A DNA stretch of 64,000 nt from Methylocystis sp. H62. Its GTDB lineage: Bacteria; Pseudomonadota; Alphaproteobacteria; Rhizobiales; Beijerinckiaceae. Each line of letters starts with the position of its first letter. The stretch's first letter is position 1. This document shows, one piece after another, positions 1 through 64,000 of this stretch. The notes under the pieces are model-generated. The model searched no databases and was not told where the DNA came from. It saw only the letters and a list, made by a program, of their open reading frames with translations. The translations under genes were made by a program, and so were the position numbers. Location: assembly GCF_015709515.1 (NCBI RefSeq), contig NZ_JADNQZ010000043.1:1-64000 (forward strand). The letters run 5' to 3'.

Positions 1-291
1 GCGGATCGCCGGCGCGAAGCGCGGCTTGGTGCGCAGTTGATAGCCGCCAGCGACATAAACGAGGTCGTATGGCCTTGCGCGCAAATCGTCGCGGATGTCG
101 GCAATCAGCTCGTCGAGGTTGCAGGTCGAGCCGACGACCCGTGCGAGCGCCTCGCGCGGTACGGGGCTTGGCGCGGCGAAAATGACGGCTTCGACGCGCC
201 CCATCCACTCGCGCCAGCGCACGGCTTCCGGTAACTCCATGAGCACGGGATCAAACGAGTCGTGCAGCTCGTTATTTTGGGGGCGGCCCAT
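1..291 (-). CDS. scpB: SMC-Scp complex subunit ScpB, plasmid type (3' part outside window)
   Basis: Reading the minus strand from the ATG at 291 gives 97 open codons running off the window edge. The translation contains VEAVIFAAPSPVPREALARV followed by NLDELIADIRDDL and YDLVYVAGGYQLRTKPRF, the winged-helix pattern of ScpB. ScpB partners with ScpA and SMC in chromosome condensation. Divergent ScpB copies are known on alphaproteobacterial plasmids next to a DUF1403 gene and a tyrosine recombinase, as here. The next gene upstream on the same strand ends at 408, so the two probably share a transcript. The C-terminal half cannot be seen, so whether the gene is intact is unknown. Confidence 0.8.
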   Translation of the reverse strand, partial: MGRPQNNELHDSFDPVLMELPEAVRWREWMGRVEAVIFAAPSPVPREALARVVGSTCNLDELIADIRDDLRARPYDLVYVAGGYQLRTKPRFAPAIR

Positions 292-407
292 GTTTGCGCC
301 TCTTCTTGCCGCGTTTGCTTCATCGGAGCCGCTTGCACTTTGCTCGACAACAATTTTCAAAACGCGTTTCCCGCGCCGAACCGGCATCCACTTCGGCTGG
401 AAACGCT

Positions 408-1709
408 TCAGAGCCCATAAAGCCGGAAGCTCGATCGCCCCGACAGTTCGTGCACCGCGTCAAGTTCAATGAGCCGATCGAAAAGACGCCGCGCGCCGCG
501 GTCCGAGAGCCCTGCCGTTTTCGCCGCGCGCGCCGGCGCGACGCAATCATCGGCGACCAACATGTCGATCACCCGCAACGCGTCCTTGGCGCGCAGCTTT
601 GGCGCGGCGTCGAGAAGTTTTTGCGTCTGGCGCGACAAGGCGCCAGCGAGATCCATCGCCTCACCCGCGGCGAGCGCGTAGGCGCCGGCGAGCGCGTTCG
701 ACCAGTCGCGGTCGCCTGGACGCGGTCGCCGGCCGTTTGGGGGGCGGCGCAATGCGGGGTGAGCGATCACCGTGGCCAGCAGCGGAACCGGCGCGTTCCA
801 GCCAAGTTTTTGCGCCAGGGCGACGTCGGCGAGCCAGAGCGCGAAGATCTCCGCGTCGATCGCTGGCACGGCCGCCAAATCATGCATCGCCCTTGCGCTC
901 GCGGCCGCCGCCGCGGCGAGCGGATCATTGGCGTTGGCGACGGTTTGTCGCAACGCCTCGGCAATACCCTGCGCGTCGAAGGCGCTCGGAGCCCCGACAT
1001 ATTCGGCGGCAAGCGACAACGTCGCCGCGTCAAATTTGATGGAACGCGCCGCAAACAGCCGAAACAGCCGATGCAGGCGGCCGGCCGGGCTGGTCTCGCC
1101 GCCGCAGCCGGAGAGATGCTCGGCGTCGCGGAGCGCCGCTTCGTCCTCGCGCAGCCGCGCGAGCCGCGCGCAGGCCGCGGCGGCCGTGAGCGCCAGGCGC
1201 TGGCGCAGCGCGCCCGAAAAAACCGGCTCGACGCCGAAGTTTTTGCCGGCATTAGAAACATCGACTGAGTCGCTGCTGGCGCTCGATATATCGGCGCCAG
1301 TCCCTAAGCCGGCGCTCGAAACATCGACGGCTCTATCGCCGGCGCGCGAAACATCGGCGCCGGCGCGCAAAATCTGATCGAGATGGGCGATGCCGGCGCC
1401 GGCGAGAAACATCGCGTTTCTGTCGCCGCCGTTGAGCCTCGCCCAACGCGGAAGCGGCTGGATTTCCGGAAGATTTGGGGGGCGCGACGGGTTTAGAGGA
1501 CGGCTTCGCACGACGCGCCGCGGGCGCGCCATCGCCACGGGTTCAAGGCTCAACGGGTGGGGCGAATCGCTTTCCAACATGCGCGGAATCGTAGGCGCGG
1601 AACGGGTCCAGCGGCAAGTACTGGCGGCGCTTTGTTTGCTGATGTCAGCCAAATTCCGCCGCGCTTGTCTTTCCTCCTTCATGTCCGATAATGTGGGCTT
1701 ATCGGACAT
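408..1709 (-). CDS. DUF1403 family protein
   Basis: A 433-residue reading frame on the minus strand, rich in Ala and Arg. The segment PRWARLNGGDRNAMFLAGAGIAHLDQIL and the helical C-terminal half resemble DUF1403, a family of unknown function found beside plasmid ScpB genes and tyrosine recombinases. A linker at about residues 110-155 carries four degenerate copies of an ADVSRAG/VDVSSAG/ADISSAS/VDVSNAG motif. The first ATG (1709) lies in the outer arm of a 29-bp inverted repeat. A later start such as the Met at 1580 is possible, because the first 43 residues look unlike the rest. The recombinase gene at 1834 is divergent. No enzyme motif is visible; a recombination accessory role is only inference from context. 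Confidence 0.7.
   Translation of the reverse strand: MSDKPTLSDMKEERQARRNLADISKQSAASTCRWTRSAPTIPRMLESDSPHPLSLEPVAMARPRRVVRSRPLNPSRPPNLPEIQPLPRWARLNGGDRNAMFLAGAGIAHLDQILRAGADVSRAGDRAVDVSSAGLGTGADISSASSDSVDVSNAGKNFGVEPVFSGALRQRLALTAAAACARLARLREDEAALRDAEHLSGCGGETSPAGRLHRLFRLFAARSIKFDAATLSLAAEYVGAPSAFDAQGIAEALRQTVANANDPLAAAAAASARAMHDLAAVPAIDAEIFALWLADVALAQKLGWNAPVPLLATVIAHPALRRPPNGRRPRPGDRDWSNALAGAYALAAGEAMDLAGALSRQTQKLLDAAPKLRAKDALRVIDMLVADDCVAPARAAKTAGLSDRGARRLFDRLIELDAVHELSGRSSFRLYGL
1681..1709. repeat. 29-bp perfect inverted repeat, candidate recombinase core site
   Basis: Two 11-bp arms, ATGTCCGATAA and TTATCGGACAT, match perfectly around a 7-bp spacer (TGTGGGC). The geometry resembles tyrosine recombinase core sites (two 11-13 bp arms, 6-8 bp spacer). 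It lies between the divergent DUF1403 gene and the recombinase gene starting at 1834. It could instead be an operator. Function is inferred. Confidence 0.6.
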
Positions 1710-1833
1710 GATTCGAAACCGGCGGACTTCCGGGCGAAAATGGCCGAAATCGACCTCAGAGAGCCTTCCGAGGCGTCGGAATTTTTGCGCTCGAAACGAC
1801 GCAGGACCCTAGCCGGACCGAAAAGAGGACGAG

Positions 1834-2871
1834 ATGGCGGACATCGACGACGACTTCGAAGATGACCCCGCGCCCCTCACGGAGCGGCCCCCCTCCCCCC
1901 ATCTCACGGCGCTCTCCGAAAAGGCGCGCGATTACGCCCGCAACGCCCGCGCGGACAACACCCAGCGCGCCTATGACGCCGACTGGCGGCAATTCGCCGC
2001 CTGGCTGCGCCGGCAGGGCCTCGATCCCCTCCCCCCGGACCCGCAAACCGTCGGCCTCTATCTCGCCGCCTGTGTCGAGGGTTCCCCCGGCCGCGATCCT
2101 TTGAGCGTCGCGTCGCTGGAGCGCCGGCTTGCCGGCATTTGCTGGCATTACCGCCAGCGCGGCGAACCGCTCGATACGTCAGATCGGCATATTTCGACGG
2201 TGCTCGCCGGCATTCGCCGCGCCCATGGTCGCCCGCCGCTCCAAAAGGAGGCGATCTTCGCTGACGAACTATTGGCGATGCTCAGCGTCCTCGACATGGA
2301 TCTGCGCGGCATCCGCGACCGCGCCATTCTGGCGATCGGCTTTGCCGGCGGCCTGCGCCGTTCGGAAATCGTCGGGCTCGATTGCGGCCCGGATCAGACC
2401 GAGGGTGGCGCCGGGTGGGTCGAGATTCTCGACGGCGGCGCGGTGCTGCAGATTTCTGGCAAGACCGGCTGGCGCGAGGTCGAAATCGGCCGCGGATCGC
2501 GTCCCGAAACCTGTCCCGTCGCCCTGCTCGAGACCTGGATGCGGCTCGGCCGGATTAATCAGGGCCCGCTGTTTCGGCCGATCGCGCGCAAGAACGGCGG
2601 CGTCGCCGCCGAGCGGCTGACCGATAAACATGTCGCCCGTCTGGTGCAGAAAACCGCGCTCGCCGCCGGCATTCGCGGCGATTTAACCGAGGGCGAGCGG
2701 CGTCTCGCCTTTGGCGGCCACAGCCTGCGCGCCGGCCTCGCCTCCTCGGCGCAAATCGAGGAGGCGCTTGTGCAAAAACATCTCGGCCACGCCTCCCCCG
2801 AAATGACCCGCCGCTACCAGCGCAAACGCGATCGTTTTAGGGTCAATCTGACCAAGGCGGCAGGCCTTTAG
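1834..2871 (+). CDS. tyrosine recombinase / site-specific integrase
   Basis: This 345-residue protein has a SAM-like core-binding domain (about 25-130, with NTQRAYDADWRQFAAWL) and a tyrosine recombinase catalytic domain. The visible catalytic set is complete: Arg175 in GGLRRSE, Lys210 in SGKTG, His296 and Arg299 in GGHSLRAG, His319 in LGHAS and the nucleophile Tyr328 in TRRY. It should cut and rejoin DNA at paired inverted arms. A fitting candidate site lies just upstream at 1681-1709. Likely roles are plasmid multimer resolution or integration; the sequence does not decide. It is convergent with the toxin-antitoxin pair, ending 3 bp before it. Confidence 0.92.
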   Translation: MADIDDDFEDDPAPLTERPPSPHLTALSEKARDYARNARADNTQRAYDADWRQFAAWLRRQGLDPLPPDPQTVGLYLAACVEGSPGRDPLSVASLERRLAGICWHYRQRGEPLDTSDRHISTVLAGIRRAHGRPPLQKEAIFADELLAMLSVLDMDLRGIRDRAILAIGFAGGLRRSEIVGLDCGPDQTEGGAGWVEILDGGAVLQISGKTGWREVEIGRGSRPETCPVALLETWMRLGRINQGPLFRPIARKNGGVAAERLTDKHVARLVQKTALAAGIRGDLTEGERRLAFGGHSLRAGLASSAQIEEALVQKHLGHASPEMTRRYQRKRDRFRVNLTKAAGL

Positions 2872-2874
2872 AGG

Positions 2875-3204
2875 CTAGCTCATCTCGATCAAGCTTTCGC
2901 CGCGTTCCAAGGCGTCGATCATTCGTGGCAGCACAGCCCCGAACCAAACCAGCAATTCGCGCCGCCGCGTGTTGGGCCGTCTGATCCAGACAATTTGCGG
3001 CCCGGCGTTCTTCATCACCTTGCGCTGCGCGAAGTCCTCGTCCTTGGAGACGATCACCGCTCCAACGCTGACCGCATAGGCCCAAATCGCATGGTCTTTT
3101 GCGCCGCCAAGGCCGACGTCGCCGACATGTTCGGCCTCATATCCAGCCGCGACAAGCCATCGGGCGAGCGCCGGCGGCAATTGCGCATCGACAAGAAATC
3201 GCAT
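2875..3204 (-). CDS. DUF5615 PIN-like protein, probable toxin
   Basis: A 109-residue protein beginning MRFLVDAQLPPALARWL, with the acidic residue of the PIN-like fold in the first strand (Asp6) and VIVSKDEDFAQR at about residues 51-62. This is the DUF5615 (Mut7-C-like PIN) pattern. Members are normally encoded directly after a DUF433 protein as a type II toxin-antitoxin pair, and that is the arrangement here: the start codon overlaps the antitoxin stop by one base (TAATG), implying translational coupling. RNase activity is inferred from the fold. Its place beside the replication genes suits a plasmid addiction function. Confidence 0.8.
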   Translation of the reverse strand: MRFLVDAQLPPALARWLVAAGYEAEHVGDVGLGGAKDHAIWAYAVSVGAVIVSKDEDFAQRKVMKNAGPQIVWIRRPNTRRRELLVWFGAVLPRMIDALERGESLIEMS

Positions 3205-3428
3205 TATGCGACATGCAAGATCGGATGATCGCTCTGACGTGCGGCGAATTCCAGGACGGCGGCGATATCCGCCGCTTCAAGCAGCGGATAGTCCGCGAGA
3301 ATCTCGTCGTGCGAGGCGCCCGCCGCCAATAAGTCAAGCACGTCCTTGACTCGGATGCGCAAGCCTCGAATGCAGGGACGCCCGCCGCACTGCTGCGGGT
3401 CGACCGTGATGCGATGAAGTTCACTCAC
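3204..3428 (-). CDS. DUF433 family protein, probable antitoxin
   Basis: A 74-residue protein with the DUF433 signature: RITVDPQQCGGRPCIRGLRI, then an HTH-like segment VKDVLDLLAAGASHDEILADYP. DUF433 proteins pair with DUF5615/PIN toxins, and the next gene is such a toxin, overlapping by one base. The protein presumably neutralises the toxin and may autoregulate through the HTH. Its start at 3428 precedes about 130 bp without a gene. Confidence 0.8.
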   Translation of the reverse strand: MSELHRITVDPQQCGGRPCIRGLRIRVKDVLDLLAAGASHDEILADYPLLEAADIAAVLEFAARQSDHPILHVA

Positions 3429-3557
3429 TCCTGCGCCCCTTGTTGCGCCGCTTGGCGCTCTAACTTATTTGGGCAAGTATAGCCGAAATCCTACCGTTTG
3501 CGATTGGATCGAATTCGCACAGGCGGGGCCTGATCGAGGTCGAACCGCTGCCGTTGT

Positions 3558-3867
3558 TCAGCCTTCGTCCTCGGCAAACCTAGCTCTGAGGACGGCCATC
3601 CAGTTGCCCGCCGACGGACTCCGCGAATGGCGCAACGGACCGTAGGTGGCGGCGGCGGTCAGCGCCTGCGCGGCGATGTCGCCCGCTCGGGTCAAGAGGA
3701 GCGGGCTCGGCCTTCCTTGTCGTCGCCAGGGGACAAAGGTCAATGATTTTGACCAATGCATCGGAAAGAATGGCGAGTTGGGTCGTCGTATCAATCATGG
3801 CGTCCGCCTCCCTCGATCGGCAACGATAATCGCCAAATCCACGGCAGCGAAAGCCCACGCCTATCAC
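3558..3867 (-). pseudogene. small unknown ORF, apparently frameshifted
   Basis: Two overlapping minus-strand frames look like parts of one protein. One contains MIDTTTQLAILSDALVKIID and the other TRAGDIAAQALTAAATYG. A shift near 3700 would join them into about 70 residues ending at 3558. No family is recognised. It overlaps the repC stop by four bases, so it could be the last cistron of the rep transcript. Alternatively both frames are noise. Confidence 0.3.
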
Positions 3868-5231
3868 CCCGCTTGCTGCCGGTCGCGCGCCGCTCTTGCG
3901 GCCTTGCCGCGCAGCAGCGCCATCAAAACCGGCCCCAGCGAGAATTGCCCTTCCCGCGCTTTTCCGGTTAGCACCCGCAAATAGCCGCCGGCGGATTTGA
4001 TTTCCTCACCCCGCTGCAGGATTGCGGCGATGACGATCGAGGCGTCATGCTCGCCCAAAACGTTGAGCGCCTGTTTCCAGGCGTCAGGCGAGACGCCGAG
4101 CGCCGATCGGACAATCGTCGCAGCGTCGATGAGATCGCGCCAGCAGGAAATCTCGCCGTGTTTGCCGTAGTCGACGATGTCGGGACAGGCCTGCAGCACC
4201 ATGCCGAGGGGGTAGCTTCGCGTCGATGTCGCCTGTCGCGCCTCAATTCCGGGACTTGCCTCAGCTTCTGCACCCCCTACCCTTTCAGCTTCCGGCTTTT
4301 CCGGCATTGACCTGAGCGGTTCGGCCCTGCCTTTTTGAAGGCTAGGTTCAATATCAGGAATGTTTGTGATTTGATTCTGTATATGACGCTCAGTCTGGGA
4401 CTCATTGGCGCTTCTTTTTTGCTGTTTTACGTGAGTTTCCAATAGATTCTGGATTTTCGCTGCGAAGGCCGTCAATTCGCCCGCCAAAGCCTCCAGCTCG
4501 GCCCGCCCGAGACTGCGCGAGTAACGCGCCGAAAGGGCTTGGGAACGCCCATAGAGGCCTTCCCAGTCGCCAATCTCCTGCCCGTCGATCGAGACCCGCG
4601 CGAAGCGAACGCCCTCCTCCATGCCGGTCTCGATCATCTTGACGATGTCGCGCCGAACCAGCGTGATCCTTTCCCGCAGGAGAGCGATGGCGCGGTTCTC
4701 GACTCGCACTTCTTCGGCGAGGTTTTCGATCTCCGCTGCGCGCGCGATCAAGGGCGTCAGATCAAAGCCGAAGGCTTCCGCAATTTCTCCGCCCTGCCCT
4801 CGCCGCGCGAAACGTTTGCCGTTCGGCGAGTCGCGGCGGATGATGAGCCCCGCTTCGACAAGTGACGCGAGATGCCGACGCAACGTCGCCGGCGCCATGC
4901 CGTGAGCGCGGATAGAAAGCTCGCGGTTCGATGGGAACACCACAATTCCGGGAGTTGGCGAATCACTCTCCCCCTCGCCGACTTCGGCCTCGGGAAGGGT
5001 CAGCGCGGTTTCTTGGTGGAAGCTGAGCAAGGCGTGTAAAACTGAGAGCGCCCGGTCGGTGATGCCGAGCGGCTCTTTGGCTTCCGTGAGCGCGCGGAAC
5101 AGGCGCCACTTATGGACGACCGTCTCGGACGCGTCAGGTTTTGACGCGAAATCCCGCGTCGCCGCCTGCGCCGCCACCATGGCGAGCGACAACGGCCGCC
5201 GCCCGAAGGGTGTCGTTGAATATGTGCGCAT
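3864..5231 (-). CDS. repC: plasmid replication initiator RepC
   Basis: A 455-residue protein starting MRTYSTTPFGRRPLSLAMVA, the conserved RepC N-terminus, followed by VHKWRLFRALTEAK and the winged-helix segment FPSNRELSIRAHGMAPATLR. RepC is the replication initiator of repABC replicons and in studied members acts at an origin inside its own gene. It is the third gene of the operon. The 186-bp gap after repB holds a predicted counter-transcribed RNA on the opposite strand. The length is somewhat above the usual 400-440 residues; a polar Gln/Glu-rich linker (about 270-330) joins the DNA-binding part to the C-terminal helical domain. Confidence 0.93.
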   Translation of the reverse strand: MRTYSTTPFGRRPLSLAMVAAQAATRDFASKPDASETVVHKWRLFRALTEAKEPLGITDRALSVLHALLSFHQETALTLPEAEVGEGESDSPTPGIVVFPSNRELSIRAHGMAPATLRRHLASLVEAGLIIRRDSPNGKRFARRGQGGEIAEAFGFDLTPLIARAAEIENLAEEVRVENRAIALLRERITLVRRDIVKMIETGMEEGVRFARVSIDGQEIGDWEGLYGRSQALSARYSRSLGRAELEALAGELTAFAAKIQNLLETHVKQQKRSANESQTERHIQNQITNIPDIEPSLQKGRAEPLRSMPEKPEAERVGGAEAEASPGIEARQATSTRSYPLGMVLQACPDIVDYGKHGEISCWRDLIDAATIVRSALGVSPDAWKQALNVLGEHDASIVIAAILQRGEEIKSAGGYLRVLTGKAREGQFSLGPVLMALLRGKAARAARDRQQAG

Positions 5232-5285
5232 GATCTTTGCCTCGTTCAGGCAAAAGAAATCTGCTCGCCGAAACGGCGCCGACTC

Positions 5286-5314
5286 TTGACAGCGATTCGC
5301 GGAAGTGTGATTCT
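5286..5314 (+). promoter_or_regulatory. predicted sigma-70 promoter of the repABC antisense RNA
   Basis: TTGACA at 5286-5291 is followed after exactly 17 bp by GATTCT at 5309-5314, on the strand opposite repC. It sits in the repB-repC gap where repABC plasmids encode their counter-transcribed RNA. The -35 is perfect; the -10 matches four of six. Confidence 0.65.
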
Positions 5315-5320
5315 CTGAGT

Positions 5321-5376
5321 GCTAAGTCTGAGAAGGGCTTCCGGGCGGAGACGTTTTCGGGGGCCTTTTTCTTTTT
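5321..5376 (+). ncRNA. predicted counter-transcribed RNA (incA-type) controlling repC
   Basis: Transcription from the promoter at 5286-5314 should start near 5320 and end at the hairpin and T-run finishing near 5376, giving an RNA of about 55 nt complementary to the repC leader. repABC plasmids use such an RNA to limit RepC synthesis and set incompatibility. Placement, orientation and terminator fit; the exact ends are inferred. Confidence 0.65.
5336..5376 (+). terminator. rho-independent terminator of the antisense RNA
   Basis: GGCTTCC (5336-5342) can pair with GGGGGCC (5359-5365) with G-U pairs, followed by a T-rich tract TTTTTCTTTTT (5366-5376). Confidence 0.55.
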
Positions 5377-5417
5377 GCGAGTTTCCTTCTTTCCAGTATT
5401 TCTACGCAACAATCCGC

Positions 5418-6401
5418 TTACGCACGACGTGTGCGGAATTCCTCATAGAGATCGCTCAGGCGCTCAATGACATATGCGCCGAAGTCCGGCTCGGCCTTCT
5501 CATCGAAGCGGACGATGGTCGCCTTAGCGTCGCGGCTTATTCGCGCAAGCGCCGCGCCATCCGGGCGCTTCCAAACCTCGGCGCGGTCTGATGCGATTGA
5601 CTTGTCCGTAGCCGCTGTGAGCGCTCTTAGAAATCGAGTGTCAGAGTCAGCCGGAAAGTTCGGGTCGGAGAGGGCGGTTTCGACGCGAACAAGCGACTTG
5701 CGAGAGCGCAATAATTCGGCGAGCTGCAGCCAACGTCGTCGGCCAGCCCTTGGGGCCGGACCAATCGCGCGAACCAATGCCTCTGGCAGCGATCGAGCAA
5801 CGGTGATCATTTTCGAGAGGTCTGTTTTTTCCGTTGAGAGCGCCGCCATGATGACGCTGCGGTCGTGCCCGCTATCTTCGAGGGCTTTTGCGAACAGAGC
5901 GCGTTCGATGAAGGAAAGATCCCGGCGCGCAGTATTTTCAATTCCCTGCGCAATGATCAGCTGTCGATCATCGAGGTTGCGGACGACGGCTTTGATCTTG
6001 ATTCCGAGATCTTGCGCAGCCTTCAAACGTCGATGCCCATACGCTGCTTGATAGGAGCCGCCTTTCGTTGGATGCGGTCTTACGAGGATCGGCACCTCCT
6101 GTCCGTGAGAGCGGAGCGATTCCTTGAGCACCTGAAATTCGTGATCATCAGCGCTGGAAAGCCGGTCTCTTATGAACGAAACATCGATGCATTCAGGATC
6201 CAGTTCCACTACAGCAGCGCCTGTAGCGAGCGCCTCCTGCAGCGTCCGGGACTCTTCGGCCATCCGATCGAGCGTCAAGCTCATCGTCCTCACCGGGCCT
6301 GCAAGAACCCTGTCTGGGTTGGCGGCTTTGGAGGGTTCCGCGGAGTTGGCCGCGGCCAACTTGTTCTCGAGTAGCGATGTTATGATGTTCCGTCGGGTCA
6401 T
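5418..6401 (-). CDS. repB: plasmid partitioning protein RepB (ParB family)
   Basis: From the ATG at 6401 the protein is 327 residues (332 if the upstream ATG at 6416 is used). The ATG at 6401 overlaps the repA stop as ATGA, the usual coupling in repABC operons, so it is preferred. The ParB/Srx domain shows EVPILVRPHPTKGGSYQ and YGHRRLKAAQDLG, followed by ENTARRDLSFIERALFAKAL, the segment that contacts CTP and parS in ParB proteins. It should load on the parS palindromes at 6345-6360 (inside its own gene) and 7730-7745 and work with RepA in segregation. Confidence 0.93.
   Translation of the reverse strand: MTRRNIITSLLENKLAAANSAEPSKAANPDRVLAGPVRTMSLTLDRMAEESRTLQEALATGAAVVELDPECIDVSFIRDRLSSADDHEFQVLKESLRSHGQEVPILVRPHPTKGGSYQAAYGHRRLKAAQDLGIKIKAVVRNLDDRQLIIAQGIENTARRDLSFIERALFAKALEDSGHDRSVIMAALSTEKTDLSKMITVARSLPEALVRAIGPAPRAGRRRWLQLAELLRSRKSLVRVETALSDPNFPADSDTRFLRALTAATDKSIASDRAEVWKRPDGAALARISRDAKATIVRFDEKAEPDFGAYVIERLSDLYEEFRTRRA
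6345..6360. promoter_or_regulatory. parS: parS centromere site inside repB
   Basis: GTTGGCCGCGGCCAAC is a perfect 16-bp palindrome fitting the repABC parS consensus GTT-N4-GC-N4-AAC. It lies in the 5' part of repB. An identical copy lies upstream of repA. Confidence 0.85.
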
Positions 6402-7609
6402 GGAATCCGCCCCCATGTTCGAAGGATGAGCCCGAGAATTTCGCTGTTGACTGCTTCAAGCGACTCGATTGCGCGGTCGTAGGTCGCACGCCCGATCGCC
6501 CCGCGCTCGAGCTCGTAGAGCGATTGCTTCGTGAGGCCTGCGTCCGCAATGGCGGTCGACTTCCAAGCGGACGCCGCCAGAACCTCTTCGCCAAAAAGGC
6601 TGCGGAGAAGAGCCACTACTTGTGACTGCGGCCCGTCGTGCGGCTCGTGACGGGTGATTACATAGCGAATAAAATCGTGGCGCAGATCGCCGCCGGCCTT
6701 TCCCACTACCGCCATCAAGTCTGAGGCCATCAGCAAGAACTGCGACATGGAGGCAACGTCGACCATCTGGGGATGGATGGTGATCAGTAGCGCTGTCGCG
6801 GCGCAAAGGGCTCCAAGCGTCAGATAGCCAAGCTGCGGCGGACAATCGATCACGACGATGTCATAATCTGCCTCGACTTCCGCGAGCGCATGGCCAACGC
6901 GTTCGAAGAACATGCCGCCCGGCAGCCGCGAACCAAGAGCCAGCGCCTGCGGCGTTTCATGTTCAAACTCCATAAGCTCAAGATTGCCAGGAATAAGATC
7001 CAGTCCGTCAAAATAGGTCTTGCGAATGCAGTCCCGGACGGGATGACGGGCGTCTTCATACCGAATCGCCCCATAAATCGTGTCGCCTTCCTTGAGGTCG
7101 AATTCCGGCTGCAAGCCAAGCATGGCCGACAGAGATGCCTGAGGGTCAAGATCAACCCCAAGCACCCGAAATCCCGACATTGCTAAATATTGGGCAAGAT
7201 ACAGGCACGTCGTCGTTTTTGCCGATCCACCCTTAAAATTGACGCAGGCTATAGTTTGCATTTTTTCCCCAACGCGGCGGTGAGGCAAAACGGAAAGTGC
7301 TTCGCGTGGTTTCACCGTGGCAATGTGCCTGCGCAGCTCGTTAATTTGTACTAGGGAATAGGAGCGTCTCCCGGAGGCGCTTATTTCAGGCGCGGGCCCG
7401 ATCCCGTCGAGAGAGAGCTGCCGAAGATATCCATCCGACACATGCAAGAGTTTGGCGGCTTCCCCGGATGAAAAGGAGCGGAGTAATTTGTGACTGTCCG
7501 GCGGGAAAAGTCGGGAGCCGAGCGCCTGAAGCTGTTCGGACAACAGGCGAGCGTGGGCGGAAATTCGCGCATCTGATGGTGCTGTCGCCTCAACTGTCTG
7601 CGCGCCCAC
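6398..7609 (-). CDS. repA: plasmid partitioning ATPase RepA (ParA family)
   Basis: A 403-residue ParA-type ATPase. Residues 45-95 form a MerR-like winged HTH (SSGEAAKLLHVSDGYLRQLS) that in RepA proteins represses the operon. The deviant Walker A motif FKGGSAKTTT starts at about residue 125. The Walker A' aspartates are in GVDLDPQAS and Walker B is in YDIVVIDCPPQLGY. RepA drives segregation of RepB-parS complexes over the nucleoid. It is the first gene of repABC, transcribed leftwards from the region holding the 7730-7745 parS site. Length and motif order are typical. Confidence 0.94.
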   Translation of the reverse strand: MGAQTVEATAPSDARISAHARLLSEQLQALGSRLFPPDSHKLLRSFSSGEAAKLLHVSDGYLRQLSLDGIGPAPEISASGRRSYSLVQINELRRHIATVKPREALSVLPHRRVGEKMQTIACVNFKGGSAKTTTCLYLAQYLAMSGFRVLGVDLDPQASLSAMLGLQPEFDLKEGDTIYGAIRYEDARHPVRDCIRKTYFDGLDLIPGNLELMEFEHETPQALALGSRLPGGMFFERVGHALAEVEADYDIVVIDCPPQLGYLTLGALCAATALLITIHPQMVDVASMSQFLLMASDLMAVVGKAGGDLRHDFIRYVITRHEPHDGPQSQVVALLRSLFGEEVLAASAWKSTAIADAGLTKQSLYELERGAIGRATYDRAIESLEAVNSEILGLILRTWGRIP

Positions 7610-7729
7610 GATTTAATCCCGCGATACGATTTCAAGCACAAAATTGCTCTTCTTCCGTATCAGGAACACGATTCGGCTTCTTCAGCAATGGTTTTTGAGT
7701 AACCGAAAAGTTAACGGGTGTTTTACGAA

Positions 7730-7745
7730 GTTGGCCGCGGCCAAC
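7730..7745. promoter_or_regulatory. parS: parS centromere site upstream of repA
   Basis: A second exact copy of GTTGGCCGCGGCCAAC, 121 bp upstream of the repA start, where RepA-RepB complexes could both segregate the plasmid and repress the operon. Confidence 0.85.
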
Positions 7746-7958
7746 CGGCAACGCTTGCGCGCTGCCTTATCGAATCGTCACGCCGGAATTTCCCTCTTGC
7801 ACGCTTTATCTGCGAGGTTTTCGACGATACCGAACCCCGGGAAAACAATCCCGCCTGTCGGCAACTTCTCGAGCATCCCGTCATTGCGTTTGAAGGGCGC
7901 GGCGTTCTTGCGATGACAAGTCCTGGCCAGACGGGCCCAGCCGTCAGAGCGCGGTGAT

Positions 7959-8286
7959 TCACTTTTGAAGCCGGAGCAGGGACGCCAGACCGAGCCCGTC
8001 GGCCGCATAGAGTTCGGCGAGATGGTCGCGGAAGAATTCAAAGGCGTTCCGACGTTCAGTGAACGTTAGCCCCTGCACGATCAATCGCTTCAGTTCGACC
8101 GAACGGATTTCCCAGCCGTCCTGTTCGCCCGCGCGTGACGCTGCGCAGTTCGTTTCGCGATCGAGGCGCTCCGCTTCGCGATGAAAGAGTTTGCCGAAAG
8201 CGCAAAGCCGGTCGGGCAGGCGAGCTTCTGGCCGCGCATTGAGTAAAGAGACTTGAAAGCCACTCGACTGCGGATTCTAGCGCCAT
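7959..8286 (-). pseudogene. unknown ORF with a probable frameshift
   Basis: The minus strand from 8286 reads MALESAVEW. A shift near 8256 then continues the third frame as FQVSLLNARPEARLPDRL through AFGKLFHREAERL and LIVQGLTFTERRNAFEFF to a stop at 7959. The joined product would be about 109 residues with a plausible amphipathic composition, whereas the first frame alone degenerates. No family is recognised. The surrounding 7746-8690 stretch otherwise holds no gene I can support. Confidence 0.35.
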
Positions 8287-8694
8287 GACCGCAAGGTCGG
8301 AGGAGGGCAGGGGACGCCGATCTGGCTCGTTGCCAAAGGGCCGACGGCCGTGAAGGCGAGAGTTCTTTGGGGAAATGTAACGAAGGCGTTTCGTTTTGAC
8401 CGTCGCAGGGGAGGGGAGTGATATCGATATTCATGGTCGTTGCTCTTTCGCTTACGACCGCGCGGGTCCCGGGCTAACAGCGATCACGAGCGAGAGGCGA
8501 ATCGCGCCGCACCCGAAGCGCAGCGGAGACGCTTCCAGCCGACTTGTTTGCTCCGCGCTGAATGGCCGGCGGTTGAGCGCCGGGCGGGGAAAGAAGTCGG
8601 CACGACACATTGCGGCAAGCGAAGCCGCTTGTGGCGACATCGCTGCTCTCTAGCCGGCGCGTGGCCCTCCCGAACAGCGCGAGCCAGAGCGCAA

Positions 8695-8968
8695 CTCAAA
8701 CTCCACTCAAACCGAAACGGAGGATGAGGTCGTTGGCGGTGGCGAAGGGGTGCAGCAGGAGAGATTCGTGAATGCGCAGAGGAAGAATTGGTCCGTGCCT
8801 GACAGCGCCGTTCTTACGGACTTCTAAAACGCGGTGATAACCTGCGGGGCGCGCGCTAGGGATAGAGAAGACGATTGCGCAGCACGCCGTTGGCGCAAAG
8901 AAAGAGCGTCACAAGTAGACGTTCGACACGACCGTTGCCGTCGAGAAAGGCATCCGAGAAAGGCCTCG
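8695..8968 (-). pseudogene. Fic-domain protein relic
   Basis: The minus strand encodes LDGNGRVERLLVTLFL followed by NGVLRNRLLYP, matching the Fic core DGNGRxxRLL and the helix after it. About 100 bp further on, in another frame, it reads HPFATANDLILRFGLS, the winged-helix region often found at the end of Fic proteins. Frameshifts and stops separate them, and the N-terminal region with the HPF motif is missing. Intact members AMPylate or otherwise modify target proteins. This copy is a dead remnant. Confidence 0.55.
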
Positions 8969-9022
8969 ACAATTAATCGATAAAGTCGGGTTGCGAATTA
9001 CAGCGCGGCCGACGAACCGCCG

Positions 9023-10715
9023 ATGACCGAAGAGATGATGAGCCGTCACGCGCCCGTGGAAAAGGCCCCGACCTCTATATTTTGCGGGAGATGGGCGGCT
9101 TCGCCGCCCATCTCCTGAGGGAGAAAGAGGTTTGCGCGCTGACGCGCGCCGTCGCTCATGACGAGCGTTGGAGCGGGCGGATCATTAGCGCAACGACTAT
9201 CGCGACCGCGACTGGCAGACATGGGCCGGCGGTAGTGGAACTGCGCATCCGTAAGCTTGGCAAGGGCTCTCACTTTCCCGTCTCGCTGAATGCCGTGAGG
9301 AGGCCTAAGTCCAGGACGTTTTCGACCGCTGTGTCGACGAACTCGTCAAAGCCATGGGTGGCTCGGAATCTCCGAGAACCAGCTCAGCCGGCTTTTGCCA
9401 AAAGATCGACGAAAAGGTCAAAGCCTTTCTCGATGGCCGATCGAGGAGACTGACCCTGTGTCTTCATCTTCATCGACATGACCTAGGGTCTGTTGGGATT
9501 TGGGATTCTCATCTGAGCTTGGCTGTGATTCAAGCTTTTGATGAACCGATTCGTTTTGAATGACGCCCAATGGGCGAAGATGGAGCCCTTTTGTCTTGGC
9601 AAACAGGGCGATCCCGGCCGCAGCGGCAACAATAACCGTTTGTTCGTGGAGGAGGTGCTGTGGATTGCTCGAACCGGCAGTCCGTGGCGCGATCTGCCGC
9701 GCGCATTCGGGCACTGGAACAGCGTGTTCACACGGTTCCGCGACTGGGTGAAAGGCGGATGTCTGGAATCGGCTGTTTGACGCCGTCTGCGACGAACCCG
9801 ACATGGAACACGCCATGGTCGACGCCACCATCGTCAAGGTTCACCGTCACGGACAGGGCGCAAAAGGGGGACTTCGAGCCAGGCCATCGGCCGGTCAAAA
9901 GGCGGCATGACCACCAAAATCCTGGCGCTCACCGATGCGCTCGGCAATCTCGTGCGCTTCACGCTCATGCCCGGACAGCGTTTCGATACGGTTGCGGTTG
10001 CGCCGCTCCTTGAGGGCGTCGCTTTCGGCGCGCTGATCGCCGACAAGGCGTTCGATAGCAACGGCATCATCGCCTATCTCGACGCGCGCGGCGCCAAAGT
10101 CGTCATCTCCCAACATCCGCCGGGCAAAACCTCTTGCCATTGACGAGGAGATGTACAAATGGCGGCATTTGATCGAAAACTTCTTCGGCAAGCTCAAGGA
10201 GTTCAAACGCATCGCGCTCCGCGCCGACAAAACCGATCAGAGCTTCGCCGCCATGATCCACATCGCCGCCACCGTCATAAACTCCCGATGAATCTCAACA
10301 GGCCCTAGTCAAAGTCCGCAGGAACGGCAGCATCGTCTCCATCGCCGTCATCATGGCGATCGGCGTCACGAATGCGCCCTCCCTCGGAGGCCGAGACCTT
10401 CTGGATCCAGTTCTTGCGCGAGCTGATTGCCGAGGCTTACGTGGTGTGAAGCTCGTCGTCTCGGACGCCCACGAGCGGGATCAAGGCCGCCGTTTTTCAA
10501 GGCAATGAGCGCGCTTGGCAACGCTGCCGCGTCCACCTTGGGCAATGCGCTCGCACACGCCGGCAAGAACGGCCGGCTGAATGGTTCCCGGCTTCATCGC
10601 CGCGGCTTTCGCCCAGGACGACGCCGCGGCCGCAAAAGCGCAGCTGCGTAACGTCGCCGATCAGTTGCGTCGCACGCTCGGCAAACTCGCCGCCTTCCGC
10701 CGGCGCGACACTTGC
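9023..10715 (+). pseudogene. IS256-family transposase relic, split by an IS5-family element
   Basis: Starting at the ATG at 9023 the scattered frames read MTEEMMSRHAPVEKAP, LREMGGFAAHLLREKEV, VELRIRKLGKGSHFP and IDEKVKAFLDG up to 9483. After the insertion the same protein resumes as VKVRRNGSIVSIAVIMAIGV and RGVKLVVSDAHE, ending near 10715 with FAQDDAAAAKAQ-like remnants. This order matches Mutator/IS256 transposases. Several frameshifts show it was already decaying. The element at 9486-10305 interrupts the catalytic DATYVKVR segment. Confidence 0.7.
9486..10305 (+). mobile_element. IS5-family (IS427-type) insertion sequence, decayed
   Basis: The ends GGGTCTGTTGGGATT and AATCTCAACAGGCCC form near-perfect inverted repeats. 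A TA flanks each side inside CTAG, consistent with a 2-bp TA target duplication. The transposase begins at ATG 9541 (MNRFVLNDAQWAKMEPFCLG) and ends at about 10290 (ENFFGKLKEFKRIALRA). Two halves joined at CAAAAGGGGG near 9868 suggest the programmed frameshift of this group. Extra shifts near 9757 and 10130 make the copy inactive. Confidence 0.8.
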
Positions 10716-11419
10716 GCGAATATTTAAAATGGCTGCCCGATTGCGACGACACTGAGTCCGAAAACCGAGCGCTCGATCTCGCAAAAGAATTTCACAAATT
10801 TGCCTGGCGCTGTCATTCCGGACTCCGCAATGTTGGGACGAGACGGCAAAAAGGCGACGTCCCTTTTTCGCGGCATGCCACAAATCCGGCGCGATTATTC
10901 GTTAGTGGCGTTCAAATCATACAACCACTTTCGATTCCTTCCTTCCGTCCGGCGATCTGGTGGCGCTTAAATAACGGAAGCGTGACACCCGAAAGAATGC
11001 GGGCGCGGGGGTTGACGAGTTCCGCCGTCCGATCCGCCGTGGTGCGCGGCAGCAGTGGCGGGAGGCGAAGCGCGGTCGCCCTCGCTTTTCGGCTTTTTCC
11101 TTCAGTCTCGCCATGATTGCGAACAGCGGGCCCGTTGTGAGGAGGTTCGCGACCAGGAAGAAAATCGGGCGTCGAGAGATTGTCGGCTTCCGTTCGGCGC
11201 CAGCAGTCGCATTCCATAATTCATGATTTTCGGATAAAAAGGTTGTAATATTTTGATCGGCGCCACTACGCAGGGGAAATTGATGAGGGCAAACTATGAT
11301 ATAAAAACATGTTGTTTCGGGAGGGTCGATCAACCGGCGCACCAGCCGCGCCCGTCAGTGCAAGAATCCGGCGCCGCGACGGGACGATGTTAAATGTCAT
11401 CCGGTTTTTGAGGTGAGGC
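10716..11419. other. no gene recognised
   Basis: About 700 bp between the IS256 relic and the first polysaccharide gene. Short frames exist on both strands but none has recognisable motifs. The last 150 bp are AT-rich and probably hold the promoter of the export operon. Confidence 0.5.
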
Positions 11420-12175
11420 ATGGTGAGGCGACGGCTAGAGCACTGCGGAGCGGAAGCCGCACGGTCGTTCGGAATGGTGTTTTTCGCAGTCAGTTTCGCT
11501 GTCCTAGCAGGCTGCAACGGCGTTCCCAATGAAGGTGCCGGCATTACGGATCGAACTCCGGTCGAAAACAAAACGCCGACCGAACAGGCGAGCCAATATT
11601 TATCGACTTCCTCGCCAGGAAGTCGGCGCTATCTCGTCGGACCTCAAGACATGTTGGACATTTCCGTATATGGGGCGCCGGACCTTTCCAAGACGATGCA
11701 GGTCGGCGAAGACGGAACAATCAATATGCCGCTCATCGGCCAAGTACCCGCCGCAGGTAAAAGCCCTTCCGAACTAGAGCGCAACATCCAGTCTCGCCTC
11801 AACGCGCGGTATTTGAGAGCGGCTCAAGTCACGGTGGTTGTTAGAGAATACAACAGTCAGCGAGTTACAGTACAAGGAGCTGTCAAGAGCCCCGGCGTCC
11901 ATAAAATGCAGGGCGAGGAAACGCTGATGCAAGTTCTTGCCAGGAGTGGCGGGGTGGACGCAGCGGTTGCGTCGAGCGATGTCGTCCTTTTCCGGACCGC
12001 TAACGGCGCACGCACGATGACAAGATACGACATCTCGGCAATTATCGGCGGAACTGCGCCGGATCCCTCAATAGCGCCTGGTGATGTTGTCGTCGTAAGT
12101 GACTCAATGGCTAAGATGGGACTCAACAACGTTTTGAAAGTGTTGCCCCTGGCCGGCCTAGCGATGGCGCTCTAG
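11420..12175 (+). CDS. polysaccharide export lipoprotein (Wza/OPX family)
   Basis: A 251-residue protein with an N-terminal signal and lipobox (LAGC, Cys32), so probably an outer-membrane lipoprotein. Residues 70-150 form the Poly_export domain (YLVGPQDMLDISVYGAPDLS, then VGEDGTINMPLIGQV), followed by a SLBB-type segment (VTVQGAVKSPGVH). OPX proteins form the secretion channel for capsule or EPS and dock with the Wzc-type kinase encoded 43 bp downstream. The ATG at 11420 follows a good GAGGTGAGG ribosome site. The size suits rhizobial-type OPX proteins, shorter than E. coli Wza. Confidence 0.9.
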   Translation: MVRRRLEHCGAEAARSFGMVFFAVSFAVLAGCNGVPNEGAGITDRTPVENKTPTEQASQYLSTSSPGSRRYLVGPQDMLDISVYGAPDLSKTMQVGEDGTINMPLIGQVPAAGKSPSELERNIQSRLNARYLRAAQVTVVVREYNSQRVTVQGAVKSPGVHKMQGEETLMQVLARSGGVDAAVASSDVVLFRTANGARTMTRYDISAIIGGTAPDPSIAPGDVVVVSDSMAKMGLNNVLKVLPLAGLAMAL

Positions 12176-12218
12176 TCGCTCACCGAGACGCGAAAACACT
12201 GGACAAGGAAATACCGAA

Positions 12219-14396
12219 TTGATCGACGAAGATCGCAACGACGCGTCCGACGGCGGCGCGCCAGCGGGCCGTTCGCTGGTCCAAAGCCCCGCTTACCTGC
12301 CGCCGAGATACGCTTATGGCGAGATCGGCGACAACCTCACTGGCGACGGCGAGTCAGGCATCGACGTTCGAGCAATCTTGCGCGTTCTGATTAAGCGAAA
12401 ATGGTTGATTGGCGGCGTCGCCGCGACATTTGCAGTGCTAGGTCTACTAAAGGGTCTACTGGAGAGGCCGCTTTATTCAGCGACAATTCGATTGCAGATC
12501 GATCGCACTGCGCCAACGATCATAAAAGGTTCAGAGAACGCTTCGATTGAAGCGGACAGTGATTTTGAAACAGAAGTCGAACTGCTCAAGAGTTCTAGCC
12601 TAACGCAACGTGTGGCGTCGCTCACGCGCCTCGATCCGAGCGCGCTAGGCGGCTTCAGCGTGAAAGCTGTGCCGTTTACGAAGCTCGTAGACTTAACCGT
12701 CACGAATGCCGATCCAGCGTCGGCTCAAAAGGTCGCGAATGCTTATGGCTCGGCCTATACCGCTGCTCACCTTGAAAAGCGCTTTCAAGCCAACGCTTAC
12801 GCCAAATCGTTCCTTGAGGATCAGCTCAAACAATTGAAACTGCGTCTCGAACAATCCGAAAACCAATTGGTTGCCTTCGCGGAAAAACAGCAGATCATTC
12901 AGACAGGCGAGAAGACGTCCATTGCAGAAGGCAATCTGGCGGCCGCGAACACCGCGTTGGGTGTCTTAACGGCCGAGCGTATGAAGAACGAACAATTGTG
13001 GCGCCAAGCCGAAAGGTCGACAGGAATCGACATTCCGCAGATCTTAACAAACAAGGCGATCGAGGACTTACGTTCGCGACGTGGTCAGCTCATTACCGAA
13101 TATCAAGAGAAATCCGAAACATTCCGCGCGGACTATCCGGGAATGTCGCAACTCAACAATAAAATCAAAGAAACCGACCGCCAGATCAACCAAGAGGTGA
13201 AGGCCATAAAAGCCTCTCTGAAAGCCGCGTTCGAGTCGTCATTGAGCCAAGAAAACGAAATGAAAGAGCGGGTCGAAAAACTGCGCGACGCGACGCTCGA
13301 TTTTCAAAAGCGCAGCATTCGATACAACATCCTTAAACGCGAAGTGGACACAACCCGCTCGCTTTATGAGAGTCTTTTGCAGCGCTATAAAGAAGTAGAC
13401 GTCGCTAGCGGCATCGGAACCAACAATGTGTTCATTATCGACAAGGCGCAACTCCCGGGTGCGCCGACCTCACCGAATATACCTAAGACCTTCGCTCTCG
13501 CGTTCGCGGCCGGGCTCGTCCTTGGCGTCGCCGCGGCGTTTGCCCGTGAGTATTTCGACGACGTGATCTATTCGCCGCTCGATGCGGAAACCGCATCAGC
13601 CTTGACGCTTATCGGCATCATTCCGAGGGTCAGGCAAAATCAGACATTCGAGATAGAGGCTCACGATCCGCGCTCCGCCATCTCGGAGGCGTTCCGATCG
13701 ACGTGCACGTCACTGCAGTTTTCAACCGAATTTGGCATCCCTAAGACGTTGATGGTCACCAGTGCGTCGCCGGGCGAAGGGAAGTCCAGCACCGCGTTAG
13801 GAATTGGGCGACAGTTGGACGCTATGGGTCTGAAGGTGCTCATCGTGGATGCTGATCTTCGCAATCCTTCCCTTCATACAAAAGCCGGCATTGGCAACAC
13901 TATCGGTCTTAGCAATTATCTTTCGCATCATTGCGAGGCGGATGACGTGATCCAACAAATTGATTCCACCACGCATAACCTTCATGTTATGCCGTCGGGT
14001 CCGTTGCCGCCCGCCCCGATGGAATTGCTACATGGTGCGCGATTTCGTTCCTTGTTGTCGGTGTACAGCGAAATCTTCGATGTAATTATTGTGGACGGTC
14101 CTCCTGTGATGGGCATGGCGGACGCGATTGTACTGTCCAACGCAGTGAGCGCCACATTGTTGGTGATCGCTTCGGGAGAGGGACGGATTGGGTTGGTTCG
14201 CAACGCCCTGAAACGCTTGGCGCAGGCGCGCGTGACGCCGCTGGGTTTGGTCCTGACCAAATACGATGCAAGAAAAGCAGGCGGCCATGGATATGGATAT
14301 GGATATGGTACGGATCTTATCGGCACAGATGGCGTCGACAAAGGAGCCGAGGCGAGAGACGAGCTCGATCACGCTGCAAATGATTCGGCGATTTGA
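12219..14396 (+). CDS. Wzc-like polysaccharide co-polymerase / tyrosine autokinase
   Basis: 725 residues from a TTG start preceded by AAGGAA. TM1 is at about 60-82. A long periplasmic coiled-coil region spans about 190-400, TM2 about 422-450, and a cytoplasmic BY-kinase follows. Walker A is SPGEGKSS at about residue 515, Walker A' is LIVDADLRNP and Walker B is DVIIVDGPPVMGMAD. The C-terminal tail has a short tyrosine cluster (GYGYGYG, about 690-697), the usual autophosphorylation site. It sets chain length and couples polymerisation to the OPX channel. It lies in an apparent operon with the preceding and following genes. Confidence 0.92.
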   Translation: MIDEDRNDASDGGAPAGRSLVQSPAYLPPRYAYGEIGDNLTGDGESGIDVRAILRVLIKRKWLIGGVAATFAVLGLLKGLLERPLYSATIRLQIDRTAPTIIKGSENASIEADSDFETEVELLKSSSLTQRVASLTRLDPSALGGFSVKAVPFTKLVDLTVTNADPASAQKVANAYGSAYTAAHLEKRFQANAYAKSFLEDQLKQLKLRLEQSENQLVAFAEKQQIIQTGEKTSIAEGNLAAANTALGVLTAERMKNEQLWRQAERSTGIDIPQILTNKAIEDLRSRRGQLITEYQEKSETFRADYPGMSQLNNKIKETDRQINQEVKAIKASLKAAFESSLSQENEMKERVEKLRDATLDFQKRSIRYNILKREVDTTRSLYESLLQRYKEVDVASGIGTNNVFIIDKAQLPGAPTSPNIPKTFALAFAAGLVLGVAAAFAREYFDDVIYSPLDAETASALTLIGIIPRVRQNQTFEIEAHDPRSAISEAFRSTCTSLQFSTEFGIPKTLMVTSASPGEGKSSTALGIGRQLDAMGLKVLIVDADLRNPSLHTKAGIGNTIGLSNYLSHHCEADDVIQQIDSTTHNLHVMPSGPLPPAPMELLHGARFRSLLSVYSEIFDVIIVDGPPVMGMADAIVLSNAVSATLLVIASGEGRIGLVRNALKRLAQARVTPLGLVLTKYDARKAGGHGYGYGYGTDLIGTDGVDKGAEARDELDHAANDSAI

Positions 14397-14420
14397 TCGA
14401 AGCGGCGCGGGCTGAGGACG

Positions 14421-15059
14421 ATGTTGCCTGACGACGATATCGCCGCAGTGAGAGCCGCCCTTGATTTGGCTTCGACTCCGTCGCGTCGCCGCCAGTTACG
14501 AATTAGCTCTTTACCAGAGGGCATGTTGTTGTTGCTGCGCATCGTTTCGGATGATCGCGGCGCCATCGAAGCCGCCGCGAAACGCACTCAGAGGTCTCCA
14601 CAAAAGCTGTGTGAAGCGGCGGCGTTTTACATCGAACAAATCCTCCTGTCGCCAAGCGCCGACAGTTATCGCGCGCTGGGCGCGCGGCGAAGCGCCCCAG
14701 CCGCCGATCTGCGTCGAAATCTTGCGCTGCTCTGCAAATGGCTGGATGCAGAGGATCGTCAGGGCTCGGCGCGGTCCGTCTATTTATTGCGAATCACCCA
14801 CGCATGGAACAATCTCAAGACGCCGGAGCGGCGCGCAGCTTATGATGCAACATTGGACACACGTCCGGCGGCGCTTACGGCTTCACACGACGGTCGAGCT
14901 ATCTACCGAGCAAGGGACCCGAATGGCGTCGCGGGCATCGGGCATCTGAAGCGGAGGATCTCAGGCGAGCAAGTGCAGATCGCCAAACCTGGGAGGCGCG
15001 GGCGGGGCAGTTTATGGGAAAAGTTCGTGGCGCTCGCGCTGGGTTTTCGCGCTCACTGA
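14421..15059 (+). CDS. J-domain-like protein of unknown function
   Basis: A 212-residue soluble protein 24 bp after the kinase gene, with GAGGACG as a ribosome site. Residues 88-155 (SYRALGARRSAPAADLRRNL through ITHAWNNLKTPERRAAYD) follow the shape of a DnaJ J-domain: SYxxLGxxxxA, an acid-basic helix and a helix ending PxxRAxYD. The HPD tripeptide that stimulates Hsp70 is not present, so this is J-like rather than a proven co-chaperone. The rest shows no known domain and ends in a basic tail. Its position in the export operon suggests a helper role in polysaccharide assembly; this is inference. Confidence 0.6.
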   Translation: MLPDDDIAAVRAALDLASTPSRRRQLRISSLPEGMLLLLRIVSDDRGAIEAAAKRTQRSPQKLCEAAAFYIEQILLSPSADSYRALGARRSAPAADLRRNLALLCKWLDAEDRQGSARSVYLLRITHAWNNLKTPERRAAYDATLDTRPAALTASHDGRAIYRARDPNGVAGIGHLKRRISGEQVQIAKPGRRGRGSLWEKFVALALGFRAH

Positions 15060-15113
15060 GATAAGCCGGAGTTCTCCAAACAAAGTGGCTAACGCGTGCT
15101 GTAGGCTTTGACC

Positions 15114-16436
15114 ATGCCAAAATTGAAGCAGCCGCTTGCGCTGAACACCGATGCCGACGAAGCTCGGCCTCACGCCATCCGAACGGTGATCTTCAGCATT
15201 CTCGGATTTGCGCTTTGCTGGCTTATTGTCTCTCATACCGTTGTCGCTTACCTAGCCACGGCCTCGCCGAAAATAGCGCTCTTGCTGCGAGGGAGCGAGC
15301 CAACGTCGCTCCTTGCACTCGCCGAAATTGAGATCAATTCAAAACCCAGCGAAAAAGGCAAGCCTTCTGGTCAGACTCAGCCGACGCCAAAACAGTTGAA
15401 GCTTTTGCGCGATCAGGTTGAAACGGCTCTCGTCGCCGATCCCCTTTCATCCCGCGCGTATCGGCTGCTAGGCCAAATCTCAGACGAAGAAGGCGCGGCG
15501 CGGAAAGCTGAAGCATTTATGCGTGCAGCCGCGCGCCATTCGCTTCACGAAGGATTCGCCATCAACTGGATAATGTCGAAAAGTTTCGAACGGAAGCAAT
15601 TCTCGACGGCGGCCTATTACGCGGACGCTTTGTGGCGCACAGGAGACGCATATGCGCAAAATGTGATGCCGATCCTGGCTCGCATGGCGGAGGACAAAAG
15701 GGGCGCGCAAGAGATAAAAAAGCTTCTAGCTGCAAATCCAAGATGGCGCCCTCAGTTCTTCGGCAACCTCGGAATGTACATCACCAATGCGCGCACTCCT
15801 CTTGACTTACTATTGAGCCTTCAAGACACACATGCACCTGCAACGACGAGTGAGATCAACGCCTACCAGTCGTTCCTGTTTGAACACAAGCTTTATGGGC
15901 TGGCGTATTATGTCTGGCTGCAATTCCTCCCGCCCGAAAAACTCGAGGCGTCCGGGTTTCTTTATAACGGCGATTTTGAGGCAAAGCCATCTGGTTCACC
16001 ATTCGATTGGCAGGCTCCCGCGGGCGAGAATGTTATCGTCGATTTCGTGTCGAAGCCTGGAACCGCGGTCGACCATGCGCTTGTCGTCGAATTTGGTTCG
16101 GGCAGCGTTGAATTCCCTGGCGTGTCGCAATCGATCGTATTGCCCCCTGGCGCTTACGCATTTAGGGGTTCGCTAAATGGCGAGGTCATCGGGCCGCGCG
16201 GTGTTCAATGGAGTATTAGCTGCGTGGGCGGAGCCAAAATCGGCGAGAGCGAGATGATCCTGGGATCGTTTCAAGATTGGCGTGCTTTTGAATTTTCGGT
16301 GGTTGTGCCAGAGAATGGCTGCTCAGTCCAGTTGCTTCAACTTAAGCTGGCGGCTCGTTCCCCTTCCGAGCTACTCGTGTCCGGCGCCATTTGGTTCGAT
16401 GCGCTCTCGATCACGCGAGAGGGAAAAAAACCCTAG
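15114..16436 (+). CDS. membrane-anchored TPR-like protein with C-terminal jelly-roll-like domain
   Basis: From ATG 15114 the protein is 440 residues (a TTG two codons earlier is possible). A single TM helix (about 20-45, VIFSILGFALCWLIVSHTVV) leads to a helical, TPR-like periplasmic region with LSSRAYRLLGQISDEEGAARKAE-type pairs. From about residue 280 a beta-rich domain (GDFEAKPSGSPFDWQ through WFDALSI) resembles carbohydrate-binding jelly-roll modules. No catalytic motif is visible. It follows the J-like gene by 54 bp and likely belongs to the export operon, perhaps contacting the glycan. Function unproven. Confidence 0.6.
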   Translation: MPKLKQPLALNTDADEARPHAIRTVIFSILGFALCWLIVSHTVVAYLATASPKIALLLRGSEPTSLLALAEIEINSKPSEKGKPSGQTQPTPKQLKLLRDQVETALVADPLSSRAYRLLGQISDEEGAARKAEAFMRAAARHSLHEGFAINWIMSKSFERKQFSTAAYYADALWRTGDAYAQNVMPILARMAEDKRGAQEIKKLLAANPRWRPQFFGNLGMYITNARTPLDLLLSLQDTHAPATTSEINAYQSFLFEHKLYGLAYYVWLQFLPPEKLEASGFLYNGDFEAKPSGSPFDWQAPAGENVIVDFVSKPGTAVDHALVVEFGSGSVEFPGVSQSIVLPPGAYAFRGSLNGEVIGPRGVQWSISCVGGAKIGESEMILGSFQDWRAFEFSVVVPENGCSVQLLQLKLAARSPSELLVSGAIWFDALSITREGKKP

Positions 16437-16713
16437 AATAATTCCTAAAGTTCGAAGAGCAGCGGAACAGCGATGTACGGCTTGAGTGTCTTCGCGATGC
16501 CTTGGGAGGCTCCGCCGGAAGCTATTAGAGCCGAAGACCTTCTCCCGCGCTGAAGTAGCGCGCGATAATTATGCAACACTCTCGAGAAAAGATTCGTCTG
16601 AATATCTTTAGGGGTATCCAGAAGAGGACGGACGCGTATAATCGCATCGGTTCGCCCGCCGAAAGCTCCTTGATCCGCGGCACAGAGGACGGCTCCCGTA
16701 AGAGGAATTAGCT

Positions 16714-17184
16714 ATGAAGGCATTGTCGAGAATTAGAAAATTGTCTTCGATTGCGGGGTTGGCGGCGTGTCTAACAACAGTTGGAGCATCGGCCCAGGAC
16801 TTGCGCGAAGCAGCCTGCCTTATTGAAAGAGCGGCAGCGAACGGTTCGCTGCAGCAGTATTCATGTCGAGGCGGCGTACTGTCGAGCCTACGGTCGGGGA
16901 GGCCCCTACTTGACCAGAGCGGACAAGCGGTGAGCTGTGATTGTGGCTGCTTTGTCGAAAGAGCGGCGGTTAACGGCGTAACGCAACAGTTTTTGTGTCG
17001 AGACGGCGCGTTGCACGCCCGCTCAGGAGGGCTTCTGCGGGACCAAAGCGGGCAGCCGATAAGCTGTGATTGTGCCGGATGGAATCCCGCCGTGCTCCTG
17101 CCGCTCGTGGGATTGAGCGGCTTGGCGGCGATCAGGGGTGGTGGCTCCAGCACGCCGATCATCTTCCCTCCTATCAGCCCGTAA
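16714..17184 (+). CDS. secreted protein with two tandem Cys repeats
   Basis: A 156-residue protein with a clear signal peptide (cleavage predicted after ASA-27). The mature part holds two adjacent repeats of about 44 residues. Each has CxxERAAxNG at its start, then QQxxCRxG, then LLDQSGQ or LLRDQSGQ and SCDC. The cysteines fall at 35, 51, 75, 77 and at 79, 95, 118, 120, nearly identical spacing. A hydrophobic tail (about 127-140, VLLPLVGLSGLAAI) precedes RGGG and a Pro-rich end and could be a membrane anchor. I do not recognise the family. It lies inside the EPS locus, 277 bp after the preceding gene. Confidence 0.7.
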   Translation: MKALSRIRKLSSIAGLAACLTTVGASAQDLREAACLIERAAANGSLQQYSCRGGVLSSLRSGRPLLDQSGQAVSCDCGCFVERAAVNGVTQQFLCRDGALHARSGGLLRDQSGQPISCDCAGWNPAVLLPLVGLSGLAAIRGGGSSTPIIFPPISP

Positions 17185-18095
17185 AATGTCAGTGACGATG
17201 CTGACCTCGGCCCGAACTTTGCGCGACTTCTGGACGATTGCGGCGTAAAGTAACGTCGTAACGGAGTTCTTGTGGCCGATGGTCGATCGGACCGACGGCG
17301 TTCGATTGAGCTGTCGCGTGTTGATGTTCGGCCTGGCTAGCTGAGTGGCGATTTTTTTCGCCTTCGTCAGCGACGTTGCGTCGAAGATGTTTGCATGGAC
17401 GTCCTGCCGAAACTCTAGTGTCCTTGAAAGGTTATGTTCGTTTAGGCGCTCACCCAACGTCGAGGTTGGGCAGTACTCTTTGAGGATCGTGAGTCTGATG
17501 TGGTGGATGCCTGCCTCTCCTAGGCGCGGATGTGCCAAAATGTGGTCGCGTCCGGTCGCATAAAAATGTGGTCGCGTCCGGTCGCATAGCGGAAGAGCAC
17601 GATCGGCAGTTCGGTCCCGCTGCCGTGCCCCCGATCGCCCAGCAGACGCTTTTCTTGATTGAAGGCGACTGTGATCAAGAACCAGCGCGGTCGTCTGGTC
17701 CATCTGCCGGTCGAAGCAGATCCTCGCCTGCGGTGAAGACTCGGGACTGCGGCAATGGCGCTCGGTCGGCAGCCGCCGGGCACGATATGTTAGGATGCGC
17801 TTGCGTGACAGCACCGGAGCGGGCACGCATATTTCGGGCCGGCGCGCAAACCGCGTGTGAAGTTGTGCGAGATTACGTCGAAACCAGTCGCGGGAGCGCG
17901 ACAAATCGGGAAAATGCGCCTGATGCCCGGATGAACTGCGCATGAACGACCGCTCAATTAATTGGCGCGCTTCTAGCGAAGCCTAGCTGAACAATTGGGC
18001 CTCAATCTTGGGCTTTACCTGACCGACTCATCGCCCACGCGGGTTGGAGTTTTTAAATCTCAAGACACAGGAAGCTGGTTCGAAGGAAAGTTGAC
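17185..18095. other. no convincing gene
   Basis: Contains open frames on both strands, including 306 codons on the minus strand from 17943 that run into the preceding gene, but no recognisable motif. A 26-bp direct repeat lies at 17537-17588. The stretch may be degraded coding sequence. Confidence 0.4.
17537..17588. repeat. two exact tandem copies of a 26-bp unit
   Basis: The unit AAAATGTGGTCGCGTCCGGT plus CGCATA occurs at 17537-17562 and again at 17563-17588 without change. Only two copies are present, so it is not a CRISPR; replication slippage is the simplest origin. Confidence 0.8.
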
Positions 18096-19580
18096 TTGTT
18101 TTTTTACCTCTCCGCGTTCGGTTTGTTGTCCTGCCTCCTTCTCGGCGGGAGTACGAAGGGGGGGCACCTGTCCGACGCGGTGCTTCAGCTGCTATCCATC
18201 CCCGTTTTGCTCGCCGCATTCTGGCGTCTCTTGGACGCCGCACGCGACCTAGAGGTGCGCTGGGCCTTGGCGTTTTGCGGCGCGCTTTTGGCCGTGCCAA
18301 TGATTCAGCTCATTCCGTTGCCGCCGGCGATATGGACGCATTTGCCTGGGCGCGAAAGCGTGGTCGCGGCCTTCGAGCTCCTCGGTCGCCGCCCCCCCTG
18401 GATGCCGATCAGCATGGCCCCGCAGTCGACTTGGCTGACCGTCCTATGGCTGCTGCCGTCTCTTGCAGTGTTTCTGTCTGTTCTGACGCTCGACTGGCGC
18501 GAGCGCAGACTGTTAAGTCTGCTCGCTATCGCCGCCGGAGTAGCAAGCGCCTTTCTCGGATTGGCTCAGCTTGTCCAAGGGCCGACGAGCCCCCTGAGAT
18601 TCTTTAGCATCACTAACGCGAGCTCTCCCGTCGGCTTTTTCGCAAATGTCAATCATTTTGCGGCGTTACTCTATTCCACCATTCTACTGACGGCCGCTTG
18701 GCTTACGACTGGACTGTCAACGCTGCGCCCCGCTCGCTGGAAAAGCCCCGATGTCATTGACGCGGCGTCGGTCACAGTGAGCATCGCAGCTTCCGTTGCG
18801 CTCGTAACGCTCTTCGCCGTTGAATTGACGACGCGTTCACGCGGCGGGACAATTTTGACGATGGCAGCGCTGTTCGGAGCCCTGACGTTGTCGGGTTCAC
18901 CTCTGCAATATTTAAGAAATCGAGCGATCGTGGCAGTGCTGATCGGCTTAATGGTCGTCATGGTTTTCATGGGAAAATCGGCCTTATTTGATGCGCTGGA
19001 TCGTTTCGCCGTCGACCCTTTGACAGATGTGCGGACGGTTTTTGCTCGTACGACTTTCGAAGCCGCCCAAGCGCTCATGCCGATCGGGGCAGGGCTTGGC
19101 ACTTTTGTCCCAGTCTTCGCGCTGTTCGAGAAGCCCCGTGACGTAGAAGCGTATGCAGGTGATTACGCCAACCATGCCCATAATGATTTGCTCGAATTAC
19201 TACTCGAGACCGGCGTCGCCGGTCTATTACTTCTGGGCCTGTTCCTCTACTGGCTCGCCCGTAGAGCATTCCAGATGTGGGGAGCGTCAAATCCAGGTCC
19301 GCTTGCAATCGACAAATCTTTGGCCCGCGCGGCGATTCTGGTCATAGCGATGCTGCTCTGCCACTCTCTTGTCGACTATCCTTTGCGCACCGGCGCAATG
19401 ATGGCGATCGCCGCTTTTGCATGCGCTTTGTTGATCAATCCGGCGATCCCGGCCGCAGTAGCAGAATCTGTCGAGATGCCGATCGACGCTCGGCGGCTTT
19501 GGCGGCGCTCGCGCGCCGAACCAGCGCATACGGGCGCTCGTCGCCGTTATTGGCCCAGCGTTCAGAGATCCGATCAGTGA
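18096..19580 (+). CDS. O-antigen ligase / Wzy-type polymerase family membrane protein
   Basis: 494 residues from a TTG start preceded by AAGGAAAG. There are about 11-12 hydrophobic segments and a Wzy_C-type middle region: FFANVNHFAALLY, then YANHAHNDLLELLLETGVAG. The H-[NS]-D-x-L-x-x-x-x-E-x-G motif in the large periplasmic loop is diagnostic of O-antigen ligases and related polymerases. These enzymes move undecaprenyl-linked glycan chains. In an EPS locus it likely acts as polymerase or as a ligase attaching the polymer. A second candidate polymerase (EpsG-like) is encoded at 50200. Confidence 0.85.
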   Translation: MFFYLSAFGLLSCLLLGGSTKGGHLSDAVLQLLSIPVLLAAFWRLLDAARDLEVRWALAFCGALLAVPMIQLIPLPPAIWTHLPGRESVVAAFELLGRRPPWMPISMAPQSTWLTVLWLLPSLAVFLSVLTLDWRERRLLSLLAIAAGVASAFLGLAQLVQGPTSPLRFFSITNASSPVGFFANVNHFAALLYSTILLTAAWLTTGLSTLRPARWKSPDVIDAASVTVSIAASVALVTLFAVELTTRSRGGTILTMAALFGALTLSGSPLQYLRNRAIVAVLIGLMVVMVFMGKSALFDALDRFAVDPLTDVRTVFARTTFEAAQALMPIGAGLGTFVPVFALFEKPRDVEAYAGDYANHAHNDLLELLLETGVAGLLLLGLFLYWLARRAFQMWGASNPGPLAIDKSLARAAILVIAMLLCHSLVDYPLRTGAMMAIAAFACALLINPAIPAAVAESVEMPIDARRLWRRSRAEPAHTGARRRYWPSVQRSDQ

Positions 19581-19751
19581 GCGGAAAGCACGCTACTACG
19601 GGCTCTGGACTTCGACAGCATATGGATCGTCAAATTCCGGCTCCTCGTTTTTGAGAAAGTCGCCCGCTCCGCAAGGGTCTGGACATGGTTCAGTCACGGT
19701 CTCGACGTTGTCGCCGATGACGTTGCGCAAAATGAAGCGATCTCGAGAAGA

Positions 19752-20414
19752 ATGACTCCCAGGCCGACCTATGGCATAATTTTAGCGGTAGGATGCGAGC
19801 GCGACTCCGCCAATCGGAGGCTTAACGGCAAGGGAAATGTGGCAGCTAAGCAAGGACAATCGCGTTTGGCTCAAATAGAATGTTGGAAGCGCCGTCGCGA
19901 GACGTTGATCCTCACAGGGGCGGAAAGGTGGTATGTCGTGCGCTCGCGTCCGCGGCAGGAGGCGAGGGCTCAGTTTCATCTCCTTCAGCAAGGTTTTCCC
20001 ACTTTTTTGCCGCTGATGATGAAAACAGTTAGGCGCGCGCGAAAATTGCGCGACGTCTGTGGCGCAATCTTCCCGACCTACATATTCGTCGTGCTCGATT
20101 TGGGTCGCGATCGCTGGCGAACGGTCAATGGCACCTTTGGCGTCGCAAGCCTCGTCATGGCAGGGGAGGGACCGGCCCGGGTGCCTATCGGCGTGGTCGA
20201 GCAATTGCTCGATTACACCGATGACGATGGCCTGGTCCGATTTGATCGCAGTTTGTGCGTAGGCCAGTCGGTGCGCGTCACCGCCGGCCCGTTCGCAAAC
20301 GCGATCGGCTGCTTGGAGAGGCTCGACTCTAACGGACGCGTGCGGGTCTTGCTTGACATCATGGGCGGAAAAGTGCCCGCGCTCCTGGACCGTTCGGCGC
20401 TCGAAGCGGCGTAA
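19752..20414 (+). CDS. NusG-like transcription antiterminator (RfaH/LoaP type)
   Basis: From ATG 19752 it is 220 residues. The recognisable NGN domain begins near residue 58 (RWYVVRSRPRQEARAQFHLL) and continues through FPTYIFVVLDLGRDRW. A C-terminal KOW-like segment follows (VGQSVRVTAGPFANAIGCLERL). The NusG family usually has 165-180 residues, so a later start (GTG at 19839 or TTG at 19903) may be real. Specialised NusG paralogues are commonly encoded in polysaccharide loci, where they let polymerase read through long operons; the location here fits. No ops-like element was identified. Confidence 0.82.
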   Translation: MTPRPTYGIILAVGCERDSANRRLNGKGNVAAKQGQSRLAQIECWKRRRETLILTGAERWYVVRSRPRQEARAQFHLLQQGFPTFLPLMMKTVRRARKLRDVCGAIFPTYIFVVLDLGRDRWRTVNGTFGVASLVMAGEGPARVPIGVVEQLLDYTDDDGLVRFDRSLCVGQSVRVTAGPFANAIGCLERLDSNGRVRVLLDIMGGKVPALLDRSALEAA

Positions 20415-20417
20415 AGA

Positions 20418-20942
20418 TCACTGTCGCGCGACGGTGCGCGGTGGTGCCAAAGTGATAGCAACGGGACAAGCGCTGCGTTTGACCCGAACGGCGGTAGCGT
20501 CTGCGGAAGCGTCTTGAGCAGTGCGATCGACCTCGCGCAATTTTTCTACCTTGGTCAGTTTGCTCAGGCGACATAAGGTGAACCTTTCGAATTTGCGCGA
20601 GAAATCATTGCGCGCCATCCGAGCGTCGTAGAGCGCTCCATTCAATGAGGGCGACCGCTCGCGCAGACGTCGCGCCCATTCGCAAGTTAGCTTTGTAATT
20701 TGCAGCTCGCCGAGGGCCGAAGATATAGCCGAGTCGATGTCACGAAGCGACGTCTGCCGTTTAATGATGAACCAACGTGGGAGGGCCATCTTCGCTATGC
20801 GAGCAAGGTCGGTTGCTGCGCCTCGAATTTGCAGTCCCGGGTCGTCGGCTCTCGTCGGATAAGCGCCGAAAGCGGGGACGGCGCGGGAAATGCCATTATC
20901 GCAACTTGTAAAAAAACGAGGTTTCTTGAATGAAGAGAACAA
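20418..20942 (-). CDS. hypothetical protein, doubtful
   Basis: A 174-codon frame opposite and convergent to the NusG-like gene. It contains a moderately charged helical stretch (ALGELQITKLTCEWARRLRE and SRKFERFTLCRLSKLTKVEKL) that could be genuine, but its C-terminal part is low-complexity and no family is recognised. It could be a relic or chance frame. An AT-rich stretch at 20935-21005 follows. Confidence 0.3.
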   Translation of the reverse strand: MFSSFKKPRFFTSCDNGISRAVPAFGAYPTRADDPGLQIRGAATDLARIAKMALPRWFIIKRQTSLRDIDSAISSALGELQITKLTCEWARRLRERSPSLNGALYDARMARNDFSRKFERFTLCRLSKLTKVEKLREVDRTAQDASADATAVRVKRSACPVAITLAPPRTVARQ

Positions 20943-21160
20943 AAAATAAAATTAAGAGAATCAAAAACTAAAACGTTCGATGACAAGTATCAAAAAATAG
21001 CTCAAACCATGCGACTTGGGCTTGACGGCTGCGGGCGCCCCTTCTGGGCGCCGCCCTACGTCCTTCGGGCGCGATAAGAATGCCGCCAAACACGCGCGAC
21101 GCCTAGGCCGCACTGTCTTTTTGCGCGCGCCCATACGCCTGGAGATCAGCGCAGCGTGTG

Positions 21161-21186
21161 GGCGGATTCAATTGGTCGTCGCAACG
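21161..21186. repeat. orphan end of an IS30-like element
   Basis: The 26 bp from GGCGGATTCAATTGGTCGTC to CGCAACG recur exactly, inverted, at 32778-32803, where they lie just upstream of an IS30-type transposase N-terminus. This solo copy therefore looks like the terminal repeat of a lost IS30-family element, immediately before the rml relics. Confidence 0.6.
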
Positions 21187-21237
21187 TCTGTAAAATAGTT
21201 CATCCGATGAAAGCGTTCGCCGCTTCTGGCGAGGTCC

Positions 21238-21710
21238 GAAGACAATATTGTTGTTTTCGACAAGCTGACCTACGCCGGCAATCTCGACTCGCTTCGAGCC
21301 GATGCGAAGCGCCCGCGTTACGCCTTTCGCCGCGCCGACTTAGGGGATCGCGCCGCGGTCGCCCGGACCTTTGCAGAATTCCAGCCTGACGTCGTCATGC
21401 ATCTTGCCGCCGAAAGCCGTGTCGACCGGTCAATCGACGGGCCCGCGGCCCTTATCTGGACGAATGTCATCGCGCCTTCACCACGCTGGACGCCGCGCTG
21501 AAACATTGGCGCGGCTTGCCGAAAGCGCGAGCCGAGAAATTTCGTTTCCCGACGAGGTCTTCGGATTATTGGGAGAAGAAGGGCGCTTTCGCAAAACACG
21601 CCCCGATGCGGGCTCGGACCGTCTGGTAGCGCGAAACCTATAGCCGACGATCATCACCAATCGCTCCAAAAATTGCGGGCCCTATCATTTTCCCGGCGTT
21701 AACGCCCCAC
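21238..21710 (+). pseudogene. rmlB: rmlB (dTDP-glucose 4,6-dehydratase) relic
   Basis: One frame reads [40 protein letters not shown] and AALIWTNVI, the RmlB core with its AAESHVDRS-like motif. After a frameshift it continues as [15 protein letters not shown] and DEVFGLLGEEGRF, then NCGPYHFPG near 21690. The N-terminal GGxGFIG motif, the YxxxK catalytic region and the C-terminus are missing or disrupted. Intact RmlB makes dTDP-4-keto-6-deoxyglucose for rhamnose synthesis. The IS30-like orphan end lies just upstream and probably marks the truncating event. Confidence 0.8.
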
Positions 21711-21749
21711 GAGCGCACGTTATGCGTCAGTCGGGTTGGTTTTGGGAAA

Positions 21750-22654
21750 GACACGCGCGGCATTGTTCTCGCTGGCGGCTCCGGCGCCAGACTGCATCCG
21801 ATGACGCTCGCGGCGTCGAAGCAACTGCTTCCTGTCTATGACAAGCCAATGGTCTATTACCCGCTTTCCGTGCTGATGCTCGCGGGCGCACGGGAGATAC
21901 TGGAGATTTCGACTCCGGAGGACTTGCCTTCCTTCAAGCGTCTGCTGGGCTCGGGCGCGCAATGGGGAATTTCGCTTTCCTACGCCGAACAACCGCGCCC
22001 CGAAGGTCTTGCGCAACCCTATATAATTGGCGCGCCATTTATCGAAGGTCGAAATTCGGCGACGGTGTTGGGCGATAATATTTTCTATGGCCACGGCTTG
22101 ACGGAGGCGCTGAGGTCCGCGCGCCGGCGCCAGACCGGCCGACGGTCTTCGCCTATCGCGTCCGCGACCCAGAGCGTTACGGCGTGGTGGAATTCGATAA
22201 GGAAAGCAGGGCGGTTTCGCTCGAAGAAAAGCCGGTTGCGCCGAGATCGAACTGGGCCGTGACCGGACTTTATTTTTATGACAGGCGCGCGCCCGAATAT
22301 GCAGCGTCTCTTTAGGCCGTCCGCGCGTGGCGAACTCGAGATCACCGATCTCAACCGCATCTACCTCGAGGCCAAAACGCTCACCGTCGAACAGCTGGGG
22401 CGCGGCTTCGCTTGGCTCGACACCGGAACCCCCGCCTCTCTACTGGAAGCGGCGCAATATGTGCAGGCGATCGAGCAGCGCCAGGGGCAAAACGCGTCGC
22501 TTGCCTCGAGGAGACCGCATTCACGCAGGGCTGGATCGACGCGCAGGGGATGCGCGCGGCCGCGACGCGTCTCGCCAAGAGCGGCTATGGCGACTATCTG
22601 CTTCAGATCCTGAGAGAGGCCGGCGACACGCGGGAGCGACACATGTCGCCCTGA
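21750..22654 (+). pseudogene. rmlA: rmlA (glucose-1-phosphate thymidylyltransferase) relic
   Basis: It begins [20 protein letters not shown] and [17 protein letters not shown], the RmlA nucleotide-binding signature, and continues well to [15 protein letters not shown] (near 22110). It then changes frame (near 22110 and 22260, and again before 22500) through [20 protein letters not shown] and GFAWLDTGT to [17 protein letters not shown] and [11 protein letters not shown]. At least three frameshifts and a stop destroy it. With the rmlB relic it shows this locus once carried a dTDP-rhamnose pathway. A functional copy may exist elsewhere in the genome. Confidence 0.85.
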
Positions 22655-22762
22655 TGCTGACAACTGTTCACGACGCTCCTACCGCTCACATGCATTGAGG
22701 CTGCGGCCGTCTTGCGATCCGCAGCAACGCAGCGTAGACCGCCACGAGCCGGATATCTGTCG

Positions 22763-23686
22763 ATGGCGAGTTCCCATCAAAAACGACGATCTGAATTTAT
22801 CGCCTCATTAGGCTTCAAACACTCCTTCTCTTTCGCAGGCAGGCTCGATTTGCCAACAGAACCCAATGTCGACCAAACAACGATTGCAAGCTTTGGTGAC
22901 GAATGGTCGCGCTACGACCAGTCGAAGCTCGACGAAGAAGAGCTCAAGAAAATCTTTGAGAACTATTTCCAGCTGTTTCCATGGAGCGCCTTGCCGCCGC
23001 AAGCTGAAGGGTTCGATATGGGCTGTGGCTCCGGGCGCTGGGCGAAGCTTGTCTCGCCTCGCGTAGGTCTCCTCCACTGCATCGACGCGAGCAGCGAAGC
23101 GCTAAACGTCGCAAAGCGAAATCTTGCCGGACATGCCAACGTGCGCTTTCTTGTCGCGACGACGGATTCGGCGCCGCTCGGTCCTGGTTCTCAGGATTTC
23201 GGCTATTCGCTGGGAGTTCTGCATCACATCCCCGATACGTTCGCGGCGATGCAGGCCTGCGTGAGGCTGCTCAAACCAGGCGCCCCATTTCTCGTCTATT
23301 TGTATTACCGGTTTGACAACCGGCCGGCTTGGTTCAAATTTGTGTGGCGACTGAGCGAGACAGTCCGCGCCGCCGTACGCGCCATGCCGGCGCCGCTCAA
23401 AGCTGTCACAACGGACGTGATCGCCTTGATGGTGTATTGGCCGCTGGCTCGCATGTCGCTGCTTGGCGAGCGACTGGGCTTGCACATGCGACACATGCCG
23501 CTCTACGGATATCGAAATTTGAGCTTCTATACGATGCGCACCGACGCCCGTGATCGATTTGGGACGCCATTGGAGCAACGCTTCACGCGGGACGAAATTG
23601 AAGAAATGATGGCGCAAGCGGGGCTCGAAAACATCGTGATCGCCGACGGCGAACCTTTTTGGTGCGCGGTAGGAACGAGAAAATGA
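22763..23686 (+). CDS. class I SAM-dependent methyltransferase
   Basis: 307 residues from ATG 22763 (an upstream in-frame start at 22712 is possible but lacks a ribosome site). The SAM-binding motif is FDMGCGSGRWAKLVS, motif II-like HCIDASSEAL, and a post-motif NVRFLVATTDSAPLGPGSQDFGYSLGVLHHI, typical of Methyltransf_11/25. The C-terminal half is basic and hydrophobic, suggesting membrane association. It is followed after 17 bp by the UDP-sugar dehydrogenase gene, so it probably decorates a sugar or lipid intermediate of the polysaccharide. The substrate is unknown. Confidence 0.8.
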   Translation: MASSHQKRRSEFIASLGFKHSFSFAGRLDLPTEPNVDQTTIASFGDEWSRYDQSKLDEEELKKIFENYFQLFPWSALPPQAEGFDMGCGSGRWAKLVSPRVGLLHCIDASSEALNVAKRNLAGHANVRFLVATTDSAPLGPGSQDFGYSLGVLHHIPDTFAAMQACVRLLKPGAPFLVYLYYRFDNRPAWFKFVWRLSETVRAAVRAMPAPLKAVTTDVIALMVYWPLARMSLLGERLGLHMRHMPLYGYRNLSFYTMRTDARDRFGTPLEQRFTRDEIEEMMAQAGLENIVIADGEPFWCAVGTRK

Positions 23687-23703
23687 GCTTAACTGAAGAA
23701 TAG

Positions 23704-24978
23704 ATGAAAAGTTTATCGGACATCAAGCTCGCTATTATTGGCCTTGGCTATGTCGGGCTGCCGCTCGCCGCGGAGTTCGGCAAGCGACGCAAGGTTGTTG
23801 GCTTCGACATAAGCCCGTCACGCGTTGCGGCTCTCAAAGCCGGCCACGATGTGACGCTTGAAGTCAGCGTTGAAGAATTGCGCGAGGCCAGCGGCCTCCA
23901 TTACACCACCGACCTCACCGATCTTGCCGACTGTAATTTCTATATCGTCACTGTGCCGACGCCGATCGACGAACACAAACGTCCCGATTTGTCGCCGCTG
24001 ATCAAGGCCTCGGGAATGATCGGTCGCGTTCTGAAGAAGGGCGACATCGTCGTTTATGAATCGACCGTCTATCCCGGCGCCACCGAAGAAGACTGTGTGC
24101 CAGTGCTTGAATCTGTGTCGGGGCTGACATTTAACGTCGATTTTTTCGCAGGCTACAGTCCGGAGCGGATCAATCCAGGCGACAAGCTGCATCGCGTCTC
24201 GACGATTAGGAAGGTGACGGCCGGCTCAACGCCAGAAATCGCGGATATTATCGACGAGCTCTATGGCGAGATCATCGTCGCTGGCACCCATAAGGCTTCA
24301 AGCATCAAAGTCGCCGAAGCCGCCAAGGTAATCGAAAATACCCAACGCGATCTCAACATTGCGTTGATCAACGAGCTCGCGATCATCTTCAACAAAATGG
24401 GCATTGACACGGAAGCGGTGCTCGAGGCTGCCGGCACCAAATGGAATTTTCTGCCGTTCCGGCCGGGCCTCGTCGGCGGCCACTGCATTGGCGTCGACCC
24501 CTACTATCTGACGCACAAAGCGATGGCGATCGGCTACCATCCCGAGATTATTCTCGCTGGCCGCCGTCTCAATGACGGCATGGGCGCCTATGTGACGTCG
24601 CAACTGGTCAAGGCATTGATCAAACGGCGCATTCATGTCGAAGGCGCGCGCATCCTAATCATGGGGCTGACCTTCAAAGAGAATTGTCCTGATCTGCGCA
24701 ATACAAGGGTGATCGACATCGTGCGCGAACTCGCCGATTACAACGCCAATGTCGATGTTTACGATCCGTGGGCCTCCCGCGAAGAAGCGCAATACGAGTA
24801 TGGCTTGGCCCTTATCGAGGAACCGGAGTCAGGCGCTTACGATGCTATCATCCTGGCGGTCGCGCACGACCTGTTTCGCGAGCTCGGCCCGGCGGTCCGA
24901 GACTTTGGTAGGGAAGAACACGTGCTTTACGATCTCAAATATGTGCTGGATTTCGATCAATCTGACCTGCGTCTTTAG
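23704..24978 (+). CDS. tviB: nucleotide sugar dehydrogenase (UDP-N-acetylglucosamine/galactosamine type, TviB-like)
   Basis: 424 residues. The N-terminal NAD-binding motif is [17 protein letters not shown]. The middle domain has the conserved [20 protein letters not shown] helix, and the active-site cysteine is Cys261 in [14 protein letters not shown]-terminal NAD/UDP-binding domain ([20 protein letters not shown]) completes the UDP-glucose/GDP-mannose dehydrogenase family. The closest match by motif is the Vi antigen TviB / WbpO group, which oxidises UDP-GlcNAc or UDP-GalNAc to the uronic acid. The next gene encodes a TviC-like epimerase 10 bp downstream, strengthening that assignment. Confidence 0.9.
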
Positions 24979-24988
24979 GGGGAGCTGA

Positions 24989-26017
24989 ATGACCCCTTAT
25001 GATCGAATCCGCCTGAAACTGCGCGAAAGCCCGCGGACTTGGCTGATCACCGGCGTCGCTGGCTTCATTGGCTCGAATCTTCTGGAGACGCTTCTCAAGC
25101 TCGATCAGCGCGTAGTGGGGCTCGATAATTTTGCGACCGGTTATCGGCGCAATCTCGACGAGGTGAAGGCACTCGTCGAGCCCTCCCAATGGAATCAATT
25201 TACATTCATCGAAGGGGACATTTGCGACTTCGACGGCTGTCGCCGCGTTTGCGAGTATGTTGATTATGTGCTACATGAAGCCGCGCTGGGTTCAGTGCCG
25301 CGCAGCATCGCAGATCCGATCGCAGCCAACGCCGCAAACGTCACCGGTTTTGTCAACATGCTGGTTGCCGCTCGCGACGCTAAGGTCAGGCGCTTCGTCT
25401 ACGCCGCCAGCAGTTCGACCTATGGCGACCATCCCGGCTTGCCGAAGGTCGAGGACGTAATGGGCAAACCCCTGAGTCCTTATGCGGTTACTAAATTCGT
25501 CAACGAGCTTTACGCCGACGTCTTCGCCCGTTGTTACGGGATGGAGACGATTGGGCTGCGGTATTTCAATGTCTTTGGGCCGCGGCAAGATCCTAATGGC
25601 GCTTACGCCGCGGTGATCCCGAAATGGACCGCGGCGATGATCAATGGCGAGCCCGTGTTCATCAACGGCGACGGCGAAACCAGCCGCGATTTTTGCTACG
25701 TCGCGAACGCCGTGCAGGCCAATTTGCTGGCGGCGACCACTCGCAGTGCCCAAGCGATCAATCAAGTCTATAACGTGGCGGTTGGCGAACGCACAAGCCT
25801 CCGCGAGCTGTATGAGCATTTGCGCCGCCTGCTCACGCCGCGCTTCCCGCATCTCGAAAAGGCAAAGCCACAATATCGCGAGTTCCGGCCCGGCGACGTG
25901 CGCCATAGCCTAGCGGATATTCACAAAGCCATTGCTTGCCTAGGTTATTCTCCGTCGCATCGCGTCGACCAGGGCCTCGCCCTGGCCATGCCATGGTACA
26001 TAGCGTCAAGCATTTGA
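24989..26017 (+). CDS. tviC: UDP-N-acetylglucosamine 4-epimerase type SDR (TviC/WbpP-like)
   Basis: 342 residues of the extended SDR fold. The dinucleotide motif is [15 protein letters not shown] near residue 22. SSSTYGD and Tyr165/Lys169 in [13 protein letters not shown] make the catalytic triad. [21 protein letters not shown] is the substrate-lid region typical of the WbpP/TviC epimerases acting on UDP-GlcNAc(A). With the dehydrogenase before it the pair would make UDP-N-acetylgalactosaminuronic acid. The gene starts 10 bp after the dehydrogenase with GGGGGAG as ribosome site. Confidence 0.9.
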
Positions 26018-26088
26018 GTAAGTTTGGGAATTTAATCTTTCCCTACGACGTTACTATCTTGTCTTCTGTGGCAATTATCGGCTAAATA

Positions 26089-27558
26089 ATGAGTGCTGCC
26101 AAGCATACGGGCTATAACCTGTTGGGGGCCCTGATTCCAATAAGTGTTTCTTTACTGACAACCCCCATCTATATTCGCCTAATTGGCGAGGCGCGATATG
26201 GCGTTTTGGCAATCGTCTGGTCGTTACTCGGGTATTTTGGAGTATTCGACCTAGGGCTCGGTCGGGCGACGTCGCAGCGAATCGCGGCGCTCGGTAATTC
26301 GTCCCCACAGCTGATATCGTCGACCTTTTGGACTGCGTTAGCGATGAACGCCGCATTGGGCAGCTTTGGCGGCATGCTCATTTGGCCGGTCGCGAACTAT
26401 TACTTTCGGTATACGATTAGCTTGGGCTCTGACCTCAGATCGGAACTTTGGCCAGCTCTGCCTTGGCTCATGTTCGCAGTTCCTCTGACGACAATGTCAG
26501 GCGTTGTGGGTGGCGCACTTCAAGGACGCGCGCAATTCTTGGAGTTAAATGTTATTTCTGTAACGAGCACCGTTTTGGTGCAGACCTTACCCCTTATCGT
26601 TGCGTGGGGATTTGGTCCTGATCTGGCTCTGTTGCTTCCTGCTGTCATTCTTATAAAGTTCTTCACATTCATCGCGGGTTTTTGGCGGTGCAAAATTCAC
26701 GTGTTTCGGGATCAAGCGCCGTTGCTAGCATGCAGTGATGCCAAAAGTTTACTCCGGTTCGGCGGCTGGGTGACGATTTCGTCACTGATTGACCCACTTA
26801 TGAGCATTCTCGACCGCTTTGTAATTGGCGCCAAGGTCAGCGCGAGCGCCGTCACTTATTACTCAGTGCCGTTCCAGCTCGGCGAGCGCTCCCTCGTTTT
26901 ATCTGTGGCGATCACATCAGCGCTCTTCCCGCGTTTCGCCACCGCCAACGCGATCGAACGCGAACAGCTGGCGAAAATTGCCTTGCGCTCGCTCGTGGCG
27001 GTCACGACACCAGTAATGGTCGTCGCCGTTTTGTTGGTCGAACCGTTTCTGGGGTTTTGGATCAGTCCCGAGTTCGCCGCCAACGCGAACGGCACAGCTC
27101 AAATTTTGCTCTTGGGCTTTTGGATCAATGGAGTGGCCGCCGTGCCCTTCGCACAGCTGCAGGGGGCCGGACGGCCCGATGTGACCGCAAAATTCCACAT
27201 GGCCGAACTTCTCCCGTATTTGATCGCCCTTTTTGTAGGCTTGTACATTTGGGGCCTTCCCGGAGCCGCGGCGGCATTTAGCCTGCGCGTGGTTGGAGAC
27301 TGCGTTTTGCTGCTTTGGTTTGCGGAAATGTTGCCTAGCGAGGTTGCGACGCTAAGAGTTCCAGCTCTGCTGCTGTTAGGCGCCTTGGGCTCAGCCATCG
27401 GTTGGACTTTTTGCAGTACAATGTGGTGGTTGGCCGCTGTATCCTTGTCGGTAGTAGCGCTGGGGTGGTCGTTATGGTGCGCTCCAGCCGAAATGCGCGA
27501 ATTAGCCATTGGTGTTCTCAAGAAGCTGCTTGCTTCCATGCGGGAGGCGTTGCGGTGA
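26089..27558 (+). CDS. oligosaccharide flippase (Wzx/MOP superfamily)
   Basis: 489 residues, about 12-14 hydrophobic helices. The N-terminus NLLGALIPISVSLLTTPIYIR and the segment DLGLGRATSQRIAALG match the polysaccharide synthesis (PST) group of MOP exporters. These proteins flip undecaprenyl-pyrophosphate-linked repeat units across the inner membrane for Wzy-type polymerisation. The gene follows the UDP-sugar genes by about 70 AT-rich bp. The 127 bp after it carries no gene before the IS701 element begins. Confidence 0.9.
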   Translation: MSAAKHTGYNLLGALIPISVSLLTTPIYIRLIGEARYGVLAIVWSLLGYFGVFDLGLGRATSQRIAALGNSSPQLISSTFWTALAMNAALGSFGGMLIWPVANYYFRYTISLGSDLRSELWPALPWLMFAVPLTTMSGVVGGALQGRAQFLELNVISVTSTVLVQTLPLIVAWGFGPDLALLLPAVILIKFFTFIAGFWRCKIHVFRDQAPLLACSDAKSLLRFGGWVTISSLIDPLMSILDRFVIGAKVSASAVTYYSVPFQLGERSLVLSVAITSALFPRFATANAIEREQLAKIALRSLVAVTTPVMVVAVLLVEPFLGFWISPEFAANANGTAQILLLGFWINGVAAVPFAQLQGAGRPDVTAKFHMAELLPYLIALFVGLYIWGLPGAAAAFSLRVVGDCVLLLWFAEMLPSEVATLRVPALLLLGALGSAIGWTFCSTMWWLAAVSLSVVALGWSLWCAPAEMRELAIGVLKKLLASMREALR

Positions 27559-27685
27559 GGATGAGCCTGGTGCCTCCTGTCAGTGATTTTGAGTTGTTTC
27601 TGTAACTCCGTCGGCGACGTCGTCGACGTTTCGGGGAGAGGCGCCATGTCGCAAACGGCGGTCAAGAAATATGTTGTGGGTCTAG

Positions 27686-29126
27686 CACTACTTTGGCAGT
27701 TTCAATCATTGGCTTTTCGCAGCATGGTTTTGCAGTGTGGGCATCTATAGGGCGGCGCGCGGGAGAGATGGGCGAGAACGGCGCGGCGGATCGCGGGCAA
27801 ACTCGGTTGCGGCGGTCCGACGGCGATTCTTTTTTTTCCCTTTCGTCTCGGTGAGGCGGCGGCTTTGCAGAAAAGCGTAAGCGATCATCGTCATCAGCGC
27901 ATGACGATGCAGACCATGCCAGGATCGCCCTTCGAAGTGGTCGAGGCCGAGTTCTTCCTTGAGTTGCTGATGCGCTTTTTCGCAGACCCAACGCGCCTTG
28001 ATTGTTGCGGCAACGGTTTTCAGATCGGCGTCGGCGGGCAGATTGGAGAGATAATACTTATGCTCGCCTGAGACACGGCGCTCGCCAATGAGCCAGGCTT
28101 CCTCGCCGGGCATATGTTGCATGCCTTTGTCGCCGATGCGTTGCGGCGGCCCGTCAGCGATACGGACGCGAAGCGCGGCGAAGGCGGCCCGCAGCGGTTT
28201 CTTCGTTCCCTTGCGCCAACTGAGCGAACGCCATTTGGCGCAAGCCAGCATGTCTTCAGCGGGAACGGAGCGCTGGTTGGGGACATGACGTTTGCGCGGG
28301 CGACCGCGGCCGGCGACGGGGAAGATCAGCTTGACGTTCTGTGGATAGACCTTCTGATGTTTTGGGACGCCGACGGCCCAATTGAGGCTGCGCGTGTCGA
28401 GCCCATGTCGGAACGGGGCGGATAGACCGTAGCCGGCGTCGGCAAGCACGACGCCGAAACGCGCGCCGGCGCTGATCACGCGATCGATTTCGGCGAGCGC
28501 GATTTGCGGCTTCGTGCGCGCCTTCCGACAAGCGTCGGGGACGGCCGCTTTCACCATGCGCGCGGCGTTGCTTGTCCAGCTTTCGGGCAAGAACAAGCGC
28601 AGGCCGATCATGACGGGAACCTCGCCTTGCGCCAGCGTCAGCGACACGAGCGTCTGGCAATTGGCGTTCTTGCCCAAGACGGAAGCGTATTGCGGCGCGA
28701 CGCCGACTGAATGCGCTCCCTTCTTCGGCAGGGCTGTGTCGTCGATGATCAGAAACGCTTTTGCGCCGCCGACCAGCCTGTCAGCCTGAAGGGCAAGTTC
28801 TTCCTCCAGCGGCGTCTCATCCCAGACGCCGCTGGAAATAAAATGATGCAGCTGATCATAATCCCCCGGCGCCAGCCGAGACGCCATCGGCTCGACGCTC
28901 TTGCGGTCGCCAGGACCGATCAGACCCTCAACGTAAAGCGGACACATGCGCCGGCGAGCCTTATGTCCCAGCCGCGCCAGAAACGGCGCCAGCCAAGTCT
29001 CGAGATCTCTCTTCCACGACCCAGCCATGGCCGGCCCTCCAAGAAGCCGACCCCCTATGAATCACGCATGCCGACAAAAAGGAATCCCCAAACGGCGCAG
29101 CCTCAAAAAAATCTGCCAAAGTAGTG
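27686..29126 (-). mobile_element. IS701-family insertion sequence, apparently intact
   Basis: The ends CACTACTTTGGCAG and its exact complement CTGCCAAAGTAGTG bound 1441 bp, and each is flanked by CTAG (27682-27685 and 29127-29130), the target duplication expected for this family. One transposase gene fills it on the minus strand. Its right-hand CTAG is also the outer end of the adjacent IS5-type element. Confidence 0.88.
27745..29028 (-). CDS. IS701-family transposase
   Basis: 427 residues. The N-terminus has VEGLIGPGDRKSVEPMASRL and DYDQLHHFISSGVWDE, diagnostic of IS701 transposases. A DDE-type RNase H core follows with IIDDTALPKKGAHSVGVAPQ (first Asp), VVLADAGYG (second Asp) and KEELGLDHFEGRSW (Glu). 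It moves the element by cut and paste. The frame is uninterrupted and the terminal repeats are perfect, so this copy may be active. A truncated relative of its N-terminal part is found at about 30420-30580. Confidence 0.92.
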   Translation of the reverse strand: MAGSWKRDLETWLAPFLARLGHKARRRMCPLYVEGLIGPGDRKSVEPMASRLAPGDYDQLHHFISSGVWDETPLEEELALQADRLVGGAKAFLIIDDTALPKKGAHSVGVAPQYASVLGKNANCQTLVSLTLAQGEVPVMIGLRLFLPESWTSNAARMVKAAVPDACRKARTKPQIALAEIDRVISAGARFGVVLADAGYGLSAPFRHGLDTRSLNWAVGVPKHQKVYPQNVKLIFPVAGRGRPRKRHVPNQRSVPAEDMLACAKWRSLSWRKGTKKPLRAAFAALRVRIADGPPQRIGDKGMQHMPGEEAWLIGERRVSGEHKYYLSNLPADADLKTVAATIKARWVCEKAHQQLKEELGLDHFEGRSWHGLHRHALMTMIAYAFLQSRRLTETKGKKKNRRRTAATEFARDPPRRSRPSLPRAAL

Positions 29127-30010
29127 CTAGGTCGTGTGGACGAATTAGCGCTTGAAGATCGCTTGGGGATTCCCACGCGGAATCAGGCATGATTCATAGG
29201 ACTCCGACTGAGTCGGAGACCAGAAGCCATGTCGACGCGGATGGACGAGGAAGACTGGGCGCATACGCTCGCGGTGTTTCGGGCCTGCATTCCGCGTCGC
29301 GGACGCAAGGCCGACGACGATCGCCGCTTCCTCGAAGCGCTTCATTTCTTCACAGTCGAAAACGTAAGATGACGCGCGTTGCCGGAGCGGTTCGGACACT
29401 GGAACGGCGTATGGAAGCGGTTCGACCGCTTGAGCAAGGCCGGCGTATTCGAGGCCTTCTTCGATACGCTCGCGTCCATGAGTTCGTCGGCGCATCTGAT
29501 CCAGATGTTCGATTCAACGATCGTGCGCGCGCACGTATCGGCCGCAGGCGCCAAAGGGGGCAAGAAGCGCAGGCGCTCGGGCGTTCGCGCGGCGGCTTCA
29601 CCACGAAAATCCACGCCAAGTCGGACGCATCGGGCGATATCATCGCTTTCGATCTGACCGGCGGCGAGGCTGCCGACGCGCTGCATTTCGAAATGCTGCT
29701 CGACATCGGCCCGGATATTCAGCCGCGCGCCGCTATTTGTGACAAGGGCTACGCCAGCAAAGCGAAGCGCGCGGCGGCGAGAGCGCGCGGCATCGCCCCA
29801 GTCATCCCGCACAAGGCCAATGAGAAAGACAAACCGAAGTTCTTCGCCAGGACGCTCTATAAAGCCCGCGCTCGTATCGAGCAGGGCATGGGGCGCATCA
29901 AACGGTTCAAGCGCGTCGCCCTACGCTGCGAAAAGACAGCCAGAAATTTCCGATCCATCGTCAGTTTCGCAGCAGGCCTATGCTTGATCAAATTCGTCCG
30001 CACGGCCTAG
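29127..30010 (+). mobile_element. IS5-family insertion sequence with a disrupted transposase
   Basis: Ends CTAGGTCGTGTGGACGAATT and AATTCGTCCGCACGGCCTAG are near-perfect inverted repeats including CTAG. The transposase starts at ATG 29229 (MSTRMDEEDWAHTLAVFRAC), hits a stop at about 29371, resumes as PERFGHWNGVWKRFDRLSKA, and changes frame again at the CAAAGGGGGC run near 29554 (probably the programmed site), ending in KRFKRVALRCEKTARNFRSI. The first stop probably inactivates it. Confidence 0.82.
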
Positions 30011-30075
30011 TCATCTGGAACTGAAGTCCATTTCATTATAGGATAGGGCTTTCGCATGAAAGCGGGAGCAAGTTA

Positions 30076-30420
30076 TGGCCAATTCGACGGGGCGTCCGAT
30101 TGCTCCCTTGATCCTCACTGCGGCTGAGCGAGTCTATCTCTAACGACAGGTTCGTCGCCATCGCGTGGCGCGGCGTTATCTGAACGCTGCCGCGTTATCC
30201 TCCAATGCGCGGATGGCGTTCCCAGCAAGTCCGTTGCGAGCGAGATTGGCGTCTATGAGCACACGGTTGGCAAGTGGCGACGGCGCTTTCTGAGGGACCG
30301 CATCGATGGGCTATTGGATGAGGCCCGTCCAGGCAGACCTCGAACAATCAAGGATGATTAGGTCGCCGCCGTTATTGAGCGCACGCTCCGGTCCACGCCA
30401 ATAGGCGGCGGTGTGCAGAA
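30076..30420 (+). pseudogene. IS630-family transposase N-terminal relic
   Basis: Joining frames gives MANSTGRPIAPLILTAAERV, RCRVILQCADGVPSKSVASE and IGVYEHTVGKWRRRFLRDRI then GLLDEARPGRPRTI. This is the helix-turn-helix N-terminal half of an IS630-type transposase. It has a frameshift near 30180, a stop codon at about 30358, and is cut off before the DDE domain by the next relic. Confidence 0.7.
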
Positions 30421-31000
30421 TGAGGCGTATCTGATTGTCGAGCGGCGACCGACAGGATGTGCGATAGGCGCGGGTGATCGCAAGAGCATGCAGCCCATGG
30501 CAGCGCGCGATGGCGAAATCGGATACGACCAGCTTCATCACTTTATCTCCAGCGGAGGCTGGCGCCATCGACAGCCAACGGTCAAGGCCCCGGCCACGCA
30601 AGTGCGGGGCTCCGACGCGGGCAGGAAATCGCAGGGCGCAAGCGCCAAATTGTGGTGGATACGGACGGACGGCCGCTCATGTTCAAATCTGGACGACTGC
30701 GGATATTTCCGACTCCGCGGGCGCAGTATATTCTCGGTGCTATCCGCAACCGCTGGCCGTGGGTCAAGCATCTCTTCACCGACGGTGCCTACGGCCGTAG
30801 AAAACTCATAAACAAGGCGGCGTTCAAAGAGTTCGTCATAGAGATCGTGCGAAGGATCGACGCTGATCCGGGCTTCAAGGTTCTGCCGCGGCGCTGGGGT
30901 CGTCGAGCGAACCTTCGGCTGGATGACCCGCTGGCGGCACCGTCTCCCGTGAAGAACTCTCATGTTTTTGACATGACATCAGTTTCGGTTTCGGCGAAGT
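30420..31000 (+). pseudogene. mosaic of IS701-type and IS5-type transposase relics
   Basis: About 30445-30560 encodes GAGDRKSMQPMAARDGEIGY and DQLHHFISSGGW, a diverged copy of the IS701 transposase N-terminus. From about 30590 the sequence switches to the C-terminal half of an IS5-type transposase: VDTDGRPLMFKSG, then AIRNRWPWVKHLFTDGAYGR and EIVRRIDADPGFKVLPRRWG, ending near 30950. Neither part has a start or complete catalytic core. Confidence 0.65.
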
Positions 31001-31110
31001 AATCGTTTTCGCAAGGTTTTGCGGGGTTGGGCGGGTTTTTCTTGCAAATTGATCCGGCGTCGATGTCGTGATTCTCTCTGTCCGTCGAGTGGCGAGCGAG
31101 GAGATTCGCG

Positions 31111-31814
31111 ATGCGGCCGAAGGAGCGGCGGGACGGCGGGCAGAAGGATTTGTTTCGGGCGCGGCTCGATCAGATCGTCGACATGGGCCATCCGCTGGCG
31201 AAGCTCGCCCAAGCCATCGCCTGGGGCTTTCTCGAGCAGAACTTCGGCGCGGTTTACGCCGACGTTCCGGGCCGTCCGCCCTTGCCGACGCGGCTGATGG
31301 CCGGGCTCGCGATCCTGAAGCACACGCACGATCTCTCCGATGAAGCCTTATGCGAGCGCTGGGTGGAGAACCCCTATTTTCAACTCTTTTGCGGCGAGGA
31401 GTTTTTCCAGCACCAGCCGCCCTTCGACCGCTCGTCGCTGACGAGCTGGCGTCAGCGGATGGGCGAGGAGAAGCTCGCGGCGCTTGTCCAGGAGAGCCTG
31501 TCCGTGGCGACGAAGACAGGCGCGGCGAAGCCGTCCGACTTCTCCAGGATCATCGTCGACACGACGGTGCAGGAAAAGGCCGTCGCTTTTCCAACGGACG
31601 CCAAGCTCATGCATCGAGCCGAACGGCTCGTTCGGCTGGCGAAGAAGCACGGCGTCGCGCTGCGGCAATCCTATGAGCGCATCGGCAAGCACGCGCTGAT
31701 CGCGCATCAGCGTTACGCGCACGCCAAGCAGTTCAAACGCGCGAACAAGGCGTTGCGCAAACTCCGCACGTTTCTGGGCCGCGTCGAGCGCGACAGAGCC
31801 GGCCCCGCAAATTC
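31111..31814 (+). pseudogene. IS5-type transposase truncated by an IS3 element
   Basis: Opens with MRPKERRDGGQKDLFRARLD, has LPTRLMAGLAILKHTHDLSD, FFQHQPPFDRSSLTSWRQRM and FSRIIVDTTVQEKAVAFPTD with the first catalytic Asp, and runs to [20 protein letters not shown]. The frame then crosses the end of the IS3 element at 31815. The C-terminal catalytic half is not found on the other side of the IS3 copy, so a deletion accompanied or followed the insertion. Confidence 0.75.
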
Positions 31815-31883
31815 GGACAGTAGCATAAGTGGATTTCCTGCCTGACAGCGGCGAGGATTCTCGCCGCGAATCAGGAGCAATCG

Positions 31884-32192
31884 ATGACGAAGACGAGCCG
31901 CCGGACACATTCTCCGGCCTTCAAGGCGAAGGTGGCTTTGGCCGCCTTTAAGGGCGAGAAGACGCTGGTCGAGCTGGCGCAGCAGTTTGACGTTCACCCG
32001 AACCAGATCACGACCTGGAAAAGCCAGCTTCTGGAGGGCGCTGCGGGCGTGTTCGGTCAGGAAAAGACCGAGACGAAAGAAGCGGCTGTCGATTTGGAAG
32101 CGCTTCACGCCAAGATCGGCGAACTGACCCTGGCCAATGATTTTTTAGAGGGCGCGCTCAGCGAGGCCGGCCTGCTGAGCGCAAAGCGATGA
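31884..32192 (+). CDS. IS3-family transposase OrfA
   Basis: 102 residues with the helix-turn-helix of IS3 OrfA proteins ([20 protein letters not shown] then [20 protein letters not shown]) and a leucine-zipper-like C-terminal helix ([20 protein letters not shown]). It overlaps orfB by four bases, the normal layout. OrfA binds the terminal repeats and, fused to OrfB by frameshifting, forms the active transposase. It appears intact, but its partner is not. Confidence 0.88.
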
Positions 32193-33088
32193 TCGACCGC
32201 AGCCATGCCTTTCCGATCGCGGGGCAAGCGAAGATGCTCGGCGTCGCCCGCAGCACGGTCTATTGCAAGCCACGGCCGGTCTCGGCCGATGACTTGCAGC
32301 TGATGCGCCGCCTCGACGAGCTGCATCTCGATTTTCCCTTCGCCGGCGCACGAATGCTGCGCGATCTGCTGCGGCGCGAGGGCGTCGTTGTCGGCCGTCG
32401 CCACGTGACGACGCTGATGAAGCGGATGGGGATCGAGGCGATCTATCGCCGGCCGAATACGAGCAAAGCCGCGCCGGGGCACAAAATCTATCCATATCTC
32501 CTGCGCGGCGTGAAGATCGAGAGACCGGATCATGTCTGGGCGATGGACATCAGCTACATCCCGATGCGGAGCGGCTTCATCTATCTCGCGGCGGTGGTCG
32601 ACGTGGCGAGCCGGCGCGTACTGGCTCATCGCGTGTCCGACCCGCGGCAATTGCTTTCCAGAATTGAACAAGCTGCTCCCGGACGGCCGCTGGCGGCCTG
32701 CCAGGCGAGCGCATCGCCTTTGTGTCAGATGTTTTGGTATTTGCTCTCGTCCGCGCCATCGCCGTCTCCATTGAGATCGTTGCGACGACCAATTGAATCC
32801 GCCCAGTTCACCAGCATCGATTTTACGAGCGTGCTGCTGGACGCGAAGGTCACGATCAGCATGGACGGCAAGGGCGCCTGGCGCGACAATGTCTTCGTCG
32901 AGCGATTATGGCGCAGCGTGAAATACGAGGAAGTCTATCTGCGCGCCTACGACAGCGTGTCCGAAGCGCGCGCGTCGATTGCCAGATATCTGGCGTTTTA
33001 CAATGATCGGCGCCCGCACTCGAGCCTTGACGGACGCACGCCTGACGAGGCCTACTTCGGCAAGCAAGCGATGGCGGTCGCCGCATGA
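32189..33088 (+). pseudogene. IS3-family OrfB with the catalytic centre replaced by an IS30-like fragment
   Basis: The frame stays open for 299 codons. HVWAMDISYIPMRSGFIYLA carries the first catalytic Asp, and the end (GKGAWRDNVFVERLWRSVKY through RRPHSSLDG) is normal. Between about 32640 and 32803, where family members carry NTDQGSQFTS with the second catalytic Asp, the sequence is foreign and reads RPIESAQFTS at the exit. On the minus strand this insert encodes SPGRPPAAVREQLVQFWKAI, the IS30-type N-terminus. The product should be inactive. Confidence 0.75.
32640..32803 (-). mobile_element. IS30-family fragment inside IS3 orfB
   Basis: The 26-bp terminal repeat at 32778-32803 is followed inward on the minus strand by a start at 32792 and the residues MARTRANTKTSDTKAMRSPG then RPPAAVREQLVQFWKAIAAG. 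The fragment stops at about 32640. The rest of the IS30 element and about 60 bp of the host orfB are gone. Confidence 0.6.
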
Positions 33089-33354
33089 CCGTCCTTCGAT
33101 TTTGTCGCAGCTCTGGTCGGGCTACGCCCTCCCGGCGCCGCGACAAAATCGAGACGCCCCGCATTCAGCAAACCCGGCAGGAAAGCCACTTAAAATCCGC
33201 GGGGAGCTGTCCAAACAACCGGGGCCAGCTCTATGATCCACGTTCCAATGGGCGGCCTCGTCTTGCCAAGGATCGCTCATTGATAAAGATTCTCAAACGG
33301 ACTCTCAGGCCGTCAAATGAAAATTGGGGCCGCGTCTGCGACCCTACAGCCGCT

Positions 33355-34194
33355 ATGAGCAACAAGCGCAGGACCTTCGAAATGAAAAGTTTCCTCAAAC
33401 GCATTGAAGCCAAATTGTGGACAATAAGGCTTGGCGAGCCGCCGTGTTATACATCGTTTCGCGCAACTGTGACCGACAAACTGAGAAGGAATTACACAGG
33501 AAAAGCCGCAAGCATTTTTTTTGAAAATAGGGGACGCATTATCCACAAATGGCTCCATTACCTTCCAATCTACGACAGCTTGCTCGGCTGTTACCGACAG
33601 GCAGACGTCAGAGTCCTCGAAATTGGTGTATCGAAAGGCGGCTCGCTGGATATGTGGCGAAAGTTCTTGGGAGATAGAGCGACGATCTTTGGCGTCGATA
33701 ATAATCCTGAGTGCGCGCCCTTGGACACACAAACGGGGCCTGTCCGTATCGGTTCTCAAGACGATGTGGATTTCCTCCTTAGTGTAGTGAAAGAAATGGG
33801 CGGGCTTGATATCGTCCTGGACGATGGCTCACATATTGCCTGCCATCAGCGCGCCAGCTTTGAAACTTTGTGGCCTCTCATAAGTGAGGGTGGACTTTAT
33901 ATTGTTGAGGATACTCATACAGCCTATTGGCCGCAATTCGAGGGCGGGTTGCGCAGGCGCGGGACAATCATCGAATACTTCAAAAACAAGGTAGATCATA
34001 TGCATAAGCACTACCAAGCCGGTGGGTCCAACACCCCGGAGGCAATGACAGACATCGAGAGCGTCCAGTTTTTCGATTCAATCATAGCGATTCGGAAACG
34101 CAAGCAGTTCCCACGATATACTGTCATGACAGGAGAGACGGATGGGGAAAAACAAACGAATGCAGTGATGTTGGAAACACCAAGATGCTCGTGA
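33355..34194 (+). CDS. class I SAM-dependent methyltransferase (Methyltransf_24 / cephalosporin hydroxylase-like)
   Basis: 279 residues from ATG 33355 (ATG 33382 is an alternative; the longer frame back to 33085 runs into the IS3 element and is not used). The motif VRVLEIGVSKGGSLDMWRKF binds SAM, FGVDNNPEC is motif II, and DIVLDDGSHIACHQRASFET with GGLYIVEDTHTAYW contains the acidic residues typical of this metal-dependent subgroup. Such enzymes O-methylate sugars in surface polysaccharides and in macrolide glycosides. It is isolated between two IS3 elements but its reading frame is complete. Confidence 0.78.
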   Translation: MSNKRRTFEMKSFLKRIEAKLWTIRLGEPPCYTSFRATVTDKLRRNYTGKAASIFFENRGRIIHKWLHYLPIYDSLLGCYRQADVRVLEIGVSKGGSLDMWRKFLGDRATIFGVDNNPECAPLDTQTGPVRIGSQDDVDFLLSVVKEMGGLDIVLDDGSHIACHQRASFETLWPLISEGGLYIVEDTHTAYWPQFEGGLRRRGTIIEYFKNKVDHMHKHYQAGGSNTPEAMTDIESVQFFDSIIAIRKRKQFPRYTVMTGETDGEKQTNAVMLETPRCS

Positions 34195-34450
34195 GAATGA
34201 AGAAGCAATTGGCGAGTTCGCGCAACAGCTGCGGGACTTTCAGCCAGAATGATTCAATCTTAACCCGCTCGAAGGTGCGCCAACATCTGGCGCGTTCTTA
34301 TTATGGCCTTAACGTCTGTCCCATGATCTGGCGTGAGCTCGACAATTTTTCCTCGGGCTCAGTCTGCTTGGTCCGAGCTTCCAATCGCGATCGTCGTCCT
34401 TTCCACGTGACCACCTTGTGACCTGCCCCTGAACTTTCATCCAACGGCAA

Positions 34451-35365
34451 TTAGAGTCCCGTTTGTTGTACGCCCGAGGGCGCGGGTGGAGCAACAGGCG
34501 ATCGGCGGAGCTGGTCGGGGTTGCGCAGCCGATCGCCTGTTGCGGTGAGATTGGCCGCATATTCCGCCGGCGTCGCGTAGCCGAGCGAAGAATGCGGGCG
34601 TCGATGATTGTAGTCGCTGACCCATGCGCCGATCTTCTCCCGCGCGTGGTCGAGGCCGAAGAACAGCGTTTCGTTCAGCAGCTTATCGCGCATACGACCG
34701 TTGAAGCTTTCGCAGAAGCCGTTCTGCATGGGCTTGCCCGGCGCAATATAATGCCACTCGATCTTGCTTTTGGTCGCCCAGGAGAGGATGGCGTTCGAGG
34801 TGAATTCCGTCCCGTTATCAGAGACGATCACTCCAGGTTTTCCGCGCCCACGGATCAGCGTCGACAGCTCACGGGCGACACGCTTGCCCGAGATCGATGT
34901 GTCGGGGATCGCCGCCAGGCATTCGCGCGTCACGTCGTCGACGATGTTGAGGACGCGGAACCGCCTGCCGCAGGCAAACTGGTCATGCACGAAGTCCAAA
35001 GACCAGCGCGCATTCGGCCTTGGCTCGACAACGATCGGCGCCCGCGTGCCGACAGCGCGGCGGCGGGCCCGGCGTTTGCGCACCGTAAGCCCTTCTTCGC
35101 GGTAAAGCCGGTAGATACGGTTTTTGCCCGAGCGCTCGCCTTCCTGGCGCAGCAGGATGAACAGCCGCCGATAGCCAAAGCGTCGGCGGGGGTTGGCGAG
35201 TTCCCGAAGTCTTTCACGCAGTTCCCGATCCGCCGGCCGCTTTGGCGTATAGCGAACCGTCGTGCGGTCGATGGCGACGATGTTACAGGCCCGACGCTCC
35301 GACAGGCCCATGACGGCCCGAAGGTGCGCGACGGCTGCGCGCTTCACGGCGGGCCCTACCATTTT
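34451..35365 (-). CDS. IS3-family transposase OrfB
   Basis: The OrfB frame begins around [20 protein letters not shown] just after the A7 slippery run and ends at 34451. It shows the HTH_21 region ([20 protein letters not shown]) and a complete rve catalytic core: [20 protein letters not shown] with the first Asp, [12 protein letters not shown] with the second, and [20 protein letters not shown] with the Glu. It is probably made as a fusion with OrfA through frameshifting. This copy looks functional. Confidence 0.9.
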
Positions 35366-35622
35366 TTTCCCAGAAGCTCTCGCAACGCTGCTGCCTCGAG
35401 CATCTGGTCCGCCAGAAGCCTCTTCAGCTTTGCGTTCTCGTCCCCCAACGCCTTCAGCCGCTTGGCTTCGGAAGCGTCCATGCCGCCGAATTTGGCTTTC
35501 CAATTGTAGAGCGTCGCTTCCGAAACCGCGTATTTGCGCGCCAGATCCGCGACCTTCGCGCCCGCTTCCTGCTCCCGTAAAATCCCGATGATCTGCTCTT
35601 CCGTGAACCGCTTCTTCTTCAT
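35356..35622 (-). CDS. IS3-family transposase OrfA
   Basis: 88 residues beginning [20 protein letters not shown], then [20 protein letters not shown], the IS407-type helix-turn-helix, and a zipper helix [20 protein letters not shown]. It ends by overlapping orfB at the A7 run, where a shift would give the fusion transposase. Confidence 0.9.
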
Positions 35623-35685
35623 CTCGTCCGTCCCTGCAATGGGTCGGACTCTAATCGAAGCTGGAGGAACTTTTCAGGGGCAGGT

Positions 35686-36006
35686 CATGGCGGATCCAGG
35701 TGGACGAACCGCTTCAACGCATGGCTTGAAAAAGCCGCTCTAGAGAATGGTCTCGTCTTCCTGAGCCCCGACCGCCGCAAGCGGGATATTGGTGCAGCCG
35801 TCACGAACGGCGACCGAATGTGAGTTTGATCTGGCCGGGAAACGACCAGGTCCCGGAAACAGGCTCAGACCTTGGACACCGACACAGCCAACGGAGTTTT
35901 ATTCATGCGCTACTGAAGCTGATCCCCTTGACCTGAACCTCCCCATGTGAGCGTTGAACAGTCCTGGTATGAGTAGTAGGTTCGGGACAAGATGGGATGA
36001 GATTAA
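35686..36006. other. no gene recognised
   Basis: About 320 bp between the IS3 element and the first AT-rich glycosyltransferase gene. Short frames lack motifs. Composition changes from GC-rich to AT-rich near 35990. Confidence 0.5.
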
Positions 36007-36837
36007 ATGAAAATAGCAGCAGTTGTCATCTGGTTCAATCCAAAAGAGGAGTTTGTTGAAAACATAAGCACCTTCTGTAAATTCGTAGATAGAACGATTA
36101 TCGTTGATAATTCCACCAACGATAACAGCAATTTGGTTCCAGCGCGTCCAGATATTGAATATATACCACTAAATAAAAACATCGGAATTGCAGCCGCACT
36201 CAATCTTGGTTGCGAGCGAGCCTCGCAGCTCGCGGTGGAATGGGTTCTAACGATGGATCAGGATAGCTGGTTTAACGAAGAAGCTATTCGTAGTTATTTG
36301 GATCCAAGCGCGCCGCACTTCAAAGAGAGAGGTGTAGCAATATTTTCCCCTTCGATCAGAGAAATCGCCTATGAAGGGTTGGAAGGCTTAACTGAATGCA
36401 AAAGCGCCATAACGTCTGGAAGTCTGGTACGGTTGGCAGCCTTTCTGGCAATTGGTGGCTTTAATGAGCAGCTGTTTATTGATCAAGTTGATCATGAGCT
36501 TTGTTTCCGCTTGTTGCGGATGGGTTATCGAATTGTTCGAGTTAATAGAATATTGCTTAACCACTCCCTCGGGGACCCTATAACAAGAAAGATATTTGGT
36601 CGAAGGGTAACTTCGTGGAACCATAGTTATTTACGGAAATATTACATGACGCGCAACAGGCTCTTTATGAGACAGGCCTATCCCGAAATTAGGCGTGGTT
36701 ATCTGAAGATGATAATTATCGATGCAATTAAGGTATTGTTAGTAGAGGAGGAAAAGATGAAGAAGCTACGACACATGTTTTTGGGCTGGCGCGATTTTGC
36801 ATTTGGGCGAATGGGCCGTTTCAATGATCGCTCCTAG
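36007..36837 (+). CDS. glycosyltransferase family 2 (rhamnosyltransferase-like)
   Basis: 276 residues. KIAAVVIWFNPKEEFVENIS starts the GT-A fold, PLNKNIGIAAALNLGCERA is the nucleotide-binding region, and WVLTMDQDSWF holds the DxD-like metal site. FIDQVDHELCFRLLRMGYRI is the acceptor-side E/D-rich helix of RfbF/WbbL-type rhamnosyltransferases. It would add a sugar to the lipid-linked repeat unit. The gene is distinctly AT-rich compared with the plasmid backbone, suggesting a separate origin. The sugar donor cannot be read from sequence; the local dTDP-rhamnose genes are relics. Confidence 0.82.
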   Translation: MKIAAVVIWFNPKEEFVENISTFCKFVDRTIIVDNSTNDNSNLVPARPDIEYIPLNKNIGIAAALNLGCERASQLAVEWVLTMDQDSWFNEEAIRSYLDPSAPHFKERGVAIFSPSIREIAYEGLEGLTECKSAITSGSLVRLAAFLAIGGFNEQLFIDQVDHELCFRLLRMGYRIVRVNRILLNHSLGDPITRKIFGRRVTSWNHSYLRKYYMTRNRLFMRQAYPEIRRGYLKMIIIDAIKVLLVEEEKMKKLRHMFLGWRDFAFGRMGRFNDRS

Positions 36838-36941
36838 TCCCTATGATTGCTGGGCCTGTGGGTGGCCCGTCATCCGATATTCGACGGTACGAAGGTTAAG
36901 CCCAAACCGAAGAAGCGCCTACTTGTGAAAGCACTGTTGCT

Positions 36942-37904
36942 ATGAAGATCTCGATCGCGATGGCGACTTTTAATGGAGCTAATTATGTACGCCACCAACT
37001 CGAATCGTTTACCCGACAGACGAGACTCCCGGATGAGCTTATTATCTGTGACGATTGTTCGACCGATGAAACTACAACAATCATTTCTAAATTCGCAAAA
37101 GCAGCGCCATTTAATGTAACTTTAATTAAAAACGAAGCGAATTTAGGCTATAATAAAAACTTCCCAAAGGCGATATCGGAGTGTTCTGGTGACTTAATAT
37201 TCATTTCTGATCAAGACGACATCTGGCTGCCAGAGAAAATATCATACATGGAAACAGTTGCTGCATCAAGGTCATCCAATCAATTGCTTTGGATGCACGA
37301 TGGAAGACTTGTTGACGAGCATCTGAAGTGGGGAGGCTCGACAAAGCTTGGCCAAGTGAGCAGAGGGTATGGCAACGTTACCGGTGTTGTAACAGGAGCT
37401 TTGACTCTTATTCACCATGACTTATTGCATTATATATCCCCTTTTCCCGAAGGGATAGAGTACGATGGCTGGATACATTCGGTCGCACACCGTCTCGGGG
37501 CTAGGTGCATTATCGACGAGGAACTCCAGCTAATACGGCGTCATTCCTCAAACGCGACAGAATGGATAGCGTCCTCAACGGCACGAATAAACAGCCTAGA
37601 CGTAATTTGGAGCGCGTTTAAAACACCAAGAGCTCACTCTTATGAAGACAGAATAACAATCAACAAAGCACTTCAGCGTCAGTTTGACGAGAAGCTAAGT
37701 AATGGCTGCTTATCTCTCCGTCATGATGAAATATTCAATATATTAAAATACATTTCAGATGAGGCATCCGCCTTGAATTCTCGCACGAGGCTCGTGGCAG
37801 CAGGGCCGATTGAAAGGAGATTTCTTGCTGTTCGCATGTTAGCTGAGGGGAAATACAATTTTTTCAATGGGTTTTCTAGTTTTTTAAGAGATTTTACGCG
37901 CTAA
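36942..37904 (+). CDS. glycosyltransferase family 2
   Basis: 320 residues. MKISIAMATFNGANYVRHQL and PDELIICDDCSTDET are the classic GT2 N-terminus, ISDQDDIWLPEKI carries the DxDD metal site, and the C-terminal end is helical. It is paralogous to the product at 43533-44501, sharing the N-terminal block and the end motif (YNFFNGFSSFLRDFT here, YKLFYGWKSLLKDLT there). AT-rich composition as in its neighbour. Directly downstream lie a truncated IS3 copy and a fragment of a GT4 gene, mirroring the GT2-GT4 order of the intact pair. Confidence 0.85.
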   Translation: MKISIAMATFNGANYVRHQLESFTRQTRLPDELIICDDCSTDETTTIISKFAKAAPFNVTLIKNEANLGYNKNFPKAISECSGDLIFISDQDDIWLPEKISYMETVAASRSSNQLLWMHDGRLVDEHLKWGGSTKLGQVSRGYGNVTGVVTGALTLIHHDLLHYISPFPEGIEYDGWIHSVAHRLGARCIIDEELQLIRRHSSNATEWIASSTARINSLDVIWSAFKTPRAHSYEDRITINKALQRQFDEKLSNGCLSLRHDEIFNILKYISDEASALNSRTRLVAAGPIERRFLAVRMLAEGKYNFFNGFSSFLRDFTR

Positions 37905-37966
37905 ATCGTAAGGGAATTCCCAGCATGGCTCAACGCCGTTGACCGAGAGTGGGTTGCAACGCCTGA

Positions 37967-38321
37967 CCTGCCCCTGAACTTTCATCCAACGGCAATTAGA
38001 GTCCCGTTTGTTGTACGCCCGAGGGCGCGGGTGGAGCAACAGGCGATCGGCGGAGCTGGTCGGGGTTGCGCAGCCGATCGCCTGTTGCGGTGAGATTGGC
38101 CGCATATTCCGCCGGCGTCGCGTAGCCGAGCGAAGAATGCGGGCGTCGATGATTGTAGTCGCTGACCCATGCGCCGATCTTCTCCCGCGCGTGGTCGAGG
38201 CCGAAGAACAGCGTTTCGTTCAGCAGCTTATCGCGCATACGACCGTTGAAGCTTTCGCAGAAGCCATTCTGCATCGGCTTGCCCGGCGCAATATAATGCC
38301 ACTCGATCTTGCTTTTGGTCG
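37967..38321 (-). mobile_element. truncated second copy of the IS407-like IS3 element
   Basis: 355 bp match 34422-34776 with two mismatches, including the CCTGCCCCTGAA terminal repeat and the C-terminal third of orfB. The match ends abruptly in TTGGTCG, after which unrelated sequence (GTAACCGGCC) begins. Confidence 0.92.
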
Positions 38322-38513
38322 TAACCGGCCGATAAGGGCCGCCTTACGGGGATGAGGTCTGCGGTGTAAATTTACGTCGTTATCGACGTCGTTATAGCGT
38401 CGACTCAAATCGAAGAAACCAAGCTGTCCCACGCCAAACTCCTACGTTCAGAGCCTGCGAGGTTTGAATCTGATTTGCGTAACGGTTGGAAGAGGGAATT
38501 TTTCGAGGTGCCC

Positions 38514-38775
38514 TTATGCTAATCGGTTGGGCGCCGCTTGGTTCATCAAACATGTCGTTCCCCATATCGGCATTAGGACGATCATTGTAGGCACAGGCCT
38601 CGAAGTTTTGAGGCACGATGGCGAACCGAACGCAAAAATCGAGGTGATTGGAGAGGTGCAAAATCATGCTGAATGGTATCTTGACGCCCATCTTGTCGTC
38701 GCCCCAATATTTGATGGTTCGGGAATGAAGACAAAGGTCGTTGAAGCGCTGATGTTCGGCAAAAAGGTCGTCGGC
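38514..38775 (+). pseudogene. fragment of a GT4 glycosyltransferase gene, near-copy of 45215-45476
   Basis: 262 bp match the intact gene at 44574-45698 with six mismatches. They encode ANRLGAAWFIKHVVPHIGIR through PIFDGSGMKTKVVEALMFGK, the nucleotide-sugar binding part of the C-terminal GT-B domain. There is no start, N-terminal domain or natural end; the frame runs into unrelated sequence on both sides. Confidence 0.92.
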
Positions 38776-38854
38776 ACGCAGGCTCACGCTCCATCTTGCG
38801 CAATGTTTTCAAGGATAGCTAGAAGCAGATACGGCACAAAAACGGGGGCTGGCG

Positions 38855-39559
38855 GTGTTTGAGGCGGAAGCGCGCTGGATTGCGAAGTGTCTGGAACATG
38901 CGTCAAATAACTTAGAGGACAATGCTAATAGTGTTTTGAATCTAGGCAGCTCAACGAGACATTATCGCGAAATCGCTCAACCATATATAAATAAACTAAT
39001 ATTCGAACCGATGAAAGAAAGGTTTAGCTTTACTCATGCGGATGCTAAACAAGGAGATGGAATCGATTTAAGCGGAGACTTTTGTGAGCCCGCATTTTGG
39101 GAGCAAATAAATGATCGCTCCTATGACGTTATAATATGTTCAAATCTGCTAACTCACGTATTTGACAGGGACATAATTATTAACAACATCAAAAGATTAG
39201 CGAAAGAAAAGTCATACATTGTTGTTACGTCGCCCTTTATATATCCATACTGTGCTGATCCATACGATTCAAAATTTAGGCCAGACTGTCAACAATTGTT
39301 AGGTTTGTTTCCAGAACTTGAGCTTTTAGATGCCGCCACGGTCAGTAGTGGGACCGGGCACGTTTATCGATTGTTGAGAAATAAGCGGGATCTAGCTTCC
39401 TTCCTTATTAACGTTATCCTTCCGAGAAAAGGCATGAAGCGGTGGAGAAATGTTGCGTCAGACGTGCCGAATATTTTCATGCATTTTCAGACTAGTTGCG
39501 TATTTCTTCAGTCTGTCAGCAGGACTAAAGCCGTTTCGGACTTCGCAGCGGGACGATGA
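38855..39559 (+). CDS. SAM-dependent methyltransferase-like protein, possibly 5'-truncated
   Basis: 234 residues from a GTG at 38855. VLNLGSSTRHYREIAQPYIN resembles a degenerate SAM motif I. DAKQGDGIDLSGDF and YDVIICSNLLTHVFDRDIII match motifs II-IV of Methyltransf_11. The region before the GTG belongs to the GT4 fragment junction, so the original start may have been lost. AT-rich like the nearby glycosyltransferases. It probably methylates a sugar or lipid intermediate; substrate unknown. Confidence 0.68.
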   Translation: MFEAEARWIAKCLEHASNNLEDNANSVLNLGSSTRHYREIAQPYINKLIFEPMKERFSFTHADAKQGDGIDLSGDFCEPAFWEQINDRSYDVIICSNLLTHVFDRDIIINNIKRLAKEKSYIVVTSPFIYPYCADPYDSKFRPDCQQLLGLFPELELLDAATVSSGTGHVYRLLRNKRDLASFLINVILPRKGMKRWRNVASDVPNIFMHFQTSCVFLQSVSRTKAVSDFAAGR

Positions 39560-39684
39560 TGGCCCACCTTATTCAGCGATGGGGTAATTTTGGGCTGGCG
39601 AGCGTAGCGTAAAATGTTGATTTAGTGTATGGATCGGTTGTCTACGCCGAGCATTCACGCTATCGCATCGACGCCACGCGCGCC

Positions 39685-40500
39685 ATGACCGAAGATACCT
39701 CCCTCCCATTTTCGTTTCCAGCCGTTGGCCGCAAGAAGATCACCGCCGCATTCGACGGCGGACGCATCACCTCGGACGCCGGCGTGATGTTCCTGGGGCA
39801 AGCCGAACGTCGTCTGGGGCTGGTGGACAAGCTCGCCGCCGTTATTGCCGATCCGCGTAATCCTTTGTTGATCACCCATTCGCTCGCCACCATTTTTCGT
39901 GCGCGCATTCTCGCTATCGCTTGCGGTTACGAGGATGCGGACGATCTCGATCATCTACGCAAGGATCCGGCCTTCAAGATCGCCTGCGGGCGCTTGCCCG
40001 ATACAGGGAACGATTTGTGCTCGCAGCCGACCATTTCGCGTTGGGAGAATGCGCCGACTTTGCGCGAAATCGTGAAGCTTGGCGGCGTGCTGATCGATCT
40101 TTATTGCGCCAGCTACGCTGCGCCTCCGAAAGCCGTCACGCTCGATATCGACGAGACCTGCGACGCCGTGCATGGGCAAATTTGCCACCTTGCGCGAGAA
40201 GCTGCTCAAGATCGGCGCGCGCATCGTCGAGACCGCAAGCCGCATCCGCCTTGCGCTGGCCAGCGCTTGCCCACAAGCCGAGCTATTCCGACGTCTGGCC
40301 GGCGCGTTACAGCCGGCAGGACCGTGAACGACGGGGCAGAGACCGCGTCCGCAAGCCCCAGAGAGCCCGTCCTTTCAACTCCAACGCGTTCCAAAAGTGC
40401 AGAAATTACTCAGCGATCAAACGCAAAGCGGACGCGCGCCGCGATCATACCGCGGAAAAAACTCGGGAAAGACCGTCGGCTGGCTGAATAGGACGGGCTT
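39685..40500 (+). pseudogene. IS1380-family transposase with internal deletion
   Basis: From ATG 39685: MTEDTSLPFSFPAVGRKKIT, AFDGGRITSDAGVMFLGQAE and CSQPTISRWENAPT, ending at VTLDIDETCDAVHGQ, the first catalytic region of IS1380 transposases. Immediately after 40170 another frame gives KFATLREKLLKIGARIVETA and SACPQAELFRRLAGALQPAG, the C-terminus. The central catalytic part is missing. The stretch to about 40580 probably belongs to the same element. Confidence 0.75.
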
Positions 40501-40860
40501 CCGTAATGGCCCCCGCGTTGTCAAGTCCCTCGTATCAACTTCGCCAATCTACGGTGCGCCGCGCGAGCGCGCCATTTAATTGCGCCATAGCGAGCGCGGT
40601 GCCTGCGATCCGTCTCCCTCGTCTTCGTCGCCGGTCTCTTGCTTCCGTCCGTGGTCGACGCGACGGCCGCCACATGATGCTCATCAGAGGAAACAGTGAG
40701 CCTATCTAATCACGCGTGGTCCGCCTTTGTGACGGCCACTGCCCGCTCTTACGGCTTCACCGGCTCCATCGTCCCAGCGACGGGACCTTGGATGAAACGG
40801 CTCCCTTCAGGACCGCTTCGAAAGCTTTTTTGTTTCCTATCAGGCGCGGGTGATTCACGG

Positions 40861-40921
40861 TGGCGCGGATTTGGGTTGAAGATGGGCGTTGTGACACGCA
40901 CAGGTTTCGAGGCGCGCGTGC
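40861..40921 (+). pseudogene. IS110-like fragment, left part
   Basis: Reads VVTRTGFEARVRE across the insertion site of the IS256 element and continues on the far side as LCAGQAMLEQIAEAV (42231-42281). This pattern is seen in the central part of IS110-family transposases. The join is exact once one 8-bp target copy is removed. Confidence 0.5.
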
Positions 40922-42222
40922 GGGACTGTCAGGAATCTTGTGTGTGGGGCCAGGTTGACCATCACACCACGACGAACCTTTCGTCGAACATGATGGCGAA
41001 TTGGGTCTTCGCCTCGCACCATTCGCGTGGCGGCATTTTCCATTCTCCCGCGACCTGACGCAAGACGAGATACAGCAACTTCGTCGCGGCCTCATCGGTT
41101 GGAAAATGCCTTCGCGTTCGCACGGCGCGGCGCAATTTCGCGTTGAGCGATTCAATGGCGTTCGTCGTGTAGATGATCCGACGCACCGCGACGGGAAAGG
41201 CGAAAAACGGAATGACTTGCTCCCAGTTTCGCCGCCAACTCTGCGCAATAGCTGGATATTTTATACCCCATGGTCCGGCGTCGAATGCCTCCAGCGCCTC
41301 TCGGCCGGCGTCCGCGTCTTTCGCGCGATAGATCGTCTTCAGTTCGGCGGCGATGGCCTTGCGGTCCTTCCATGACGCAAAGTCCATGGAGTTGCGAATG
41401 AGATGCACGATGCAGGTCTGCACAATCGTCTGCGGAAAGACCGCGTTGATCGCGTCCGGAAAGCCCTTCAGTCCGTCCACCACGGCGATGAGAATGTCGT
41501 CGATGCCTCGGTTCTTCAGCTCGTTCATGACGCGAAGCCAGAATTTGGCGCCCTCGGAAGTCTCGATCCACAGGCCCAGAATATCCTTGGTTCCCTCGGG
41601 CGTAACGCCCAGCGCGACATAGACGGCCTTGTTGCGAACCAGCCCTTCATCGCGGATTTTGACGCGCAAGGCGTCGAAGAAAATCAGCGGATACATCGCC
41701 TCCAAGGGCCGGTTCTGCCATTCGGCGACCGTCTCCAAAATCGCGTCGGTGATCGTCGAGACGAGATTGGGCGAGACCTCCAGCCCATAAAGCTCCAGGA
41801 GATGGCCCTGGATCTCACGAACCGTCATGCCGCGCGCATACATTGACACGATCTTCTCGTCGAAGCCCGGGAAGCGGCGCTGGTAACGCTGGATGAGCTT
41901 GGGATCGAAAGTTCCTTCCCGGTCACGCGGGATTTTGATGTCGATCTTCGACGTCTCGGTCAGCACGGTCTTCTTCGAATAGCCATTGCGGTGATTGGCT
42001 CTACCACCCACTGCTTCGCCATCGAGATGATCGTCCAGCTCCGCGTTCAGAACCCGCTCGGCCAGGGCCTTTTTCAGCTCGTCGAAAAGCCCGTCCTTGG
42101 AAAACACTTCCTTTGGATCGCGCCCCGAGAGAAGTTGGTCCAGTGTGTCCTTCTTGATCGCCATAGTCCGCCTCCAGCGGTTCTACTATGGCCCACACAC
42201 ACACAAGATTCCTGACAGTCCC
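40922..42222 (-). mobile_element. IS256-family insertion sequence, intact, with 8-bp target duplication
   Basis: Both ends read GGGACTGTCAGGAATCTTGT going inward, and 8-bp direct repeats GCGCGTGC flank it at 40914-40921 and 42223-42230, as expected for this family. The 1301-bp element holds one transposase gene. The intact duplication suggests a recent insertion. Confidence 0.95.
40962..42164 (-). CDS. IS256-family (Mutator) transposase
   Basis: 400 residues with all landmarks: LDDHLDGEAVGGRANHRNGY-type N-terminal zinc/HTH region, the VREIQGHLLELYGLEVSPNL segment, PLIFFDALRVKIRDEG with the first catalytic Asp, and ILIAVVDGLKGFPDAINAVF with the second. The C-terminal Glu region ends in TTNAIESLNAKLRRAVRTRR. 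Copy-out/paste-in mechanism in this family. The frame and ends are intact, so it is probably active. Confidence 0.95.
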   Translation of the reverse strand: MAIKKDTLDQLLSGRDPKEVFSKDGLFDELKKALAERVLNAELDDHLDGEAVGGRANHRNGYSKKTVLTETSKIDIKIPRDREGTFDPKLIQRYQRRFPGFDEKIVSMYARGMTVREIQGHLLELYGLEVSPNLVSTITDAILETVAEWQNRPLEAMYPLIFFDALRVKIRDEGLVRNKAVYVALGVTPEGTKDILGLWIETSEGAKFWLRVMNELKNRGIDDILIAVVDGLKGFPDAINAVFPQTIVQTCIVHLIRNSMDFASWKDRKAIAAELKTIYRAKDADAGREALEAFDAGPWGIKYPAIAQSWRRNWEQVIPFFAFPVAVRRIIYTTNAIESLNAKLRRAVRTRRHFPTDEAATKLLYLVLRQVAGEWKMPPREWCEAKTQFAIMFDERFVVV

Positions 42223-42230
42223 GCGCGTGC

Positions 42231-42459
42231 GAGAGCTGTGCGCCGGCCAGGCGATGTTGGAGCAGATCGCCGAGGCAGTGTGGAGCGAATGAATCGCACT
42301 CTGAAAGAGGCGACGGTCAAACGCTCCCCCTATGAAAGCCATAACCAGCTGCGAGAGCATCTCGCGACGTTCTTGGCGGCCTACAACTTCGCGAAACGAC
42401 TGAAGACCCTGCGAGGCCTGACGCCTCACGAGTATGTCTGCAAATCCTGGAAAGCCTAG
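42231..42459 (+). pseudogene. IS110-like and IS481-like transposase fragments
   Basis: The first 50 bp continue the IS110-like frame broken by the IS256 insertion. From 42282 the frame VERMNRTLKEATVKRSPYES, HNQLREHLATFLAAYNFAKR and LKTLRGLTPHEYVCKSW is the C-terminus of an IS481-type transposase with its last catalytic Glu, ending at the stop at 42457. No N-terminal part is present. Confidence 0.65.
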
Positions 42460-42527
42460 CCCGTCGTCTTCGAAAAAGATCCGACCCAGCTCACACCGGG
42501 ACTATACACCTAGCGAGAAGGTGCCGC

Positions 42528-43472
42528 ATGAATCTCCTTGGCCTATTTAAAAAAAGAATAGTTTGGCGCACGGCTATATATAAAGTTTCATCCCTTGATC
42601 AGATTTTTGATTTGGAACGCTTAGAACCTTTTTTCTTAATAGGAGCCCAGGGACGACGAAAGGATAAAAGCTACCCATCAGTATGTGCCGACCCGTTTTT
42701 GTTTGTTTATCATGACAATTTATACGTGTTTTATGAGCTAAAAACTGATGGCGATCATGGAGCAATAGCTGCAGCGGTGCTGTCCTCAGATGGACTGTTA
42801 ACGGACCTTGGCATTGTTTTGCACGAGCCTTTCCATCTCTCATACCCTCAGGTTTTTGATTACAATGGTGTAGTGTATATGCTCCCTGAAACAGCGCAGC
42901 TTGAACGCGTTGTTCTCTACCGCGCAAAAGCATTCCCAAAAGAATGGGAGATAAACTCAACATTAATAAACGGGCCGCTGCTTGATCCGACGCTTCTGCG
43001 TATAAACTCGCATATCGCATATTTGTTTGGAACAACTAGAGATAAAACTCTGAAGATATTTGAGTTAGATAGCATGCTTCGTATTAAGCCGGGCTCCTGC
43101 CGACTGGCACATGTCGATAAAGCCATCTCTAGATGTGGAGGCAGCCCATTGAAGTTTGGAGAAAGCTTTGTGAGGGTAGCGCAGAGAGAGATAACTAAAT
43201 ACGGAGAGTCTGTTGCGTTCTATAAAATAGACAATTTATCTGAATCCTACGGAGAGACGTTGGTTGTTGGTAGACATTTATTTAGTACTCCTCCATCATG
43301 GGCTTCTGAAGGCCACCACCACATATCAGTGTCCTCTTTTAGAGGCGAATTATACGTTGCTGTCGACGGCTATACGAAAGATGGATACTGTAATACATTG
43401 ACATATGCTTGGATCGTATTAAAAAACAAACTTGTTTATTTAAAGAAAATCGCCTTGTCTTGTTTTCAGTAG
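42528..43472 (+). CDS. beta-propeller protein resembling the N-terminal domain of glucosamine inositolphosphorylceramide transferase
   Basis: 314 residues of alternating beta strands without a signal peptide. VCADPFLFVYHDNLYVFYEL, HLSYPQVFDYNGVVYMLPE and SEGHHHISVSSFRGELYVAV resemble the five-bladed propeller found at the N-terminus of GINT1-like glycosyltransferases and as a stand-alone protein in bacterial polysaccharide loci, related to GH43-like folds. No nucleotide-sugar transferase domain is attached. It may be a glycan-binding or modifying protein acting on the repeat unit. The gene is AT-rich, like 43533-44501 after it. Confidence 0.62.
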   Translation: MNLLGLFKKRIVWRTAIYKVSSLDQIFDLERLEPFFLIGAQGRRKDKSYPSVCADPFLFVYHDNLYVFYELKTDGDHGAIAAAVLSSDGLLTDLGIVLHEPFHLSYPQVFDYNGVVYMLPETAQLERVVLYRAKAFPKEWEINSTLINGPLLDPTLLRINSHIAYLFGTTRDKTLKIFELDSMLRIKPGSCRLAHVDKAISRCGGSPLKFGESFVRVAQREITKYGESVAFYKIDNLSESYGETLVVGRHLFSTPPSWASEGHHHISVSSFRGELYVAVDGYTKDGYCNTLTYAWIVLKNKLVYLKKIALSCFQ

Positions 43473-43532
43473 CTGGATCTGTATCAAAGAGAGAATTTTG
43501 GCCTACGGTTTGCTGTCGGTTTGGAGAGAAGC

Positions 43533-44501
43533 ATGAAAGTGTCGATCGCAATGGCGACGTATAACGGCGCCTCGTGGCTAAGAGATCAGCTCGAGAGCTT
43601 CGTGGGCCAGGATAGACCTCCCGACGAGTTGATCGTTTGTGACGACTGCTCCACCGACGAAACGTTTGAAATATTAGATAAATTTAGAAGCCGCGCTAAA
43701 TTTAAGGTTGTCATCTATCAGAATGAATGTAATATTGGTCACCTTAGAAATTTCATGCAGGCCCTATCGTATTGTCGTGGCGACGTAATATTTCTCAGCG
43801 ATCAAGACGATAAGTGGTATGTTAACAAGATATCGACGCTAATTAAAATGTTTCAGCGAGACAAAACATGCCAAGTTGCGCTCAACGATGCGATGTACGC
43901 AAACTCCAATGGAGCTGAGCTTGACCTGACCGTACTGGAAAAAATTAGAAGCATACATGGACATCCGAATGGTCACATCGCTGGTGCCTGCACCGCTATG
44001 ACGAGAGAGTTCCGTGATTTCATCATACCATTGGATTTTAGGGACATACCGCAGCACGATGTGTACATTCATAGATGGGCGGCTGTATTGGATTGCAAGC
44101 GGCTAACGAGCGAGGTTCTGCAGATCTGGAGAATTCACGAAACGAATTCATCTCAGAATGAGATGACAAGGCCGCAAAAAATATCTATTTTTTCCTGGTA
44201 TCTGAAATTCAGAAAGGTCGATTCAAGAGCCGATTATTTGAACAAGGTAGACCAATTCACCCGAATGAAGCAGCATCTACATTCTAGAATTTTGGAGTTC
44301 CGCGGAATGGACCTGCTCGTGAGTGAGAAGCAAGTGATTGATGCGCTTGATCGTCGGATTGTCGCATTTCGTAATCGAGCGTCATTGTTCGGTATGCCGT
44401 ATGTGAAAAGATTGAAGCTAATATTTGTTATGGCGACTACAGGCCAGTATAAATTATTTTATGGATGGAAAAGCCTTCTAAAGGATTTAACGATTATCTG
44501 A
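43533..44501 (+). CDS. glycosyltransferase family 2
   Basis: 322 residues from ATG 43533 (GGAGAG ribosome site; a start four codons upstream is less likely). KVSIAMATYNGASWLRDQLE and PDELIVCDDCSTDET form the GT2 N-terminus, and FLSDQDDKWYVNKI the metal site. It is a clear paralogue of the product at 36942. The gene lies 72 bp before a GT4 gene. AT-rich. It would catalyse one transfer step in repeat-unit assembly; donor and acceptor unknown. Confidence 0.85.
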   Translation: MKVSIAMATYNGASWLRDQLESFVGQDRPPDELIVCDDCSTDETFEILDKFRSRAKFKVVIYQNECNIGHLRNFMQALSYCRGDVIFLSDQDDKWYVNKISTLIKMFQRDKTCQVALNDAMYANSNGAELDLTVLEKIRSIHGHPNGHIAGACTAMTREFRDFIIPLDFRDIPQHDVYIHRWAAVLDCKRLTSEVLQIWRIHETNSSQNEMTRPQKISIFSWYLKFRKVDSRADYLNKVDQFTRMKQHLHSRILEFRGMDLLVSEKQVIDALDRRIVAFRNRASLFGMPYVKRLKLIFVMATTGQYKLFYGWKSLLKDLTII

Positions 44502-44573
44502 GCCACAGACAGGATATAATGGACAACGATCGATCGGTGGCAGGCGGCTTGGCCCATAGGGGACGATGAGAGG

Positions 44574-45698
44574 ATGGTTCAGCTGATGGCGGGGGTCTTG
44601 CTGATAACAAAAAAAATTGAAACTCGACCCGCCGGAGGGCGGGAACTGTTGTGCAAGCTCAACCGTGATTGCCTAAAGGACATTTTCGGCGAGGATCTGC
44701 ATATTTTGGAGCTCGACGGCCGACCCTTGACCGGGGTGTGCTCTTTTATTGGAGCTTTTAGAGGGCATATCGATGGCTTGAACAGCGCCGTCATCGCAGA
44801 AGCCGTGAGGCAAATTCGCACCAATCGGATCGGCCTCGCATTCGTGGACGGCTCGAACCTCGGCGAAGTCGCGGCAGCGCTGCGTAAAGACGCGCCGGGC
44901 GTCAGTATCATAACGTTTTTTCACAATGTGGAATCCCGCTTCTTCCTCGGTTCTCTGATGGCGTCGCCCAGCCTGCGAGCGCTCGTCGTAATGGTGGTCA
45001 ATTATCTCGGAGAGCGGAAGGCGGTTCGCTGCAGCGATCGCCTAATAGCGCTAAACCGTCGCGACAGCGATTTTCTGCGAAGCATCTACGGCCGCTCGGC
45101 AGATTACATCGCGCCGATGTCGCTCGAGGATAAGCTGCCGCAAGCGACGGGTGGCCAAGTCGACTGTGCGCGCATCCGCAAAGAAAAGTATATACTCTTC
45201 GTAGGTGGAGCGTTTTATGCTAATCGGTTGGGCGCCGCTTGGTTCATCAAACATGTCGTTCCCCATATCGGCATTAGGACGATCATTGTAGGCAAAGGCC
45301 TCGAAGTTTTGAGGCACGATGGCGATCCGAACGCAAAAATCGAGGTGATTGGAGAGGTGCAAAATCTTGCTGAATGGTATCTTGACGCCCATCTTGTTGT
45401 CGCCCCAATATTTGATGGTTCGGGAATGAAGACAAAGGTCGCTGAAGCGCTGATGTTCGGTAAAAAGGTCGTCGGCGCCCCCGAGGCCTTCTCCGGCTAC
45501 GAAGATGTCGCCGAAAAGGTGGGGTGGATCTGTGCGACCGCAGACGACTTCATTGAAACGCTCAATCGCTTGGAGCACGCGGCATTGCCGCGATTCGACC
45601 ATGAGGTCAGGGCGCTGTTTGAGCGCCGATACTCTTATGAAGCTGCGCGCGCTCGTCTCGCGCATGCGCTGGAAGCGGCGTCCCATGCCGCGAACTGA
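44574..45698 (+). CDS. glycosyltransferase family 4 (GT-B)
   Basis: 374 residues. The N-terminal domain has ISIITFFHNVESRFFLGSLM, and the C-terminal GT1/GT4 nucleotide-binding domain has YILFVGGAFYANRLGAAWFI, VVAPIFDGSGMKTKVAEALM and the acidic E/GxxE-type site near AEALMFGKKVV. It resembles GT4 enzymes that append sugars to lipid-linked intermediates. A 262-bp piece of this gene is duplicated at 38514-38775. GC content returns to backbone level in this gene, unlike the preceding AT-rich genes. Confidence 0.85.
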   Translation: MVQLMAGVLLITKKIETRPAGGRELLCKLNRDCLKDIFGEDLHILELDGRPLTGVCSFIGAFRGHIDGLNSAVIAEAVRQIRTNRIGLAFVDGSNLGEVAAALRKDAPGVSIITFFHNVESRFFLGSLMASPSLRALVVMVVNYLGERKAVRCSDRLIALNRRDSDFLRSIYGRSADYIAPMSLEDKLPQATGGQVDCARIRKEKYILFVGGAFYANRLGAAWFIKHVVPHIGIRTIIVGKGLEVLRHDGDPNAKIEVIGEVQNLAEWYLDAHLVVAPIFDGSGMKTKVAEALMFGKKVVGAPEAFSGYEDVAEKVGWICATADDFIETLNRLEHAALPRFDHEVRALFERRYSYEAARARLAHALEAASHAAN

Positions 45699-45750
45699 AA
45701 GGCGCCAAGGTCAGGTTCGACCAAGCAAATCCACAGCGAGCTAGCCAGGA

Positions 45751-46884
45751 ATGAAGATCTGCGTCGTTACGCCGCGATTTGCGGTATCGGGGGTTCCACT
45801 AGCACAAATCAGATTCGCGGAAGCGTTGGCTGCCAATGGACACTCTGTCGACTTCGTAATCGGTTGCGTGAACCGAGGCCTCGCGATGCCGAAAGTGTTG
45901 GGAGTCAATGTAATGCTTTTCAATCGCGCGAACGTGCGTGGAATGCTATATCCCCTATGGAAATGTTTTCGTAAGAACAAGCCTGACATTGTCTTCTCGG
46001 CTGAAGATCACCTCAACACGATCGTACTCTTAGCGGCTATCCTCTCGGGATCGTCGGCGAAAATCAGCGGATCTTCGAGAGTCACGCCATATGACACATA
46101 TTCAACCAAAATATTTACCAAGCGGTGGGTTCTTAAGCAGGTCTTTCGCACCGTGATGTGGCGAGCGAACGTACTGACATGCGTTTCGAAGGACATGGTC
46201 GAGCAGTACCGAAAGGTGTTTAGTAACGCGCCCCATGTCTGTGTCTACAACATCGTCGATAACCCGTTGTCCAGACAAAAAATGCTTGAACCAGTCGATG
46301 CCGAGTGGTTTCTGCAAAAGGACATCCCTGTAATTGTCGCCGCCGGACAATTGGAGCCGTGGAAAGGTTTCGCCGATCTGATCCGCGCGGTGAAGGAGGT
46401 CTCGCGTAGGCGGAGCGTGCGGCTGGTAATATTCGGCGAGGGCTCGCTGCGCGACGAGCTTGAACGCTTGATTCAAGAGCTCGACCTCACCGACAATGTG
46501 AAATTGCCAGGCAATGTGGCGAACCCCCTCAAATATTTCACACACGCACGAGTGTTCGCGCTGACCTCCTACGTCGAGGGCATGCCGAACGCATTGATTG
46601 AAGCGATGATGTGCGGATGTACGCCGGTCGCCACCAATTGTCCCACTGGCCCTCGGGAACTGCTCGATGACGGGAAATTCGGCTATCTCGTTTCTGTCGG
46701 GGATCCGATCTCCATCGCAAGCGGGATTGAGCAGGCGCTAGAGAAGCCCATAGATAAGCATCTTCTCGCCGAAGCGATCGCTCCATTTGAAGAGCAGACC
46801 ATCATCGCGCGACACTTTGAACTCTTGGGCTTGACCAACGATCGGAGAAAGCTCGCGCACGCCGACGACCAATGTCAATTATAG
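45751..46884 (+). CDS. glycosyltransferase family 4
   Basis: 377 residues. MKICVVTPRFAVSGVPLAQI opens a GT-B fold. VIVAAGQLEPWKGFADLIRA marks the linker and start of the C-terminal domain, LVIFGEGSLRDELERLIQEL follows, and YVEGMPNALIEAMMCGCTPV contains the EX7E-type glutamates of GT4. It belongs to the run of transferases building the repeat unit. It starts 52 bp after the previous gene and ends 8 bp before the next. Confidence 0.88.
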   Translation: MKICVVTPRFAVSGVPLAQIRFAEALAANGHSVDFVIGCVNRGLAMPKVLGVNVMLFNRANVRGMLYPLWKCFRKNKPDIVFSAEDHLNTIVLLAAILSGSSAKISGSSRVTPYDTYSTKIFTKRWVLKQVFRTVMWRANVLTCVSKDMVEQYRKVFSNAPHVCVYNIVDNPLSRQKMLEPVDAEWFLQKDIPVIVAAGQLEPWKGFADLIRAVKEVSRRRSVRLVIFGEGSLRDELERLIQELDLTDNVKLPGNVANPLKYFTHARVFALTSYVEGMPNALIEAMMCGCTPVATNCPTGPRELLDDGKFGYLVSVGDPISIASGIEQALEKPIDKHLLAEAIAPFEEQTIIARHFELLGLTNDRRKLAHADDQCQL

Positions 46885-46891
46885 CGACGCA

Positions 46892-48076
46892 TTGCATTTG
46901 AATAAGCGCGGCGAACCGGTGGCGGACCACCATTTCCCCTTGAAGATCGCCTTTGTGATCAAGGCAATGAGCAATCCTGGCGGGGGTGCAGAGCGCGTTC
47001 TTGCCTCTGTGTGTTCTGGATTGGCCGAGCGAGGTCACAACGTAACGATAATTACCAGCGATCCATCCGACCAGCCGTCCTTCTATCCTCTCTCGTCGCG
47101 CGTTCGACGCGTTTCTTTGGGCGTGGGGACAGTGGAGGGGAACTCTCGGCCTTGGGACGTCGTGCGTCGGATTTGGGTGCTGAGGCGCAAAATATTAAAT
47201 TGCGCTCCCAACGTGGTCGTCGCCTTCATGCACAGCTCATACCTACCCGTAGGAATGGCGCTCGTAGGAACCGGCATTCCCATGGTGGCAAGCGAGCACA
47301 TCGGGCCCGACCATTACCAGACGCGACCATTCCAATTGGCGCTCGTCATGCTGACCCCTTTTATGGCGCAGAAAATCACCGTCGTTTCGGAGCAGATCAA
47401 GCAGCAATACGGGCCCTGGCTTAGGCGTGTTATGGTTGTCGCGCCAAATCCTATCGCTGCGCCGTCAACGAAAAACGAGAAGCGTGCCCCGCGCGCAAGA
47501 AGGGTGCTTTCAGTTGGAAGGTTGACGACGCAAAAAAATCACGGCTGTCTCATCGCCGCCTTTGCTTTGATCGCGTCTGACTTCCCCGACTGGACATTGC
47601 GGATCGTCGGCGAGGGCGAATTGCGCGGAGCGCTCGAAAGGCAAATACGTGAATTTGGACTGGAGCGCCGCGTCGAGCTGCCTGGCGCTATCAGTGACAT
47701 CTGGCGGGAGTACCGGAACGCTTCTTTTTTCGTTTCCCCATCGACATACGAGAGCTTCGGGCTCGCGACCGCCGAAGCGCTGCTGAGCGGCGTGCCGGCA
47801 GTCGCATTCGAAGACTGCCCAGGCACCAATGTCTTAATACAGAACAACGTCGACGGGATTCTCGTGAATGAGAGCAGAGACCGCACCCAGGCCCTGTCGA
47901 TTGTGCTAAAGCGACTGATGGCCTCCCCGGAAGAGGTAGAACGGCTGTCTCACGCCAGCGTTCGGAGACTGGAAGCATACAGCTTGCCGAGAGTGCTCGA
48001 TACATGGGAAAGCATTTTGCGCGACGCTGCTCAAGCCACGACCTCCACACAGTTCGATCGGGTCAAGATCTCATAG
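46892..48076 (+). CDS. glycosyltransferase family 4
   Basis: Up to 394 residues; the first possible start is a TTG at 46892, but a GTG at 46919 or 46951 may be used because the conserved fold begins at LKIAFVIKAMSNPGGGAERV. The C-terminal domain shows VLSVGRLTTQKNHGCLIAAF, IVGEGELRGALERQIREFGL and YESFGLATAEALLSGVPAVA with the EX7E pattern. The N-terminus with its GGAERV motif matches WbnK/AmsD-type galactosyl- or glucosyltransferases; the exact sugar cannot be assigned. Confidence 0.88.
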   Translation: MHLNKRGEPVADHHFPLKIAFVIKAMSNPGGGAERVLASVCSGLAERGHNVTIITSDPSDQPSFYPLSSRVRRVSLGVGTVEGNSRPWDVVRRIWVLRRKILNCAPNVVVAFMHSSYLPVGMALVGTGIPMVASEHIGPDHYQTRPFQLALVMLTPFMAQKITVVSEQIKQQYGPWLRRVMVVAPNPIAAPSTKNEKRAPRARRVLSVGRLTTQKNHGCLIAAFALIASDFPDWTLRIVGEGELRGALERQIREFGLERRVELPGAISDIWREYRNASFFVSPSTYESFGLATAEALLSGVPAVAFEDCPGTNVLIQNNVDGILVNESRDRTQALSIVLKRLMASPEEVERLSHASVRRLEAYSLPRVLDTWESILRDAAQATTSTQFDRVKIS

Positions 48077-48185
48077 TACAAAATTGCGCCGCGACCTTCT
48101 CAGTGGCGCCCCACCTGGAAATGAATTCGGAAAAATGGCCCTGTCAACTTTTTTTCCATGTTCCACGAGGCGGTAGCCTAATCGA

Positions 48186-50198
48186 ATGTGCGGCATCTCC
48201 GGCTTTCTGACTTCCGGAACAAACCCGCGCGGGCTGAATGCGATTAAGGCGATGACCAACGCATTAGTTGCGCGCGGGCCTGATGGCGCAGGATATTGGA
48301 GCGATCCCGAAGGGCGGCTGTTTCTGGGGCACCGGCGTCTGTCCATCATAGATCTTTCGTCCGCAGGTCATCAACCGATGGAGTCTGCTAGCGGACGATT
48401 CGTGATGACTTTCAACGGCGAGATTTACAATCACGCGGCAATACGTTCGCAATTGGAAGATGTCGGCGCTGCTCCCAAATGGCGCGGACATTCGGACACT
48501 GAGACGTTCCTCGCCGCTATTGAGCATTGGGGTCTAGACGTCGCCCTGAAACGCGTCACGGGCATGTTTGCCATCGCGTTATGGGATATCGCTCGCCGCA
48601 CGCTGTATTTGGCGCGCGACCGTTTTGGCGAGAAGCCTCTTTATTACGGCTGGGTAGGCCATGGCGGTCAGGCCGCTTTTGCATTCGGTTCCGAGCTAAA
48701 GGCATTGCGCGCTTATCCCGGATTCGCCAATCCGGTGAGCCTTGAAGCTTTGGCGCTGTATTTGCGTTTCATGTATGTTCCCGCACCGTACAGCATCTAT
48801 GAGGGCGTCTACAAGCTGGAGCCGGGTTGCGTGCTCAGCATCTCAGGCGACGGGCCGCCTTCGCTTGCCCAGCCGCTGCGGCCGCCGGCGACGCATGGAG
48901 GAGCGACGCTGAGCCGTTGGTGGTCGCTCGACGCGCTGGTGGAATCGGGAGCGCAGCATCAATTTGAAAGCGAAGCAGACGCGATCGGGGCGCTGGAGCA
49001 AAGCCTGAGAGATGCAGTGAAGCTGCAATCAGTGGCGGATGTACCGCTGGGCGCTTTTCTCTCCGGCGGCGTCGACTCATCGACAATCGTGGCGCTCATG
49101 CAGCAACAAGCCGCGCGCCCGGTCAAAACGTTCACCGTCAGTTTCGAGGAGGCGGGCTTCGACGAAGCGCCTCACGCTCGGGCGGTCGCCCGCCATCTTG
49201 GCTCAGATCATTCCGAGCTGTACGTGACGGCGGCCGAAGCCTTGTCCGTCATTCCGAATTTGCCGGTGATCTATGATGAGCCGTTCGCAGACTCGTCTCA
49301 GATACCGACGCTTTTGGTTTGCCACGCCGCGCGCCAGCATGTCACTGTAGCGCTGTCCGGCGATGCCGGCGACGAGCTGTTTGGCGGCTATAATCGCTAC
49401 TTGTGGGGGCCGCGCCTTTGGAGCCGCCTGAGCAGGCTGCCTTACTCAGGGCGCCAGGCGCTTGGGGGAGCGCTCGCCGCGGTTCCGGAATCGGTCTTGG
49501 AACTTCTCAGTCGTCCCGTCAACGCAGTATTACCCGGAAGCCGTGGCATCGGCCACCTCGGTGAAAAGGCGCACAAGTTGGCTTCTCGGCTCCGCGGCGC
49601 ACACAACTTTGACGATTTTTACCGTAACCTAGTTTCCGAATGGCAGGATCCTTCGGAAATATTAAGCGCCGGCTGCGGCCGAATAGAGGGGCCGCTGAGT
49701 CTTCTGGACGACCCGTTGCCGACCCGAGGCGCGGAGCCACGTGAACTGCAGATGATGTACCGAGACAGCCTCACCTATCTGCCCGACGATATTCTATGTA
49801 AGGTGGACCGCGCCGCCATGGCGACGAGTCTGGAAACGCGCGTGCCTTTTCTGGATCAGCGCGTGGCTGAAGTCGCATGGCGACTTCCGCTCCACATGAA
49901 AATTCGTGACGGTCAAGGCAAGTGGGCGCTTCGCCAGGTGCTTCACAAATATGTGCCGCGCGAGCTGATCGAACGGCCGAAGGCCGGCTTCAGCATTCCC
50001 GTCGGCCAATGGTTGCGAGGACCATTGCGCGGCTGGGCGGAGAACCTATTGGACGAAACTCGGCTCGTGCATGAGGGATACTTCAAGCCTGCGCAGATTC
50101 GCGAAGCATGGAGACAACATTTGAGCGGTCGACGCGACCTAACGCCCAAACTATGGAGCATATTGATGTTTCAAGCCTGGTTGCGAGGGATTTCCTGA
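48186..50198 (+). CDS. asnB: asparagine synthetase, glutamine-hydrolysing (AsnB type)
   Basis: 670 residues. Cys2 (MCGISGFL) is the glutaminase nucleophile. FNGEIYNH and RGHSDTETFLAAIEHWG belong to the Ntn domain, and GAFLSGGVDSSTIVALM is the PP-loop of the synthetase domain. AsnB homologues of this length are common in EPS loci, where they are thought to amidate uronic acids or acyl groups of the polymer, although bona fide asparagine synthesis is possible. A uronic acid precursor is predicted from the TviB/TviC pair. It differs from the lasso cyclase at 56753, which lacks the Cys2 nucleophile. Confidence 0.88.
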   Translation: MCGISGFLTSGTNPRGLNAIKAMTNALVARGPDGAGYWSDPEGRLFLGHRRLSIIDLSSAGHQPMESASGRFVMTFNGEIYNHAAIRSQLEDVGAAPKWRGHSDTETFLAAIEHWGLDVALKRVTGMFAIALWDIARRTLYLARDRFGEKPLYYGWVGHGGQAAFAFGSELKALRAYPGFANPVSLEALALYLRFMYVPAPYSIYEGVYKLEPGCVLSISGDGPPSLAQPLRPPATHGGATLSRWWSLDALVESGAQHQFESEADAIGALEQSLRDAVKLQSVADVPLGAFLSGGVDSSTIVALMQQQAARPVKTFTVSFEEAGFDEAPHARAVARHLGSDHSELYVTAAEALSVIPNLPVIYDEPFADSSQIPTLLVCHAARQHVTVALSGDAGDELFGGYNRYLWGPRLWSRLSRLPYSGRQALGGALAAVPESVLELLSRPVNAVLPGSRGIGHLGEKAHKLASRLRGAHNFDDFYRNLVSEWQDPSEILSAGCGRIEGPLSLLDDPLPTRGAEPRELQMMYRDSLTYLPDDILCKVDRAAMATSLETRVPFLDQRVAEVAWRLPLHMKIRDGQGKWALRQVLHKYVPRELIERPKAGFSIPVGQWLRGPLRGWAENLLDETRLVHEGYFKPAQIREAWRQHLSGRRDLTPKLWSILMFQAWLRGIS

Positions 50199-50199
50199 G

Positions 50200-51327
50200 A
50201 TGTGGCCGTACTGGGTCATGTTTTTGCTGCCGGCGTGCGCCGCTCTGAATTCGGCAGGTTCGAGGCTCAGCCGGCCCAATCAGGCGCGAGGCTCGGTAAT
50301 TTGGGTGTCCTTTGGAATATTCCTCGCCCTGCTCATAGGCTTTCGTTATCAGGTGGGCGGCGATTGGGGCTCATATCTGAAGATGTTGAAAGAGATAGCT
50401 ACCAATGGAATTTCGACTAAACTAGACCCTGGTTATGGGTTACTGAACTCATTTAGTTTGGAGATGGACTGGGGAATATTTGGCGTCAATGTTATTGGAG
50501 GCGCAATTTTTACACTTGGCCTTATGCGGTTTTGCCGAGCCCAGCCCCGGCCCTGGCTGGCGTTGGCAGTCGCAGTTCCATACCTAGTGGTAGTCGTCGC
50601 TATGGGATACACTCGTCAAGCTATTGCATTAGGCGCGGCAATGCTTGGACTGGTGGCCCTGGGCAACAAGTCTAACATCCGGTTCGCGGCGTGGGTGCTC
50701 TTGGGAGCTACGTTCCATAAATCAGCTGTCCTACTGTTACCGCTCGCGGCGCTCGCGACGGCGCGCAGTCGACTCTGGACAGTTGGATGGATTGCAGTGA
50801 TCACGGCAGGGGCATACAAGCTGCTTCTGGAGAAGGATGCCGAGTCGCTCTACGTCAACTACGTCGTCGCCGATTATCAATCAGAAGGCGCGATGGTGCG
50901 ACTGCTGATGAACGCATTGCCGGCTGTGATTTTTTTGGTTTGGCGACAGAAATTTCAATTTGCCGAATCCGAACGGCGTTTGTGGACTTGGGTTGCAATT
51001 TTTTCGCTGGGGATGTTGGGAGTATTCGCGGTTACCACCGCGAGCGCGGCGATCGATCGGATCGCGCTTTACATGCTGCCCTTACAGCTCGCGGTTTTTT
51101 CTCGCCTTCCCGATGCGATTGGCGTCAAAGTCAAGCGTCGTCTGGCTTCTACAAACTCGACCGCCTCGTCTCCGCGCGGTGAACTGTTGCCAGTCAGACC
51201 CGAAAGCGCGCGCCAATTAACGGCAGCCGTGTTGCTGTATTACTCTGTAGTTCTTTTCGTGTGGTTGAACTTTGCCACGCACGCCGGCTATTGGCTGCCA
51301 TACCGATTTTATCTTTTGGAGTTCTGA
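50200..51327 (+). CDS. EpsG-like polysaccharide polymerase
   Basis: 375 residues, about 9-10 membrane helices. The motif IGFRYQVGGDWGSYLKMLKE near residues 47-66 and AMGYTRQAIALGAAMLGLVA are typical of the EpsG family of Wzy-like polymerases. It starts 1 bp after the asnB stop and is followed after 2 bp by a GT4 gene, a tight operon. Together with the O-antigen-ligase-like protein at 18096 the locus has two polymerase/ligase candidates. Confidence 0.82.
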   Translation: MWPYWVMFLLPACAALNSAGSRLSRPNQARGSVIWVSFGIFLALLIGFRYQVGGDWGSYLKMLKEIATNGISTKLDPGYGLLNSFSLEMDWGIFGVNVIGGAIFTLGLMRFCRAQPRPWLALAVAVPYLVVVVAMGYTRQAIALGAAMLGLVALGNKSNIRFAAWVLLGATFHKSAVLLLPLAALATARSRLWTVGWIAVITAGAYKLLLEKDAESLYVNYVVADYQSEGAMVRLLMNALPAVIFLVWRQKFQFAESERRLWTWVAIFSLGMLGVFAVTTASAAIDRIALYMLPLQLAVFSRLPDAIGVKVKRRLASTNSTASSPRGELLPVRPESARQLTAAVLLYYSVVLFVWLNFATHAGYWLPYRFYLLEF

Positions 51328-51329
51328 GT

Positions 51330-52457
51330 TTGAAGGTGATCCTGTTCGCGAACACCGACTGGTATCTCTATAATTTCAGGCGCTCTCTTGCCGCCGCTCT
51401 CCGCGATGCGGGCCACGATCTTTTACTGGTTTCTCCCCCAGGGCCCTACGGCGAGAAGCTTCGCGCCGCGGGGTTTCGATGGATTCCGGCGCCGATGGAG
51501 CGCATGAGCCTCAATCCGCTGCGTGAACTGGCTTTGCTTAGCTGGCTGTGGCGCTTGATGCGCAAAGAGCGGCCTGACATCGTACACACCTTTACCATTA
51601 AATGCGCCGTTTACGGAGGGCTCATCGCACGCCTGGTGAAGGCGGGACGGCTCAATTCGGTCACAGGGATGGGCTATGTTTTCATTAGCGACTCCTTCAA
51701 GGCGCAGCTGCTACGGCCCTTGCTACGTTTATTGATGCGCGCTGCGTTCGGCGGCGATCGCGCGAGCTTAATCTTACAGAATCACGATGACGTTCAGTTA
51801 TTCGAAAAGGTCGGCATCGTTCCGTTGGAGCAGATTCGTCTAGTACGCAGTTCGGGCGTTGACTGCTCGCGCTTCCTTCCGCCGAATGACGAACCCGCTT
51901 CTGTCGGGGAACCTTTGCGCATTGTGTTCGCTGCGCGAATGTTGTGGGACAAGGGCGTTGGCGAGTTGGTCGAGGCGGCCCGGCTCCTCAAATCGGAGAG
52001 TCGGCGCCTTCGCTTCGTTCTCGCTGGCGATCCAGATCCTGGCAATCCGGCTGCGATAGCGGAAGAAACCCTACTTGGGTGGCAGGCGGAAGGGCTTGTT
52101 GAATGGCTCGGCCATGTAAGCGACATGCCTACTTTGCTGGCCGACGCGGGTATTGTGGTTTTGCCCAGCTATCGCGAGGGCTTGCCAAAAAGCCTCATCG
52201 AGGCGGCTGCATGCGCACGACCTCTGATTACGACTGATGCTCCGGGATGCCGAGAAGTGGTCACGCACGGCGTGAACGGACTGTTAGTACCCGTCCGTAA
52301 CGCTGAAGCGCTGGCAAGAGCCATCGCCATGCTGCAGGACGATCCGGAACTCGCTCGGCGTCTCGGAGAGGCTGCACGTGTAAAGGCCTTAATTGAATTC
52401 GACGAGCGTGTCGTGATCGCGCAGACGCTCGCTGTCTATCACGAAATTGCTGTTTAG
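51330..52457 (+). CDS. glycosyltransferase family 4
   Basis: 375 residues from a TTG at 51330, placed directly after the EpsG stop where the conserved KVILFANTDWYLYNFRRSLA begins; the frame is open further upstream but overlaps that gene. HTFTIKCAVYGGLIARLVKA, RIVFAARMLWDKGVGELVEA and YREGLPKSLIEAAACARPLI are the GT4 landmarks; the protein resembles PglA/WbaX-like enzymes acting early on undecaprenyl-linked sugars. The last four bases overlap the convergent recombinase gene. Confidence 0.87.
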   Translation: MKVILFANTDWYLYNFRRSLAAALRDAGHDLLLVSPPGPYGEKLRAAGFRWIPAPMERMSLNPLRELALLSWLWRLMRKERPDIVHTFTIKCAVYGGLIARLVKAGRLNSVTGMGYVFISDSFKAQLLRPLLRLLMRAAFGGDRASLILQNHDDVQLFEKVGIVPLEQIRLVRSSGVDCSRFLPPNDEPASVGEPLRIVFAARMLWDKGVGELVEAARLLKSESRRLRFVLAGDPDPGNPAAIAEETLLGWQAEGLVEWLGHVSDMPTLLADAGIVVLPSYREGLPKSLIEAAACARPLITTDAPGCREVVTHGVNGLLVPVRNAEALARAIAMLQDDPELARRLGEAARVKALIEFDERVVIAQTLAVYHEIAV

Positions 52458-53446
52458 CCGGCTTGATCTTTTCTTCGGATGGCGGCACGAGCTTTTTCAA
52501 GCAATGCGCTGAGGTTGGCGTTTTCAACATATCGGCTAACGACATTCATCGACTTCCACCCTCCGGCCTGCATAATTGGCAGGATGGTGAGTCCTGAAAC
52601 GATCATGTCCTGAGCGGCGCCGACGCGCATTGAATGACCTGATAGCCTCGTGACGATCTGGGGAGGAAGTCCCGCTGTGCATGCTGTCCGCTTCAAGATC
52701 CGGTTGATTGTGAAAGGATGTAGTGCGGATTCGGCAATGGATTCGCTACGGACAGAACGAAAAATATAGCCTGTCTTGATCCGCGCCGCGCCTAGCCAAT
52801 CCTGCACGAATGCATTCGACTCCGGCGAAACATACCCGAGGCGCCCATTCCCGTACGGATCGTTTTTTGATCGGCGGATCAGAACTTGAATTGATCCATC
52901 AGTTGATGTGCTCAAGTCCTCCACGCGAAGCGCGACAAGTTCAGAGCGACGACAAAGCGTGTCATAACCAAGAGCCATTATCGCACGGTCGCGTTTCCCG
53001 GTGAGAGAGTTCGGGCACGCCGCAATCAGCCGATCGCGCAATTCGCTGGTCAGGCCTAGCGCCTGTTGGGGTCTCGCGGAGCGCCGTCGGAACGCACGTC
53101 GCATAGCAATTGTCACGTCCTCGTCTACGACGGGGTTTGTGAGGCGCAGAAGTTTGTGAACCTTGCTGACAGCCGCCAGTCGACGCTTAAGTGTGGCAGC
53201 TGAGAAGCGCTCCGCTTCATGCTCGACATAGGCCGCGACCGTTTCCGGGCTCGCAGGAAGCGTCCGTCGCCGTGCTTCCGCGCACCATTTTTCGAAGGTC
53301 GCCATGTCGGCGCGATACGATCGGAGGGTATTGTCAGAGTATGCACCTTCGATCCGAGAAAGTGCAGAACGCCAATCCTTGAGATCGGAGACGAGAGTGG
53401 ATCTATAGTTCGACACCTGATTCCCAATTGGTCTGATTGGACTCAC
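52454..53446 (-). CDS. tyrosine recombinase / integrase
   Basis: 330 residues. Core-binding domain at about 30-105 (SDNTLRSYRADMATFEKWCA). Catalytic residues: Arg166 in LCRRSEL, Lys194 in RRSKND, His271/Arg274 in SGHSMRVG, Trp297 in GGW in the usual His/Trp position, and Tyr306 in SRYVENA. It is unrelated in detail to the recombinase at 1834. A divergent XRE regulator starts 38 bp upstream with a 14-bp palindrome between. It separates the EPS locus from the lasso cluster and may have brought in one of them; no att sites were identified. Confidence 0.9.
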   Translation of the reverse strand: MSPIRPIGNQVSNYRSTLVSDLKDWRSALSRIEGAYSDNTLRSYRADMATFEKWCAEARRRTLPASPETVAAYVEHEAERFSAATLKRRLAAVSKVHKLLRLTNPVVDEDVTIAMRRAFRRRSARPQQALGLTSELRDRLIAACPNSLTGKRDRAIMALGYDTLCRRSELVALRVEDLSTSTDGSIQVLIRRSKNDPYGNGRLGYVSPESNAFVQDWLGAARIKTGYIFRSVRSESIAESALHPFTINRILKRTACTAGLPPQIVTRLSGHSMRVGAAQDMIVSGLTILPIMQAGGWKSMNVVSRYVENANLSALLEKARAAIRRKDQAG

Positions 53447-53479
53447 TTACGGGTCTATATAGACCACTAGCGCCGTAAG
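53445..53479. promoter_or_regulatory. palindromic operator candidate between recombinase and XRE genes
   Basis: GGTCTATATAGACC (53452-53465) is a perfect 14-bp palindrome. An outer pair, CTTACGG (53446-53452) and CCGTAAG (53473-53479), brackets it. The location between two divergent starts suits a binding site of the XRE regulator or recombinase. Confidence 0.55.
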
Positions 53480-53483
53480 GTCA

Positions 53484-53729
53484 ATGATCACTTCGACACA
53501 GATTCGATCCGCTCGCGCTGCTCTTCGTTGGTCCGTCATCGAACTTTCTACACACGCCAGAATAAGCGTGCAGACGATTAAGAGATTCGAGGCCTCCGAA
53601 GGCGTGCCATCTAGTCGGTCATCGACCCTTTTTGAGGTGCAGAAGGCGTTCGAAGCGGCTGGAATCGAATTCATCGGCGCCCCAGACGAAGGGCCTGGCG
53701 TACGCCTCTGGCGCAAAGCGAATCGCTAA
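53484..53729 (+). CDS. XRE-family helix-turn-helix regulator
   Basis: 81 residues. QIRSARAALRWSVIELSTHA and RISVQTIKRFEASEGVP form the HTH_3 domain. The C-terminal part (STLFEVQKAFEAAGIEFIGA) is the pattern of small alphaproteobacterial XRE repressors. It is divergent from the recombinase gene with a palindrome between, so it probably represses both. It is also the closest regulator gene to the lasso cluster, but no palindrome copy was noticed near 54261. Confidence 0.85.
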   Translation: MITSTQIRSARAALRWSVIELSTHARISVQTIKRFEASEGVPSSRSSTLFEVQKAFEAAGIEFIGAPDEGPGVRLWRKANR

Positions 53730-54260
53730 TCGAGCTCCTTGGCAGACAACGCGTGTCCGGCGGCTGAACGCACCGCTTGTGCAAACTTCAATTTCGCGGC
53801 GTTTGGGTTTGAATCTGTCGCTCAATCCGCTTGCAGGAGGTCGCGAGAGTTACTGGCTCGCCATCGGATGGGCCGCCAATTAGCAATTCGCGCCCTTGAG
53901 CGGGCGCGCGGCTGACCGCGCACCTGCTCCGGTCAGGCTTTGGTCGCGCGGCGAAAACGACGTCAAAAAATCCCCCTCGCTTCGCCTCAGCGTGCGATAA
54001 CGCCTCTTGGCGCTCGCGGGCAAGATCCCTTTCCCTGCAGTTCGGGGCAAATGCAGTGTGATATAAGCAATCGTTAGAAAGGCGAGTCGGGTTGCGATGG
54101 CGCCGACGGCGAATCGCCTCCCCGGGACAAGCGAAGAGCCGAAACTGGCGGAGTTATCCATACGGATGCACTATATAAAGCGCATCGGCGCATGTCTTAT
54201 TTTGTTAGCTATTTCAGATACATGAAAATGACAGAATTGGCTGCTGAACCTCGCGCGCGG
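53730..54260. other. no gene recognised
   Basis: About 530 bp between the XRE gene and the promoter of the precursor gene. Short frames are shadows without motifs. The last 100 bp are AT-rich. Confidence 0.5.
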
Positions 54261-54289
54261 TTGACAAAGCTTCCGCTGGGAAATAGAGT
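54261..54289 (+). promoter_or_regulatory. predicted promoter of the lasso-type precursor gene
   Basis: TTGACA at 54261-54266, 17 bp spacer, TAGAGT at 54284-54289. This would start transcription near 54296, leaving a short leader of about 27 nt with GAGGA as the ribosome site before the ATG at 54323. Confidence 0.6.
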
Positions 54290-54322
54290 TTACGCTATTA
54301 TCTCCAGATTTGAGGAATCAAC

Positions 54323-54529
54323 ATGTCCGGGCCCGACGGGAATCCTTCGCCAGAGAGAGACGTGGCGGAGTCAGAACCGAGCATGACGTCTCGTAAAAAA
54401 TATGTCGCGCCGGCGCTCTCGCGGTACGGTTCGCTCGCCGAGCTTACAAAAAACAGTGGGGTTAAGTACGGGAACGATGGTCAAGGCATGGGGTGCGGCG
54501 AACAAAAAGACACAAGTTGCCCACGTTGA
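54323..54529 (+). CDS. lasso-type RiPP precursor peptide
   Basis: A 68-residue peptide starting at an ATG 5-8 nt after GAGGA (a second Met at residue 21 lacks a ribosome site). Residues 27-42 match the lasso leader rule YxxPxLxxxG...LT: Tyr27, Pro30, Leu32, Gly36, Leu41, Thr42. The core region is Gly-rich and polar and contains Asp52, Cys58 and Cys66, ending in CPR. With Thr42 at position -2 the core would begin at Asn44 and Asp52 would be core residue 9, the right place for a 9-residue macrolactam ring. Ser45 or Gly46 as residue 1 would give rings of 8 or 7. All maturation genes follow on the same strand. Confidence 0.8.
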   Translation: MSGPDGNPSPERDVAESEPSMTSRKKYVAPALSRYGSLAELTKNSGVKYGNDGQGMGCGEQKDTSCPR

Positions 54530-54552
54530 CTGATTGGGCGATTCGAGACATT

Positions 54553-54585
54553 GGAGAGAGCGCACCCGACGGGTGCGCTCTCTCC
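54553..54585 (+). terminator. strong hairpin after the precursor gene (attenuator-like)
   Basis: GGAGAGAGCGCACCCG and CGGGTGCGCTCTCTCC are perfect 16-bp complements around a single A. No T-run follows, so it may stabilise the precursor transcript or partly end transcription rather than act as a full rho-independent terminator. It lies between the precursor and the maturation genes. Confidence 0.7.
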
Positions 54586-54775
54586 GCGTTGAGCGATCTC
54601 GATTAAGGCCGACGGTCTCGTCCTTTCAGGTCTAACGCGGTTTGCAGGAAGTCGTGACGAATAAAAATGGCGCGCGCGGCATAATCGTCGGCGTCGCTTG
54701 CGCTTGACTTTTCGACTTTGGCGCGTGTCATCGACGCGGATGGCGGCGAGAAAGTCGAACATGGGCGGTCTTTTA

Positions 54776-55080
54776 TGAATCTATCAACTGACTCTTGGGT
54801 AGCGGCGACAAGCAATCAGGCGTCCTGTGAGCTAGAAGGCGAGGCTGTGATCTTGAGCCTCGAAGATTGCGTCTATTACGGATTGAACGAGGTCGGATTC
54901 GCTGTCTGGGCGTTAATCCAGACGCCAGCGTGCGTAGTCGACATACGCGACCAAGTGGCGCGAAGGTTTGAGGTCGAACTCGATGTTTGCGAGAAAGACA
55001 TCTTGAACCTGCTCGAACAGCTCAGAGACGCCGGCCTGGTGCAAGAGGTTCCAGCGCCAGAAAAAACCGCTAGTGGATGA
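54776..55080 (+). CDS. PqqD-like RiPP recognition protein (lasso B1)
   Basis: 101 residues from ATG 54776 (the frame is open to a TTG at 54718). EGEAVILSLEDCVYYGLNEV, FAVWALIQTPACVVDIRDQV and DVCEKDILNLLEQLRDAGLV follow the PqqD winged-helix fold. In lasso systems this B1 protein, or RRE, binds the leader peptide and hands it to the B2 protease. It is the first gene after the hairpin and is followed by kinase, B2 and C genes. Its length is typical of discrete RREs. Confidence 0.85.
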
Positions 55081-55310
55081 GGACGCCACGAGCGGTAGGC
55101 CGGTTTTTAACGGCAAGCAGGCGTTCTGCCCGTTCACCTCCGCCCATACCACGGCGCTGGGCCATGAACTCAGCAAAGGCTTGAAGCACTGCGCTAATGG
55201 AGAGTAACCTCCAGCACTACTCATTATCCCTGGATTGGAAAAGTAAGCAGGTTCTTGACAGTCAAGGCGCAGATCGCCAGCGTGTCGCGAAAAATGAGGT
55301 TCTCTTGAAC

Positions 55311-56237
55311 ATGCGCCGGTTCCAAGTATACGGGCTCAGCATCGCCAGCGACATCGATCTTTTGCTACAGGGCGGCTCCGATGCGGCGCCGCCAGCAATT
55401 AACATTGCGCGTGCGCCTCCTGACTTTTTCAATAGTTTTAGATCGCATCGGGCGTCTGTGGGCGAACCCAAATGGTATCGACACGAGCCTCTTCCGGATG
55501 GGTCGAGCTATCTCAGTTGGAATGAGCATTTTGATTTTTTCATTGCTTCCGACGGTCGTTCGATCCTCTGCGACCCGCGCGGTGACATTTCCGAAGCGTA
55601 CGTTAGCTTCCTGGTGAGCTTTGCATTGAGCTTCGCATTGTTGCGAATCCGCGACGAGGCGCTTCAGCTTCATGCAACTGTCGTAGAAGCTGGAGGTCTG
55701 GCTTTTGGCTTTCTGGGAGATAGTGGTGCAGGTAAATCAACGTTAGCGTCATATTGCATGAGCAGGGGCGCTCGTTTGGTGACAGATGATCTATTGCGAG
55801 CAAATTTGTGCGACCGATTTGTCATTGCTCACCCAGGCCCGCCAAGGATAAAACTATTTCCCGAGACCGCCGCCGTCCTTTTGCCGGAAGAAATTTGCGA
55901 CGTCCTGACGAGCCCTTTTTCGAAGAAGCAGCTCATTGCTCCCGCGGCGAATCAGAGGGTAGATAAAGGTGTCCCCCTAAAAGCTCTATACTTGCTGGTT
56001 GAGCCAGAAAATAGTGACGATGGTTATGCTGTGAGTGTTGAAAAGTTGCATAGTAGGGATGCTACATTGATTTTACTCGGGTCGACGTTTAATTCGGTAG
56101 CGCAGACCGAAGAAGGGCTCGTACAACAACTTCAAGTCACCGGGCAGGTCTTGTCGAGAATCCCAGTGTTTCGACTGTGTTATCCTCGGCGATTTGAGGT
56201 CCTTAGCGCTGTATACGAGCGCATGGTTGGGCAATAG
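55311..56237 (+). CDS. HPr-kinase-like protein of the lasso cluster
   Basis: 308 residues from ATG 55311, where the family's usual start (MRRFQVYGLSIASDI) begins. An upstream ATG at 55197 would add 38 unrelated residues. Walker A is FLGDSGAGKST at about 133-144, followed by LVTDDLLRANL, like the HprK/P kinase domain. In Bacillales and Proteobacteria, HprK-related kinases in lasso clusters phosphorylate a serine of the precursor, usually at its C-terminus. Here the precursor ends in Arg, so the target is uncertain. It sits between the B1 and B2 genes, with 3 bp separating it from B2. Confidence 0.78.
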   Translation: MRRFQVYGLSIASDIDLLLQGGSDAAPPAINIARAPPDFFNSFRSHRASVGEPKWYRHEPLPDGSSYLSWNEHFDFFIASDGRSILCDPRGDISEAYVSFLVSFALSFALLRIRDEALQLHATVVEAGGLAFGFLGDSGAGKSTLASYCMSRGARLVTDDLLRANLCDRFVIAHPGPPRIKLFPETAAVLLPEEICDVLTSPFSKKQLIAPAANQRVDKGVPLKALYLLVEPENSDDGYAVSVEKLHSRDATLILLGSTFNSVAQTEEGLVQQLQVTGQVLSRIPVFRLCYPRRFEVLSAVYERMVGQ

Positions 56238-56240
56238 AAA

Positions 56241-56663
56241 ATGCAAAAGCTGACGAAGTTTTTGTCTTTGAAGACGCAAGATCAGGCGCTTTTGCTCAAT
56301 GCTGCACTGATAATGCTCGCATGCAGGCTGGGCCTGCATCTCCTTAGATTCGAAGACCTTCGGATCTTAACGTCGTGCGTAAGAACAGAAAAATTCGTCC
56401 CAATCGCGAAGCTAATCTGGGCGACCCAGATCGCACGGCAAGTTACGCCTAATCCAACCTGCTTGGTTCGGGCGTTGGCGGCCAGTAGGTTACTGGCCAA
56501 ATACGGTTACAAATCCACACTTCATATCGGCGTGAGACGAGGAGACAGTGGGTTTGAGGCGCACGCTTGGCTTGAACATGACGGCAACGCAATAATCGGC
56601 AGCGTTGAGGCGCCAGGCTTCACGCGGCTTTGCTCATGGGAGATCGGGCGCGGAGCGGCTTGA
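56241..56663 (+). CDS. lasso peptide biosynthesis B2 protein (transglutaminase-like leader protease)
   Basis: 140 residues. NPTCLVRALAASRLLAKYGY holds the nucleophile Cys74, FEAHAWLEHDG holds His108 and a candidate Asp114, and YKSTLHIGVRR lies between. This is the transglutaminase-like fold of McjB C-terminal domains and stand-alone B2 proteins, which cut off the leader. The length is normal for B2. Gene order B1-kinase-B2-C and tight spacing support the assignment. Confidence 0.88.
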   Translation: MQKLTKFLSLKTQDQALLLNAALIMLACRLGLHLLRFEDLRILTSCVRTEKFVPIAKLIWATQIARQVTPNPTCLVRALAASRLLAKYGYKSTLHIGVRRGDSGFEAHAWLEHDGNAIIGSVEAPGFTRLCSWEIGRGAA

Positions 56664-56752
56664 CGCTTTGCCCTGAGGTTGCTGGGAATGCGTTTCGCTC
56701 TTAGGGATCCGAGTTTTTCCACGTAGGGAAATCAAATTATCTAGGATGGGCA

Positions 56753-58546
56753 ATGAGCGGATTTGTTGCGTTGTGGAACACGGATGGAACGCCGATCGAC
56801 GAAGCCCTCCTGATAAAAATGGAGAATTTTCTTTCTTCGAGGGGCCCTGACGAACAACGCCACGCGATTTTGGGGGCAAACCGCAATGTCGGGCTTGCAC
56901 ACGCCGCCTTTTATACAGCATCGGAATCTCATTTGGAGCGCCAGCCTTGCACTGTTTATGGCGACGCATGGCTGGCTGGCGATATTCGCATTGATGCGCG
57001 CGAGCAGCTCTGGAAAGAACTTGGCGCTGACCCCTCCAAAAAACATTTGCCAACCGATGCTGAGATGGCGTTGCGGGCCTACCATCGCTGGGGCCCCAAA
57101 CTGGTTGAGCGCCTGATTGGCGATTATTCTTTCGTGATTTGGGATGCGAAAACGGAGCAAATCCACGCCGTCCGCGACCATTTAGGAGTGCGGCCGTTGT
57201 TTTATGCCCGCGCCGGGCAGTGCTGGATTTGTAGTAATTCACTCGAATGCGTCAGACTGCATCCAGAGATCGGCGACGAACTTGATGACATTTGGATCTC
57301 AAATTTCTTAGCGGTTCACTTCAAGGTCGAATTCGAAAGAACGGCATACCGTCAGATTAAAAGGCTTCCGCCGGCTTATATTCTAGAACTGTCGCGTTGT
57401 GGAAAAACAAAGAAAAAATATTGGGAATTTGATGTCGGAGAACCGATTTATTACAAAAAACGTGAACAATATCACGAGCATTTTCGGGAGCTCGCAAAAA
57501 CGGTCATCGGGGACCGAATTCGAATTGAGAGAGTCGGGAGTGAGATGAGCGGCGGGCTCGACTCTACGACTATGGTCGCGTTTATCCGAGAAATTCTTGG
57601 AAAGGGCGCGAACAACATCGTTGTGCAGACCAATTATAGCGAGACGCTGATTTACGACGACGAGCCGAGGTATGCGACTGCTGCGGCGGATCACATAGGG
57701 ATTCCGATCACTCTCGAAAACACGGACGAGATGTTTTATGACCCTCAATGGTGGCAGAAGGGCCTAATGCCGCCCGAGCCCCATGAGGTTGTTTTAAATC
57801 ACTCGGTGTGGATCGATGCGATAAAGCGAGGGCCGCTGAACGACGTTCGAGTATTGTTCGTTGGTCATGGAGCCGATGAGGCGCTCAATTACGCAGATTT
57901 CAGACCCTATTTGCTGTGGCTTCTCAACACAGGCCGTCTCACAAGACTCGGTTCGGCCCTTTATTCTACGCTGCGCGCAAGGGGCTTGGGGGATGCGCTT
58001 CGGAAGATCGGGACGGCGCTTACGCCCCGAATGACGCCGCCTCCCGTGCAAGAATACCCCCCTTGGGTGCGGAGTAAAGTGCTTGATGATTGCTCAAACT
58101 CCGGCGCGCCGCATCCATGGCGTCCTCATACTGTTGCGCATCTTCGTCACCCAGTTTGCCAGGGCGTGTTCGAATCCTTCGATCCCGGCATCGGAGGTTG
58201 GCTGGTCGAAGCGGTATATCCATATCTCGATGTCCGCATGATGCAATTTCTGTCGTCAGTGCCCGTCGTGCCGTGGTGTCATAGGAAGGCCTTGATCCGC
58301 GAAAGCATGACTGGCATGCTGCCGGAATCTGTATTGAGAAGGGAAAAGACCTACTTGTCCGCCGTCCCTTCGAATAGAGCCAGGGAACGGCACCCGTTTC
58401 CTCCTATCTTACAGAGTCCAGAGTTGTCTCGATACGTTGACATGTCGAAAATTCCGGCGGAATGGCCGACGGGTCTTATGCCAAGTCGTATGATTCTACG
58501 GTTGCTTGCTCTCCAGCACTGGCTGTCAGCGCGGCAACAGCAATAG
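56753..58546 (+). CDS. lasso macrolactam synthetase (asparagine-synthetase-like C protein)
   Basis: 597 residues. The N-terminal Ntn-like domain starts MSGFVALWNTDG: the catalytic Cys2 of glutaminase AsnB is Ser, as expected for McjC-type cyclases that do not need ammonia. The synthetase domain has the PP-loop SEMSGGLDSTTMVAFI (Ser266 onward) and GADEALNYADFRPYLLWLLN. C proteins adenylate the side-chain carboxylate of core Asp/Glu and close the ring with the core N-terminus. It starts 89 bp after B2. The lack of Cys2 separates it from the EPS AsnB at 48186. Confidence 0.88.
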   Translation: MSGFVALWNTDGTPIDEALLIKMENFLSSRGPDEQRHAILGANRNVGLAHAAFYTASESHLERQPCTVYGDAWLAGDIRIDAREQLWKELGADPSKKHLPTDAEMALRAYHRWGPKLVERLIGDYSFVIWDAKTEQIHAVRDHLGVRPLFYARAGQCWICSNSLECVRLHPEIGDELDDIWISNFLAVHFKVEFERTAYRQIKRLPPAYILELSRCGKTKKKYWEFDVGEPIYYKKREQYHEHFRELAKTVIGDRIRIERVGSEMSGGLDSTTMVAFIREILGKGANNIVVQTNYSETLIYDDEPRYATAAADHIGIPITLENTDEMFYDPQWWQKGLMPPEPHEVVLNHSVWIDAIKRGPLNDVRVLFVGHGADEALNYADFRPYLLWLLNTGRLTRLGSALYSTLRARGLGDALRKIGTALTPRMTPPPVQEYPPWVRSKVLDDCSNSGAPHPWRPHTVAHLRHPVCQGVFESFDPGIGGWLVEAVYPYLDVRMMQFLSSVPVVPWCHRKALIRESMTGMLPESVLRREKTYLSAVPSNRARERHPFPPILQSPELSRYVDMSKIPAEWPTGLMPSRMILRLLALQHWLSARQQQ

Positions 58547-58789
58547 AGACGCTCGTAAGGACTAGCATGGTCAACTATCGCCTGGGGATCATTCTCGAAG
58601 CGGCCGGAGTTCGGCCGTCGCCTTGCGATTTTCAGGAGGCGCGGGCGCCCAGTCGCAAATGAGCCGCCGGAGAGCAGCAACCTCATGCAAGGGATGTATT
58701 ATTTGGGCATCCCTATTTGACGTTCCGGCTGGCTTAAGCTTTTATATTCTGTCATCATCTATCCGCGCCTTGAAGCGGCGTTAAGGCAT

Positions 58790-59902
58790 ATGAGCCAAGA
58801 CTTGCCCAACTTTAATAACTTAAGCAACATTCCACCTCTCCAGACGGCTCGGTGGATTATAAAGCAAGATCCACATGTCTCATTCTTGATCATTATCTTG
58901 ATTTTTGTTCTCAGGTCAGGGGTTGGATTTTACTACGGCGCAGATGGCGATGTAATTGCAATAGCCGAAGCCTTCCCGACGCCGCTGGCTGATTACAAGG
59001 GTCTTTCCATCATTAGCCCTATTATTGCCCATTACGTTGGAATCCACACAGAATTGGAATGGTGTATCCTACATATTATTTTGGTTTGCGTCATTTTCTA
59101 TTTAGCCTGGCGCCTTGTTCAACGCCAATTTCCTGAAGCTTCGACGCGGCAATTTATTTGGATCGCACTTTGTGGGTCCGGGGCTGGGGTTGTGGCCATT
59201 GGCAAAATTGGTCATTACGACATTTGGATGTTTGCAGCCTCCATGCTTCTTCTCTTCGATAGAAACTGGCGTGGAGCCGTTCTTTCAGGGCTTTTGTTTG
59301 GTTTTACGAACGTCGAACAGGGTCTGGTTGCGCTTGCTGCTTTAGCGATATGCGCATACGCTATCGACAGGGAGTTTATCAAGATTATATGCTTATCGGT
59401 ATTGTCTATGTTATTTGCGCGAGCCATTCTGGAGTTATGGTATCTACACAATAACGTTGACGTTCACACGAGAGCTAGCGTTGTTAGCGGTTGGCTACGT
59501 CTCTCATTAAGGGGCTTCTTGCAAGCTTGGCCAGTTCAGATTTATAGCTGGTTTTCAGCTTCGTGGGTGTTAGTTTTATACATGATTTCAAATGGCGGCC
59601 ATGCTACTCGTGCCTTAATAGCCAGCGGCGCTATTGTGCTGCCCGCGCTAGCAACATTAATTACTACAGATGGCACAAGGGTATTCGCCGTGACATCGTT
59701 TCCTTCCTTCTTACTCCTAATCAGATATATGAGCGCTGACACAAGCATGGAGGCAGTTCGTGTTCACCTTGCTATATTTACAGTTTCAATGATGCTGATA
59801 TCACCGGGTGTCATGACGTGGGTCGGGGGCTCTGTTGAGCAGCCGTACGCACAGTTACTTGATATCATTCTCACGTTGGGGGGGCTGGCCCATTTACGGT
59901 AG
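58790..59902 (+). CDS. polytopic membrane protein, unknown
   Basis: 370 residues with about 9 hydrophobic helices (such as FLIIILIFVLRSGVGFYYGA and LHIILVCVIFYLAWRLV). The short motif YYGADGDVIAIAEAFPTPLA after the first helix is reminiscent of acidic loops in GT-C or EpsG-like enzymes, but no family can be assigned. It follows the cyclase by 243 bp, so it may belong to the lasso cluster as an export or immunity function, or to the arabinose-lipid module downstream as a transferase. AT content is moderately high. Confidence 0.5.
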   Translation: MSQDLPNFNNLSNIPPLQTARWIIKQDPHVSFLIIILIFVLRSGVGFYYGADGDVIAIAEAFPTPLADYKGLSIISPIIAHYVGIHTELEWCILHIILVCVIFYLAWRLVQRQFPEASTRQFIWIALCGSGAGVVAIGKIGHYDIWMFAASMLLLFDRNWRGAVLSGLLFGFTNVEQGLVALAALAICAYAIDREFIKIICLSVLSMLFARAILELWYLHNNVDVHTRASVVSGWLRLSLRGFLQAWPVQIYSWFSASWVLVLYMISNGGHATRALIASGAIVLPALATLITTDGTRVFAVTSFPSFLLLIRYMSADTSMEAVRVHLAIFTVSMMLISPGVMTWVGGSVEQPYAQLLDIILTLGGLAHLR

Positions 59903-60239
59903 AATGCCTTCGTCTTTTCATCCCACTTTAGCTTCCGAGGATTCTGGATGTCCATAAGCGCCTCGTCCATGGGGAATTCTGACGCGAAGTGCGACAGCTG
60001 CATACGCCGAACTGGCTCGAAACCCCAACACCCTGCAAGGCTGAAAGCCCGCCAATTCGGTGATTGCAGACGTGACCGGAGCTACTCTCCCATAGAAACC
60101 AAGGACTCGAGGTTGTCGCGTTTCGCGTCAGAATCCACCGACGGGTTGATTGGCGCTATCGGACGCCTCGAAGAAACTCGCGCGACCATCGCCGGCGCTG
60201 TTCAATTGGCGTACGGGTGCGGAGGGAATCACGATGGTA

Positions 60240-60410
60240 CGGCAGCCCAGCTTGTTCGATCTTGATGAGCGGCATCACAAGCTCTCAGAAGTCGGCGAGC
60301 CGCTGAGCCGCTGACACGGCTCAAAGAATTGATCGACTTCGAGGTCTTCCGTCCGGCGCTGGCAAAGGAGCTCAACCGTCAAGCGCCAGACGAGCGGTTC
60401 AGCTGGGGGG
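60240..60410 (+). pseudogene. IS5-family transposase N-terminal fragment
   Basis: MVRQPSLFDLDERHHKLSEV, then a frameshift, then LKELIDFEVFRPALAKELNR resembles the N-terminus of IS5-type transposases. It ends at the G-run at 60405-60414. The following gene's frame is open through this fragment, which could mislead start prediction. Confidence 0.6.
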
Positions 60411-60421
60411 GGGGAGTGGGC

Positions 60422-61900
60422 ATGTCCAAACAAGCTGTTAGTCGCGAAGCAGATGATATTCCAGCATTGAATTGTGAATTGGCGCTTCCGTTGGTTCTTG
60501 ATTTGGATGGCACCCTTGTCACAACTGACACGCTCCATGAGGCGTTGTTATTGCTGTTCAAGCGGGACTGGTCGAAGGCGTGGCGGGTTCGGTTTTGGAC
60601 ACTCAAAGGGCGTGCTGTTGTAGAGCAAAAGTTGGCGGAAGTTGTTACGGAAGAAGATATCAATCGCTTCCCGATCAATCTGGCGCTGCAAGAGTTTGCC
60701 GAACGCGAAGCGGGACTTGGCCGCGAGATCGTGCTGGCCACGGCCGCCGATCGAGCCATCGCGGAAAAGATCCAGAAGCGTTTTTCGTTCATCTCCAAAG
60801 TCATCAGTTCAGACGGTCGCGCAAACATGCGAGGCCGCGCCAAGGCCGAGGAGCTGCGCCGACTCTATCCCAATGGTTTCATTTACGCCGGCGACTCCTA
60901 TCCCGACATTCATGTCTGGCGTCATTCCTTGGGCGCGGTCTTCGCTGGCGCATCTCCCCGTCTCTTCCTGCGAGTTCGCGAGGTCGCCGACATTATGGCC
61001 TCGTTTCCGCGCCGAGCGCTTGGTTTAGATGGGCTAAGGCGCGGCTTACGCTTGCATCAATGGGCGAAGAATGCGCTCATTTTTGTGCCGCTGATTCTCG
61101 GTGGCAAGGCGATGGACCTTATCGCATGGATTCATGCACTAGAGGCCTTCTTGGCTCTTAGTCTTCTCGCTTCCGCAACCTATCTGCTCAACGATCTTTG
61201 GGATTTGCATGAAGACCGTCAACATTGGTCGAAAAAACATCGGCCGATCGCGAGCGGCGAGCTGCCGATAGCTTTAAGTGTGGGACTGATCGTCGCCTGC
61301 TGCATTGCCGCGCTTGGCCTGGCGCTCGGCGCCGGCGCGGGATGCGTCGGAATGCTCGCGCTCTATCTCGCTCTCAGCCTGTCTTATTCCTTCCGACTGA
61401 AGCGGGAACCGATTATCGATGTTTTCCTGCTAGCGACGCTTTTTACGATGCGCCTAGCCATCGGGGTTGTCGTAACCGAAGTGGCGTTTTCTCCATGGCT
61501 GATTGTTTTTTCGATGTTCATTTTCCTGTCGCTATCATTGGCAAAACGGCAAACCGAAATCACCCGCATGGCCGCGCATGGGCAAGAGGCTGCGCCAGGT
61601 CGCGGTTACAAGGCCAGCGACGCGCCCTTCGTGTTGGCGACAGGCGTCGCTACGATGATGGCGGCGGTCCTCATCATGGTCATCTATCTAATCGAAGACG
61701 CTTTCCCAAAGGGGTTCTACAAACACCCGGATTTCCTTTGGGGCTTTGCCGTGATCATTTTCCTTTGGCTCGCACGAGTATGGCTGCTGTGCCACCGCGG
61801 CCAATTGCGTGACGATCCCGTGGCCTTCGCTTTGAAGGATCGGCTGAGCCTCTGTTATGCTGCTGCGATGGGCGCGATCTTTATCGCCGCAGTCCTGTGA
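60422..61900 (+). CDS. HAD phosphatase - UbiA prenyltransferase fusion, probable polyprenyl-phosphate phosphoribosyltransferase
   Basis: 492 residues from ATG 60422. The N-terminal HAD domain (about 20-200) has LVLDLDGTLVTTDTLHEALL and YAGDSYPDIHVWRH. A UbiA domain follows (about 205-490) starting RLHQWAKNALIFVPLILGGK with NDLWDLHEDRQHWSKKHRPI, the NDxxDxxxD and RPI motifs, and 7-9 helices. The RxxQWxKN start is typical of DPPR synthases (mycobacterial Rv3806c), which transfer phosphoribose to decaprenyl phosphate; the HAD part could remove the 5'-phosphate. DprE1- and DprE2-like genes follow directly. The frame is open upstream through an IS5 fragment, but that is not coding for this protein. 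Confidence 0.8.
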   Translation: MSKQAVSREADDIPALNCELALPLVLDLDGTLVTTDTLHEALLLLFKRDWSKAWRVRFWTLKGRAVVEQKLAEVVTEEDINRFPINLALQEFAEREAGLGREIVLATAADRAIAEKIQKRFSFISKVISSDGRANMRGRAKAEELRRLYPNGFIYAGDSYPDIHVWRHSLGAVFAGASPRLFLRVREVADIMASFPRRALGLDGLRRGLRLHQWAKNALIFVPLILGGKAMDLIAWIHALEAFLALSLLASATYLLNDLWDLHEDRQHWSKKHRPIASGELPIALSVGLIVACCIAALGLALGAGAGCVGMLALYLALSLSYSFRLKREPIIDVFLLATLFTMRLAIGVVVTEVAFSPWLIVFSMFIFLSLSLAKRQTEITRMAAHGQEAAPGRGYKASDAPFVLATGVATMMAAVLIMVIYLIEDAFPKGFYKHPDFLWGFAVIIFLWLARVWLLCHRGQLRDDPVAFALKDRLSLCYAAAMGAIFIAAVL

Positions 61901-61915
61901 TCGAGACGCTTTATC

Positions 61916-63250
61916 TTGAGTCCTACTCCTTTCATTAGCCGCAATGATGTGTTGTCGTGGGGACGAGTTCATCGGCAGTTACAAGAGGTCGCTGCGCCAC
62001 GTTTTTGTGATGAATTGCCTGCGCTGCTCGACGGCAGCGCATCGACCTCTTGTCTTGCGATCGGTTTGCGTCGCTCTTACGGCGACTCCTGTCTCAATAG
62101 CGGCGGCGCGGTAATCAACATGGGCGGCCTGGATCGTCTCATCGCTTTCGATGAGACGACGGGAATGCTTCGCGCTGAGTCCGGCGCATCTCTGTCGCAA
62201 ATTTTGGCCTTCGCCGTTCCCCGCGGCTGGTTTTTGCCGACGACTCCTGGCAGCCGTTTCGTGACCTTAGGCGGCGCGATCGCCAATGACGTCCATGGTA
62301 AAAATCATCACCAGGCGGGCTCGTTTGGTTGTCATGTCAGTTGCTTTGGTCTTCTGCGCAGCGACGGCTCTAGCCATGTCGTCACAAAAGACAACCAACC
62401 CAGGCTGTTTGCGGCAACGATCGGCGGCATTGGTCTAACCGGCGTTATCGAGTGGGCGGAAATTCAGCTTCAGAGGATCGGCAGCGCCTATCTTGACGTG
62501 GAGATCATCCCCTATGTCGGGCTCGACGAGTTTTGGACCATTGCCGAGGAAAGCGTCGGAAAATTCGAGCACACGGTGTCTTGGATAGATTGCAGCTCTC
62601 GCGGCGCGAACTTTGGGCGAGGCATCTTTTCACGGGCGAATTGGCGCGAGGACGAGGTTTTCACGCCACATGACGATCAGGCTTGGAAAAATGTTCCGTT
62701 CGACGCACCGGCCTTCCTCCTCAACCGGTTCAGCGTCGCCGCCTTCAATGAATTGTATTTTCGAGCGAGCAAAGCGAAGACTGGAATCGCCCGTCAGCAT
62801 TACGCGCCATTCTTCTATCCTCTCGACGCCTTTCTCAATTGGAATAGGCTTTATGGGCGGCGTGGTATGTTCCAATATCAGTGCGTAATTCCTGCTGATG
62901 AGGCGCGGGTTGCCATTACAAGTCTGCTTGATGGAATCGCACGCTCTGGACAGGCCTCGTTTCTTTCGGTGCTGAAAACCTTTGGAGAGCGAGCGTCGCC
63001 TGGTCTGCTTTCATTTCCACGCCCGGGCGTGACGCTCGCCATCGACTTTCCCAATCGCGGAGTGGACACTTTAAACCTGTTGTCGCGCTTGGACGTGATT
63101 GTCAGCGAAGCGGGCGGCGCGCTGTACCCGGCCAAGGATGGACGGCTTTCGCCTGAGATGTTCCGGCGCTCCTTCCCGCGCTGGCGTGAATTTCTCGAAC
63201 ACAAGGACCCCATCATGAACTCTGACTTCTGGCGCAGAGTGGCCGAATGA
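61916..63250 (+). CDS. DprE1-like FAD oxidoreductase (polyprenylphosphoryl-ribose 2-oxidase)
   Basis: 444 residues from a TTG at 61916. The FAD domain shows IGLRRSYGDSCLNSGG, LPTTPGSRFVTLGGAIANDV and HGKNHHQAGSFG, the same block order as mycobacterial DprE1. The C-terminal substrate domain has FQYQCVIPADEARV and LYPAKDGRLSPEMF, whose Lys corresponds to the DprE1 catalytic lysine. The Cys targeted by benzothiazinones in DprE1 is Ala here (GVTLAIDFP). DprE1 oxidises DPR to the 2-keto form. It overlaps the next gene by four bases. Confidence 0.85.
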   Translation: MSPTPFISRNDVLSWGRVHRQLQEVAAPRFCDELPALLDGSASTSCLAIGLRRSYGDSCLNSGGAVINMGGLDRLIAFDETTGMLRAESGASLSQILAFAVPRGWFLPTTPGSRFVTLGGAIANDVHGKNHHQAGSFGCHVSCFGLLRSDGSSHVVTKDNQPRLFAATIGGIGLTGVIEWAEIQLQRIGSAYLDVEIIPYVGLDEFWTIAEESVGKFEHTVSWIDCSSRGANFGRGIFSRANWREDEVFTPHDDQAWKNVPFDAPAFLLNRFSVAAFNELYFRASKAKTGIARQHYAPFFYPLDAFLNWNRLYGRRGMFQYQCVIPADEARVAITSLLDGIARSGQASFLSVLKTFGERASPGLLSFPRPGVTLAIDFPNRGVDTLNLLSRLDVIVSEAGGALYPAKDGRLSPEMFRRSFPRWREFLEHKDPIMNSDFWRRVAE

Positions 63251-63996
63251 CAGGCGTCAACAAGGGGATCATCATTCTTGGAGCCGCCTCCGCCATTGCC
63301 GAGGCAGCGGCGCGAATTTGGGCGGCGCAGGGCGCGCGCTTCGTCCTTGTCGCGCGAGATCCGCGCCGTCTCGATGTGATCGCCTCAGACTTGAAAACGC
63401 GCGGCGCGGTGGAGGTCGCCGCGGTCGCCCTCGATTGCTCCAAACTGAACGCTGACGTCGAATTGGATGCGATGGTCAAGAAGCTGGGCGGACTCGACAT
63501 CATGTTGTTGGCCTATGGGACGCTCGGCGAGCAAAAACGCCTCGAAGCCGATCCAGACGCAGTTCGCGAACTTATTCAGACCGATTTCGCCAGCGCCGTC
63601 GCCTGGTGCCTGGCGGCAAGCGCCGTCCTGGAACGGCAACGGTCTGGCGCGTTGCTCGTGATCGGATCGGTGGCGGGCGATCGCGGGCGGCGATCGAATT
63701 TTATTTACGGCGCTTGTAAGGGCGGCTTGGCCCGCCTCGTTGAGGGAATAGCGCATAAGCTCGCTCCGATTGGCGCTCGTGCGGTCATCGTCAAGCCGGG
63801 GTTTATCAAAACGCCCATGACCGCCGCTTTCGAAAAGAGAGGCCTGCTCTGGGCGAAACCGGAAGCGGTGGCGCGGGTTATAGTCAAGGCGGCAGAACGC
63901 GGCGGCCCCGTCGTTTACGCGCCGGCCTTCTGGCGTTGGATCATGCTGCTGATCCGCCATCTTCCGACTTTCATCTTCAACAAGCTCGACATTTGA
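63247..63996 (+). CDS. DprE2-like short-chain reductase
   Basis: 249 residues of a classical SDR. The cofactor motif is GAASAIAEAAARIWAAQGAR. The catalytic Tyr and Lys are in FIYGACKGGLARLVEG. The VKPGFIKTPMTAAF segment follows. DprE2 reduces decaprenylphosphoryl-2-keto-ribose to the arabinose form, the donor for D-arabinan. It overlaps the dprE1-like gene by four bases, matching the dprE1-dprE2 pairing of mycobacteria. The window ends 4 bp after its stop. Confidence 0.85.
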   Translation: MTGVNKGIIILGAASAIAEAAARIWAAQGARFVLVARDPRRLDVIASDLKTRGAVEVAAVALDCSKLNADVELDAMVKKLGGLDIMLLAYGTLGEQKRLEADPDAVRELIQTDFASAVAWCLAASAVLERQRSGALLVIGSVAGDRGRRSNFIYGACKGGLARLVEGIAHKLAPIGARAVIVKPGFIKTPMTAAFEKRGLLWAKPEAVARVIVKAAERGGPVVYAPAFWRWIMLLIRHLPTFIFNKLDI

Positions 63997-64000
63997 GGGC

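What the first reader, a model, noticed from the sequence alone, without database searches (positions are those of the whole stretch)
54261..58546. Lasso-type RiPP cluster on a plasmid beside an EPS locus
The order is precursor, hairpin, B1 (PqqD-like), HPr-kinase-like protein, B2 and cyclase C, all on one strand. The leader matches YxxPxLxxxG...LT, the B2 Cys and His are present, and the cyclase has lost the AsnB Cys2. These are established lasso hallmarks. The core, with two cysteines and an unusual candidate first residue, matches no lasso peptide I know.
Basis: partly seen in the sequence, partly recalled or inferred. Interest (0 to 1): 0.85.

Follow-up and report, generated by a model that had tools for sequence, protein, structure and literature searches.

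The report
Kinase-equipped lasso peptide cluster on plasmid
A bacterial plasmid carries a complete gene set predicted to make a small knotted ("lasso") peptide that probably also receives a phosphate; the machinery is of a known kind, but the peptide itself matches none found in the searches made here.

Summary
In 4.3 kb on one strand lie a promoter-like site, a 68-aa precursor, a strong hairpin, B1 (RRE), an HPr-kinase-like protein, B2 and cyclase C. Diagnostic residues are present and largely conserved among relatives. The contig carries repABC and EPS genes. This is a lasso cluster with a precursor kinase: a new member of a known kind.

Relatives give the core. With Tyr at -17, Asp falls at +9 in 46 of 71 precursors, so the window core is N1-SGVKYGN-D9-GQGMGCGEQKDTSCPR. 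Asn1 is unusual but known from metanodin (PMC12670498); 3 other precursors here share it. Both cysteines lie outside the ring, as in class IV lassos; this is unique among the 71.

The cyclase is a deep lone sister of a Reyranella/same-genus clade. About half the precursors end in [KR]T plus up to two residues, a candidate kinase site; the window (KDTSCPR) does not. One transporter query found none on the contig. A lasso-type nucleotidyltransferase sits on another contig beside a copy of the gene that follows the cyclase. No product has been shown.

The parts
54261..54289 (+). sigma-70-like promoter TTGACA-17-TAGAGT
   Evidence: 10 of 12 consensus matches; 7 such sites found in the region against 3.1 expected in shuffles, so weak on its own; position fits the precursor start
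54312..54316 (+). ribosome-binding-site-like GAGGA, 6 nt before ATG 54323
   Evidence: read from the sequence
54323..54529 (+). lasso precursor A (68 aa): leader 54323-54451 ending YVAPALSRYGSLAELTK (Y-17, P-14, L-12, T-2), predicted core NSGVKYGNDGQGMGCGEQKDTSCPR
   Evidence: NF033521 21.5 bits over cut-off 19; cleavage register and D9 by comparison with 71 precursors
54553..54585 (+). strong RNA hairpin between precursor and B1 (15-bp stem, 3-nt loop), no T-run; possible attenuator or transcript stabiliser
   Evidence: z -6.6, 0 of 200 shuffles as stable
54775..55080 (+). B1, PqqD-like leader-binding protein (RRE)
   Evidence: PF05402 60.5 bits over cut-off 23.4; lasso_PqqD_Bac 60.7 bits, below that model's cut-off of 80; closest solved chains 9x90_B (lasso PqqD family chaperone) and 5v1u (TbiB1); Tyr conserved in 77 of 83
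55311..56237 (+). HPr-kinase-like precursor kinase K (longer reading from 55197 possible)
   Evidence: TIGR04352 29.8 bits (cut-off 200), PF07475 24.3 bits (cut-off 33.3), both below cut-off; H, G, G, G, K, S, D, D motif; model pLDDT 91; Foldseek: PEPCK first, HPrK/P from rank 30
56241..56663 (+). B2, transglutaminase-like leader peptidase
   Evidence: NF033537 83.6 bits (cut-off 33), PF13471 68 bits (cut-off 26); Cys74, His108 in 100 of 100
56753..58546 (+). C, asparagine-synthetase-like lasso cyclase
   Evidence: best NCBIfam match lass_lactam_cya, 242 bits (below its cut-off 525), next asn_synth_AEB 153 bits; PF00733, PF13537 over cut-off; SGGLDS loop; no Cys2
58790..59902 (+). 370-aa protein, multi-pass membrane by eye; membership in the cluster uncertain
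   Evidence: no family match above chance; the only other copy found in 61 genomes lies beside a lasso-type nucleotidyltransferase in the same genome

Best explanation
The locus makes a phosphorylated lasso peptide. B1 binds the leader of A. The HPr-kinase-like protein phosphorylates the unprocessed precursor, most likely at Thr21/Ser22 of the core tail. B2 cuts after Lys(-1), one residue past Thr(-2). C adenylates Asp9 and closes the amide to the amino group of Asn1, with the 16-residue tail threaded. Cys15 and Cys23 then form a tail-tail disulfide (class IV-like). Shown here: gene content, conserved catalytic residues, leader register, the Asp9 preference in relatives. Inferred: phosphorylation and its site, order of steps, threading, disulfide, and any outside function. 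Expected monoisotopic masses: ring only 2569.074; ring plus disulfide 2567.059; ring, disulfide and one phosphate 2647.025 Da. The confidence below is for a lasso pathway with a 1-9 ring; for phosphate on the tail and for the disulfide I would give about 0.5 each, and the first rival is a variant within this explanation.
For: Family models for A, B1, B2 over cut-off. B2 Cys and His in 100 of 100 aligned sequences; cyclase Gly268 and Asp270 in 108 of 108; kinase His, P-loop Gly-Lys and second Asp in 85 of 85, its other motif residues in 73 to 81 of 85. Thr(-2) in 69 and Asp at +9 in 46 of 71 precursors from 58 loci. Kinase found by HMM in the loci of 62 of the 71 precursors. The kinase has the H-G-G-G-K-S-D-D motif reported for lasso precursor kinases (PMC10368454, passages) and a fold of the PEPCK/HPrK kind. 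Asn1 precedent: metanodin (PMC12670498, abstract and passages). Class IV precedents LP2006, pandonodin, felipeptins (PMC9266682, passages).
Against: No homologue of the core was found in the searches done, so the window's own register rests on leader spacing. The [KR]T ending (at most two residues after it) of 37 of 71 precursors is absent in the window (KDTSCPR; none of its last three residues is S or T). The kinase scores below every curated cut-off, and its HPrK/P fold matches are weak (query-normalised TM 0.27 to 0.36; PEPCK 0.54 to 0.60 among the first 25). The cyclase is below the lasso cyclase cut-off, and the EPS Asn synthetase at 48186 also scores 200 bits with that model, though its best match is another (549 bits). 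No transporter on the contig by the one query tried. In 15 of 71 precursors the first Asp from +7 on falls at +10 or +11, and in 7 there is none at +7 to +12, so the Asp9 rule is not universal. No expression data.
Confidence: 0.85

Rival explanations
1. Lasso pathway as above, but the kinase acts on a ring residue (Ser2, by analogy with BsfK on Ser3 of BsfA) or is inactive, so the mature product has no tail phosphate.
For: BsfK phosphorylates core Ser3; BsfA ends in Asp (PMC10368454, passages). The window has Ser at core position 2 and lacks S/T in its last three residues.
Against: Core position 3 is Gly in the window. Among the precursors Thr is enriched near the C-terminus (48 of 71 with T in the last three, shuffled mean 21.0, 0 of 2000 shuffles as high).
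Confidence: 0.25
2. The cluster is decaying or a partial copy: it lacks a transporter and a nucleotidyltransferase, and the precursor tail has drifted from the commonest ending, so it makes little or no product.
For: No convincing match to a lasso-associated ABC transporter of the genus on the 88.5-kb contig; nucleotidyltransferase on another contig; long cyclase branch 0.96.
Against: The five genes are open and keep catalytic residues; promoter-like and ribosome-binding sites precede A; some lasso clusters lack D, for example three of the Group I clusters of PMC12670498 (section 7 read).
Confidence: 0.12
3. The product is not a lasso: the Asn-synthetase-like enzyme makes another linkage on a PqqD-bound peptide, and the leader likeness is shared RRE ancestry.
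For: B1, B2 and kinase homologues occur without a cyclase in the 11.5-12 kb fetched of L174, L175, L177, L183. The cyclase is below the lasso cyclase cut-off.
Against: B2 passes the lasso-specific cut-off; the best NCBIfam match of C is the lasso cyclase model (242 bits, next 153); the acceptor Asp spacing is lasso-typical. I did not test C in a tree that holds Asn synthetases.
Confidence: 0.05

Closest known systems
Bradymonas bsf cluster (BsfA/B1/B2/C/D/K/N), PMC10368454 (passages and section 25 seen)
   Same: split B1/B2, cyclase, HPrK-like kinase; same leader spacing Y-17, P-14, L-12; same kinase motif
   Different: window has Thr, not Ile, at -2, Asn1, no D and no nucleotidyltransferase found in cis; phosphosite Ser3 has no counterpart
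Paeninodin and relatives (PadeK, ThcoK, SyanK, PsmK), PMC9266682 (passages seen)
   Same: precursor kinase within a lasso cluster; for PadeK, phosphorylation before maturation
   Different: those are modified on a C-terminal Ser; the window ends CPR
Metanodin, PMC12670498 (abstract, passages and section 7 seen)
   Same: Asn as the ring-forming first residue, Thr(-2)
   Different: metanodin's cluster is of the classical ABC kind; the paper does not mention a kinase (0 occurrences)
Class IV lasso peptides LP2006, pandonodin, felipeptins, PMC9266682 and PMC13352647 (passages seen)
   Same: two Cys, both outside the ring
   Different: disulfide only predicted here; sequence likeness not tested
Uncharacterised Reyranella-like, Acidobacteriota and same-genus clusters found here (among L041-L087; L015, L017, L022, L042)
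   Same: B1, K, B2, C set; 31-39% identical in Reyranella-like loci; core ..G.....DG in 28 of all 71 precursors, window included
   Different: gene order (for example K-B2-C-B1-A in L043, B1-B2-C-A-K in L072, against A-B1-K-B2-C); [KR]T ending common; no Cys pair outside the ring

Membership tests
lasso peptide biosynthetic cluster | precursor with leader motif and Thr(-2) | tested here: met
   (NF033521 over cut-off)
lasso peptide biosynthetic cluster | acidic residue at core 7-9 | tested here: met
   Asp9 with register fixed by Y-17/T-2
lasso peptide biosynthetic cluster | leader-binding RRE plus transglutaminase-like peptidase with Cys-His | tested here: met
lasso peptide biosynthetic cluster | AsnB-like cyclase with ATP loop, without the glutaminase Cys | tested here: met
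   window residues; the curated lasso cyclase cut-off is not reached (242 of 525 bits)
lasso peptide biosynthetic cluster | threaded macrolactam product | not testable with these tools
   needs MS/MS, ion mobility or NMR
lasso precursor kinase (PadeK/BsfK type) | H-G-G-G-K-S-D-D motif | tested here: met
   motif list from PMC10368454
lasso precursor kinase (PadeK/BsfK type) | HPrK-type fold | tested here: inconclusive
   Foldseek hits PEPCK (TM 0.54-0.60 among the first 25) and HPrK/P (E 1.5e-6 but TM 0.27-0.36 by query); sequence matches HPrK/P over 65 residues (E 2e-4)
lasso precursor kinase (PadeK/BsfK type) | C-terminal Ser (PadeK type) or core Ser3 (BsfK type) substrate | tested here: not met
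   window core ends CPR and has Gly3
class IV lasso peptide | two Cys both outside the ring | tested here: met
   Cys15 and Cys23 if the ring is 1-9
class IV lasso peptide | tail-tail disulfide formed | not testable with these tools
   needs product

The most novel reading that the evidence does not exclude
A large, multi-phylum branch of lasso clusters (Alphaproteobacteria, Acidobacteriota, Gemmatimonadota, Planctomycetota) uses HPrK-like kinases on a near-C-terminal Thr after Lys/Arg, in part of the loci with a nucleotidyltransferase as well. The window encodes its deepest alphaproteobacterial member, a phosphorylated class IV lasso with Asn1, a combination I did not meet in the papers seen. 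The nucleotidyltransferase step may be supplied from another locus of the same genome, next to a twin of the membrane protein gene behind the cyclase.
Probability: 0.3. Interest if true: 0.6.

Novelty: new member of a known kind. Interest (0 to 1): 0.42.

Why it matters
Predicted Thr-type kinase sites across phyla would give a simple rule for which residue lasso kinases modify, a point on which the reported sites (C-terminal Ser, core Ser3) differ. A lasso with Asn1, a tail Cys pair and a kinase is a compact, testable expression target. Otherwise it is one more cryptic lasso cluster.

Tried and rejected
Searches that led nowhere: single-sequence cyclase scan of genome contigs (48 pattern matches, none confirmed); precursor against 200 genomes (52 of 200 genomes, the own one included, match at E <= 1; the best other match, E 0.0062, covers query residues 3-31 at 48% identity with a stop inside; I treated none as a homologue); precursor against plasmids (2 records at E = 10); 16 kb of the window against plasmids by megablast (none).

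Considered and rejected: that the hairpin is an intrinsic terminator (no T-run). That hairpins after the precursor are a family trait: stems of 10 bp or more follow 6 of 71 precursors against 20 of 400 random segments. That the kinase is a true HPr kinase: far below the HPr-kinase cut-offs.

Against the Thr-site idea: the 9 precursors whose locus showed no kinase by HMM have Thr in the last three residues too, 9 of 9. Four of them lie on short or cut stretches (L052, L089); for the other five, in L051, L057, L060 and L064, no kinase or B2 homologue was found in the locus. So the tie between kinase and Thr cannot be decided. The control cores were picked by me by hand from the candidates (13 of the 19 loci without B1 gave any; 14 cores, 13 different): none ends in [KR]T plus at most two residues, 4 of 13 have S or T in the last three. 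They look like fused-B clusters, so lineage and kinase are confounded.

Rows dropped: 76 motif rows gave 73 different cores (3 duplicates); 2 were dropped by eye as spurious (one each in L044, L085), leaving 71. The filter misses likely precursors, for example in L013 (13-aa core) and L018 (Trp for Tyr, other spacing); 34 of the 92 loci gave none. The counts treat related loci as separate, and the 92 include two public contigs (L056, L069) that repeat L015 and L022.
Full report
What is there. Between 54261 and 58546, all on the + strand, lie a promoter-like TTGACA-17-TAGAGT, GAGGA six bases before ATG 54323, a 68-aa precursor (54323-54529), a 15-bp perfect hairpin (54553-54585; z = -6.6 over 101 nt, no T-run), B1 (54775-55080), an HPr-kinase-like gene, B2 (56241-56663) and cyclase C (56753-58546). 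The kinase reading starts at 55197, but homologues align from ATG 55311, which I take as the start. The lasso leader and B2 pass curated NCBIfam cut-offs; PqqD, Transglut_core3, GATase and Asn_synthase pass Pfam's. The kinase models, lasso_PqqD_Bac and lass_lactam_cya do not reach their cut-offs.

Is it more than chance. A strict leader motif, [YW]xxPx[LIVM]xxxGxxxx[LIVM]Tx, occurs once in six frames of the 88.5-kb contig, exactly here; 30 order-2 Markov simulations gave no hit in 29 and one in 1. In alignments that include the window, B2 Cys74 and His108 are present in 100 of 100; the kinase His, P-loop Gly-Lys and second Asp in 85 of 85, with its two other Gly in 73 and 74, Ser in 81 and first Asp in 80 of 85; cyclase Gly268 and Asp270 of SGGLDS in 108 of 108; and a B1 Tyr in 77 of 83. 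An RRE Tyr is suspected to contact Thr(-2) (PMC10368454, section 25 read); that this is the same Tyr is my inference. Position 2 of the cyclase is Ser here and in 58 of 108; Cys is not among the six commonest states.

Replicon and surroundings. The window is part of contig C43 (88.5 kb) of a 4.54-Mb draft genome of 59 contigs. RepA, RepB and RepC at 3867-7609 pass their cut-offs, and an Rfam S-element, which I recall as a repABC element, lies beside repC, so a repABC replicon is well supported; circularity is not shown. EPS-type genes lie at 12-52 kb: a Wzc-like autokinase domain (147 bits, cut-off 108) and EpsG (148, cut-off 30.1) pass cut-offs; a flippase, a glycosyltransferase and the Asn synthetase at 48186 (over the asn_synth cut-off) are clear or weaker matches. 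A tyrosine recombinase (Pfam over cut-off) and a small HTH gene (below cut-off) lie just upstream of the cluster. B2 occurs once in this genome; 9 of 101 genomes searched have it, 8 of them in this genus with the own genome counted. One same-genus contig (G011:C33, L015) has the length and the precursor of a public contig titled Methylocystis sp. (L056), so the genus is probably Methylocystis.

Relatives and the core. A cyclase alignment gave 80 loci, the best of 145 confirmed. With 11 loci from near genomes and the window, 92 loci were scanned for precursors: 76 rows, 73 different, 71 after dropping two spurious, from 58 loci. With Tyr fixed at -17, Thr is at -2 in 69 of 71, and the first Asp between +7 and +12 is at +9 in 46, +10 in 13, +8 in 3, +11 in 2, and absent in 7. 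The window reads YVAPALSRYGSLAELTK | NSGVKYGND GQGMGCGEQKDTSCPR: Asn1, Asp9. First residues vary: A 16, T 15, S 13, Q 6, G 6, R 5, K 5, N 4, H 1. The other Asn1 rows are L054, L087 and L098. Metanodin was reported in 2025 as the first lasso peptide with Asn as the ring-forming first residue (PMC12670498, abstract and passages seen), so this residue is precedented. The shape ..G.....DG is shared by 28 of 71, the window included. Four of 71 have two Cys; only the window has both outside the ring.

Evolution. In a cyclase tree of 93 rows (quick method, SH-aLRT only) the window, on a branch of 0.96, is sister to 22 rows of Reyranella-like, same-genus and Methylocystaceae loci; the group of 23 has support 99. 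Best identity is 36%. Gene order differs: A-B1-K-B2-C here, K-B2-C-B1-A in L043 and similar Reyranella-like loci, B1-B2-C-A-K in L072 and similar Acidobacteriota loci.

Kinase. The AlphaFold2 model (30 sequences) has mean pLDDT 91. Foldseek ranks phosphoenolpyruvate carboxykinases first (E 3e-9, query TM 0.54-0.60 among the first 25), then HPrK/P from rank 30 (E 1.5e-6, query TM 0.27-0.36); I recall the two as related folds. In paeninodin-type clusters the reported site is the C-terminal Ser, in bsf it is core Ser3 (PMC9266682 and PMC10368454, passages seen). Here, 37 of 71 precursors end in [KR]T plus at most two residues (shuffled-tail mean 5.5, 0 of 2000 as high), 48 have Thr in the last three (mean 21.0, 0 of 2000), and Ser is not clearly enriched (17, mean 13.3, 267 of 2000). 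Three kinase-bearing loci of the same class, outside the 71, end in LTFS, the C-terminal Ser pattern, again with Asp9 (L161, L181, L186). The window ends KDTSCPR and meets none of these rules; Thr21 or Ser22 is my inferred site. Of the 71, the 9 precursors without a kinase in view also have Thr in the last three, 9 of 9, which weakens the link or reflects cut contigs. My searches for such a Thr rule in print (lasso peptide with HPr kinase; with kinase, phosphorylat, paeninodin; with nucleotidyltransferase, kinase, threonine, Acidobacteri; with C-terminal threonine) returned nothing that states it in what I saw, which is listings and passages or single sections of five papers; the library is open-licence only, and the original paeninodin paper was not held.

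Missing pieces. One ABC-transporter query from the genus has only chance-level matches on C43 (E 0.32 and 0.45), while at E <= 1e-5 it matches 46 of 133 sequences searched, C43 not among them. A nucleotidyltransferase query (from L018) matches 38 of the same 133, not C43. In this genome a PF14907 nucleotidyltransferase (121 bits, cut-off 31.2) lies on 7-kb contig C13, next to a copy (92% identical protein) of the 370-aa membrane protein gene that follows the window's cyclase. Among 61 genomes that protein was found only here, twice. One end of C13 and a stretch near its other end share near-identical DNA with C43, so the two may be neighbours or on one plasmid. I infer, weakly, that the membrane protein and nucleotidyltransferase belong to the pathway.

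Verdict. A genuine lasso cluster of the kinase-bearing, split-B kind with a core unmatched in the searches made: a new member of a known kind.

Noticed in passing
G000 contig C13 (L199:3349-5842, - strand): PF14907 nucleotidyltransferase (49% identical to those of lasso loci L016/L023) beside a copy (92% identical protein) of the membrane protein at window 58790-59902; C13 shares near-identical stretches with C43.
   Followed up: partly
L015, L042, L017, L022 (same genus or Methylocystaceae): Lasso clusters with a radical SAM gene beside the precursor (SPASM just over or under cut-off) and hydrophobic tails holding LRTS; an unusual gene in a lasso setting.
   Followed up: partly
L063, L072-L075, L079, L089, L091, L093, L108, L115: With the leader register fixed, the first Asp from +7 on lies at core +10 or +11 in 15 of 71 precursors, beyond the usual 7-9 ring; either cleavage differs or rings are larger.
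   Followed up: no
L016:5296-5457 and L023:7112-7273: Same-genus precursors with Val at -2, one Cys, and Glu8 as the likely acidic ring residue (SGCSGRRE...).
   Followed up: no
window 58663-58705: A 39-42-bp stretch just after the cyclase recurs at 85-95% identity in four other genomes of the genus, without its surroundings; nature unknown.
   Followed up: partly
L174, L175, L177, L183 (same order): B1, B2 and kinase homologues together with no cyclase in the 11.5-12-kb stretch fetched; possibly another RiPP type.
   Followed up: no
L110, L117: Precursor-like ORFs, two in each, with Gly/Met-rich cores such as GGSGMDMEMGMMGMGKMQLDRMA beside kinase and cyclase homologues.
   Followed up: no
window 5229-5291, - strand: Rfam S-element (51.2 bits, gathering 47) beside repC.
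   Followed up: no
window 52454-53729: Tyrosine recombinase and a small HTH gene directly upstream of the lasso cluster, a possible mobility module; G+C over 54-59 kb is 0.51-0.55 against 0.573 for the contig.
   Followed up: no
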